From: Bacteroidales bacterium
GTDB lineage: Bacteria > Bacteroidota > Bacteroidia > Bacteroidales > F082
Length of the DNA stretch: 38,401 nucleotides
NCBI GenBank assembly: GCA_017965765.1
Contig: JAGCPJ010000045.1
Span: 1 to 38,401 of the forward strand
Direction of reading: 5' to 3'
This document shows positions 1 through 38,401 of this stretch, in pieces. Below the pieces are notes generated by a model. It searched no databases, was not told the DNA's origin, and saw only the letters and a list, made by a program, of their open reading frames with translations. The position numbers were made by a program, and so were the translations under genes. Each line of letters starts with the position of its first letter. The first letter of the stretch is position 1.

Positions 1-17
1 AAAAGCCCCAGAGGAAG

Positions 18-568
<551 letters not shown>

Positions 569-618
569 GATGTCGCGAAAATACTACATTTTTTGCAATG
601 CTAGCATTTCGCGACATC
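569..618 (-). terminator. Perfect 12-bp inverted repeat at the cas2 end (terminator or leader boundary)
   Basis: The arms GATGTCGCGAAA (569-580) and TTTCGCGACATC (607-618) are exact complements separated by 26 nt. The loop also contains a perfect 12-bp palindrome, AATGCTAGCATT (597-608), so two alternative folds compete. The right arm overlaps the cas2 stop codon. The simplest reading is a hairpin that ends the cas mRNA before the leader. There is no strong T-run after the stem on either strand, so an intrinsic terminator is not certain. Confidence 0.5.
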
Positions 619-907
619 AAATAATCAATTCCGAAGTGACATCAAAAGAAGTTTTCATTCCGATGTACTCCACCTTATTATTCCAATTATTTCCTAGAAA
701 ATAGAAACGGACACTGTCTTTTCCCTCATCAATTATTGACGATATTTTATCTCTCAAAACCGTAAATTGAGCTTCGGTCAACACACATTCAAAAACAGAG
801 TTTTGTACGCGTTGGCCATAATTCTGACACTCTTTGGCCACACGGCGCAACCGTCTTGCGCCACTAGGAGTCAAAGTCTCCACATCGTATGTTATCAAAA
901 CCATCAT
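617..907 (-). CDS. cas2: CRISPR-associated endonuclease Cas2 (type I-C)
   Basis: Cas2 forms the Cas1-Cas2 integrase that inserts new spacers at the leader end of the array. The 96-aa product has the family length. Its N-terminal strand VLITYDVET supplies the metal-site Asp of the ferredoxin-like fold. The following GARRLRRVAKECQNYGQRVQ and NSVFEC segments are typical of I-C Cas2 proteins. Two ATG codons are adjacent at the start, and either may be used. It is the last gene of the cas operon, 4 nt after cas1, and its stop lies in a perfect inverted repeat bordering the leader. Confidence 0.96.
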   Translation of the reverse strand: MMVLITYDVETLTPSGARRLRRVAKECQNYGQRVQNSVFECVLTEAQFTVLRDKISSIIDEGKDSVRFYFLGNNWNNKVEYIGMKTSFDVTSELII

Positions 908-911
908 AAGC

Positions 912-1934
912 TCAATGAATCAAAAAGACAGGATAATCATCAATGTCACCTCTGATTGCCCTCGCCAACAACAACGCTTGGACGTATGGCAACAATCCAA
1001 CAGGAATCTTTTCCTCCAAATAGGGATGGACTATCGTTTCCTTCTTTCTGTTTTGCCATGCCGTTAAAACTGTTTTGCGGCAATCATCAGTCATCAATAC
1101 CCCACTTTCACCTTGTGTCACAAAATCATTTGGCGCTACTTGTTTTCGGTTGATAAGCGAAAGCACAAGCCTATCGCCCAAATAGGCTCTCATTTCTTCC
1201 ATCAAGTCCAATGCCAATGAAGTACGTCCTGGGCGCAATGCATGCATAAAACCAACGTATGGATCAAGACCAACAGTTTCCAATGCTGCCGCTGTTTCAT
1301 TTGCCAACAATGTATACACAAAAGACAGCAAAGCATTCACTGCATCTTTTGGAGGACGCTTATTTCTCCCATGAAAAGGGAACTCATCTTTCCTCTGCAG
1401 CATTAGATTATGAAAAACGCCAAAATAAGTGTTCGCAGCATCTCCTTCCACCCCAATTAAACTTGAGACCTCTTTTGTGTTTAACGCCCACGACTTGCTC
1501 ACTTCCATTAATTTAATAGCCGCCCCCACTTCCCCATTACTTCCATTGTCCCGAATAAACCTTTGAAGGATTGTCCTATAGTTTTGAATCTTTCCCGCAA
1601 CAAACAATTTGGCATAGTGCAATGCTCGTTGCTTATCGTCTGCAATTTGATATTGAGTCTTTCTAAGCAACACATTACCATGGACTGGACCTTGAAAACG
1701 GCCAATAAACTTACCATTTGGCGACAAGAAAGACAATGCCACCCCATTATCGGCACACAACTTCATCAGTCCAGGACTTGCACCCACATATCCAAATGTC
1801 ACAATACCCTCAATATTGACAATTGGAATACGGAATTTCTCTACCTGATTGACAGATACCACCACATTCATTCCGTCCTTGCTCAAATAAGACTCGGGAG
1901 TAGTGACATACAAAACATTAAGGAGCTTCCTCAT
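912..1934 (-). CDS. cas1: CRISPR-associated integrase Cas1 (type I-C)
   Basis: Cas1 is the catalytic subunit of the spacer integrase. The 340-aa length is normal for I-C. The alpha-helical domain shows the expected metal ligands: Glu163 in IGVEGDAA, His231 in FMHALRPGR and Glu246 in LALDLMEEMR, with Asp243 alongside. The N-terminal beta domain (about 1-90) contains the IEGIVTFGYVGASP segment. The gene overlaps the end of cas4 by 17 bp, so Cas4 and Cas1 are probably translationally coupled. This fits their joint work in selecting and trimming prespacers. Nothing suggests inactivation. Confidence 0.97.
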   Translation of the reverse strand: MRKLLNVLYVTTPESYLSKDGMNVVVSVNQVEKFRIPIVNIEGIVTFGYVGASPGLMKLCADNGVALSFLSPNGKFIGRFQGPVHGNVLLRKTQYQIADDKQRALHYAKLFVAGKIQNYRTILQRFIRDNGSNGEVGAAIKLMEVSKSWALNTKEVSSLIGVEGDAANTYFGVFHNLMLQRKDEFPFHGRNKRPPKDAVNALLSFVYTLLANETAAALETVGLDPYVGFMHALRPGRTSLALDLMEEMRAYLGDRLVLSLINRKQVAPNDFVTQGESGVLMTDDCRKTVLTAWQNRKKETIVHPYLEEKIPVGLLPYVQALLLARAIRGDIDDYPVFLIH

Positions 1935-2589
1935 ATAGATTCTTTTTCAGGTAATAAGTTGCCAAAGGTTTGTTTCTCATATCGGGAAGACAAATATCCA
2001 ACAATGAACAATTGGTACATTTGCGGCTTTTTGATGCTTTTGGGACGACCCCAGAGCCATATACTCTATGCATTTCATCAGCATATTCTTGCGTCAACAG
2101 TCTTAACCTTTCGTCCACCTTGACCTCTTCCCGTCGTCGCGTTTCACCATAGAACAAATATCCACAATCTATCCTAATACCATGCATTTCCTCCAAGCAG
2201 ATGACTTGTGCGGCAAGTTGCACCTCATCCCTCTCATCGGGCTTCGCATGACCACGTTTGTATTCGACGGGATAAGGTTTCCAATAGCCAGGATATGACG
2301 GGTGCATTATGCAGTTGTTAGGACTATCAGAAGGATGCAGTTCTACCACATCTGTGAATCCATACAATCCCAATGCTTTAGATGAAATGGCAACCGAACG
2401 CAGCGACACAAACTCCCCATTCTTTTGTCTATAGAATGGGTCATCAGCTTGTTTGTGAAAAATTTGGCCCTCTGCCGTAAAGCGGTTTTCTGCCCAAACT
2501 TGTTCAATGTGAATCAATGCCCATTGTCGGGGACAGAACACAAAGTGCTGAATCCCCGACAACATGAGCATATCATCTTCGGCGTACAT
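1918..2589 (-). CDS. cas4: CRISPR-associated exonuclease Cas4
   Basis: Cas4 is a RecB-like Fe-S nuclease that trims prespacers and helps define PAM and orientation during adaptation. The 223-aa product has all expected elements: Cys19 (FCPRQW), His45 (FHKQAD), Asp80 (YGFTDVVE), Glu109 and Lys111 (VEYKRG), then Cys191, Cys194 and Cys200 completing the 4Fe-4S site with Cys19. It lies 4 nt after cas7 and overlaps cas1. The adaptation module thus appears intact. Confidence 0.96.
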   Translation of the reverse strand: MYAEDDMLMLSGIQHFVFCPRQWALIHIEQVWAENRFTAEGQIFHKQADDPFYRQKNGEFVSLRSVAISSKALGLYGFTDVVELHPSDSPNNCIMHPSYPGYWKPYPVEYKRGHAKPDERDEVQLAAQVICLEEMHGIRIDCGYLFYGETRRREEVKVDERLRLLTQEYADEMHRVYGSGVVPKASKSRKCTNCSLLDICLPDMRNKPLATYYLKKNLYEEAP

Positions 2590-2593
2590 CTTA

Positions 2594-3445
2594 TTAAATC
2601 AGATATTCCACATGTACTCCAACTGGCAAGGCACCCTCGTCAACCGTGACGGTGTAATCCTTAAACGAGCGCGGAGCATCTGAAATACACTTTTCCACTT
2701 TTACAAGGTCAAACAACTGATTTGCTGGAGCATTACCCAACAAGGAGTCATGCTTGAAAACAATCAGTTTCCGAGCACTCATCAATCCACGGGCTGCTGA
2801 ACGATCTACATCGAACATATTTTTCAAAGCTTCCCAGAACAAATCCAAGTCTTCTTCAGAGAAACCAGTCTGTTTGGCAAGGTTGGCGGAAACGAAACCG
2901 TGGCAAACATAAAGACCGTAGGGAACGGTGGCCTTGCGACCCATTGTGCGGTTATCGCCTCCTTGCTTTTCTGCTTCCTTTTCGGTAGCAACTGCCATTC
3001 TGGTAATAGAATGTTCCGCCGTGGCAATTGAATCAACGGAACGGGCAAATGTAAATTGGATAGGTCCACGCACTTGACCTGCATTCTTACCAGTTGACAT
3101 AACAGCACCGAATGTGCGAATGTCGTAATACGTTTTGCACATAACATCACGGGCTGCAGAAGTCTTATCTTTAGCATCTTTTACACTTTCTTCGTCATGT
3201 GCCTTGTCAATAAGTGTGTTTAGTACTGCTTTCTCCTTAATGAAAATATCATAGCCATCAGCACAATTTTTAGCCACCTGCACATAGTTGCGCACTTTGC
3301 GTTTGAGGCACACATCGGTCACAAGACCCATACCTGTTTCCGCGTCCACGCGAGGCAGATTGCCTGCATCAGGGTCGCCATTTGGATTACCATCCTGTAC
3401 ATCAAAGATGTAAACGAAATCGATTCTGTTTTTCAGTTCTGACAT
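2594..3445 (-). CDS. cas7: Cascade backbone protein Cas7 (Csd2, type I-C)
   Basis: Cas7 polymerises along the crRNA spacer to form the Cascade backbone. The 283-aa product has the Csd2-type N-terminus with [14 protein letters not shown] at residues 19-32, followed by [13 protein letters not shown]. It then has the [11 protein letters not shown] and [14 protein letters not shown] strands of the RRM-like core. Length is normal for Csd2. The start lies 21 nt after cas8c in an AT-rich gap, without a Shine-Dalgarno site, as is usual in this phylum. Confidence 0.96.
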
Positions 3446-3466
3446 AATTCAATTATTTTTAAGTTA

Positions 3467-3829
3467 TTATTCTTCAGTTTGTTCTTCTTTCTTGGTGTAA
3501 AACCATTGTGTTTGTTGATAATAGCCCACAAAGAACCTTCCTTGATCTTGCAGGTCAAGGTGAGCCGGGAAACCGTCGGGACTAATCTTATCAACGATTT
3601 CCTGTTTGATTTTCTCAAACCAAACCTTCCGCCCCTCATTCAGTTTCTCCGAATGGTGATAGGAGAGGTTGAGAATGGTTGCGAATACTGCCGCAGGTGT
3701 TGAACTTGCCGAGTTCATATACCGTTCGCGGATAGAATGTTGGTTGTTGGCCTCGTCTTGAATCTTGTCAAGCACGGCAAACAGACGGCCACAAAGATAG
3801 CCTTGGTTGGGGTTTTTGTCATCTAACAT
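3467..3829 (-). CDS. cas11c: Candidate internal Cas11c small subunit within cas8c
   Basis: In studied type I-C systems the Cas11 small subunit, about 120 aa, is made from an internal start in the 3' part of cas8c. Here an in-frame ATG is codon 448 of Cas8c, and starting there gives exactly 120 aa. On the coding strand it is preceded by the A-rich stretch CAAAAAATAAACGTT, the kind of AT-rich leader that serves for initiation in Bacteroidota. The product is the helical Csd1 C-terminus, beginning MLDDKNPNQGY. The idea that this start is used is inferred from family knowledge, position and upstream composition. Confidence 0.6.
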   Translation of the reverse strand: MLDDKNPNQGYLCGRLFAVLDKIQDEANNQHSIRERYMNSASSTPAAVFATILNLSYHHSEKLNEGRKVWFEKIKQEIVDKISPDGFPAHLDLQDQGRFFVGYYQQTQWFYTKKEEQTEE

Positions 3830-5170
3830 AACGTTTATTTTTTGTTGGTTATTAATTCTGTTCAAATATGCCTTGAGAATGGCTGCACGGGTGATGTTCA
3901 GGCTTTGCTCAGCACGTATACGACGTATGCAGCTCGCAAATAACGTATAAGGGTAAAGATTTCCTTGGAAAATACTTTTCACAACGGCTTCAGGTAAATT
4001 GGGGGTTGCTTCTGAGGATTTGCCACCCAATGTAACAGCCGCCAAAATCGAACGAAGCCCCATATAAGGTTTTTTCTCCTTGCGAGTGTCAGCAATTTCC
4101 ATATCCTCGAAATGGCGAAGAATAAGAGCAGCAAAGTCCTTCAATGGCAGTTCCGACCAATAGGTTACAGCAATTCGTGCCGAATTGGGTGCAAGCCCTA
4201 GAATGTAGAATTTGTCGTCAAGCGAAGTTCTTAAACTACCAGAGTAGATGGCATTAAACGTCTTTCTTACCTGTTCGACGTTTCTATTAGGGTCATCTTC
4301 CTGTTCAGTGAATCCAAACATATTGAAAATGCTTTCTTCTGCTTGTTTTCCTGCCTCGTCATCTTTGGACGCCCAGAAAAGGAATGTGCGGTTGCCGATC
4401 AAAAACTTGTTTCTCGAATCGGAACGCAACATGTGGTTCAATGCTGTCGTATACGCAAATTCGGCTTCTTCGCTGATTGGGGCATTAAAACCTTTCTCTT
4501 TTCCGTATGAATCATAGCCCGAATTCACCTGAAAAGCAACCAGTTTTGCTGTTGCCTGACTTCCTGGAATCATCGTTGCGGTTGTGGTTTCAACCACTCG
4601 TCCTCTTTGACCAGAAACCAAACAGATTTGTTCTCCTCCAAAAACATCATCATAGCCCAACAAATCCAGCAACTCCTCTTTCTCTGCTACAATTTTTGTA
4701 TCGCCCTCAATAAGAAAAGAGAAAGTTGAATACTTTTTATTCAGATTCTTCTCAATCTCTGGCCATAATGGATCTTTTTTCATTCTTTCCAAAACTTCTT
4801 TTATGTCATTTTGATAGAAAGAATACACGGCCTTCAAATCAGCGTTGTCCGGTGACGCTTCGTAAAGTGCCTGCACATTTTCCTTGAATGTTTCCAAACA
4901 CTTCTTTGGATCCCCTTTTTCAGAATAACCAAAAACATAGGCGCTATTATCATAAAGATAATTGGCTGCTGGAGCACTTGTACGGCCTACACTTTTTTTT
5001 ACCAAAAACTTTTGTGCCTGCTTTTTGTCTATTCTTCTGTCCTCAAACCTAACGAAATTGCCGTTCTTATCAATAACGATTAAGAAACCTATCTCTTTCA
5101 ACTCTCGTCCAAAAGCGGGAAGCGAATCCTTACTACGGTTGTAATACTCATATAACGCTTGCAGTATCAT
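3467..5170 (-). CDS. cas8c: Cascade large subunit Cas8c (Csd1)
   Basis: Cas8c recognises the PAM, helps hold the non-target strand and recruits Cas3. The 567-aa product is near the usual Csd1 length. It opens MILQALYEYYNR and carries the family segments AANYLYDNSAYVFGY (about 68-82) and NPNQGYLCGRLFAVLDKIQ (about 453-471). The start overlaps the cas5 stop by 4 bp (ATGA), indicating coupled translation. The last 120 codons appear to be translated separately as Cas11c; see the internal CDS. Confidence 0.96.
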   Translation of the reverse strand: MILQALYEYYNRSKDSLPAFGRELKEIGFLIVIDKNGNFVRFEDRRIDKKQAQKFLVKKSVGRTSAPAANYLYDNSAYVFGYSEKGDPKKCLETFKENVQALYEASPDNADLKAVYSFYQNDIKEVLERMKKDPLWPEIEKNLNKKYSTFSFLIEGDTKIVAEKEELLDLLGYDDVFGGEQICLVSGQRGRVVETTTATMIPGSQATAKLVAFQVNSGYDSYGKEKGFNAPISEEAEFAYTTALNHMLRSDSRNKFLIGNRTFLFWASKDDEAGKQAEESIFNMFGFTEQEDDPNRNVEQVRKTFNAIYSGSLRTSLDDKFYILGLAPNSARIAVTYWSELPLKDFAALILRHFEDMEIADTRKEKKPYMGLRSILAAVTLGGKSSEATPNLPEAVVKSIFQGNLYPYTLFASCIRRIRAEQSLNITRAAILKAYLNRINNQQKINVMLDDKNPNQGYLCGRLFAVLDKIQDEANNQHSIRERYMNSASSTPAAVFATILNLSYHHSEKLNEGRKVWFEKIKQEIVDKISPDGFPAHLDLQDQGRFFVGYYQQTQWFYTKKEEQTEE

Positions 5171-5865
5171 CTCAAAACCTCCTCACTGTTAATGGGTGGA
5201 ACAATAATCACTCCGTGCTCCATCTTGGTTCGATAGAACATTGCTTCCGGTTTTTCGAGATTGCCTTGGAAATCCATATCATAAAGCATAATGCCTAGAT
5301 CACGGCTTTCATCTATTGGGGGTGTCAAATCCTCTTGTTCGGGATTCACCAAACGGAACGAAGCCGAAAACTCGCGTGTGCCAAGATAAGGCTGATTGAA
5401 GCATTGCCCTTTGCTTGCCCGACGCTCGAACATCGCGTTATACTTGCCCGGATTCTCGTCTTTGCGAAGCAACTCTGCCTCTTCCTCGTCAATTCGGGCA
5501 TTCTTGGTCTCTTTCCGCTTCCATTGGGGAATAAACTCCAATTTCGCCCAAATCCGATAGCGGACATCCTGAAGCAGCAGCGAGTTCTTCTGTTGTCGTT
5601 TGTCCTCAATGAAAATCGGGTTCTTCGAGGCAACTGCACCCACCTCGTTTCGCCTTATAGTTGTCCATTTGATAGGGTTAAGCACCTCTATCTTCGTCAC
5701 CTGCCAACGTATGGCTGGCTTCCAGAAGACAGCCTCAAATACAGCCCGCGCTGCTGATGGTGTGATGACATCATAGCTTACCCGCTCCACTTTCAATTCT
5801 GGTCGGGTGAAGCACGCCATTGGGCCCCATACTTCCAAACAAAACTCTTTGTCGTGATATTCCAT
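5167..5865 (-). CDS. cas5c: crRNA-processing protein Cas5c (Cas5d, type I-C)
   Basis: In type I-C, Cas5 replaces Cas6: it cuts pre-crRNA within repeats and keeps the 5' handle. No cas6 is present in this operon, which fits. The 232-aa product has the I-C Cas5 segments AVFEAVFWKPAIRW (41-54), NPGKYNAMFERRASKGQC (138-155) and QPYLGTREFSASF (158-170). Compared from memory with Bacillus halodurans Cas5d (Tyr46, Lys116, His117), the likely equivalents here are Phe47, Lys141 and Tyr142, so only the lysine is identical. GKY at this place is, to my knowledge, common in I-C Cas5. The gene lies 3 nt after cas3 and overlaps cas8c by 4 bp. Confidence 0.95.
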   Translation of the reverse strand: MEYHDKEFCLEVWGPMACFTRPELKVERVSYDVITPSAARAVFEAVFWKPAIRWQVTKIEVLNPIKWTTIRRNEVGAVASKNPIFIEDKRQQKNSLLLQDVRYRIWAKLEFIPQWKRKETKNARIDEEEAELLRKDENPGKYNAMFERRASKGQCFNQPYLGTREFSASFRLVNPEQEDLTPPIDESRDLGIMLYDMDFQGNLEKPEAMFYRTKMEHGVIIVPPINSEEVLR

Positions 5866-5868
5866 ATT

Positions 5869-8019
5869 TTATATTATTAATGATTCTTCTAACCAGTAAT
5901 TATCTGTAATCAGTCCGACTTCTTTGTCGTAGAATATCGGGTCGCCGACCACATAAATACCCTCCAAAACCTCTTCAACGGCACCAGCATCCGTCAGTTT
6001 CTTCAAGTCATTATTCCTAACATTGACACTGTAATGCGACAATGCTTTCATCAGAGAATACGTAACACCTTCCTTCTTCAAACGTTCCACCAAATCCATG
6101 CTGTTTTTCCAGTTCACGATAACCGAAGTGGTGTAATCATCAATCAATTGAAACTCCGAAGCCGCAGTTTCAAACTGCATTTCGGGTTTATAGAGCAAAT
6201 CTTTTATGCTCGACTTGTCAAAACTATCAACCCGCGAATATAGCTGCCTGAAATAGGCCTCCATTGCTTCGGGTGAAAACCAATCAAATTCTTTTCCCAT
6301 TGCAAGACGAGCATTGTTGGTTTGTGTCATAAAGCCGGACGGAAGGGCCTTCTGTAAACTAAACACAAAAGTCTCGCCCATATCTAACCGTCCTTCGCGA
6401 TTGCATCTCCCCGCGGCTTGCAAAACAGAATCAAGACCCGCCTCCTGACGGAAAACAACTGGGAAGTCAATGTCAACACCCGCTTCTATCAACTGTGTGG
6501 CGACTACCCTTATAATGGAATTGTCAGGATTAATAAGTGCCGTTTTAACCTTCGCTATAGTATCCCTAACATGGTCAGGACACATCATCCTCGATAGATG
6601 CAGGCAAATGCCTTCTTTGGGCAAACGGGTGAAGATTTCCTTTGCATCTTTTCGCGTGTTTACAATACACAAAACTCGCTGATACTTCACTATTTGCTCT
6701 GCAATCTCATCATAGTTTTTACGCACTTCATCAAAGCGTATCTCAACACGGCGCAAACGATTGTGAAGGCTTGCTTCCTGGGGAATGATTTCTCGGATTT
6801 CAGAAAGACCTTCAAACGAAACAAACGGATTCGCACCCATTATCTCTCCAGACAAAACAGGCTGACTTGCCGTCGTAAACAAGATTGAAGTTCCGAATAC
6901 TCTTTTCAAAGTGTTAAAAGTATCGACAATAGGTTGTAAAAAGGCTATAGGCAAAGTTTGAACCTCGTCAAATATCAGGACACTTTTCGCAATATTATGC
7001 AACTTGCGACAATCGGAAGGCTTATTACTGAATAGGGATTCAAAAAACTGGACGTTGGTGGTTACTATGATAGGATAATCCCAGTTTTCAGTAGCCAGTT
7101 TCATTCTGCTCGCCAACTCTTTGTCGTTCACTTTAGAACTGTCAACATTGGAATGATGTTCCAACACGTTCTCTTCGCCGAAAATATTTCTTAACACACT
7201 CGCTGTCTGGGTAATGATACTCGTGTAAGGAATAGCGATGATAATGCGATTCAGATTGTTCCTGACAGCGTGTTTGATAGCCCAAAGCACAGATGAAAGT
7301 GTTTTGCCTCCGCCCGTCGGGACTGTCAAACTGAAAAAACCCGGCTTGTTATCGCTTTCTTTAATACAACATTGTTGGACTTCATTTCTGATCCTGTTCA
7401 CTTCTGTATCAGGCGCATTTTTCTTCAATCTGCTCAAATATGCCTCGAGTTTCTTTTCCAACATGGCCAAAGAATCATATTTCCCTCGCAGTTTACTTTG
7501 TTCGGGTTGCATGAAAGCCTCGGTGTCCAAATAATCGGCATCAACCAAACAACTATATAGCATCCGTTGTAAATGATGGATGTCTTGCGGCTTTCCAATA
7601 GGAGGAACGATTAATCGAGCTTCAATTCTCTCAACATTCACATCATTGGGCATCTCCGACTTCATCACTTCTTTCATATCGCCATCGTCATAGAGACCTC
7701 GGTGATGCCCCATAATAGCATTAATCATCAGTGGGTAGAACTTTGGAAATAATTGTTTGGCCATAATTGCCCCAACGTATGCATGTCTATAATCACCTTC
7801 GACCTTCACATTCGGATCCAATCCACTTTCTTTAATAATATGTTGTTGGAAAGCTCTTTTTTCCTTGCCCTTGTCGTGCAGCAGTCCTAAAACTCGCCCC
7901 CATTCTTCCATACCAAAAACGGTGGCAAATTGGGCAGCAAGTCTTGCCACTCCTTGCTGATGTTCTTCATTGGTCTGAACGGCAAAATTCTCTGGTCTAA
8001 TGTGTGATATAATATTCAT
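5869..8019 (-). CDS. cas3: CRISPR-associated helicase-nuclease Cas3
   Basis: Cas3 is recruited to Cascade-bound DNA, where it unwinds and degrades the target. The 716-aa product has an N-terminal HD nuclease domain with His20, His48-Asp49, His79 and His105-His106. It is followed by a superfamily 2 helicase: Walker A VPTGGGKTL (233-241), the DEAD-like box DEVQ (351-354) and motif VI QAAGRCNREG (534-543), with the QLIEAGVDIDFP segment just before it. HD and helicase motifs look intact, so interference should be functional. The start overlaps the stop of the upstream BRO/DinD-like gene by 4 bp (ATGA), which ties that gene into the operon. Confidence 0.96.
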   Translation of the reverse strand: MNIISHIRPENFAVQTNEEHQQGVARLAAQFATVFGMEEWGRVLGLLHDKGKEKRAFQQHIIKESGLDPNVKVEGDYRHAYVGAIMAKQLFPKFYPLMINAIMGHHRGLYDDGDMKEVMKSEMPNDVNVERIEARLIVPPIGKPQDIHHLQRMLYSCLVDADYLDTEAFMQPEQSKLRGKYDSLAMLEKKLEAYLSRLKKNAPDTEVNRIRNEVQQCCIKESDNKPGFFSLTVPTGGGKTLSSVLWAIKHAVRNNLNRIIIAIPYTSIITQTASVLRNIFGEENVLEHHSNVDSSKVNDKELASRMKLATENWDYPIIVTTNVQFFESLFSNKPSDCRKLHNIAKSVLIFDEVQTLPIAFLQPIVDTFNTLKRVFGTSILFTTASQPVLSGEIMGANPFVSFEGLSEIREIIPQEASLHNRLRRVEIRFDEVRKNYDEIAEQIVKYQRVLCIVNTRKDAKEIFTRLPKEGICLHLSRMMCPDHVRDTIAKVKTALINPDNSIIRVVATQLIEAGVDIDFPVVFRQEAGLDSVLQAAGRCNREGRLDMGETFVFSLQKALPSGFMTQTNNARLAMGKEFDWFSPEAMEAYFRQLYSRVDSFDKSSIKDLLYKPEMQFETAASEFQLIDDYTTSVIVNWKNSMDLVERLKKEGVTYSLMKALSHYSVNVRNNDLKKLTDAGAVEEVLEGIYVVGDPIFYDKEVGLITDNYWLEESLII

Positions 8020-8840
8020 TCCAATTCCAAATCGTTTTGTGTTGGCAGATAATTCTTTGACGTTGATACACTTCTGCCGAGTTCCTTTTCTGTTTCTTTC
8101 CGCGCTACACCGGCTACTTTTCCGCCACGCTTGGCAATCTTTCGGCTCTCTTCAAAGGTCTCAGGGTCTTCTTGTTGTGAAATCTCAGTTGTGACCCGTT
8201 CGCCAAGCATGGTGAAAATCAGTTCCAAGTCATCCATGTGGTCACGGAGATTCTGATTCTTCTTGGTCAAGCCTTTGTATGCTTTATATTCTGAAGGAGT
8301 CATTCCAAAAGTTGCCTTGGAAATCTCAGCAGTCAGAATGGCGTAATCCATTTCTGAGTCTATGCCACGTCTTTTCCACTCGTCAGTCAAGTTCTGACGG
8401 ATAGCCATACCCCGAAGTCGTTTGTCAATCCAATCCTTGGGATAGCCTTTCTTTTCGTAAAGCTCCTTCATGCGCTCTTGTGCCAATTCGGGATTTTCGA
8501 TTTCCAACATTCGCTCATAACCCACTTGGGCAAGCCACTGCTTGAATGGCTCCGCCTTAGGAGAGGGAATGGATTGGATGATACGGAACAGGCCTTTGAC
8601 ATTGGAGCAATTCATGCGTTGGGGGCCACCAGCAGTTTGCACAATAAGGGTAGGTACAATTTGTACCCACCCTTTGGCGAGTTCGGGATCGCGCAGTTTC
8701 ATTCGTTTGACATACTGTTTGGGATCCTTGCTGTCTGTCAATGCTTCCACAACGTCTTCAAGAACAAAATACCATTGCTCTTCTTCATCATTCCATACGG
8801 AACGGATTTTCTTATCTTGAAATAGCTTAATATTGGACAT
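8016..8840 (-). CDS. BRO-N / DinD-like protein heading the cas operon
   Basis: The product is 274 aa. Residues about 1-115 look like a BRO-N (phage antirepressor type) domain: IKLFQDKKIRSVWNDEEEQW, then YFVLEDVVEALTDS and a GLFRIIQSIPSPKAEPFKQW segment. The second half resembles E. coli DinD, also 274 aa: MDYAILTAEISKATFG, YKGLTKKNQNLRDHMDDLEL and FEESRKIAKRGGKVAG. DinD is SOS-induced and acts on RecA filaments; BRO-N proteins bind DNA. The stop overlaps the cas3 start by 4 bp and the promoter lies upstream of this gene, so it is the first gene of the CRISPR operon. Its function here is unknown. It could act as a regulator or antirepressor of the divergent WYL protein, or link the cas genes to DNA damage. 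Family call from memory, without a search. Confidence 0.8.
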   Translation of the reverse strand: MSNIKLFQDKKIRSVWNDEEEQWYFVLEDVVEALTDSKDPKQYVKRMKLRDPELAKGWVQIVPTLIVQTAGGPQRMNCSNVKGLFRIIQSIPSPKAEPFKQWLAQVGYERMLEIENPELAQERMKELYEKKGYPKDWIDKRLRGMAIRQNLTDEWKRRGIDSEMDYAILTAEISKATFGMTPSEYKAYKGLTKKNQNLRDHMDDLELIFTMLGERVTTEISQQEDPETFEESRKIAKRGGKVAGVARKETEKELGRSVSTSKNYLPTQNDLELE

Positions 8841-8863
8841 AGCACTAGAAAATGAGTTTTCGA

Positions 8864-8886
8864 TTGTCTTTTCGACAACAAATATA
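8864..8886 (-). promoter_or_regulatory. cas operon promoter with overlapping palindrome
   Basis: On the minus strand 8886-8879 reads TATATTTG, a perfect TAnnTTTG -7 box, placing the start of transcription near 8872-8876 and a leader of about 35 nt before the BRO/DinD start at 8840. The inverted repeat TTGTC-N5-GACAA (8864-8878) covers that start point, a classic repressor position. The motif TTTCGA also occurs twice in direct orientation (8858-8863 and 8870-8875). The -7 box is read directly; operator function is inferred. Confidence 0.65.
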
Positions 8887-8940
8887 ATAATAGAAATTCA
8901 TATCGCCAACTGTTTTTCTATGACAAAAATACACCCAAGC

Positions 8941-8959
8941 TGTTTCAAAACATGAAACA
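8941..8959. promoter_or_regulatory. Palindromic candidate operator in the WYL promoter
   Basis: TGTTTCA-N5-TGAAACA is a perfect 7+7 inverted repeat. It lies about 17 bp upstream of the -7 box of the WYL gene, over its -33 region, and about 55 bp upstream of the cas operon -7 box. WYL regulators of defence loci (BrxR and CapW types) bind such inverted repeats near their own gene, so autoregulation is the natural guess. It is not the same sequence as the palindrome at 8864-8878. Confidence 0.55.
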
Positions 8960-8975
8960 CCTATAATTTTTTTTA

Positions 8976-8983
8976 TATTTTTG
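8976..8983 (+). promoter_or_regulatory. -7 promoter box of the WYL gene
   Basis: TATTTTTG followed by CAG matches the Bacteroidota -7 element TAnnTTTG. It lies 15 nt before the ATG at 8999, giving a leader of roughly 10 nt. Because the box covers the TTG at 8981, that codon cannot be the translation start. Confidence 0.7.
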
Positions 8984-8998
8984 CAGAAAAAAGCAAAA

Positions 8999-9904
8999 AT
9001 GAAAAAAACCGATACCTTTAGGCAATATATTTGGCTTGTCCACACAATCCAGCGTGCAAGGCGGATCAGTTATAGTAACATCAAACGCCTTTGGATAGAA
9101 AATGACTTGAATGATGGTAAACCTTTGACGCGCACCACCTTCTACCGCCTTCGCCAAGCCATTGACGACATGTTCGGTATCTGCATTGAATGTGACAACC
9201 GGAACCAATACTACATCACCAACCCAGAAACGCTCAAAGACAACTCCACCCCAACCTGGATGCTGCAAACACTCACCGTCAACAACGTGCTTTTCGATAG
9301 CCTATCCATCAAGGATCGACTCGTTCTGGAAAAGATTCCCAAAGGGATGGAATACCTTGATACCATTATCACAGCCATCAAAAGTCACCAGACCCTACTT
9401 ATGGGATACCAGAAATTTACCGATACTAAGCCATACACCACACGCATTGAACCTTATTGTCTAAAACTCTTCCATCAACGCTGGTACCTGCTCGGCAAAA
9501 GCGAAAGAAAAAGCTACAAATTGGCCATCTACGCTCTCGATCGCATGACCGAACTCAAAGAAACAGAATCCACCTACATCTTAGATCCTGATTTCGATGC
9601 CGAGACCTTTTTCAACAACTATTTCGGTGTTTTCATCGGCGAAGAAATAAAACCTGCACACATCGTCCTTCGTGCTTACGGAAAAATGATTCCGCTACTT
9701 CGAACCCTTCCCAAACACCAATCACAAAAGGAAATCAACACCCAGGCCAACTTTTCCGATTTTGAATACTATATCGCCCCAACCCTCGATTTCAAACAAG
9801 AAATCCTCAAAGAAGGACCCGACTTGGAAGTGCTTGAACCTGAATCACTACGCAACGAAATCGTTGAATCACTGATGAAAACCATTCAACACTATCAACC
9901 ATAA
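8999..9904 (+). CDS. WYL-domain transcriptional regulator beside the cas operon
   Basis: The 301-aa product has the layout of WYL regulators. An N-terminal winged-helix region (about 1-75, with RRISYSNIKRLW and TRTTFYRLRQAIDDMFG) is followed by a WYL domain (about 124-190) carrying the literal Trp162-Tyr163-Leu164 in HQRWYLLGK. A C-terminal WCX-like part follows. WYL proteins sense nucleic-acid or nucleotide ligands and often control CRISPR, BREX and CBASS loci. This gene is divergent from the cas operon, with a 158-nt gap holding two palindromes and two facing promoters. I chose ATG 8999 over an upstream TTG (8981) because the TTG lies inside the -7 box. The likely role is repressor of the cas operon and of itself. 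Confidence 0.88.
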   Translation: MKKTDTFRQYIWLVHTIQRARRISYSNIKRLWIENDLNDGKPLTRTTFYRLRQAIDDMFGICIECDNRNQYYITNPETLKDNSTPTWMLQTLTVNNVLFDSLSIKDRLVLEKIPKGMEYLDTIITAIKSHQTLLMGYQKFTDTKPYTTRIEPYCLKLFHQRWYLLGKSERKSYKLAIYALDRMTELKETESTYILDPDFDAETFFNNYFGVFIGEEIKPAHIVLRAYGKMIPLLRTLPKHQSQKEINTQANFSDFEYYIAPTLDFKQEILKEGPDLEVLEPESLRNEIVESLMKTIQHYQP

Positions 9905-9928
9905 AACCATGGTTTGAAAAGTTTTCAA
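9904..9928. other. Two adjacent palindromes after the WYL gene
   Basis: AAACCATGGTTT (9904-9915) and TTGAAAAGTTTTCAA (9914-9928) are perfect palindromes that abut just after the WYL stop codon. Neither has a GC-rich stem plus T-run, so they are not an ordinary terminator. They could be protein-binding sites ahead of the lepB promoter, or chance. Confidence 0.35.
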
Positions 9929-9966
9929 CAAAAATCGGTTACCACATATTTTATTCTAAAAATAGG

Positions 9967-9974
9967 TATCTTTG
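9967..9974 (+). promoter_or_regulatory. -7 promoter box of the lepB operon
   Basis: TATCTTTG followed by CA is a perfect TAnnTTTG element, 58 nt before the lepB start. It separates the lepB-ftsK operon from the WYL gene. The leader includes TAGGAG (9993-9998), too far from the ATG to act as its ribosome-binding site. Confidence 0.7.
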
Positions 9975-10032
9975 CACACTATTATTTTAAATAGGAGCGT
10001 TTACAAATAATATTGAAAACATTTATCATACC

Positions 10033-11547
10033 ATGTCACTCATACTATTCATCTTCCTCGTTCCCGCCCTGTTTACCATCCCGATCGCATTCACATGGAA
10101 ACAGTTTAAAGCCGCAGGACAACAGCCTTGGAAAGCCTTCATCCCCTACTTCAACATCTTCGTCCTGCTGAAAATCATCAAGAAACACAAGAAATTCTGG
10201 TGGTGGTTCTTCATCATCTTCCCGTATATCAACGTCTTCATGCTCTTCCTCATGCTCATCGAACTGGGCAAATGCTTTGGCCGTTTCAAGGTATGGGAAG
10301 AGTTTATGGCCGCCATCCTGCCCTTCATCTTCTTCCCCCTCATCGTGAAAGATGCCAAGTACCAGGATCCCGCCACGACCAAAAGACCCCAGAAATCCAA
10401 AGGACGTGAGTGGTTCGACGCCATCGTGTTCGCCGTGGTCGCCGCCCTCATCATCCGTACCTACGTGTTCGAGGCCTTCACCATCCCCACCTCCAGCATG
10501 GAGAAATCACTCTGCGTCGGCGACTACTTGATCGTCAGTAAGATACACTACGGACCTAAACGCCCCAACACCCCCCTGTCCTTCCCCTTCGTCCATAACA
10601 CCCTGCCCTTCAGCACTACGAAGAAATCCTACCTGGAATGGATCAAGCTGCCCTACCACCGCTACCCCGGCACCTCGAAGATCAAACGCAACGACCCCAT
10701 CGTGTTCAACTATCCCGCCGGCGACACCGTGTGCGACAAGTTCCAAAGTAGCGTCAGCTATTACGACCTGATCCGCGAATACGGAAGGCAACAGGTATGG
10801 AACGACCATCGTAACTTTGGCAACGTCATCGCACACCCTGTGGACAAACGCGAGAACTACGTGAAACGCCTTATCGGCATGCCTGGCGACAAACTTGAAA
10901 TCATCGACGGCATCGTCCATATCAACGGCGTAGTGGGCTTCCAACCCGAAAACATGCAGTTCAGCTATACCGTCACCACCACCGGCAACGGCATCAACAA
11001 ACGCATCCTCGACAAATACAACATCACGGAGGTCTATCGCGGCGCCAACGCCAACGAAGCCATCCTCCACATCAGCGAGAAGGTGGCCGAAGAACTCCGT
11101 GGCCTCGCCTTCATCACCTCGGTGGAACGCAACATCTCCCCCGCCGGCACCGACCTGCGTCCCGAGATCTTCCCGCACCGTCCCGACCTCTTCCCATGGA
11201 ACGTCGATAACTACGGTCCCCTCGAGATCCCACAAAAAGGCCAGACCGTGAAACTCACCCTGGAAAACCTGCCACTCTACGAACGCATCATCCACGCCTA
11301 CGAACTCCACGACCTCAAAGTCAAAGGCGACCAGATCCTCATCGACGGACAACCCGCCGATAGCTATACCTTCGCCATGGACTACTACTGGATGATGGGC
11401 GACAACCGCCATAACTCCGCCGACTCCCGCTACTGGGGCTTCGTTCCCGAGAACCATATCGTCGGCAAGGCCGTGTTCGTCTGGCTCTCCATGGACAAGG
11501 TCAACGGCGGCATCCGCTGGAACCGAATGTTCAGAATCCCTAAATAA
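10033..11547 (+). CDS. lepB: Signal peptidase I
   Basis: This inner-membrane serine protease removes signal peptides from exported proteins. The catalytic Ser155 lies in IPTSSMEKSL and the general base Lys278 in YVKRLIGMPGD. The C-terminal box MMGDNRHNSADSRYWG is present. At 504 aa it is much longer than E. coli LepB because of two additions: an N-terminal segment of about 120 residues with three or four hydrophobic stretches (1-20, 38-50, 56-78, 92-106), and large insertions between the catalytic blocks. Long forms like this occur in Bacteroidota. The membrane anchor just before the active site is about 128-145. It is the first gene of an operon with ftsK, 8 nt downstream. Confidence 0.95.
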   Translation: MSLILFIFLVPALFTIPIAFTWKQFKAAGQQPWKAFIPYFNIFVLLKIIKKHKKFWWWFFIIFPYINVFMLFLMLIELGKCFGRFKVWEEFMAAILPFIFFPLIVKDAKYQDPATTKRPQKSKGREWFDAIVFAVVAALIIRTYVFEAFTIPTSSMEKSLCVGDYLIVSKIHYGPKRPNTPLSFPFVHNTLPFSTTKKSYLEWIKLPYHRYPGTSKIKRNDPIVFNYPAGDTVCDKFQSSVSYYDLIREYGRQQVWNDHRNFGNVIAHPVDKRENYVKRLIGMPGDKLEIIDGIVHINGVVGFQPENMQFSYTVTTTGNGINKRILDKYNITEVYRGANANEAILHISEKVAEELRGLAFITSVERNISPAGTDLRPEIFPHRPDLFPWNVDNYGPLEIPQKGQTVKLTLENLPLYERIIHAYELHDLKVKGDQILIDGQPADSYTFAMDYYWMMGDNRHNSADSRYWGFVPENHIVGKAVFVWLSMDKVNGGIRWNRMFRIPK

Positions 11548-11555
11548 GACTAGCG

Positions 11556-14225
11556 ATGGCTGAAAACAAGATACGAGAAAACACCTTCAAGCCCAAACCG
11601 GCCCCTGAAGAGAAAGTGAACCTGATCATCAACGATCCCGACGCCCCAAAGAAGGTGGAAGGACCCAAGAAAGCTTTAGAGAAAAGGGCTCCGGAAAAGA
11701 AAAAGTCCGAAAAGACAGAGAAGCCCAAGAAAACCAAAGAAAAACGTTCAGGCGAACCCGATCCCCGCATCCGCTACGGCATCGGTTTCGTAGTGCTTTG
11801 CATCGCCTTTTTCCTCGCAATCTCCCTGATCTCCTTCTTCGTGAGTTATTTCAGCGGTTCCTACGAAGAGACCGGAACCATGCTGTTCAACAAAGCCATC
11901 CAAGTCGATGTCATCACTGGCAAATTCGGCGCCTTCCTTTCGCAAATCCTTGTCAAAGAATCATTCGGCATCGGCGCCTTCTTTTTCGTTTACCTGCTGA
12001 CCATCATCGGATTGCATCTCACCTTTAGGTCAAAGATCAAGATGTGGAACATCTGGAAGTTCGCGATCATGTCGCTGGTTTGGCTTCCCCTGCTCTTCGC
12101 CTTCATCCACTTCGTCGCCCCCAACAAGGCATGCGAGATCTTCGGTGGCGCTGTCGGCGAGTTCCTGAATGCCAAGATCTTTAACTTCATGGGCAAATCC
12201 GGGGTGATCCTCACCATCGTGCTGGTCTTCCTCCTCTACCTCCTCTTTGAATACAACCTCAACATCGACGCCATCCGCCAATGGAACGAACGACGCAAGG
12301 AACGCAGGGCGATGAGGTTAATGGAAAACGGAAAACGGAAAACGGAAAACGATGAGTTTGTGGATAGCATTGAAGATGAAGAAGATCCAGAGGTTACCCC
12401 TGACGACTTCGACGATATCGACGACGACGACTTACCGCCCATCACGGTAATCCACAAGCCTACCGAAAACAGCTTCCGCGAAGGCAATCTCGCCGAGACA
12501 CTTGACCACCCGGAACCTGCTGACGACGGCTTCGAACCCGTGGTCCAACCCGAAAAGACCATCGTCACGAAAGCCAAACCTGCCGAAAACACACCCATCG
12601 AAGTGGTGAATACCACGGACAACGTGGAACTGGTCGTCGAGAAGACCCCCGTCGAGAAAACCATCGTTGACGGGAAGGAACACCATACCATCGACACCCC
12701 GTTTGACCCGCACTACGAACTCAGCGACTTTAAGTTCCCCACCCTCGACCTGCTCAAGGACTATGGCGACAAACGCGCCGAGGTCAGCAGCGAGGAGTTG
12801 GAAGCCAACAAGAACAAGATTGTGGAGACCTTGGGGAACTACGGCATCCAGATCGACAAGATCAAAGCCACCATCGGTCCTACCGTCACCTTGTATGAGA
12901 TCGTCCCCGCCGCCGGCGTGCGTATCTCCAAGATCAAGAACCTGGAAGACGACATCGCTTTGAGCCTCGCCGCCCTAGGCATCCGTATCATCGCCCCCAT
13001 CCCAGGCAAAGGCACCATCGGCATCGAAGTCCCGAACAAAAAGCCCGAGACGGTCTCCATGAAGAGCGTTCTCGCCTCTGAGAAGTTCCAGAACAACAAA
13101 TTCGCCTTGCCTTGCGCCATTGGCAAGACCATCTCCAACGAGACCTACGTCTTCGACTTGGCCAAGATGCCCCACATCCTGATGGCTGGTGCCACTGGAC
13201 AAGGTAAATCCGTCGGCTTGAACGCCATCATCGCCTCGCTGCTCTACAGCAAGCATCCCTCCGACCTGAAGTTCATCATGGTCGATCCCAAGAAGGTCGA
13301 GCTTACCCTATACAACCGCATCGAACGCCATTACCTGGCCAAGTTGCCGGATTCGGAAGACGCCATCATCACCGACGTGAAGCAGGTGGTGCGGACCCTC
13401 AACTCCCTCTGTATCGAGATGGACCAGCGCTACGACCTGCTGAAGGCCGCCCAGTGCCGTAACATCATCGAGTACAACGACAAGTTCAAGGCACGCCGTC
13501 TGCTACCCACGGAAGGCCATCGCTACCTACCTTATATCGTGCTCGTCGTCGATGAGTTCGCCGACCTCATCATGACGGCAGGCCGCGACGTGGAAGCCCC
13601 CATCGCCCGTCTGGCCCAGCTAGCCCGTGCCATCGGCATCCACCTCATCATCGCCACCCAGCGTCCTTCAGTCAACATCATCACAGGTTCCATCAAGGCC
13701 AACTTCCCCGCCCGTATCGCCTTCCGTGTCATCTCGGCAGTGGACTCCAAGACCATCCTCGACCAAAGCGGCGCCAACCAACTGGTGGGCCGCGGCGACA
13801 TGCTGCTCTCCACGGGTAACGACATGGTGCGTCTGCAATGTGCCTTCATCGACACCCCCGAAGTGGAAGAGGTGACCAGCTTCATCGGCGAGCAACGCGG
13901 CTTCAGCGCGCCCTTCCTGCTGCCCGAGGTACCGGACGAAGGTGAAGGCGGCGGTGACGGCGACTTCGAAGACGGCGACGAACGCGACCCGCTGTTCGAG
14001 GACGCTGCCCGTATCGTGGTGCAGACCCAACAAGGTTCCACTTCCATGATCCAACGCAAACTCAAGCTCGGCTACAACCGCGCAGGCCGTATCATCGACC
14101 AACTGGAAGCCGCCGGCATCCTCGGTCCTTTCTCCGGCTCCAAGGCACGTGAGGTAAAAGTCGCCAACGAGTTCGCTTTGGAACAGATTTTGAAGGATCT
14201 CGAGCTCAAAGATCAAGGAATATGA
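11556..14225 (+). CDS. ftsK: DNA translocase FtsK
   Basis: FtsK pumps chromosomal DNA at the division septum and coordinates dimer resolution. The 889-aa product has a Lys/Glu-rich start (1-72), four membrane segments (about 75-97, 134-152, 168-188 and 214-234), an acidic linker (about 250-390), then the motor. Walker A is AGATGQGKS (544-552) and Walker B is VLVVDEFADL with Asp666-Glu667. A C-terminal winged-helix gamma domain (about 815-875, with STSMIQRKLKLGYNRAGRI) reads orienting sequences on DNA. The linker contains a tandem heptamer repeat at DNA level (12323-12350). The gene overlaps the next one by 4 bp (ATGA). Confidence 0.96.
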   Translation: MAENKIRENTFKPKPAPEEKVNLIINDPDAPKKVEGPKKALEKRAPEKKKSEKTEKPKKTKEKRSGEPDPRIRYGIGFVVLCIAFFLAISLISFFVSYFSGSYEETGTMLFNKAIQVDVITGKFGAFLSQILVKESFGIGAFFFVYLLTIIGLHLTFRSKIKMWNIWKFAIMSLVWLPLLFAFIHFVAPNKACEIFGGAVGEFLNAKIFNFMGKSGVILTIVLVFLLYLLFEYNLNIDAIRQWNERRKERRAMRLMENGKRKTENDEFVDSIEDEEDPEVTPDDFDDIDDDDLPPITVIHKPTENSFREGNLAETLDHPEPADDGFEPVVQPEKTIVTKAKPAENTPIEVVNTTDNVELVVEKTPVEKTIVDGKEHHTIDTPFDPHYELSDFKFPTLDLLKDYGDKRAEVSSEELEANKNKIVETLGNYGIQIDKIKATIGPTVTLYEIVPAAGVRISKIKNLEDDIALSLAALGIRIIAPIPGKGTIGIEVPNKKPETVSMKSVLASEKFQNNKFALPCAIGKTISNETYVFDLAKMPHILMAGATGQGKSVGLNAIIASLLYSKHPSDLKFIMVDPKKVELTLYNRIERHYLAKLPDSEDAIITDVKQVVRTLNSLCIEMDQRYDLLKAAQCRNIIEYNDKFKARRLLPTEGHRYLPYIVLVVDEFADLIMTAGRDVEAPIARLAQLARAIGIHLIIATQRPSVNIITGSIKANFPARIAFRVISAVDSKTILDQSGANQLVGRGDMLLSTGNDMVRLQCAFIDTPEVEEVTSFIGEQRGFSAPFLLPEVPDEGEGGGDGDFEDGDERDPLFEDAARIVVQTQQGSTSMIQRKLKLGYNRAGRIIDQLEAAGILGPFSGSKAREVKVANEFALEQILKDLELKDQGI
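12323..12350 (+). repeat. Four tandem GGAAAAC heptamers inside ftsK
   Basis: The unit GGAAAAC occurs four times without interruption (12323, 12330, 12337, 12344). It encodes the MENGKRKTEND stretch of the FtsK linker, just after the last membrane segment. Because 28 is not a multiple of three, gain or loss of one unit would shift the frame of the motor domain. The unit fits the GGAA+3 pattern of repeats near aspC and miaB. Confidence 0.85.
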
Positions 14226-14764
14226 AAAAGCAACGCTCCATCATCGCGGGCATCCTTCTGGTGTTTGCCTTCGGCATCGCCCATGCCCAGAACGACAGCA
14301 ACGCCATCAAAAAGCTCGCCCAGTCCATCAGAAGCCACAAGAACCTGGAGGTGAGCTTCACCTACCAAACCTTAGGTGACAACAGCGACTCCGAAGAAGC
14401 GAAAAAAGGCATCGCCTACTTTCAAGACGGTGCCTATAAAGTCATCATGGAAGACCAACACGCCATCTCCGACGGAAAGACCACCTGGCACTATATCGTG
14501 GAAGAAGAGGAAGTGATGGTAGGCCAAGCCACCGACGATGACAACCCCTATACGGTACTCGACGACCTTGAACGAGACGGCTCGGGAGTCACCCCCATCC
14601 TCGACAAGAAAGGCGAACTGAAACAACTGGAGATCGAAGTGGACGAAGGCGTCAAACTCCTCCTGAATATCACGGAGCTCAAGTTCGACCAGGACTTCCC
14701 CAAAGGGTTCTTCGCCTTCGACGAGAAAGCCTATCCGGATGTTGAAATCATCGACATGCGATGA
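14222..14764 (+). CDS. LolA-like outer-membrane lipoprotein carrier
   Basis: The 180-aa product has a signal peptide (MKKQRSIIAGILLVFAFGIAHA, cleavage near 22-23) and a LolA-like half-barrel region: NLEVSFTYQTL, GIAYFQDGAYKVI, DGKTTWHYIVEEEEVMV, and a late KGFFAFDEKAYPDVEIIDMR. LolA carries lipoproteins through the periplasm, and many Bacteroidota have a LolA-like gene right after ftsK, as here. It overlaps ftsK by 4 bp and the glycosyltransferase by 4 bp, so the three are translated together. Identification rests on fold-like pattern and context. Confidence 0.75.
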   Translation: MKKQRSIIAGILLVFAFGIAHAQNDSNAIKKLAQSIRSHKNLEVSFTYQTLGDNSDSEEAKKGIAYFQDGAYKVIMEDQHAISDGKTTWHYIVEEEEVMVGQATDDDNPYTVLDDLERDGSGVTPILDKKGELKQLEIEVDEGVKLLLNITELKFDQDFPKGFFAFDEKAYPDVEIIDMR

Positions 14765-15894
14765 AGATCGTTTTCCTGGCACGATGGTATCCGCACAAAT
14801 ACGACCCGATGTTCGGGTTGTTTGTACAGCGTCATGCCGAAGCCGCCGCGCGCTACAACGACATCTCGGTGGTGTATGTCCATCCCGATGAGCAAGCACG
14901 TTCCAAATACGAAATCGACCGCTCCACGGAAAACGGGGTGGATACGATCCGAATCTATTATAAGAAGCAAGGTCGGCTCAGCTCGGCCTGGCGTTACTAC
15001 CAGGCCTGCAGGAAAGGCTTGAGACTGGCGGGCAAGCCCGACGGAATCCATGTGCATGTGCTGACTCGTATGGGCTTCATCGCCTATCTACAGAAGCTCT
15101 TTCACAAAACGCCTTATCTCGTCACCGAACACTGGTCACGTTACCTTCCTGGCAACGACTTCCACGGGGTCCTGCGGAGATGGGTCACCCGCATCGTCGT
15201 CCGCAACGCCGGCATGGTGACCACGGTGACCGAGAACCTGGCACAAGCCATGCAATCCCACGGCCTGAGAAATTCTCACTACGTTACCCTGCCTAACGTC
15301 GTTGACCTCAACCTCTTCCACCCCCTCCCCCACCACAACGAGATCCCTGAGATCATCCACATCAGCTGTTTCGAGGACAAGTCGAAAAATATCAGCGGCC
15401 TGCTGGAAGCCTTAAGACTCATGAAAGACAAAGGGACTGCCTTCCATGCAACGCTCATCGGCGAAGGCATGGACCTTGAGGCGATGAAAGCCAAGGCCGC
15501 CACGTTGCAGCTGGAGGATTGCGTTGAATTTACGGGGCTGCTACAGGGACAGCACCTTGTCGATGCCCTGGCCTCGGGCGATTTCCTGGTCCTTTCGAGC
15601 CATTACGAGAACATGCCCGTGGTGATTCTCGAAGCCTTGGCCTGCGGATTACCAGTGGTGAGCACACAGGTAGGCGGCATTGCGGAGATCATCGACGAGC
15701 AGAACGGCATCCTGGTCCCCAAAGACGACACCCAAGCCCTGGCTGAGGCCATGGCACGGTGCTGCCAGACCTACCCACACTATGATCCACAACAGCTCCG
15801 GAACCGTGTGATGGAACGATACGGCTACGAATCCGTGGGAAAACTGCTTGACCAATGGTACAGGGAGGTTATTCTCCAACGGTATTTTTCATGA
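14761..15894 (+). CDS. Glycosyltransferase family 4
   Basis: The 377-aa product is a GT-B fold, GT4-type enzyme that transfers a sugar from a nucleotide donor, probably in polysaccharide or lipopolysaccharide assembly. The N-terminal domain starts MKIVFLARWYPHKYDPMFG. The donor domain has SCFEDKSKNISGLLEAL, the ATLIGEGMDLEAMK strand and the retaining-GT motif VVILEALACGLPVVSTQVGG. The acceptor cannot be told from sequence. It starts in a 4-bp overlap with the LolA-like gene and its last 26 bp overlap the end of lpxA on the other strand. A weak hairpin (CGGTAT/ATACCG, 15880-15899) lies in the convergent overlap. Confidence 0.9.
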   Translation: MKIVFLARWYPHKYDPMFGLFVQRHAEAAARYNDISVVYVHPDEQARSKYEIDRSTENGVDTIRIYYKKQGRLSSAWRYYQACRKGLRLAGKPDGIHVHVLTRMGFIAYLQKLFHKTPYLVTEHWSRYLPGNDFHGVLRRWVTRIVVRNAGMVTTVTENLAQAMQSHGLRNSHYVTLPNVVDLNLFHPLPHHNEIPEIIHISCFEDKSKNISGLLEALRLMKDKGTAFHATLIGEGMDLEAMKAKAATLQLEDCVEFTGLLQGQHLVDALASGDFLVLSSHYENMPVVILEALACGLPVVSTQVGGIAEIIDEQNGILVPKDDTQALAEAMARCCQTYPHYDPQQLRNRVMERYGYESVGKLLDQWYREVILQRYFS

Positions 15895-16654
15895 TACCGA
15901 GCTTGGAATTCTCAATGAATTTCACAATCAGCTCCACATCTTCAGACGACGGCAGATTGGTCTTGATGTACTGAACAGCCTGTGACACGTTCATGCCAGC
16001 GCTATAGATCACCCGATAGACATCTTGGATGGCGTTGATGCGTTCCTTGGAATAGCCTCGGCGACCCAAGCCGATATAGTTCACTCCGGCGTAGGATACT
16101 GGATAACCCGTACCCGTCTTGACAAACGGAGGGATGTCCTTGTTGATCATGGCGCCGCCAGAGATCATGACATGCGCCCCAATGCGGCAAAACTGGCTCA
16201 CGGCAGCGAGACCGCCCAGGATGGCCCAGTCGTCAACGGTGATATGCCCCGCCAAGGTCGCCGCATTGGCCATGATGACGTTGTCCCCCACCACGCAGTC
16301 ATGCGCCACGTGGGTAAAGGCCATCAGCAGGCAGTTTTTGCCCACGACGGTCTTGCCGCTGGCAGCGGTACCCTTGTTGATGGCAGCCGATTCGCGGATG
16401 GTGGTGCCATCGCCGATATAGCAATAGGTTGTCTCGCCTTTGTATTTCAGGTCCTGGGGTATCGCCGAGATCACGGCACCGGGAAAGATCTTGCAGTTTT
16501 TCCCGATACGGGCGCCGTCCATGATGGTCGCATTCGGTCCAATCCAGGTGCCAGAGCCGATCTCGACATCCTCTCCGATCCAAGCAAAGGGTTCAATTTT
16601 GACATCTTCCGCGATGCGGGCATTCGGATGGATATAGGCGAGCGGCTGGTTCAT
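15869..16654 (-). CDS. lpxA: UDP-N-acetylglucosamine O-acyltransferase LpxA
   Basis: LpxA catalyses the first step of lipid A synthesis, moving a 3-hydroxyacyl chain from ACP to UDP-GlcNAc. The 261-aa length matches the family. The left-handed beta helix is seen as repeated hexapeptides (residues about 5-185). The catalytic His118 lies in THVAHDC, followed by the ATLAGHITVDDWAILGG coil and a helical C-terminus. It lies 11 nt after lpxC in the same direction, so the two form an operon. No fabZ lies between them. Confidence 0.95.
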   Translation of the reverse strand: MNQPLAYIHPNARIAEDVKIEPFAWIGEDVEIGSGTWIGPNATIMDGARIGKNCKIFPGAVISAIPQDLKYKGETTYCYIGDGTTIRESAAINKGTAASGKTVVGKNCLLMAFTHVAHDCVVGDNVIMANAATLAGHITVDDWAILGGLAAVSQFCRIGAHVMISGGAMINKDIPPFVKTGTGYPVSYAGVNYIGLGRRGYSKERINAIQDVYRVIYSAGMNVSQAVQYIKTNLPSSEDVELIVKFIENSKLGIMKNTVGE

Positions 16655-16665
16655 AGGTATCTGTT

Positions 16666-17586
16666 TTAATCTTCTTGGAGCATCGTATGCTTGATCTTGC
16701 GGGCGAAGGCTGTGTTGGAGAAATGTCCAGGTTTATAGGCAGTCACATGCCCTTTAATGGGTTTGCCCACCAAGGTAAGGTCGCCGATGACGTCCAGCAA
16801 CTTGTGACGCGCAGGTTCGTTGTCGAAATAGAGATCCACGTTGTTGAGGATACCGCCCTCCTTGACTTCCACTTTGGGTTTCTTGAAGAAAGCCGCAATG
16901 TGGTCCAATTCCTCGGAGGAGACGTTCTTGTTGACGAACACGATGGCGTTGGTCAGATCGCCGCCTTTGATGAGGTTACGGCTCAACAGGGTCTCCAACT
17001 CATGGAGGAACACAAAGGTTCTGCAAGGCGCGATCTCCGTTTCAAAATCCTTCAAGTTGTGCAACGAAGCGCTCTGTTTGTCAAGGACTTTTGTATTGTA
17101 TTTTACGGTGACATCCACTTGGAACGAATCGCAAGGCTCGATGGAGAGTTCGATACCCAAGACCTCATTACGATAGGAGATCGGTTCCTTGATGACATAG
17201 TAGTCGCGATAAGCGTTCTGTTCCACGATGCCCGCTTCCTTCAGCACTTTGACGAACTCCTTGCCGGAGCCGTCCATGATGGGCATCTCTTCCACATCGA
17301 TATCGATCAATACGTTATCGATGCCCATGCCTCTCAGGGAAGCCAGTACATGTTCAACGGTATATATCTTGACCCCACCTTTTCCCAGGGTGGTTCCTCT
17401 AGTCGTGTCGATGACATTGTCAACATCGGCCTCAATGATAGGCCGGCTTTCGAGATCAATGCGGCGGAAACGGATACCCGTGTTGACCGGTGCGGGATTG
17501 AAGGTCAAAGTACCGCACTGTCGCGTATGGAGTCCGGCTCCCGTGACACTGATCTTTCGCCTTAAAGTACGCTGTTTTTCTTCCAT
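16666..17586 (-). CDS. lpxC: UDP-3-O-acyl-N-acetylglucosamine deacetylase LpxC, without FabZ domain
   Basis: LpxC is the zinc deacetylase that commits the pathway to lipid A. With the chosen start (MEEKQRTLRRKISV) it has 306 aa. Zinc ligands are visible as His79 (VEHVLAS), His261 and Asp265 (RHKLLDVIGD), and the active-site His280 is in KGHVTAYKPGH. A longer reading starting at 17616 is unlikely because it would begin about where transcription starts. In most Bacteroidota LpxC is fused to FabZ (about 460 aa); here the protein ends right after the LpxC fold and lpxA begins 11 nt later, so the FabZ part is cleanly missing. Confidence 0.94.
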   Translation of the reverse strand: MEEKQRTLRRKISVTGAGLHTRQCGTLTFNPAPVNTGIRFRRIDLESRPIIEADVDNVIDTTRGTTLGKGGVKIYTVEHVLASLRGMGIDNVLIDIDVEEMPIMDGSGKEFVKVLKEAGIVEQNAYRDYYVIKEPISYRNEVLGIELSIEPCDSFQVDVTVKYNTKVLDKQSASLHNLKDFETEIAPCRTFVFLHELETLLSRNLIKGGDLTNAIVFVNKNVSSEELDHIAAFFKKPKVEVKEGGILNNVDLYFDNEPARHKLLDVIGDLTLVGKPIKGHVTAYKPGHFSNTAFARKIKHTMLQED

Positions 17587-17626
17587 AAAACAAAACTTGA
17601 GTCGAAAATACCTCAAGAAAAACGGG

Positions 17627-17634
17627 CAAAGATA
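17627..17634 (-). promoter_or_regulatory. -7 promoter box of lpxC-lpxA
   Basis: On the minus strand this reads TATCTTTG, a perfect TAnnTTTG element 40 nt upstream of the LpxC ATG at 17586. It supports that start and shows that lpxC-lpxA has its own promoter, separate from lpxD. Confidence 0.65.
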
Positions 17635-17686
17635 GGGAATTTTTCATAATAACAAAAAAAATAGGCCCTGTAGTTCTTAAAAGTAC

Positions 17687-17694
17687 TATCTTTA
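17687..17694 (+). promoter_or_regulatory. Likely -7 promoter box of the YdcF-like gene
   Basis: TATCTTTA matches TAnnTTTG at all but the last base and lies 21 nt before the start at 17716. It faces away from the lpxC promoter, so the 129-nt gap holds two divergent promoters. Confidence 0.5.
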
Positions 17695-17715
17695 CATTTT
17701 TAAAAGTCAGCTAAC

Positions 17716-18423
17716 ATGAACAAGAATGGGGCCAAAAAAGGATGGATCAAGGTGATTCGCGGTTTTTTTATGGCATTGGGGATATTCTTTTTCCTGATGC
17801 TGTTGCTTGCCCTGACGCCATTGCCCTACTACATGCACTACAACCTTGGCGTCGTCGGCAAGGAAGAGCCGTCGTTTGACCCTGACGTGGTGGTGATGTT
17901 CGGTGGCGCTGGGATGCCCTCGAGGGGCAACCTCATGCGATTGTACTACACCGCCGAATACGCCAACAAATACCATTTGCCTGTCATCATCGCCCATCCC
18001 CAAGACAGCCTCTGCCATGCAGAGATGCGCCGTTATCTGGTCCAAAGCGGTGTTCCGTCCTCCGACATCAGCTTCATGACCCAAGGCGGTAACACCCGGG
18101 CACAGGCATTGGGGATGATGGAGGAGTGCCCACAACTGACCTCGAAGCACTTGCTGGTTGTCACCTCTACCCCGCATCTCAAAAGGGCGGTGAAGAGCAT
18201 GGAGAAAGTCGGTTTCCGGCATATCAAAGGCATCGCCGCCCATGAAGCCACGGTGGATTTCGACCTGTCCGTTACCTCACGGGAACTCAAAGGCAACAAG
18301 ATCATCCCAGCGGTGAGAAGCACCAAGATCCGCTACAATTTCTGGAATTATCTCACCATGGAGATCACCTGTCTCCGCGAATACACGGCCTTAAGCTATT
18401 ACAAGATCAAAGGTTGGATTTGA
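17716..18423 (+). CDS. YdcF/SanA-like DUF218 membrane protein
   Basis: The 235-aa product has one N-terminal membrane segment (about 15-37, [20 protein letters not shown]) and a DUF218 domain: [18 protein letters not shown] (55-72), then a [15 protein letters not shown] segment and [22 protein letters not shown]. Relatives SanA and ElyC affect envelope integrity and peptidoglycan or lipid-carrier metabolism, but the reaction is not settled. The gene lies between lpxC and lpxD in the opposite orientation and overlaps the lpxD 3' end by 17 bp. It therefore splits what is usually one lpx cluster. Confidence 0.8.
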
Positions 18424-19447
18424 GTTCCTTAAGCTCTTTTTCGAGCGCATCCAACTTGCGCGCCATCTCATCGATATGACGGAAACGGGCGTTTGCCACC
18501 AGGTATTGGCGCAAAGGCTGGATCGGGGTCCCCATGAACTCCTGGTTTTCCACCTTGATGTCGCCCATCACGCCACACTGACCCCCGAATTTGGAGCCGT
18601 CAGCGATATGCAGATGACCCACGAAGCCCGATTGTCCACCCACCACGCAGTTCTTGCCGAGATGTGTTGAGCCGCTGACCCCGACCTGGGCGGCCAAGGC
18701 GGAGTTCTCCCCTACTTCGACATTATGCGCCAGATGCACCAGATTGTCGAGTTTGACACCCTTATGGATACGAGTGGAACCCATGGTGGAACGGTCGATG
18801 GTGGTGTTGGCACCAATCTCCACATCGTCGTCGATCACCACATTGCCCACCTGCGGGATCTTCTCATAATGTCCATCCTCCTGTGGCGCAAAGCCGAAGC
18901 CGTCGGCACCGATGACCGCACCTGCGTGAAGGATGCAACGTTTGCCCACCACAGTGTTGCGGTACAACTTGACCCCGGGGTAGAGCGTGGTGCCGTCGCC
19001 GACGACGCAACCGTCACCTACATAGACTTGAGGGTAGATCTTGACATCGTTGCCGATGCGAGCATGCTCTCCGATGAAGGCAAATTCCCCAAGATAGAGG
19101 TTGTCGCCACATTGCGCTGAAGCAGACACAAAGGCCAACGAAGAGATGCCCTCCTTTTGCTGTGTCATCTGGTCATAGAACGACAGCAGCTTCCCAAAAG
19201 AAGCGTATGCATCCTGTACACGGATCAAAGTAGCCGCGACGGGCTTCTCCGGAACAAAACTATCGTTGACGATGACCGCCGACGATTGGGTTTCATAGAT
19301 GTAGGAAGTGTATTTCGGATTGGCCAGAAAGCTCAGCATACCTGGCGCACCTTCCTCTATCTTAGCCACATTCCACAACTCGGTATTCGGATCTCCATCC
19401 ACGGTGCCGCCCAACAAGGCTGCAATTTGCGAGGCAGTAAACTTCAT
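18407..19447 (-). CDS. lpxD: UDP-3-O-acylglucosamine N-acyltransferase LpxD
   Basis: LpxD adds the second 3-hydroxyacyl chain in lipid A synthesis, after LpxC. The 346-aa length matches the family. An N-terminal uridine-binding domain (about 1-100) is followed by the hexapeptide left-handed helix (about 105-310). The catalytic His241 lies in [12 protein letters not shown]. The C-terminal helix ([20 protein letters not shown]) is the ACP-binding extension. It lies 7 nt after the small gene 19455-19913 and is probably co-transcribed with it. Its 3' end overlaps the YdcF-like gene. Confidence 0.96.
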
Positions 19448-19454
19448 TTCTCTA

Positions 19455-19913
19455 TCAGATTACATTATATTCTTTTTTCAACTCAGCGATCGCCTGCTCC
19501 ACGAAGGGATTGGGCAAGGCCACCAGGGCTTGGGCGATGATGGCGACATCCGTGTCGTTCTCGGCCTTGTCAAACGTCGTGTTGATCTGGCCGACGAGTT
19601 CCTCCTTGGACCGTTTCACCGCGTCCCATGTCGCATCAGAAACGTAAAGTTGCTGCGCCATATTGTGTTCGAACTCATCTTCTATGTTCTGAAGCAGGGC
19701 GATATGGAAGGTGTCCTTCGCCATGCCTTGGACATAGACACGTTTTACAAGCACGGGAAGTTGGGAGCGTTCCAGAAACAGCAAGAGTCGCTCGCAGGCC
19801 TGGATCTTAAGCGGCGTAGTCATCTTGGCCGTTGCAATGCGCATCTCCGCCCTGGCTTTCATACGCCATTCCAACTCCTTCATCTTCAGTTTTCTGTTGA
19901 AAAAGAAACCCAT
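19455..19913 (-). CDS. Conserved hypothetical protein upstream of lpxD
   Basis: I do not recognise a named function. The 152-aa product has no signal peptide. It starts [20 protein letters not shown], is Met/Lys-rich at the N-terminus, and is mostly helical by composition with few Gly or Pro. The segment [21 protein letters not shown] suggests a conserved soluble domain. Proteins of this kind occur in Bacteroidota genomes as uncharacterised families. It is 7 nt upstream of lpxD in the same direction, so it is likely expressed with it. No good minus-strand -7 box was identified in the short space up to the heptamer repeat at 19945. Confidence 0.75.
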
Positions 19914-19944
19914 AATGTTTAGATTTTTCGCAAAAGTACAAATA

Positions 19945-19976
19945 AATGCGGAATGCAGAATGCGGAATGCGGAATT
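19945..19976 (+). repeat. Four tandem AATGCGG heptamers upstream of aspC
   Basis: Units AATGCGG, AATGCAG, AATGCGG, AATGCGG are followed by AATT. They lie between the divergent small gene and the aspC promoter, four bases before the -7 box. An almost identical copy, also ending in AATT and in the same orientation, follows aspC at 21253-21284. Confidence 0.9.
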
Positions 19977-19980
19977 ATCG

Positions 19981-19988
19981 TAACTTTG
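19981..19988 (+). promoter_or_regulatory. -7 promoter box of aspC
   Basis: TAACTTTG followed by CAG is a perfect -7 element, 57 nt before the aspC start. The leader contains repeated ATCTTTAA-like words (19998-20032) and is very AT-rich, as is usual for translation initiation in this phylum. Confidence 0.7.
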
Positions 19989-20044
19989 CAGTCCTTAAAT
20001 CTTTTCATCTTTAAATATTGAAATCTTTAAATCATCAATAAATC

Positions 20045-21253
20045 ATGAGTGAAATCATCCTCTCGAACAGAGTTTTGAACATGGCCGAATCCGCAACGCT
20101 GGCCATGACCAACAAAAGCCGTGAGCTGAAGGCCCAAGGCATCGACGTTATCAGCCTGAGCATCGGCGAGCCCGACTTCAACACCCCCGTATCAGCCAAG
20201 CAAGCCGGCATCGACGCCATCAACGGCAACGACACGCACTATCCGCCCGTCCCTGGCACGCCTGCCCTCCGCAAGGCCATCGCCAACAAGCTGAAACGCG
20301 ACAACGGCTTGGACTACAAGGACACCGACATCCTCGTCTCGAACGGTGCCAAGCAGGCCATCAACAACGTACTGCTGGCCATCGTCAACGACGGTGACGA
20401 AGTCATCATCCCGGCACCGTTCTGGGTCTCCTACCCCGAAATGGTGAAGCTGAGCGGCGGCGTTCCCGTCATCGTGAAGAGCGACATGGCCCATGATTTC
20501 AAGATCACTGCCGAACAACTGGAGAAGGCCATCACCCCAAAGACCAAGGCCCTGCTCATCAACACCCCCTGCAACCCTAGCGGCTCCGTCTTCACCAAAG
20601 CCGAGCTGACCGCCATCGCAGAAGTGCTGAAGAAATACCCCAACATCATCGTCATCTCTGACGAGATCTACGAGTTCATCCAATACGAACACAAGCACGA
20701 GAGCATGGGACAGTTCGACTTCCTGAAGGACCGTCTCGTCATCGTCAACGGTGTGGCCAAAGGCTATGCCATGACAGGTTGGCGCATCGGCTACATCGCC
20801 GCTCCTCAAGCCATCGTGAAGGCCACCAACAAGATCCAGGGCCAGATCACCTCCGGCATCTGCACCATCGCTCAAGCCGCTGCCGTGAAGGCCATGGAAC
20901 TCTGCCCCGAGAACTCCAAGGAGATCCAGGACATGCTGGCCGCCTTCCGTCACCGCCGCGACACCTTCGTGAAACTGCTCAACGAGATCCCAGGCGTGAA
21001 GTGCAACACCCCCGCCGGTGCCTTCTATGTGTTCCCCGAGATGAAGTCGTTCTACGGCAAGACCGACGGCGAGACCGTCATCAAGGGCAGCGACGACCTC
21101 TGCATGTGGCTGCTCTACAATGCCCATGTAGCCTGCGTGGCTGGTAACGCCTTCGGCAACGACGACTGCATCCGTCTCTCCTACGCCACCTCTGAGGACA
21201 AGCTTATCGAAGCGGTGAAGCGTATCAAAGCCGCCTTGGCCAAGTTGCATTAA
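20045..21253 (+). CDS. aspC: Pyridoxal-phosphate aminotransferase, aspartate type
   Basis: The 402-aa product is a class I/II aminotransferase of the aspartate subfamily, moving amino groups between aspartate and 2-oxoglutarate or similar pairs. The PLP lysine is Lys239 in VAKGYAMTGWRIGY. Other family motifs are VISLSIGEPDFNTP near the N-terminus, NTPCNPSG, VISDEIYEFI with the PLP-pyridine Asp, and a C-terminal CIRLSYATSED with the substrate-carboxylate Arg. Length and motifs are normal. Substrate is not fixed by sequence alone. The gene is flanked by the two heptamer repeats. Confidence 0.93.
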   Translation: MSEIILSNRVLNMAESATLAMTNKSRELKAQGIDVISLSIGEPDFNTPVSAKQAGIDAINGNDTHYPPVPGTPALRKAIANKLKRDNGLDYKDTDILVSNGAKQAINNVLLAIVNDGDEVIIPAPFWVSYPEMVKLSGGVPVIVKSDMAHDFKITAEQLEKAITPKTKALLINTPCNPSGSVFTKAELTAIAEVLKKYPNIIVISDEIYEFIQYEHKHESMGQFDFLKDRLVIVNGVAKGYAMTGWRIGYIAAPQAIVKATNKIQGQITSGICTIAQAAAVKAMELCPENSKEIQDMLAAFRHRRDTFVKLLNEIPGVKCNTPAGAFYVFPEMKSFYGKTDGETVIKGSDDLCMWLLYNAHVACVAGNAFGNDDCIRLSYATSEDKLIEAVKRIKAALAKLH

Positions 21254-21284
21254 ATGCGGAATGCGGAATGCGAAATGCGGAATT
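21253..21284 (+). repeat. Four tandem AATGCGG heptamers downstream of aspC
   Basis: Units AATGCGG, AATGCGG, AATGCGA, AATGCGG plus AATT begin at the last base of the aspC stop codon. They run through the start codon (21268) of the next gene, whose first residues MRNAEL are encoded by the repeat. It forms a 32-bp imperfect direct repeat with 19945-19976. Confidence 0.9.
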
Positions 21285-22269
21285 GATTGAGCGTTTTTTT
21301 CGGTTGAAAGCGCTGGTCGTCGGTGACGTGATGATCGACACCTACACGGAAGGTGTGGTGGAACGCATGTCGCCCGAGGCCCCCGTGCCCATCGTCAACG
21401 TGAAGAAAAGATTCGCGCGCCTGGGTGGTGCCGCCAACGTGGCGCTCAATCTGAAAGCCCTGGGAGCAAAGCCTATCCTCTGCTCCGTCATCGGAAACGA
21501 CGGCAACGGTGAGTTGCTCCTCAAACTGATGCATCAGTCGGGACTCGACACCGATGGCTTTGCCCTAAGCGCAACCCGCATGACCACTGTCAAACACCGC
21601 ATCTTCAACGGCGACCGGCAAGTGCTTCGCATCGACGAAGAAGACACCTTCGATCTCACTGGAGAAGAACATGACGACCTGTTGAACGTCATCAAAACGG
21701 CCATGTCAGCGGAACGTTTCGATGTTGTCATCCTTCAGGACTACAACAAAGGCGTCCTCACAGAGAAGACGATCGCGGCCCTCCTCGACCTGGCCCAACA
21801 GCAAGGTGTTCCCGTAGTCGTTGACCCCAAGAAGAAGAACTTCTTCGCCTACCAAGGCGTGACGCTCTTCAAACCCAATGCCAAAGAACTCCGCGAGGGT
21901 CTCGGCGTGACCGCCGAGACCCCGGAGGAGCTACAACTGGCCATGGCCACGCTCCAAAGCAAAATCGGCTGCGAATACCTGATGGTCACCCTCTCCGAGA
22001 AAGGCGTGACGATGCTTCATGACCATGTTTTCCATCACCTTCCCGCACTTCCCAGGAACATCGTTGACGTGTCAGGAGCCGGTGACACCGTGTTAAGCGT
22101 GGCCGCCTTATGTATCGCCTCAGGGAAAGCATTACCTATGGCCCCAGAAACCATCGCGTTCTTATCGAACATCGCCGGAGGATTGGTCTGCGAGTCGGCA
22201 GGCGTGGTGCCTATCGACAAAAGCCGATTCCAACGGGAAATCCAACGGCTCTGTATCGGCAATGACTGA
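21268..22269 (+). CDS. hldA: HldE/RfaE-type heptose-7-phosphate kinase (PfkB family)
   Basis: The 333-aa product aligns in pattern with the kinase half of E. coli HldE, which phosphorylates D-glycero-D-manno-heptose 7-phosphate for the LPS core. Segments are ALVVGDVMIDTYTEG, ERMSPEAPVPIVNV, LGGAANVALNLKALGA and the PfkB signature DVSGAGDTV with catalytic Asp273. The cytidylyltransferase half of HldE is absent, so it would be elsewhere. The start is uncertain: ATG 21268 lies inside the heptamer repeat, and the in-frame TTG at 21283 (giving LIERFFRLK) is an alternative. It overlaps menG by 8 bp. Confidence 0.82.
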   Translation: MRNAELIERFFRLKALVVGDVMIDTYTEGVVERMSPEAPVPIVNVKKRFARLGGAANVALNLKALGAKPILCSVIGNDGNGELLLKLMHQSGLDTDGFALSATRMTTVKHRIFNGDRQVLRIDEEDTFDLTGEEHDDLLNVIKTAMSAERFDVVILQDYNKGVLTEKTIAALLDLAQQQGVPVVVDPKKKNFFAYQGVTLFKPNAKELREGLGVTAETPEELQLAMATLQSKIGCEYLMVTLSEKGVTMLHDHVFHHLPALPRNIVDVSGAGDTVLSVAALCIASGKALPMAPETIAFLSNIAGGLVCESAGVVPIDKSRFQREIQRLCIGND

Positions 22270-22966
22270 CCAGCACACCATCACCACGATGTTCGACGAC
22301 ATCGCGCCCCATTATGACCAGCTGAACCATCTGCTGTCGCTCAACATCGACAAGCGATGGCGCAAAAGGCTCTCCCAAGCCATCACCCGCCAACGCCCCC
22401 TGTCCATCCTCGATGTGGCCACTGGAACCGCCGACCAAGCCATCCAACTGGCCAAAGACCATCCTCAAGCCAGCATCACCGGCATCGACCTTTCCGAAAA
22501 AATGCTTGAGATCGGAAAGAAGAAAGTCGCAAAAAAGAAACTGGAGGAGCGCATCCACCTCCTGACAGGCGATGCCTCCGCCCTCCCCTTCGACGACGAC
22601 AGCTTCGATGCGGTAACGGTGAGTTTTGGCGTACGCAATTTCAGCAATCTCGAACAAGGGTTACAGGAGATGCTGCGGGTTACCAAAGACCACGGCATCC
22701 TGGCGATCCTGGAGTTCTCCCAACCCCAAAACCTGTTTCGAATCCCCTACCGATGCTACTTCAACCACCTGTTGCCCCGCATCGGGCAAACCGTTTCCAA
22801 GAACAACACCGCCTACACCTACCTTCCGGCATCTGTAGCTGCTTTCCCCAATCCCGAAGAATTCACCCGACTTCTTGAAGTCGCCGGCCTACGCCACATC
22901 AAAAGGCAAACGCTCAGCAGCGGCATTGCCACCTTATACACCGGAAACGTAGAAAAAACGACATAG
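22262..22966 (+). CDS. menG: Demethylmenaquinone methyltransferase (UbiE/MenG)
   Basis: MenG makes menaquinone by C-methylation of demethylmenaquinone using S-adenosylmethionine. The 234-aa product has SAM motif I LDVATGTADQAI, followed by ITGIDLSEKMLEIGKKK, then DDDSFDAVTVSFGVRNFSN, which is characteristic of UbiE/MenG. Length is normal. The start overlaps the hldA-like stop by 8 bp. The gene pair menG-porT is found together in many Bacteroidota, and that neighbour follows here 43 nt later. Confidence 0.94.
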   Translation: MTDQHTITTMFDDIAPHYDQLNHLLSLNIDKRWRKRLSQAITRQRPLSILDVATGTADQAIQLAKDHPQASITGIDLSEKMLEIGKKKVAKKKLEERIHLLTGDASALPFDDDSFDAVTVSFGVRNFSNLEQGLQEMLRVTKDHGILAILEFSQPQNLFRIPYRCYFNHLLPRIGQTVSKNNTAYTYLPASVAAFPNPEEFTRLLEVAGLRHIKRQTLSSGIATLYTGNVEKTT

Positions 22967-23009
22967 ACACACAATAAAAAGACGCCATTTTCCGTTATGA
23001 CGTATCAAC

Positions 23010-23810
23010 ATGAACACCGTGAAAAAGACACTATCCATCTTCCTTCTCCTGGCATTGACTTTTGCTTGCCTGACTGAGACCCAGGCACAAAGGAGAAAGG
23101 TCATGTATCTCCAGACATACGATGCCGCTCCGTATCACTTCGGTTTCTTGCTCGGATTCAACATGATGGGCTATAATCTCAACCTCAAGGACAGTTATCA
23201 ATTCGAAACCCACGATGGCACCACCACCCTCCCGGCATCTGTTGTGGGCACCCACGACACCTATCGCATCAGAAGCGTTGAAAGCAACATAGGTCCTGGT
23301 TTTTCCGTAGGCGTCATCGGAGACTTGCGAATCAGCGATTATTTCAATCTACGCTTTTTACCCACACTCACCTTGGGAGCCTTTAAAACCATTGAATACG
23401 TGATGGTTGACAACTATGACAACATCTTTATTGAAGAGTCGAAGGACCGTGGTGCCGTGTTTTTTGAATGGCCGTTGCATGTCAAATACCGCTCAAAACG
23501 CTACAACAACATCGGTGCCTATCTCATCGGTGGTGTAAACTACAAGATGTACCTCAGCGGAACGGAGAAACACATGTACTCCAACGGTGTTCCCGGGTTG
23601 GTGCAAATTGGCTTTAGCGACGTGGCCTTGGAGGTCGGTGCCGGTTACGACATTTACAACCAATGGTTCAAGATGGGTGTGGAACTCAAAGCCAGTTTCG
23701 GATTGCTCAACCTGTTGAAGACCGACCAGCTATCCATGGAATTCTTATACAACTCTCCGCTTGAAGCACTGAAAAACAATCAGTTACAACTTTCATTCAC
23801 ATTTGAATAA
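23010..23810 (+). CDS. porT: PorT-like outer-membrane protein (type IX secretion)
   Basis: The 266-aa product starts with a signal peptide (about 1-26, ending TETQA) followed by QRRK and alternating beta strands of an outer-membrane barrel, with HFGFLLGFNMMGYNLNL early and LQLSFTFE at the end. PorT is needed for type IX secretion and gliding in Bacteroidota, and its gene often follows ubiE/menG, as here. The call uses this synteny, the length, the RRK-H-FGF start and the barrel pattern. A general PorT-superfamily barrel without a secretion role cannot be ruled out. Confidence 0.75.
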   Translation: MNTVKKTLSIFLLLALTFACLTETQAQRRKVMYLQTYDAAPYHFGFLLGFNMMGYNLNLKDSYQFETHDGTTTLPASVVGTHDTYRIRSVESNIGPGFSVGVIGDLRISDYFNLRFLPTLTLGAFKTIEYVMVDNYDNIFIEESKDRGAVFFEWPLHVKYRSKRYNNIGAYLIGGVNYKMYLSGTEKHMYSNGVPGLVQIGFSDVALEVGAGYDIYNQWFKMGVELKASFGLLNLLKTDQLSMEFLYNSPLEALKNNQLQLSFTFE

Positions 23811-23826
23811 AAATTTTTCGGTAGTT

Positions 23827-23860
23827 TTTGTTGGAGGTATCATTTTTTTATCTAATTTTG
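23827..23860 (+). promoter_or_regulatory. tRNA-Glu promoter
   Basis: The -7 box TAATTTTG (23853-23860, followed by CAG) has a TTTG -33 box at 23827-23830, 22 nt upstream. This is one of the best complete promoters in the window. It lies 20 nt before the tRNA. Confidence 0.75.
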
Positions 23861-23880
23861 CAGCGTCAAAAATGACGGAT

Positions 23881-23954
23881 GGTCTCTTCGTCTAGTCTGG
23901 TCAGGACGTCAGGTTTTCATCCTGGTAACTCGGGTTCAAATCCCGGAGAGACTA
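23881..23954 (+). tRNA. tRNA-Glu (anticodon TTC)
   Basis: The cloverleaf can be drawn by hand. The acceptor stem is GGTCTCT paired with AGAGACT (G-U at the first pair) and the discriminator is A at 23954. The anticodon stem TCAGG/CCTGG holds the loop TTTTCAT, giving anticodon TTC. The T arm CTCGG-GTTCAAA-TCCCGG region carries the GTTCAAA loop. CCA is not encoded. A promoter lies directly upstream and an intrinsic terminator directly downstream, so this is a single-gene unit. Confidence 0.95.
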
Positions 23955-23955
23955 C

Positions 23956-23980
23956 AAGCCCGCTAACAGCGGGCTTTTTT
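23956..23980 (+). terminator. Intrinsic terminator after tRNA-Glu
   Basis: AAGCCCGC (23956-23963), loop TAACA, GCGGGCTT (23969-23976), followed by a T-run to 23980. An 8-bp GC-rich stem plus T-tract is a standard intrinsic terminator. The A-rich side on the other strand is short, so it mainly serves the tRNA. Confidence 0.92.
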
Positions 23981-23982
23981 TA

Positions 23983-23990
23983 TATCTTTG
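23983..23990 (+). promoter_or_regulatory. Orphan -7 promoter box facing the receptor gene's 3' end
   Basis: TATCTTTG followed by CAGCATT is a perfect plus-strand -7 element, but the next gene on the right is on the minus strand (the TonB receptor, ending at 24018). Either it drives an antisense RNA into the receptor's 3' end, or it is left over from a plus-strand gene that was displaced. The same 16 bases ATATCTTTGCAGCATT occur at the promoter at 36473. Confidence 0.5.
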
Positions 23991-24017
23991 CAGCATTGTA
24001 AACTATATTAGATTGTA

Positions 24018-26360
24018 TCATAACCAAACCTTGTAACTAAACGAAGGAATCAGCGGGAAAAAGGACCGTTGCCAAAGCAATGCTGGGTCATCGGGATAAC
24101 GACCCCAACTAATAGGATCACCGTTTTTATCGCCATAGAAATAATAATATGGATTTAGACGACAATATGCGTTGTAAACGGAGAAAGTCCATTCAGCGTT
24201 TCGGCCTTTCTTATCCACCGTTTTCCAGTGTGCCGACAAGTCAAGCCGATGATAATCGCGCATACGTTCACTGTTGCGCTCGCCATAGATATTTGCCTCT
24301 TCGAAATACACCTCTCCGTCGGGAGTGATGACGGGAACATTTTGCACACCTACAACAGGTGTAAAAGGTAAACCAGTATGAAAAGTCCACAAAGCACTGA
24401 ACGACCATTTCTCGTCCAATTTGTAGTTCAAATTGAAGTTGACCGAATGCGGTCGGTCATATTCAAAGACATATTCCTTGCCATTGTTAATATGATTAAA
24501 TTGGCGTGTGGTGTGCGAATAGGTATAACCCAGATAACCACCGATGGTGCCATAATCAAACTTGATTAAGGTCTCAATGCCATACGATTTCCCTTCTCCT
24601 CCGCTCTCCACTTTGCTGTGCCAATCCGAGTCACCTACTAAGATACTAGCACCTTCGCGATAAGTGGCCAAATCATTGAGCAATTTGCAATAAGCATCGA
24701 CCTGCACGTTGATATGACCGTCATGGAAGCCACGCTGCCAGCCTATCGAGACCTGGTCTGACCACGCCGAATGCACACGTCCATCAGCAGGAATCCAAAT
24801 CTCATTGTTCATGATGGAGCCAGGCGTCATCATCAGATGGGAATTTTGCGTGACCCTGGTCGCAGTGAGATTGATAGAAGTTTGGGCGATATGAAAGCTC
24901 CACCTCAATCGTGGCTCCAAAGAAAAATGATGATAATCACCATTGACATAACTACAGATCCTCAAACCCAGCGAACCATCCGCCCAAGAGCCGAACATCA
25001 GTTTGTTGTCGAGATAAAACGAATTTTCGAACACCCTAGAAATGTCGGAAAAAACACTTGAAATATTACTGCTGAAAAAATGATTGGGTTGATAGGTCAG
25101 AAAGGAAGACTGCACACCGCACTCAAGCGTCAATGCATTGGACGCGAATAGTTTCCAGTCGGAACGCAGCGAAAGGTCACCAACCCTTGAGACTCCCTTA
25201 CTAAAAAAATCAGTGGTGTCGATCAGATTGACCACATGAGTCTTCAGTTTGTTTTTGAGACGATAATGTGTGAACGACAAGGTGTTGGAAGAAAACAATC
25301 TTGAATTGATGGCGCTGTTCCACTGGCCCGAGATGAGATAGTTACCCCAAATATTTGAAATGCTGTTGCGTTCCTTGCCTAAGCCGCTGTCTTCGTTCTT
25401 CCAAATGCGGAGGTAGTCGTCACCTTCATAAAGGTTGAACACCAACGTGTTTTTGGCATCATGGTTCCAGGTGTATTTCGCATTGACATCATGAAAACCA
25501 TAGACAATGCTGTTGTCTTGAGCCCCAGAGTCTCTGCTGATTTGGCTAAGGACAAAAAGCAAGGCCTCAGTGACTGTTTTTCGTCCAGTGACAATAAAAC
25601 TGGAATTGTTCAATCCACCGGGACCTTCCACGGCGAAGGCCATGTCTGTCAAGCCAGCGCTGAGCGTGCCTTTAAGCCGAGAGGGATCGCCTCTTTTAGA
25701 GGTGAGGTCCACGATAGATGAAAGTTTGCTGCCAAAACGAGCCGGAAACCCTCCCTTGTAGATATCCATTGTATTGATCATCTCGGAATTGAACACCGAC
25801 ATGAAACCACCCAAGTGGTTGACATAAATCAATGGTACATTGTCGAGCAAATAAAGGTTTTCGCCTGGATTTCCGCCGCGCACAATCATCAAACTAGAAG
25901 CCTCGGTAGCGGACTCGATGCCTGGCAGCTGTTGAGCGGCTTTGATGATGTCGGGACGGCTCCCGATGATAGGCAACTGCTCTATTCTTTTCGAGTTGAG
26001 TGTCAACATGTTGAACGTTTGCCTCTCGATCCTTTCAGCTTTCACTTCGATGACATTCAAGGTTTCGGCCAAAGGACGCAAAGCAATGTGAATGGGTTGT
26101 TCGGGAGCGCTGTTGACAGTGAAGCAGGTGTCTGCATAGCCGATACAGGAGACGCATAATGCGGCTGGAAGTTGAACAGCAATGTTAAAGTAGCCTTTTT
26201 GATCGGTAGCCACGCCTCTACTGCGGTCGTGAAGATATACATTGGCCCCGATGACACTTTCCCCATCGCCAACGTCATGGACGAAACCCAAAAGGTGTTT
26301 CTGTTGGGCATGGACAATAAACGAAGACATCAGAATTATCACAAGAAAAAGTCTTTTCAT
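24018..26360 (-). CDS. TonB-dependent receptor with carboxypeptidase-regulatory-like domain
   Basis: The product has 780 aa from the chosen start MKRLFLVIILMSSFIVHAQQ, an obvious signal peptide. An upstream in-frame ATG (26396) lies inside the preceding gene and would hide that peptide. After it comes a CarboxypepD_reg-like domain (about 22-100: GFVHDVGDGESVIGANVYL), then a plug (RPDIIKAAQQLPGIES, MIVRGGNPGENLYLLDNVPL) and a beta barrel with TGLPFTPV late. Such receptors import ligands across the outer membrane using TonB energy. Substrate is unknown. It follows a DUF4249 lipoprotein by 13 nt, a pairing seen often in Bacteroidota. Confidence 0.93.
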   Translation of the reverse strand: MKRLFLVIILMSSFIVHAQQKHLLGFVHDVGDGESVIGANVYLHDRSRGVATDQKGYFNIAVQLPAALCVSCIGYADTCFTVNSAPEQPIHIALRPLAETLNVIEVKAERIERQTFNMLTLNSKRIEQLPIIGSRPDIIKAAQQLPGIESATEASSLMIVRGGNPGENLYLLDNVPLIYVNHLGGFMSVFNSEMINTMDIYKGGFPARFGSKLSSIVDLTSKRGDPSRLKGTLSAGLTDMAFAVEGPGGLNNSSFIVTGRKTVTEALLFVLSQISRDSGAQDNSIVYGFHDVNAKYTWNHDAKNTLVFNLYEGDDYLRIWKNEDSGLGKERNSISNIWGNYLISGQWNSAINSRLFSSNTLSFTHYRLKNKLKTHVVNLIDTTDFFSKGVSRVGDLSLRSDWKLFASNALTLECGVQSSFLTYQPNHFFSSNISSVFSDISRVFENSFYLDNKLMFGSWADGSLGLRICSYVNGDYHHFSLEPRLRWSFHIAQTSINLTATRVTQNSHLMMTPGSIMNNEIWIPADGRVHSAWSDQVSIGWQRGFHDGHINVQVDAYCKLLNDLATYREGASILVGDSDWHSKVESGGEGKSYGIETLIKFDYGTIGGYLGYTYSHTTRQFNHINNGKEYVFEYDRPHSVNFNLNYKLDEKWSFSALWTFHTGLPFTPVVGVQNVPVITPDGEVYFEEANIYGERNSERMRDYHRLDLSAHWKTVDKKGRNAEWTFSVYNAYCRLNPYYYFYGDKNGDPISWGRYPDDPALLWQRSFFPLIPSFSYKVWL

Positions 26361-26373
26361 AATCCGACAGTTT

Positions 26374-27327
26374 TTAGTGGATAAACACTGTGTCACAAAT
26401 CACGGGAGCAATGGCGGCAAAAACCCCTCTGCCGTTCTCCACGTTGCTGTAAAGGTTCAGTGGTTCGACAGCGCCCAGAAACAGGTTGCTGTAAGCGTCT
26501 GGCGCCTGGTATGCCTCTTGGCTTTTACGATAACGATAGCACGACTCTGAGAGACCGCTCATTTTGACCACGACATAGCCTGTGCGTACAATGGAATCCG
26601 CAACGACATCATCACCACATCCGTATGAAGCATGGGAATGACCATTGAAAAAGGCATTCACCTTCATGGTGTAAATGGTGTCATTGATAATCTCGTTACT
26701 GAACAGGAGCAAATCGGAGCCTTCATTTAGCAGCACGGGGTCATCGGTATTAATGGAGTTGTTCATCGTTCCCGAGGCGCAGGAGGAATAGCAAAGCACT
26801 CCTTTTGTATAGTAGTCACATACAAAAACAGCATCGATAGTGCTTTGATAATAAAGTTGCTCACGGGGTTGAGTTTTGAACGCGAACAAGATGGCGGGAC
26901 AAGCATTGCCATCGGAGTCCACGGTCGCATTTTCAATGATGGTAACATCCCTTACTACTGGTTGTTCCGGGACTTGGGTAGTAGCAAAAAGTGTGTCGAA
27001 ACCCGGAACAATTACCTTGCAGGAATACTCATGCAAGGCCTCCGCGAGGGTTGATCCTGTGTATAAGCCATTTGTTTCGTGATTCAGACGTTCTTCAAAT
27101 AGTCCGTCTTTATAGAGCAAGACCTCGGCGTTTGAGCAAGGCATAGGATGGACAGCCTCGAGACGCTGGGCCAGTGTCAGGTGGACCATTATAGGCTCCC
27201 CTCTCTGAAACACAGCGTTCAATGTGGGTATCGGTTCAAAGTCGGGATATTTGTAATCGGCAACCTGTTTACGGCATGAAACGAGTTCCATTACTGCAAA
27301 AAACAGGACAATCAGCATTCTTTTCAT
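26374..27327 (-). CDS. DUF4249 lipoprotein, partner of the TonB receptor
   Basis: The 317-aa product has a lipoprotein signal (MKRMLIVLFFAVMELVSC, Cys18). The DUF4249 pattern follows: PTLNAVFQRGEPIMVHLTLAQRLE, NAEVLLYKDGLFEERL, NGLYTG and YSCKVIVPGFDTLFATTQVPEQP, which suggests Ig-like beta domains. DUF4249 proteins are surface or periplasmic-face lipoproteins encoded next to TonB receptors and probably help bind the ligand. Its start overlaps the stop of the preceding gene by 4 bp (ATGA) and its end is 13 nt from the receptor start. Function is inferred from the pairing. Confidence 0.87.
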   Translation of the reverse strand: MKRMLIVLFFAVMELVSCRKQVADYKYPDFEPIPTLNAVFQRGEPIMVHLTLAQRLEAVHPMPCSNAEVLLYKDGLFEERLNHETNGLYTGSTLAEALHEYSCKVIVPGFDTLFATTQVPEQPVVRDVTIIENATVDSDGNACPAILFAFKTQPREQLYYQSTIDAVFVCDYYTKGVLCYSSCASGTMNNSINTDDPVLLNEGSDLLLFSNEIINDTIYTMKVNAFFNGHSHASYGCGDDVVADSIVRTGYVVVKMSGLSESCYRYRKSQEAYQAPDAYSNLFLGAVEPLNLYSNVENGRGVFAAIAPVICDTVFIH

Positions 27328-27941
27328 AGACGGACCGTAATTCCAAACCGATGGATGGGCTTAATAAGATATTCGTCGGCCTCAATTCTATAGATTTTGT
27401 TCAGATTATCATACACCAACTCGTAAAAAATGCCCACATGGCTTGTCGGGTTGATCGCCACTCCTATACCGCCGCGATAACAAAAATCGCTTCTTATCGG
27501 TTCACAATAGTTCGTATCTGTGAACTGTGGTGTATATTTTTCAGTGACAGTTCTTCCGCCCAGTTCGCCTCGTCCATAGATATCCACGAGATTAAAGTCA
27601 GGGAACCAGATGGACAAGGGATGCAACTCCAAACCAACACCATAATGGTAATAATTGACACCAACTTTACCATCGAAAACCAATTCTGACTGAGAGCCGT
27701 CCTCTTGAACAAAACCACCAATAGACACATAGGAACGATGTAGGCCATAGCCGACAAAAATCCCAGTATAACACCAGTTAGTCAGGCCATAATCCACCGC
27801 AACATGGAAGCCAGGATATCCACGATCAAATTGAGACATCTCCTTTTGTATTTGTTTTGAATATCCAATGTTAATTTTAACCTGTCCAAATACATTGGAG
27901 ATAAGCAAGAACAGACTTAGAGTTAAACCGATGAAACGCAT
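27324..27941 (-). CDS. Small outer-membrane beta-barrel protein
   Basis: The 205-aa product has a signal peptide (about 1-19, SLFLLISNVFG, then QVKINIGYSKQ). The rest alternates aromatic and small residues as in an 8-stranded barrel (YTGIFVGYGLHRSYVSIGGF, YHYGVGLELHPLSIWF, GGIGVAINPTSHVGIFYELVYDNL) and ends RFGITVRL, a typical barrel end. No specific family recognised. It lies 1 nt after the lipoprotein gene and overlaps the DUF4249 gene by 4 bp, so it belongs to the receptor operon. Confidence 0.8.
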   Translation of the reverse strand: MRFIGLTLSLFLLISNVFGQVKINIGYSKQIQKEMSQFDRGYPGFHVAVDYGLTNWCYTGIFVGYGLHRSYVSIGGFVQEDGSQSELVFDGKVGVNYYHYGVGLELHPLSIWFPDFNLVDIYGRGELGGRTVTEKYTPQFTDTNYCEPIRSDFCYRGGIGVAINPTSHVGIFYELVYDNLNKIYRIEADEYLIKPIHRFGITVRL

Positions 27942-27942
27942 A

Positions 27943-28908
27943 TTATTGCATATTTAATATACCTACATTACACTTGAAATGAACTTTTCCTGCATCAGCA
28001 GTCCTTGCATAGCTATCCGTACCTCCAATATGCACATCCTGAATTATTGAATTAGTGAAAAATTTTATGTTTTTTTCAAGACTGGAAACCGTGCTTGGTG
28101 TTTCGTAGCTGTATGTATTATCATGACGTTTCCATGTGTTATTCGCATAATAGTCGCATGCCGTATGAGTCGAAAGCGTAATTGTTCTATAACACCCAAA
28201 CCAAGCAACAGAATAATGATATGGTTTGGCATAATAACGCAAATTCAAAAAGCTATAGCTGCCACCTAAGGATCCATTGGTAATAGTTATTGAAAACACT
28301 ATTTTATTAAAACCATCAACATGTTCATCCTCAAGCGAACTACCACAGTTATTTGAGTTATCTTTTGAATTACTGACAAAAGAATGATACACAACTTTAT
28401 TCGAACAAATCCCCATAGGATCCCAAACACTTAATTCTTTCGCATTTTCAGTTGGAGTGGCCAACAAACCATTTTCAACAATTCTATAGGTGCTGTCTTT
28501 TACCTGGAACAAGCCTTCTTGATTTGCAACATTTCTAAACGGATGGTTATAAAGACGCGATTCAAACATGAATTCGTCTTCTCCGACCAATATGAGTTGA
28601 TAACGATCACAATTCGCCTCAACAAATGCTTTTAACTCCTCTAAAGTTTTAAAACGTTTTTCAGGATCCAATTCAAAATATGCTTGATCCATTATCTCTC
28701 CATACGACATGAAACCATCCTGTTGATCGGCATTCAAATAATCATACACCTCATCAAAAGAGTCAAAATGCAGTACGTTTTCTTGCATCAGAGTTAATCT
28801 GCTTTTGTTAGAGAATTGTGTTTGTTTGTCTTGGTTTTCTTTTTTGCATCCTACAATTAACAGCATCATAGCCAGCATTACTGTAGTGAATAACTTGTTT
28901 GTTTTCAT
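27943..28908 (-). CDS. Hypothetical lipoprotein of the receptor operon
   Basis: From ATG 28908 the product has 321 aa with a lipobox MLAMMLLIVGCKK, so it is a lipidated exported protein. A longer in-frame reading to 29100 lacks a signal peptide and overlaps the preceding gene, so I reject it. The region after the signal has an acidic helical part (HFDSFDEVYDYLNADQQDGF, KRFKTLEELKAFVEANCDRY). The C-terminal half is rich in Ser, Thr, Asn, Tyr and contains several Cys. I do not recognise a family. It may be a surface-exposed binding protein. Confidence 0.75.
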   Translation of the reverse strand: MKTNKLFTTVMLAMMLLIVGCKKENQDKQTQFSNKSRLTLMQENVLHFDSFDEVYDYLNADQQDGFMSYGEIMDQAYFELDPEKRFKTLEELKAFVEANCDRYQLILVGEDEFMFESRLYNHPFRNVANQEGLFQVKDSTYRIVENGLLATPTENAKELSVWDPMGICSNKVVYHSFVSNSKDNSNNCGSSLEDEHVDGFNKIVFSITITNGSLGGSYSFLNLRYYAKPYHYSVAWFGCYRTITLSTHTACDYYANNTWKRHDNTYSYETPSTVSSLEKNIKFFTNSIIQDVHIGGTDSYARTADAGKVHFKCNVGILNMQ

Positions 28909-28939
28909 ATTATTGTATTTTAAGTTAAAATTTCCTCTG

Positions 28940-29323
28940 TTAGCAATTTGACACAGTGAACTCCCCGTAATACTCATCCCCGTTGGGAAGGGTGAACGTG
29001 ACGATGTAGTTACCCGTGGTGAAAATGTAGAATTCCACCCCGTCAGGCGTGTGGGTGGACTGAATCTGTGTTTCCCCAGAAGGAACCCTAGAAATCTCAA
29101 TGGAAACCTGACCTAAGTTTTCCAGAAAGACTACCATGAGGACATGGCCGTCAATGAAGGCTTGGATGGAGGAAGTCTTGGGATGATTATGGGTTCCTAA
29201 TTCTTTAATAGGAATGCCACTATATCCATCGGCCTTGATAAAACCCGTGGCTATGCACCAAATTGTTGGCATCAAAAAGCCAACTAACAAAACTAAGTGC
29301 TTTAATCTGTGTAACTTTTGCAT
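28940..29323 (-). CDS. DUF3244-like small exported protein
   Basis: The 127-aa product has an N-terminal hydrophobic signal (HLVLLVGFLMPTIWCIATG). The C-terminal part is shaped like the DUF3244 domain: SIQAFIDGHVLMVVFLENLGQVSIEIS, then GETQIQS and TGNYIVTFTLPNGDEYYGEFTV. DUF3244 proteins are small secreted Ig-like proteins of Bacteroidales with no known role. It is the first gene of the operon, 22-30 nt after a -7 box, and 31 nt before the lipoprotein gene. Confidence 0.75.
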   Translation of the reverse strand: MQKLHRLKHLVLLVGFLMPTIWCIATGFIKADGYSGIPIKELGTHNHPKTSSIQAFIDGHVLMVVFLENLGQVSIEISRVPSGETQIQSTHTPDGVEFYIFTTGNYIVTFTLPNGDEYYGEFTVSNC

Positions 29324-29350
29324 AACTTTTTATATTGGTAATGTGTTATG

Positions 29351-29358
29351 CAAAAATA
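29351..29358 (-). promoter_or_regulatory. -7 promoter box of the receptor operon
   Basis: The minus strand reads TATTTTTG, a perfect TAnnTTTG element, 28 nt upstream of the DUF3244-like start. It lies in the 101-nt gap after the TPR regulator, so the operon can be controlled separately from that gene. Confidence 0.6.
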
Positions 29359-29424
29359 ATATACGAAAATAATCCCTGTCAAGGAAAAGAATGTATGGAT
29401 TTGTATGGGTTTTTATGCAACGTC

Positions 29425-31153
29425 TTATAAATCAGAAGAATATGAAAAGTTTCGCAACGTAGTGACAAGGGTCTTATCCCCTAAAATACTTTTAATTTTT
29501 CTGGAATGCTCCGACACCGTGGGGTATTCCTTTTGCATCAAAGCAGAAACGTCAGCATCGCTCAGCCCCAGCAGATACAAGCAACAATAAGTGAGATCTC
29601 CGTTGGAAAGATTCGGATAGGATTTTTTGAGACGGATTGTAAATCGGTTGAAATGATGGTCGGCCGCATCACGCAAAGCCAATAATTGTTCCCTGTTTAA
29701 AGCGTAATCCTTGTAAAAGGAACACTTCATTTGCGACTTGAACTGCCCTTCTTTTACGCGCCGTGAAATCAATTTGCAAATAGGCTCGTCTTGAAAACAA
29801 TCGGCTTGCTCTCGGTGTTCAATGTTTGTTCCATCCCGTTGTTTGATTTTGTCTTTCAGTTCACGTAATTCCTGGTTGCTCTTCTTCAATTTGGAAGACA
29901 GCGCTGCTTGAAAAGTCTTATGCGCTTTTTGTTTCTCCTCCACGATGCGCTCCAAATGCTTTTTTGTGATCTCTATGATATAAAATGAATACAAGGACGG
30001 CAACCGTGATCAAAGATCCTAAAACAACAAGCCACTGTTTTTTAGCTTTTTTGATTCTCAGCCCTTGTTGAATATCCTGATGTTCCTTCACGTAACGTTG
30101 CCAAAGAGCCGTCAGTTTCGAATGAAGATTACCTTCCTTGTCTTTTATGATTACATATTTCGCATTCGTTTGGGCATATTCATTCGCTTTCAGCGTATCC
30201 CCATGGACCAAGGCCATCTTATGCAACCTATCTGCAGCCAGTATTTTACTGTCAACACGATTCGTATTATCATAAACGTATTTCAGATAAAACCATGACG
30301 AATCGTAATTTAATTCATAATAATAAATATCGCCGAGGGCAAGACAACGCGATAAAAACTCGTCATTGTTTTTGGCTTTTTCTTTCAAATTGCGTAATAC
30401 CGCTATTGGTTGGTTTGACTGGTGGTTCCTTTCGTAGGACATAAAAGCCTGTCTTGCAATAATATCCCGGAATATTTGATGGTTTGTGTCAGCTAACATT
30501 TCTAGGGCTTGCCTATAATAACAATCGGCACTGTCATATTGTGCCATCATATTGTAATACGCCCCTATTTCATCCAACATCCAAGCTAAATGCCATGGTT
30601 CGGCATCATGTTTATTATAATAAATCAAGGAATGCTTCCCAAAATAAATGGCTTGTTCATGAAGGTATTGATCGGAAAAAAGCATCGTCAAATGCGTGTA
30701 TGTCAATGCCATAAACTTCGCCTTGTACCCCACCAGATCCTTCTCCTGATAATGTCCCTCCATGATCTCCAGCGCCTTGAGGTATTCCTGGCAAGCCTCC
30801 ACTACACTGTCCATCTCATAATAGCCCACACCGTTCATGTAATGGCAACGGGCGGACAGGAACGGACAACCCAACGAGTCGTAATGGGCCTTGGCTTCCT
30901 GCAGTTCGGGACGATTCAGTTGGACCAAATCGTTCTTGTAAAGCGCCTCGGAAAGGAGCAATTGATAATAAGGATCCTCCTTCGGAGAGGCCTGCAACAG
31001 GATCAAGGCGCTGTCAGGGCTGGTCTGCATCAAGCTGTCGATGGACATCAGTTCCGGGCATGGATTCCCCTTCGACTCCACGACCGGCGAATTACAAGTA
31101 ACCAATACCATCATCAACAAGAACCCAGTAACACCATGTATTTTCTTCACCAA
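29425..31153 (-). pseudogene. TPR / membrane / HTH regulator split by a frameshift in a run of six A
   Basis: Two overlapping frames make one recognisable protein. The upstream frame (31153 to 29918) has a lipobox-like signal (MVLVTC, Cys20), TPR-type helical repeats (ADCYYRQALEMLAD and similar), and a membrane segment at about 374-393. It then runs out of frame after YHRDHKK. The downstream frame (ending 29425) continues with HLERIVEEKQKAHKTFQAA, a coiled coil and a C-terminal HTH (LTYCCLYLLGLSDADVSALMQ). The run of A at 29965-29960 is where they join: with five A instead of six the frame is open, giving 575 aa. The type is a known Bacteroidales sensor-regulator. Cause may be a real mutation, slippage or a sequence error. 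Confidence 0.8.
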
Positions 31154-31173
31154 TCCAAGTATAATTTAATGTG

Positions 31174-31207
31174 CAAAATTACTCAAAATCCATCAAATTC
31201 AATCAAA
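31174..31207 (-). promoter_or_regulatory. Promoter of the TPR regulator
   Basis: The minus strand has TAATTTTG (31181-31174) with a TTTG -33 box at 31207-31204, 22 nt apart. The -7 box lies 20 nt before the ATG at 31153. Three similar TCAAAAT/TCAAATT/TCAAAAC words fill the region. Confidence 0.65.
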
Positions 31208-31314
31208 ACTTCCCCCTTTTCATAGAGGGGTGCCGTGTATTAACCGCAAATAACCGAGCGATTTTTGATTTTATTTTTTAGCGTTCTTGTTTGGATGGGG
31301 CAGATATCTCCCGT

Positions 31315-31334
31315 CAGAGCTTTTGGGAGCTCTG
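31315..31334. other. Hairpin near the IS remnant
   Basis: CAGAGCT (31315-31321) and AGCTCTG (31328-31334) form a 7-bp stem with a 6-nt loop, and GAGCTCTG recurs at 31349-31356. The stretch 31208-31387, between the TPR promoter and the orfA remnant, has no other feature I can support. The hairpin could belong to an IS end. Confidence 0.35.
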
Positions 31335-31387
31335 AGGAAAGGCTCCCCGAGCTCTGCCGAGGATAACTGCCTTCCGTTGCGCTTGGG

Positions 31388-31669
31388 TTATGCCTGTCCT
31401 TGCTGGCCCTGCGCCCGATCCGCCTCATCCGCACCCAAGTCGAGCTCCATCTCCAGCTATCCTATCCGACGCTCGGCCTTCGCCAGTTTCGACTCCTCGG
31501 GGTTCCGCTTGAACCCCTGGATCCCGTTTTCAATGAACTCGTCACGCCATGCGGACAACTCCGCCATCGTGATCCCATACTTGCGGCTCAGCTCCTCGGC
31601 TGACTCGCCGCGCAGAAGCTCCAGCACCACTGTGCTCTTGAACTTCGCTGATTTTCTAACTCTTGACAT
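31388..31669 (-). pseudogene. Remnant of an IS transposase OrfA (helix-turn-helix subunit)
   Basis: The intact part (70 aa) reads like an IS3-type OrfA: KFKSTVVLELLRGESAEELS, RKYGITMAELSAWRDEFIEN, FKRNPEESKLAKAERRIG. Right after RIG there is a TAG (31459-31457). In the same frame the sequence goes on LEMELDLGADEADRAQGQQ and ends at TAA (31390-31388). In intact relatives this point continues with ELEMELDL, so the stop looks like a mutation. No OrfB follows and I see no clear terminal inverted repeats, so the element is dead. GC is higher than in the regulator block beside it. Confidence 0.75.
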
Positions 31670-31746
31670 ACGAACACAAAATTATTCTTTTTTTTTCGTC
31701 TTATTTTGTGCTCGGTCAAATTAGCGGCTAATATAAGTTCCCTTTT

Positions 31747-33885
31747 TTATTTGTTTCTCAAACTCAAGCTGATCCGTTTCCGGTCCACGTCCACGTCGAG
31801 CACTTTCACGCGAACGCGTTGGTTGAGGCGCACCACCTCATTGGGGTCTTTGATGTAATGGTCGGCCATCTGGCTGATGTGGACAAGTCCGTCCTGATGC
31901 ACGCCGATATCGACAAAAGCGCCGAAAGCGGTGATGTTGGTGACGATGCCGTTGAGGGTCATGCCCGGCTTGAGGTCCTCGATGTCGCGGATATCCTTGT
32001 CGAACTCAAAGGCCACGAAGCTCTGGCGCGGGTCACGGCCAGGCTTCTCCAGCTCCTTGAGGATGTCGCTGACGGTCTCCATGCCGAACTCCTGTTCCAC
32101 ATAGTCCTTGGGGTCGATCTTGGCAATGAGCTCTTTGTTGCCGACAAGGTCATTTACCTTGACTCCCAGTCGATTAGCCATCTTCTCTACGATATGGTAG
32201 CTCTCTGGATGGACGGCGCTCTGGTCAAGTGGGTTGTCGCCGTCATGGATACGGAGGAATCCCGCACATTGTTCGAAGGCTTTGTCGCCAAGGCGAGGCA
32301 CCTCATGCAGCTGTTTGCGGTTTTTGAACCCGCCGTGTTCTTCACGGTAGCCGATGATGTTGGAAGCCAAGGCGGGACCCACGCCACTCACGTAGGACAG
32401 CAGCTGCTGGCTGGCGGTGTTAAGCTCCACGCCAACAGCGTTGACACAGCTCATCACGGTCTGGTCGAGACTTTCCCCCAGTTTCTTTTGATCGACATCA
32501 TGCTGGTATTGTCCCACACCGATGCTCTTCGGGTCGATCTTCACCAACTCGGCCAATGGGTCCATCAGTCGGCGGCCAATGCTGACGGCACCCCGCACGG
32601 TGATGTCGTAATCGGGGAACTCATCACGGGCAATCTTGGAGGCGGAATACACCGAGGCGCCGCTCTCGCTCACCATCACAGCGGTGAGGTCACGGTCGAA
32701 CCTGATGTAGCGGATAAAGTCCTCCGTCTCGCGCCCAGCGGTGCCGTTGCCGATGGCGATCACCTGTATTTTATATGCATCCACGAGGCTTTTGACCTTA
32801 CGCATGGCTCCGGCGACATCCGACTTCGGGGGATGAGGATAGATGGTCTCGTTATGGAGCAAGGCACCCGTCTCGCTCAGGACCACCACCTTGCATCCGG
32901 TACGGAAGCCCGGGTCGATGGCCAGCACCCGTTTTTGGCCCATAGGCGCTGCCAATAGCAGTTGTTTCAGGTTCTCAGCGAAGACGCGTATGGCCGTCTC
33001 GTCGGCTTTCTCCTTGTAAAAATTACGGATCTCCGTCTCGATGGAAGGCTCCAGCAAACGCTTCCAAGAGTCGGCGATGGCTTCGCTCACCACGGCCGAT
33101 GAGGCATTGTCCCTTTTCAGGAAGATGTTTCCCAGCATCTTGATGGCCGCACCGTCATCGACTTTGACTTTCACGCGAAGCACCCCCTCCTCTTCGGCAC
33201 GGAACAGCGCCAAGATCCTATGAGAGGGCGCCTTGGCGATGGGTTCGCTAAAATCGAAATACTGCTGGTAGGTCTTGCCTTCTACCTCTTTCCCTTTGAT
33301 GACGGTGGCGCTGATCTCGCCCGTCGTATGGAAGAGCTTACGGATACGGTTACGTCCGTTGATATGTTCCGAGACCCATTCCGCCATGATATCCTTGGCA
33401 CCTTGAAGGGCTTCCTCGACGGTGGTGACGCCCTTGGTCGCATTGACATAACGCGCTGCGAGGCGTTCCACCTCGTCCACATTCTGCGCCATGAGCTGGG
33501 CTGCCAAAGGCTCCAGTCCTTTTTCACGGGCCATGGCGGCACGGGTGCGACGTTTCGGCTTATATGGAAGATAGAGATCCTCCACCTCCTGCATGGTCGC
33601 GGCATCCAGTATCTTCTGTTCCAACTCCGGGGTGAGTTTCTCCTGTTCGCGGATGGAAGCAATGACGCTTTCCTTTCGTTTCAGCAGTTCAACAAGTTGC
33701 TCCAGACGTTTCTGGATGGCCGCCACCACCTCCTCGTTCATCGTGCCGGTCATCTCTTTACGGTAACGGGCGATAAAAGGAATGGTAGCCCCTTCGTTCA
33801 ACAGTTTTACCACATTGGCCACATGGTTTGGCGCCAAGTCCATTTCCTTGGCGATCTGCAGGCTGAATTGATTGTTTTCTAGCAT
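31747..33885 (-). CDS. tex: Tex family RNA-binding transcription accessory protein
   Basis: Tex is a conserved cytoplasmic nucleic-acid-binding protein linked to transcription. The 712-aa product has the N-terminal helical domain (ATIPFIARYRKEMTG near 33-47 and YLPYKPKRRTRA), and a YqgF-like RNase H fold near 320 (VLAIDPGFRTGCKVVV). Helix-hairpin-helix motifs follow (LSYVSGVGPALASNIIGYRE). An S1 domain lies at about 640-709 (GMTLNGIVTNITAFGAFVDIG). The length is near the short end of the family and all domains are complete. It is transcribed alone, divergently from lplA. Confidence 0.96.
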   Translation of the reverse strand: MLENNQFSLQIAKEMDLAPNHVANVVKLLNEGATIPFIARYRKEMTGTMNEEVVAAIQKRLEQLVELLKRKESVIASIREQEKLTPELEQKILDAATMQEVEDLYLPYKPKRRTRAAMAREKGLEPLAAQLMAQNVDEVERLAARYVNATKGVTTVEEALQGAKDIMAEWVSEHINGRNRIRKLFHTTGEISATVIKGKEVEGKTYQQYFDFSEPIAKAPSHRILALFRAEEEGVLRVKVKVDDGAAIKMLGNIFLKRDNASSAVVSEAIADSWKRLLEPSIETEIRNFYKEKADETAIRVFAENLKQLLLAAPMGQKRVLAIDPGFRTGCKVVVLSETGALLHNETIYPHPPKSDVAGAMRKVKSLVDAYKIQVIAIGNGTAGRETEDFIRYIRFDRDLTAVMVSESGASVYSASKIARDEFPDYDITVRGAVSIGRRLMDPLAELVKIDPKSIGVGQYQHDVDQKKLGESLDQTVMSCVNAVGVELNTASQQLLSYVSGVGPALASNIIGYREEHGGFKNRKQLHEVPRLGDKAFEQCAGFLRIHDGDNPLDQSAVHPESYHIVEKMANRLGVKVNDLVGNKELIAKIDPKDYVEQEFGMETVSDILKELEKPGRDPRQSFVAFEFDKDIRDIEDLKPGMTLNGIVTNITAFGAFVDIGVHQDGLVHISQMADHYIKDPNEVVRLNQRVRVKVLDVDVDRKRISLSLRNK

Positions 33886-33904
33886 GGTTTCGTCAATAGA
33901 TTCA

Positions 33905-33933
33905 CAAAAATACGATTATTAATGATATTTTTG
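33905..33933. promoter_or_regulatory. Back-to-back promoters of tex and lplA
   Basis: Minus strand 33912-33905 reads TATTTTTG (for tex, 20 nt before its ATG) and plus strand 33926-33933 reads TATTTTTG (for lplA, 5 nt before its ATG at 33938). The two identical -7 boxes are only 13 bp apart, so each promoter's -33 region falls in the other's initial transcribed region. Confidence 0.65.
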
Positions 33934-33937
33934 CGCC

Positions 33938-34900
33938 ATGAAAAGAATTCAAGTCATCGTCAGCGACCAATACGATCCTTTCCTCAATCGCGCCGTGGAG
34001 CAATATCTCACCGAGCAGCAGGAAGAAGGCATCGTGACCCTCTATCTTTGGAAAAACCAGAGGACTGTGGTCATCGGATACAACCAGAACCCCTACGCGG
34101 AGTGTAACGTCCAACTGCTGTTGGACGAAGGCGGCCATCTGATGCGGCGCGGCACAGGAGGCGGTGCCGTCTATCACGACCTGGGAAACATCAATTTCTC
34201 TTTCATCGCGGATAGGAAACTATATGATGTGAGAAGACAACTTGCTGTCGTACAGAAGGCGCTAAGTGCCTGGGGGCTGGATACCGAGATTTCAGGACGC
34301 AACGACCTCACCTGCCAGGGAAGGAAGTTTTCAGGCAACGCCTTTGCCAAAGGACAGGTCAACAACCTGCACCACGGTACCCTACTCATCAAGACCGACG
34401 GCGCGATGATGCAACGTTACCTCATCGTTGACAAGGCCAAGCTGCTGAAAAACGGCGTGAAGAGCGTGGCCAGCAGGGTGGTCAACCTTAGTGAACTCGT
34501 CCCAGAGCTGACATCCGAAAACATCAAGCAACCGCTGATTGAAGCTTTTGAAAACACCTACGAGTCAACCGCCACGGCGTTGGACTTCCATGCCTTGACC
34601 GCAATGCCAGAAGTCCAGGCCATCAAGGAAAAGATCGCTTCATACGACTTCCTGTTCGGCCGTTGGGAACACTTCAAGACCACGAAGAAAGCCCGTTTCC
34701 CTTGGGGCGGCGTGGAAATTGCCCTAAAGGTAGACGAAGCCGTCATCACCGACATTCAGATTGCCTCGGATTGCCTTGACACCGAGAGCATCGGAGAGGC
34801 TGAAAGAATGCTTAAAGGAAGCAGCACCAAGGTTGCACCTATGGTTGATGATGGCCAAGAAATCATCAAGGATATTATTGAATTGGTTTACGGTGAATAA
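33938..34900 (+). CDS. lplA: Lipoate-protein ligase A
   Basis: LplA activates free lipoate with ATP and attaches it to lipoyl domains of 2-oxoacid dehydrogenases and the glycine cleavage H protein. The 320-aa product has all key parts: RRGTGGGAVYHDLGN (70-84) for the lipoyl-AMP pocket, SGRNDLTCQGRKFSGNAF (119-136) with the reactive Lys130, and HHGTLL (145-150). A C-terminal accessory domain follows (from about 245). The -7 box is so close to the ATG that the mRNA may have almost no leader. The next in-frame Met (69) lies inside the catalytic domain, so this start must be right. Confidence 0.94.
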   Translation: MKRIQVIVSDQYDPFLNRAVEQYLTEQQEEGIVTLYLWKNQRTVVIGYNQNPYAECNVQLLLDEGGHLMRRGTGGGAVYHDLGNINFSFIADRKLYDVRRQLAVVQKALSAWGLDTEISGRNDLTCQGRKFSGNAFAKGQVNNLHHGTLLIKTDGAMMQRYLIVDKAKLLKNGVKSVASRVVNLSELVPELTSENIKQPLIEAFENTYESTATALDFHALTAMPEVQAIKEKIASYDFLFGRWEHFKTTKKARFPWGGVEIALKVDEAVITDIQIASDCLDTESIGEAERMLKGSSTKVAPMVDDGQEIIKDIIELVYGE

Positions 34901-34908
34901 AATATCCG

Positions 34909-34916
34909 TACCTTTG
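34909..34916 (+). promoter_or_regulatory. -7 promoter box of miaB
   Basis: TACCTTTG followed by CAG is a perfect TAnnTTTG element, 48 nt before the ATG at 34964. It starts 9 nt after the lplA stop. It rules against the in-frame TTG at 34928, which would sit just after the transcription start. Confidence 0.68.
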
Positions 34917-34932
34917 CAGCCGGCTTTTTGAA

Positions 34933-34963
34933 ACTTTCCACTTTCAACTCTCCACTTTCCACT
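34933..34963 (-). repeat. Four tandem heptamers in the miaB leader
   Basis: On the plus strand the units are ACTTTCC, ACTTTCA, ACTCTCC, ACTTTCC plus ACT, ending directly at the ATG. On the minus strand the unit is GGAAAGT, which fits the GGAA+3 pattern of the repeats in ftsK and around aspC. It fills most of the transcribed leader. Confidence 0.85.
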
Positions 34964-36274
34964 ATGAAATATTTCCTCCTTCCTTTCGGATGCCAGATGA
35001 ACCTCAGCGACACGGAACGCGTTCGTACCGTGTTACAAAAGATGGGCTATGAGCCCACCGACAACGAAGCGGAAGCCAACCTGTTGGGCATTGTGGCCTG
35101 CTCGGTGCGACAGAAAGGCATCGACAAGGTGTATGGCCGTATCGAAAAATGGAACGCCATGAAAAATCGCCAAAACGTGATCACTTTTGTCTCCGGATGC
35201 ATCCTGCCCGCTGACCGTGTGCGCTTCCTGAAACTATTCGATTTGGTGTTCACCATGAACGAGTTGCCTCAGTTGCCCGAAATGATCCGCCAGTACGGCG
35301 TGATCACTCCGATGAAAGAGGTAAATCCTTCCATCAATATGGAGCCCTTCTGGGAAATCAACCCAATGCGCGCCTCCAGCTTTGAGGCCTACATCCCTAT
35401 CCAAAACGGATGCAACAACTTCTGCACCTACTGTGCCGTGCCTTACACCCGTGGCAGAGAGGTATCCAGGCCCTCGGAGGAGATCCTGGCCGAAGTAAGG
35501 GAACTGGTGGAGAAGGACTACAAGAGCATCACTTTGTTGGGGCAGAACGTCAACTCCTACGGTTTGGACAAGAAAGGTGAAGAAATCAACTTCGCTGAGC
35601 TGTTACGACGCATCGGCGAATACGGCAAGGCCTCTGGGAAGGAATTTTGGGTGTATTACACCGCCCCGCATCCCCGCGACATGGAAGACGAGATCATTGA
35701 GGTGATGGCACAGTACGACTGCCTCGCCAAGCAGATCCACATCCCCATCCAGTCGGGCGACGACGTCATGCTGCAACGCATGAACCGCCACCACAACCTG
35801 GAGCGTTACCGTCACATCATCCAAACCATCCGCCGCGTGTTGCCTACCGCTACGATCTTCACCGACATCATCGTGGGCTTCACCCACGAGAGCGAAGAAG
35901 AGTTCGAGAACACCCGTAAGGCCATGGAGGAGTTCAAATACAACATGGCTTACATCGCCCAGTACAGCGTACGCGAAGGCGCCGTGGCCTCCAAGTGGGA
36001 AGATGACGTTCCCAAGGAGGTCAAACGCCAGCGCTACCATCGCCTTACCGAAGAATTGATGAAGCATTCCTTGGTCTATAACCAAGCCCTGGTCGGTACC
36101 ACCGTGAAGATGCTGGTAGAGGACTTCGACCGCAAGAACGGGTATCTCGCCGGCCATACCGAAGGCAAGATCGTGATCCGCTTTGCATCGCAAGACGAGA
36201 GCCTCATCGGGCAAATCGTGACAGTGAAAGTGATTTCGGCGACGGCGTTGTCCATCGAGGGCAGCCTGATTTAG
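34964..36274 (+). CDS. miaB: tRNA methylthiotransferase MiaB
   Basis: MiaB is a radical-SAM enzyme that adds a methylthio group to i6A37 in tRNAs. From ATG 34964 it has 436 aa. The first Fe-S cluster site is Cys10 (FGCQMN), Cys46 (ACSVRQKG) and Cys79 (SGCILPADR). The radical SAM triad is Cys150, Cys154, Cys157 in NGCNNFCTYCAVPYTRG. A C-terminal TRAM domain ends the protein (about 370-436). The text around Cys46 and Cys79 differs a little from common MiaB (NTCS, GCMAQ). The longer TTG start (34928) would encode the heptamer repeat and is rejected. Confidence 0.88.
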   Translation: MKYFLLPFGCQMNLSDTERVRTVLQKMGYEPTDNEAEANLLGIVACSVRQKGIDKVYGRIEKWNAMKNRQNVITFVSGCILPADRVRFLKLFDLVFTMNELPQLPEMIRQYGVITPMKEVNPSINMEPFWEINPMRASSFEAYIPIQNGCNNFCTYCAVPYTRGREVSRPSEEILAEVRELVEKDYKSITLLGQNVNSYGLDKKGEEINFAELLRRIGEYGKASGKEFWVYYTAPHPRDMEDEIIEVMAQYDCLAKQIHIPIQSGDDVMLQRMNRHHNLERYRHIIQTIRRVLPTATIFTDIIVGFTHESEEEFENTRKAMEEFKYNMAYIAQYSVREGAVASKWEDDVPKEVKRQRYHRLTEELMKHSLVYNQALVGTTVKMLVEDFDRKNGYLAGHTEGKIVIRFASQDESLIGQIVTVKVISATALSIEGSLI

Positions 36275-36460
36275 GCTATTGAAGACTATTATGAAGGCTT
36301 CTTCCCAATTACTTTTGGAATTGATATTGCTTTCCCCATTGGAAAGACTGTCATTTTAGGTCTGACTAGCTCTAGAGGTTATAACCTCAATTGCCATTTA
36401 TTTATGACTGATGTTTTTTCCCCTTTTGGGCCTAAAACAGCAAACAAGTTTCTGTTTTAA
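36275..36460 (+). pseudogene. 61-codon gene fragment in frame after the miaB stop
   Basis: Directly after the miaB TAG, and in the same frame, an open stretch runs to TAA at 36458-36460. It reads like a real protein tail: EDYYEGFFPITFGIDIAF, PIGKTVILGLTSSRGYNL, VFSPFGPKTANKFLF. Base composition is AT-richer than in miaB. There is no good start codon near its beginning (the only in-frame ATG is late), so it is probably the C-terminal remnant of a deleted gene rather than a working one. I do not recognise the family. The rest of the gap to 36517 holds the next promoter. Confidence 0.5.
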
Positions 36461-36472
36461 AAAATAATTCCA

Positions 36473-36480
36473 TATCTTTG
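36473..36480 (+). promoter_or_regulatory. -7 promoter box of the AlbA_2 gene
   Basis: TATCTTTG followed by CAGCATT is a perfect -7 element 38 nt before the start at 36518. The same 16-base context occurs at 23981-23996 after the tRNA terminator. Confidence 0.68.
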
Positions 36481-36517
36481 CAGCATTAAATCAAAAATTG
36501 ATTAGTGGCTGCATCTG

Positions 36518-38359
36518 ATGAGACGAATCTACGAATACAAAGACCTACAACCCGTATTGGAGCGGTTGCTTGAAGACAAGGAATCCAATGATATGGAGTT
36601 CAAGACGGCGAAAGGCGGTTTCCCCCATTCAATGTGGGAAACCTATTCGTCATTTGCCAATACCGATGGAGGAGCTATCATCTTTGGCATCAAAGAGAAA
36701 GATAACCGGTTTTATCTTGACGGTCTCACAAGAGAGCAAGTGAAGCAATACGAGAAAGACTTCTTCAATGGAATGCACAACAAACAGGTTGTGAATATTG
36801 CTTTGCTAAAAGAAGATGATGTACAGGCCGTAGAATTTAAAGGATCCTATTTCCTGTTTTTCTATATCCCAAGAGTGGATAGAAGTTTGAGGCCTGTATA
36901 TTGTGGGTTCGACCCCTATACAGGAACATATCGACGCGATTTGGATGGAGATTACCATTGCTCCCGCGAGGAGATAAATAGCATGTTCTCGGATGCCAAT
37001 ATCGCCGACCCCGTGGACGGCCGTATCATGGAACATTACGGCAAAGGGGATCTGGATTCGACCTCTATCATGCAGTACCGTCGCAAGTTTGAGCAATGGA
37101 ACCCTGACCATGTATGGAACACTTTGCCAGAAGACCAGTTTCTCGAAAAAATCAATGTCTTCAGAAAAGACAGGAAAACAGGTGAGTATGGCTTGACCTA
37201 CGCTGGATTGCTGATGTTTGGCACTTATAGTGCCATCATGGATGCCAACCCCAATTTCTTTCCTGATTATCAAGAGATTGAAGATCCAAATGACAGATGG
37301 ATCAATCGTATTTGTCCCGATGGAAACTGGGAGTCGAACCTGTTTCAGTTCTATAGTAGGGTGTTGCCCATTCTTCAGAATTTCTTGCCCAAACCATTTA
37401 TTCTGGAAGGCAACCAACGCAAAACAGAAACACCGGCTCATGTGGCTGTCAGAGAAGCGCTAACAAACGCCTTGGTTCATTCGGACTTTACGGTCAACGC
37501 CTCATTGAATATCTATAAGTACCCCAACAAAATGGTTTTTTCCAACCCGGGAACAATGCTTATTCCAATATGGCAGTTTTATAAGGGAGGCGAAAGTGTT
37601 TGCAGAAACAAGCATCTTCAAACCATGTTCTCGTTTTTGGGTTCTGCTGAAAAAGCGGGAAGCGGCGCGGACAAAATTTTACACGGATGGGATGATTTGA
37701 AATGGAAACGGCCCTATCTTATGGAAAGATACCGCCCAAACAAGATCGTTTTGACGATGCCCATGGAATCATTATTAGACAACGATCTCAAGGAGACTTT
37801 GCAAAAAATGTTCGGCAACAAACTAGACGCCCTTAACCATAATCAATTGATGACATTGGCTTTGGCCTATTCCGAGGAGGAGATCTCCAACGAAAGACTG
37901 CAATATGCCTTGGAAATGCATAAAGCGGATATCTCGATAATGTTGGGTAAACTATGTAAACTTCAATTACTGGAATCTTCGGGATATGGGAGAGGAACCA
38001 AGTATCATGTTCATGGAATTGAAGTTCCTAAAACGGGAAAGGTTGCAACCTTTAACCAAAAGGTGGCAACCTCTGACCAAAAGGTGGCAACCTCTGACCA
38101 AAAGGTGGCAACCTCTGACCAAAAGGTGGCAACCTACAAAAAGCATTATTCAAAGGAAGAGTTGAGAGAATTAATTGTTGAATACTGTACTGAATGGCGG
38201 ACATTGGATGATATTTCCGTTTTTATTGGACGTAACAAAAAGTATCTCAGAAACAAGGTCTTGCCTCAAATGACAAATATCCTTGAAAAGATGTACGAGA
38301 ACATTCCCAACCATCCAAGACAAAAATACCGTGCCAAACGAAAGGAGGCCGACGCATGA
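36518..38359 (+). CDS. AlbA_2 / RecG-type ATP-binding protein with KVATSDQ repeats
   Basis: The 613-aa product begins with an AlbA_2 (Schlafen-like, divergent AAA_4) domain, residues about 15-155: DMEFKTAKGGFPHSMWETYS followed by SFANTDGGAIIFGIKEK. In the middle is a GHKL-type ATP-binding region near 305-400 (EALTNALVHSD at 313-323, then NKMVFSNPGTM and GSAEKAGSGADK). Near the C-terminus five 7-residue repeats (KVATFNQ, three KVATSDQ, KVATYKK; about 508-542) form a linker to a final helical winged-helix-like domain. Such proteins are common in Bacteroidales. Functions are unproven; regulation or defence has been suggested for relatives. It overlaps mtaB by 4 bp. Confidence 0.88.
   Translation: MRRIYEYKDLQPVLERLLEDKESNDMEFKTAKGGFPHSMWETYSSFANTDGGAIIFGIKEKDNRFYLDGLTREQVKQYEKDFFNGMHNKQVVNIALLKEDDVQAVEFKGSYFLFFYIPRVDRSLRPVYCGFDPYTGTYRRDLDGDYHCSREEINSMFSDANIADPVDGRIMEHYGKGDLDSTSIMQYRRKFEQWNPDHVWNTLPEDQFLEKINVFRKDRKTGEYGLTYAGLLMFGTYSAIMDANPNFFPDYQEIEDPNDRWINRICPDGNWESNLFQFYSRVLPILQNFLPKPFILEGNQRKTETPAHVAVREALTNALVHSDFTVNASLNIYKYPNKMVFSNPGTMLIPIWQFYKGGESVCRNKHLQTMFSFLGSAEKAGSGADKILHGWDDLKWKRPYLMERYRPNKIVLTMPMESLLDNDLKETLQKMFGNKLDALNHNQLMTLALAYSEEEISNERLQYALEMHKADISIMLGKLCKLQLLESSGYGRGTKYHVHGIEVPKTGKVATFNQKVATSDQKVATSDQKVATSDQKVATYKKHYSKEELRELIVEYCTEWRTLDDISVFIGRNKKYLRNKVLPQMTNILEKMYENIPNHPRQKYRAKRKEADA
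38039..38143 (+). repeat. 21-bp in-frame tandem repeat, five units
   Basis: Units start at 38039, 38060, 38081, 38102 and 38123. The three central units are identical at DNA level. Each encodes KVATSDQ or a close variant. Because the unit is a multiple of three, copy number can change without breaking the frame. The first unit contains the perfect palindrome AAGGTTGCAACCTT (38039-38052). Confidence 0.97.
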
Positions 38360-38401
38360 AAAAAATTGCTTTCAAGACATTGGGTTGCCGTCTAAACCTC
38401 T
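38356..38401 (+). CDS. mtaB: tRNA methylthiotransferase MtaB, first 15 codons (partial)
   Basis: The reading MKKIAFKTLGCRLNL runs off the right edge. KTLGCRLN is the start of the MtaB branch of methylthiotransferases, which modifies t6A37 in tRNA, and the Cys is the first ligand of its N-terminal cluster. It overlaps the AlbA_2 gene by 4 bp (ATGA) and is preceded by AAAGGAGG (38341-38348), a strong Shine-Dalgarno-like site, 7 nt before the ATG. This is unusual here and may be accidental, as it lies in the end of the upstream coding region. Confidence 0.85.
   Translation, partial: MKKIAFKTLGCRLNL

Follow-up and report, generated by a model that had tools for sequence, protein, structure and literature searches.

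A Bro-N gene at the head of a type I-C CRISPR operon has close relatives beside CRISPR nuclease genes of types II and V-A

Results

The type I-C operon and its first gene

The window, which is the whole 38,401 nt stretch analysed here (Bacteroidales bacterium, contig JAGCPJ010000045.1), carries a complete type I-C system. Pfam, NCBIfam and PADLOC give the gene order S13-cas3-cas5c-cas8c-cas7c-cas4-cas1-cas2, all on the minus strand. The cas3 gene (5869..8019) encodes HD and helicase domains and is recognised by Pfam and NCBIfam as well as by PADLOC (Cas3c, E-value = 2.7e-211). All three resources also identify cas5c (5167..5865) and cas8c/csd1 (3467..5170), and PADLOC identifies cas7c (2594..3445), cas4 (1918..2589), cas1 (912..1934) and cas2 (617..907). 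A CRISPR array with seven repeat copies, spaced 64–70 nt, is found at 1..450; it may be incomplete because the window begins at base 1 of the contig.

The gene termed S13 here is situated at 8016..8840 on the minus strand; the plus strand reading of this segment is broken by stop codons. A first-pass annotation had described a 274 aa BRO-N/DinD-like gene whose stop overlaps the cas3 start, and the open reading frame, the overlap and a Pfam Bro-N match all agree with this. The translation is 274 aa, and the stop codon TGA (8018-8016) shares bases with the cas3 ATG (8019-8017), which reads as an ATGA overlap at 8016..8019 on the minus strand. With the full cas3-to-cas2 set directly downstream, S13 heads the type I-C operon, as had been proposed.

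An operon promoter was also expected upstream of S13. Putative boxes of the form TAnnTTTG, which we take to be the Bacteroidota promoter box, are present 83 and 38 bases 5′ of the S13 ATG. These are TATTTTTG at 8924..8931, which faces S13-cas3, and TATATTTG at 8879..8886, which faces S13, both on the minus strand. A further promoter-like box, TATTTTTG at 8976..8983 on the plus strand, faces a divergent gene for a regulator with WYL and WCX domains (8981..9904, plus strand). The start of this gene is TTG 8981 or ATG 8999, and the latter is probably the true one. Between the two genes lies the palindrome TGTTTCA-N5-TGAAACA (8941..8959), a probable WYL operator. The palindrome recurs in two type I-C loci (L161, L162) and in three WYL-cas9-S13 loci (L078, L083, L090), with a chance expectation of 0.02 at one mismatch or fewer, and in these five loci its distances to the nearest promoter boxes on either side are similar to those in the window. 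L161 and L162 are from the same genus as the window and carry no S13; there WYL and cas3 diverge around the palindrome. In the window, S13 sits between the palindrome and cas3.

Sequence and predicted fold of the S13 protein

The S13 protein consists of a Bro-N domain (aa 11-105) followed by a helical C-terminal portion that contains a DinD-like stretch. The Pfam Bro-N match covers residues 11-105 with an E-value of 1.1e-13, and the score against PF02498 is 52.1 bits where the gathering score is 25.6, which makes S13 a Bro-N domain protein. Residues 2-269 also align with positions 5-271 of the 286 positions of the PADLOC model PDC-S13 (PDLC04920; E-value = 2.7e-113), a full-length match, and phrog_15286 is matched with an E-value of 1.9e-93. 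By sequence, both models represent the same protein family as S13. Neither states a function, and PDC-S13 carries no CRISPR label in PADLOC output. The present analysis describes a CRISPR-linked subfamily of the PDC-S13 family.

DinD of E. coli is SOS-induced under LexA control. It resembles S13 in its length of 274 aa, its N-terminal Bro-N domain and a common C-terminal stretch with KKNQ...DHM, and S13 thus displays the DinD combination of Bro-N, C-terminal stretch and a length near 274 aa, although the similarity is weak (27% identity over 94 aa; hhalign probability 53). The Bro-N half of the BRO-N/DinD name is confirmed by profile search, but the DinD half is not, as S13 reaches 22.5 bits against the DinD equivalog NCBIfam PRK11525, far under its cut-off of 242. 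The E. coli dinD gene is found between yicC and yicG, and the 10 kb region inspected around it holds no cas gene. E. coli DinD is named among regulators of the RecA filament (PMC4457935).

Phage Bro-N antirepressors (Ant) have the N-terminal Bro-N domain in common with S13. The named Ant PHROGs match S13 residues 1-157 at most, the majority only to about residue 106, and a Pfam search at E-values up to 1 shows Bro-N and a non-significant ASL_C, with no Ant or KilA C-terminal domain.

An AlphaFold model of S13 (a single model) has a mean pLDDT of 89.2. A Foldseek search of the PDB with this model gives six chains with E-values below 0.001, all of them DdrC of Deinococcus radiodurans, which is thus the sole PDB fold match at this threshold (best E-value = 1.1e-5, probability 1.00). 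The whole-chain TM-scores are low, at 0.32-0.42 by query length, with an rmsd of 9.5-15.2 and 13-15% identity. A search of PDB sequences with the S13 profile at E-values up to 10 yields no match, DdrC included, so any likeness to DdrC lies in the predicted fold and not in the sequence.

S13 homologues in CRISPR loci

CRISPR loci hold 54 of the 80 closest S13 homologues: 44 of type II, nine of type V-A and one of type I-C. These 80 sequences are 65–85% identical to S13, and their loci are not independent of one another. Cas9 and the type II Cas1 were found by profile search, and the type II label includes one locus with a 41 aa Cas9 remnant only (L091) and four where a type II cas1 is present and the nuclease was not seen (L080, L093, L098, L143). 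Among 50 other, mostly more distant homologues (43–68% identity), examined with 1.5 kb flanks or less at contig ends, none is CRISPR-linked. Thus S13 recurs inside CRISPR operons of separate lineages and of three CRISPR types, and the association is strong, while any mechanism is inferred. CRISPR arrays are found in 31/44 type II, 7/9 type V and 0/1 type I-C loci, and in 1/26 unlinked loci.

The typical type II order is cas9-S13-cas1-cas2. In type V-A it is cas12a-S13, mostly followed by cas4-cas1-cas2. NCBIfam names agree in the loci L072 (Cas9, type II Cas1), L102 (Cas2) and L086 (Cas12a, type V Cas4, type V Cas1, Cas2). The gap between nuclease and S13 is 20 bp or less in 22 of the 34 cases measured, and that between S13 and cas1 is 30 bp or less in 29/31. 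Two loci, L129 (cas12a-S13-array) and L100 (cas9-S13), retain S13 and show no cas1. Of the 50 linked loci in which a nuclease gene is visible, 49 have it upstream of S13. This order disfavours the suggestion that S13 couples DNA damage to CRISPR expression.

The first-pass annotation had further supposed that S13 is a CRISPR accessory missing from the usual cas gene set, enriched beside I-C cas3. The accessory status is borne out by the closest homologues, but the main hosts are types II and V-A and not I-C. Of 38 further loci that carry an I-C-like cas3, not one has S13 upstream of it. S13 is therefore not among the core genes that most I-C operons share, and the enrichment is not supported. 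The single further I-C case, L096, relies on a 63 aa cas3 fragment at the end of its contig.

The majority of CRISPR loci in related hosts are without S13. Among the matches listed for a sample of the order, S13 lies beside the effector in 2/124 genomes with Cas9, 1/13 with Cas12a and 1/10 with Cas8c, the last being the window itself; these counts were made by eye, and contig breaks hide pairs. A family sample shows S13 in 2/30 genomes with Cas9, and one remnant. Cultured hosts in the S13 set include Bacteroides propionicigenes NSJ-90 and Bacteroides muris NM69_E16B.

Phylogeny and selection

In a tree of 133 S13 sequences the CRISPR labels need nine changes, compared with a mean of 47.8 for shuffled labels. 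The tree excludes L002, L003, L004 and L007, which repeat other contigs, and the short L025 and L028; the identical pairs L043/L085 and L044/L112 are both retained. A topology holding the two I-C sequences together is rejected (AU test, p = 0.005); this pair was chosen after the first tree, and the I-C label comes from gene context and not from the tree. In the 68-sequence tree of this test the labels need 11 changes. The Cas9 proteins with an S13 partner are spread over Cas9 lineages that are very divergent: their labels need 12 changes (shuffled mean 20.1), at least nine of them forced by starred branches. The Cas9 tree is used for this coarse message only, because FastTree gave long-branch warnings. 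Among 15 S13 pairs, dS was computable in nine, and in these dN/dS is 0.03–0.09, dS being high in several; S13 is under purifying selection. Taken together, the purifying selection, the divergent Cas9 partners and the separate placement of the I-C cases in the tree indicate that S13 moved between CRISPR types.

S13 homologues outside CRISPR loci

No cas gene is detected within 1.5 kb of S13 in 26 of the 80 closest loci, and a search of the genomes of L074, L077, L091 and L092 for cas1 gives no match. S13 thus seems useful alone.

Relatives of S13 are few in viral and phage collections: two among viral contigs, four in phage records and ten in plasmid records, these last 14 all less than 60% identical. 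The much larger genome collection holds at least 510 S13-related stretches. Little therefore speaks for S13 as a prophage gene, and this reading, like that of an antirepressor gene, is rejected.

Restriction-modification (R-M) neighbours are single cases: HsdR in L009, type III genes in L027 and L111, IIG in L074 and L134, and a methylase in L101. The 26 close loci with no CRISPR link have 47 immediate neighbours, few of which match R-M models (a neighbour of 2688 aa in L127 was omitted), and 37 control genes of the same loci also include R-M matches. For the 50 other loci, the matches listed for 90 neighbours contain R-M models for single members. As R-M genes are scarce next to S13 and not clearly more frequent than among the control genes, S13 is not a general R-M companion, and the CRISPR tie is particular to one S13 subfamily.

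Discussion

To our knowledge, an accessory CRISPR gene generally belongs to a single type. The S13 subfamily is common to types I-C, II and V-A and its genes lie beside the nuclease gene, which points to a post-cleavage step common to DNA-cutting types. DdrC, a bacterial protein of the DNA-damage response, binds broken DNA, stabilises breaks and compacts DNA. A possible role of S13 on broken DNA or on RecA intermediates is made more plausible by the DdrC-like model and the distant DinD likeness. The explanation preferred here, tentatively and at a little under an even chance, is that S13 serves DNA-cutting CRISPR systems as a portable accessory protein whose action on broken target DNA counters repair. 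The gene lies beside the interference nuclease gene (cas9, cas12a or cas3), and the protein is probably co-produced with the nuclease because the gene ends often overlap or nearly touch. By analogy with DdrC, the modelled Bro-N and helical parts would most likely bind DNA ends or single-stranded DNA made by the nuclease. S13 would then hold or cover the broken target, and RecA-type recombination would be blocked from restoring it. The target would serve as the main substrate in preference to the host chromosome.

Csn2 and Cas4 have adaptation roles, and the usual position of type II and V-A S13 directly between the nuclease and cas1 or cas4, together with the short S13-cas1 gaps, would suit a counterpart that catches effector-made ends and passes them to Cas1-Cas2. 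The predicted DdrC-like fold, which suggests DNA-end binding, would fit as well. This is nevertheless unlikely: S13 in the I-C operon is at the opposite end from cas4-cas1-cas2, cas4 is already present in 7/9 V-A loci with S13, and in L129 and L100 S13 persists where no cas1 was detected. Host protection, in which S13 would stabilise or aid the repair of chromosomal breaks left by self-targeting or faulty acquisition, would draw on the same modelled resemblance and on the break stabilisation and DNA compaction attributed to DdrC. Host and invader DNA are not distinguished by any result, and we regard it as quite improbable.

The homologues with no cas gene detected nearby (26/80 close, 50/50 other), the S13 genes in R-M loci and the low dN/dS (0.044) of the pair formed by the orphan L077 and the CRISPR-linked L083 would be expected of a stand-alone defence or stress gene, the single-gene PADLOC candidate, that hitch-hikes in operons to be expressed and is functionally unconnected to CRISPR. 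Such a gene would have little cause to take the nuclease-adjacent place with divergent Cas9 lineages, V-A and I-C alike, or to show a tie specific to one subfamily with so few R-M neighbours, and it is given a low probability. Very unlikely is a transcription regulator of the cas operon of the Bro-N antirepressor type, or the antagonist of the divergent WYL repressor that had been suggested. Bro-N domains do occur in phage antirepressors (PHROG matches), and WYL and the conserved palindrome adjoin S13 in the window. However, a WYL gene is detected in 5/54 CRISPR-linked loci only, by a window-based profile that, like contig ends, can miss some; L161 and L162 retain WYL and palindrome without S13; and the nuclease gene almost always precedes S13.

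Within the preferred explanation, that of an accessory protein acting on broken target DNA, a bolder and doubtful form is that a DdrC/DinD-like break-binding protein serves as an exchangeable third arm, moving among Cas9, Cas12a and Cas3 operons and locking the cut target against recombinational repair. If true, CRISPR immunity would include an active anti-repair step. S13 would offer a direct handle on the fate of cut phage DNA where cell or phage can repair it. None of the titles and abstract openings listed links CRISPR operons to proteins of the DinD or Bro-N kind; an earlier mention in published tables is possible.

The surroundings of S13 resemble the arrangement described for CapW in having a divergent WYL-WCX gene and a palindrome in the promoter region (PMC9122588). 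The likeness to CapW and BrxR, WYL regulators of defence operons, concerns the neighbouring regulator and not S13, and the operator role is predicted here. S13 itself has in common with the type VI-D WYL1, Csn2 and Cas4 that it is an accessory gene co-encoded with a CRISPR effector. These are, as far as we know, unrelated to S13 in sequence, and S13 differs from them in its occurrence with types I-C, II and V-A.

The S13 gene and its operon

The S13 open reading frame (positions 8840–8016, minus strand) encodes 274 amino acids and stands, as the first-pass annotation held, at the head of the type I-C operon and coupled to cas3. Its TGA stop overlaps the cas3 ATG as ATGA in the window sequence, and profile searches of the window show a complete I-C set downstream (cas3-cas5c-cas8c-cas7c-cas4-cas1-cas2). 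Seven copies of the CRISPR repeat are found at the start of the window's contig. The Bro-N domain proposed for the protein is present (E = 1.1e-13), but the DinD model, also proposed, gives a weak match of 22.5 bits vs. a cut-off of 242. The PADLOC candidate PDC-S13 covers S13 over its full length (E = 2.7e-113). In the window's genome, an assembly 76% complete, S13 is the sole match at E ≤ 0.001.

Distribution among CRISPR types

A suggested enrichment of S13 homologues at I-C cas3 was not borne out. The order sample of 295 genomes carries an S13 homologue in 93 and Cas8c in 10, and among the matches listed the two occur together only in the window. Inspection covered ten further Cas8c loci with cas3 (L152–L162 less L157) and 29 more surrounding the top cas3 matches from 395 genomes across the phylum; 26 of the 29 also show a cas5 match, and typing is based on these matches only. 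One genome (G105) is common to both sets, leaving 38 distinct loci. S13 is absent from all 38 of these other loci with I-C-like cas3, of which at least one (L214) stops at a contig edge; the literal test therefore counts against I-C specialisation. One additional I-C case, L096, comes from the genome collection. Here a cas3 open end of 67 codons, 70% identical over 63 aa, begins 60 bases past S13, and the assembly has a second cas3 on contig C87.

Genes were called in the 80 loci with the closest homologues and searched with profiles built up from reference proteins, among which NCBIfam identified the Cas9, Cas12a, Cas1, Cas2 and Cas4 seeds. Forty-four are type II, with cas9, S13, cas1 and cas2 all visible in 36; nine are V-A (cas12a and cas1 both visible in seven), one is I-C, and in 26 no cas gene was detected up to 1.5 kb away. 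The genes usually run cas9-S13-cas1-cas2 or cas12a-S13-cas4-cas1-cas2. A nuclease gene is visible in 50 of the 54 CRISPR-linked loci and lies upstream of S13 in 49 of the 50. CRISPR arrays are found in 31/44 type II, 7/9 V-A, 0/1 I-C and 1/26 unlinked loci. Record titles place the type II loci in Bacteroidales, other Bacteroidota and one Eubacteriales assembly, and those of type V-A in Treponema, a further spirochaete, Prolixibacteraceae and Bacteroidales.

The order and family samples supplied 50 other homologues, and no cas gene was seen within the flanks, up to 1.5 kb long, of any of these (Fisher p = 5e-17 against the 80, overstated because the loci are related). Identity to the window's S13 is 65–85% for the 80 and 43–68% for the 50. 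Every CRISPR-linked S13 is 69–85% identical to the window's protein, and thus the CRISPR link belongs to a single S13 subfamily. The association of S13 with CRISPR is almost certain. We rate S13 an accessory gene of CRISPR systems that, unusually, three types have in common. Titles and abstract openings of the literature matches listed, a scope outside which the main gene-neighbourhood survey falls, tie no DinD or Bro-N protein to CRISPR operons.

Other settings of S13 were also seen. A 43%-identical S13 outside the CRISPR-linked subfamily (G012:C280, 137–5469) faces away from a Cas9 match at a distance of about 0.6 kb. In locus L129 (10001–13524), where no cas1 could be found, cas12a-S13 leads into an array of roughly 39 repeats. 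A viral contig (L225, 5968–11147) has three consecutive S13-like open reading frames, of which one passes the Pfam Bro-N cut-off, one narrowly misses it and one has no match. Two S13 genes lie close together on the same strand in L137, L148 and L012, the L012 copies being partly broken. A Leptospiraceae assembly (L134, 7958–18882) carries the row helicase-S13-type IIG enzyme-PDC-S68 gene, a different defence setting.

The WYL gene and the palindrome

In two I-C loci of the same genus that lack S13 (L161, L162), WYL and cas3 are transcribed away from each other across gaps of 80 and 107 bases. The palindrome TGTTTCA-N5-TGAAACA is found in the WYL-cas3 interval of all three I-C loci (window positions 8941–8959) and also between WYL and cas9 in the S13-bearing type II loci L078, L083 and L090. 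In the window, S13 is placed between a predicted WYL-flanked promoter and cas3. The palindrome is present in 7 of 193 loci, the seventh (L100) having it at a different place. In the other six the nearest TAnnTTTG boxes point outwards and start 10–11 (cas side) or 15–17 (WYL side) bases from the palindrome; further boxes exist. From this shared geometry, I-C and type II operons alike seem to be served by a single regulator-palindrome module. The Cas9s of the three type II loci differ widely, and L078 and L090 fall in separate parts of the Cas9 tree. With a like module before I-C and such different Cas9 loci, effectors seem to have been swapped behind a fixed regulator. WYL is visible in 5 of 54 CRISPR-linked S13 loci and 5 of 29 cas3 loci without S13.

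History of S13

On a tree of 133 S13 proteins, 9 changes account for the context labels, vs. 47.8 after shuffling. The window's S13 clusters with type II L072, L073 and L089 and with L074, whose S13 adjoins a type IIG R-M gene (SH-aLRT 100); that of L096 falls in a different starred set, mostly type II. Holding the two I-C proteins together as one clade is rejected by the AU test (p = 0.005) on a quick 68-row tree, the pair having been named after the first tree. The simplest history would thus be two moves of S13 from type II loci into I-C operons. The Cas9s accompanied by S13 fall into very divergent lineages: their tree, which carries long-branch warnings, requires 12 changes (shuffled mean 20.1), and starred branches force at least 9 of these.

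In the family sample, Cas9 is found in 30 of 100 genomes and S13 adjoins cas9 in L164 and L176. Between cas9 and cas1, L177 has a 113-codon S13 remnant; in L170, which lacks S13, these two genes overlap directly. In L091, S13 is kept and Cas9 is reduced to a remnant of 41 aa. The orphan S13 of L077 (4000–10837) looks to be at the window's own chromosomal site: the signal peptidase and FtsK there are 88% and 77% identical to those of the window, and the next two genes tested are also present, as in the window. The genome of L077 gives no cas1 match. dN/dS is 0.03–0.09 in nine S13 pairs; six pairs are saturated.

Proposed role and similar proteins

The CRISPR hosts of S13 have in common a nuclease that breaks DNA, and S13 adjoins the nuclease gene in I-C as well as in L129 and L100, where cas1 is not found. 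S13 is predicted to bind cut DNA, and RecA-type repair would then be kept from restoring the target. This anti-repair reading is favoured because of the shared DNA-breaking nucleases, the nuclease adjacency, the DdrC-like model and the link to DinD, though it is held tentatively, at somewhat under even chances. A role in adaptation, protection of the host, or carriage of S13 as a plain hitch-hiker may apply instead, each with lower probability.

The AlphaFold model of S13 (mean pLDDT 89.2, pTM 0.73) is mixed in its N-terminal part and forms a long helical region at the C-terminal side; residues 81–157 and 197–228 are best conserved. A PDB sequence search with S13 gave no match. Among PDB fold matches to the model, six fall below E = 0.001, all of them chains of Deinococcus DdrC (best E = 1.1e-5, probability 1.00), with TM 0.32–0.42 by query length and 13–15% identity. 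DdrC binds and stabilises broken DNA. E. coli DinD, like S13, is 274 aa long, carries Bro-N (E = 1.5e-7 in DinD) and has a C-terminal stretch in common with S13; PMC4457935 names DinD among the regulators that act on RecA filaments.
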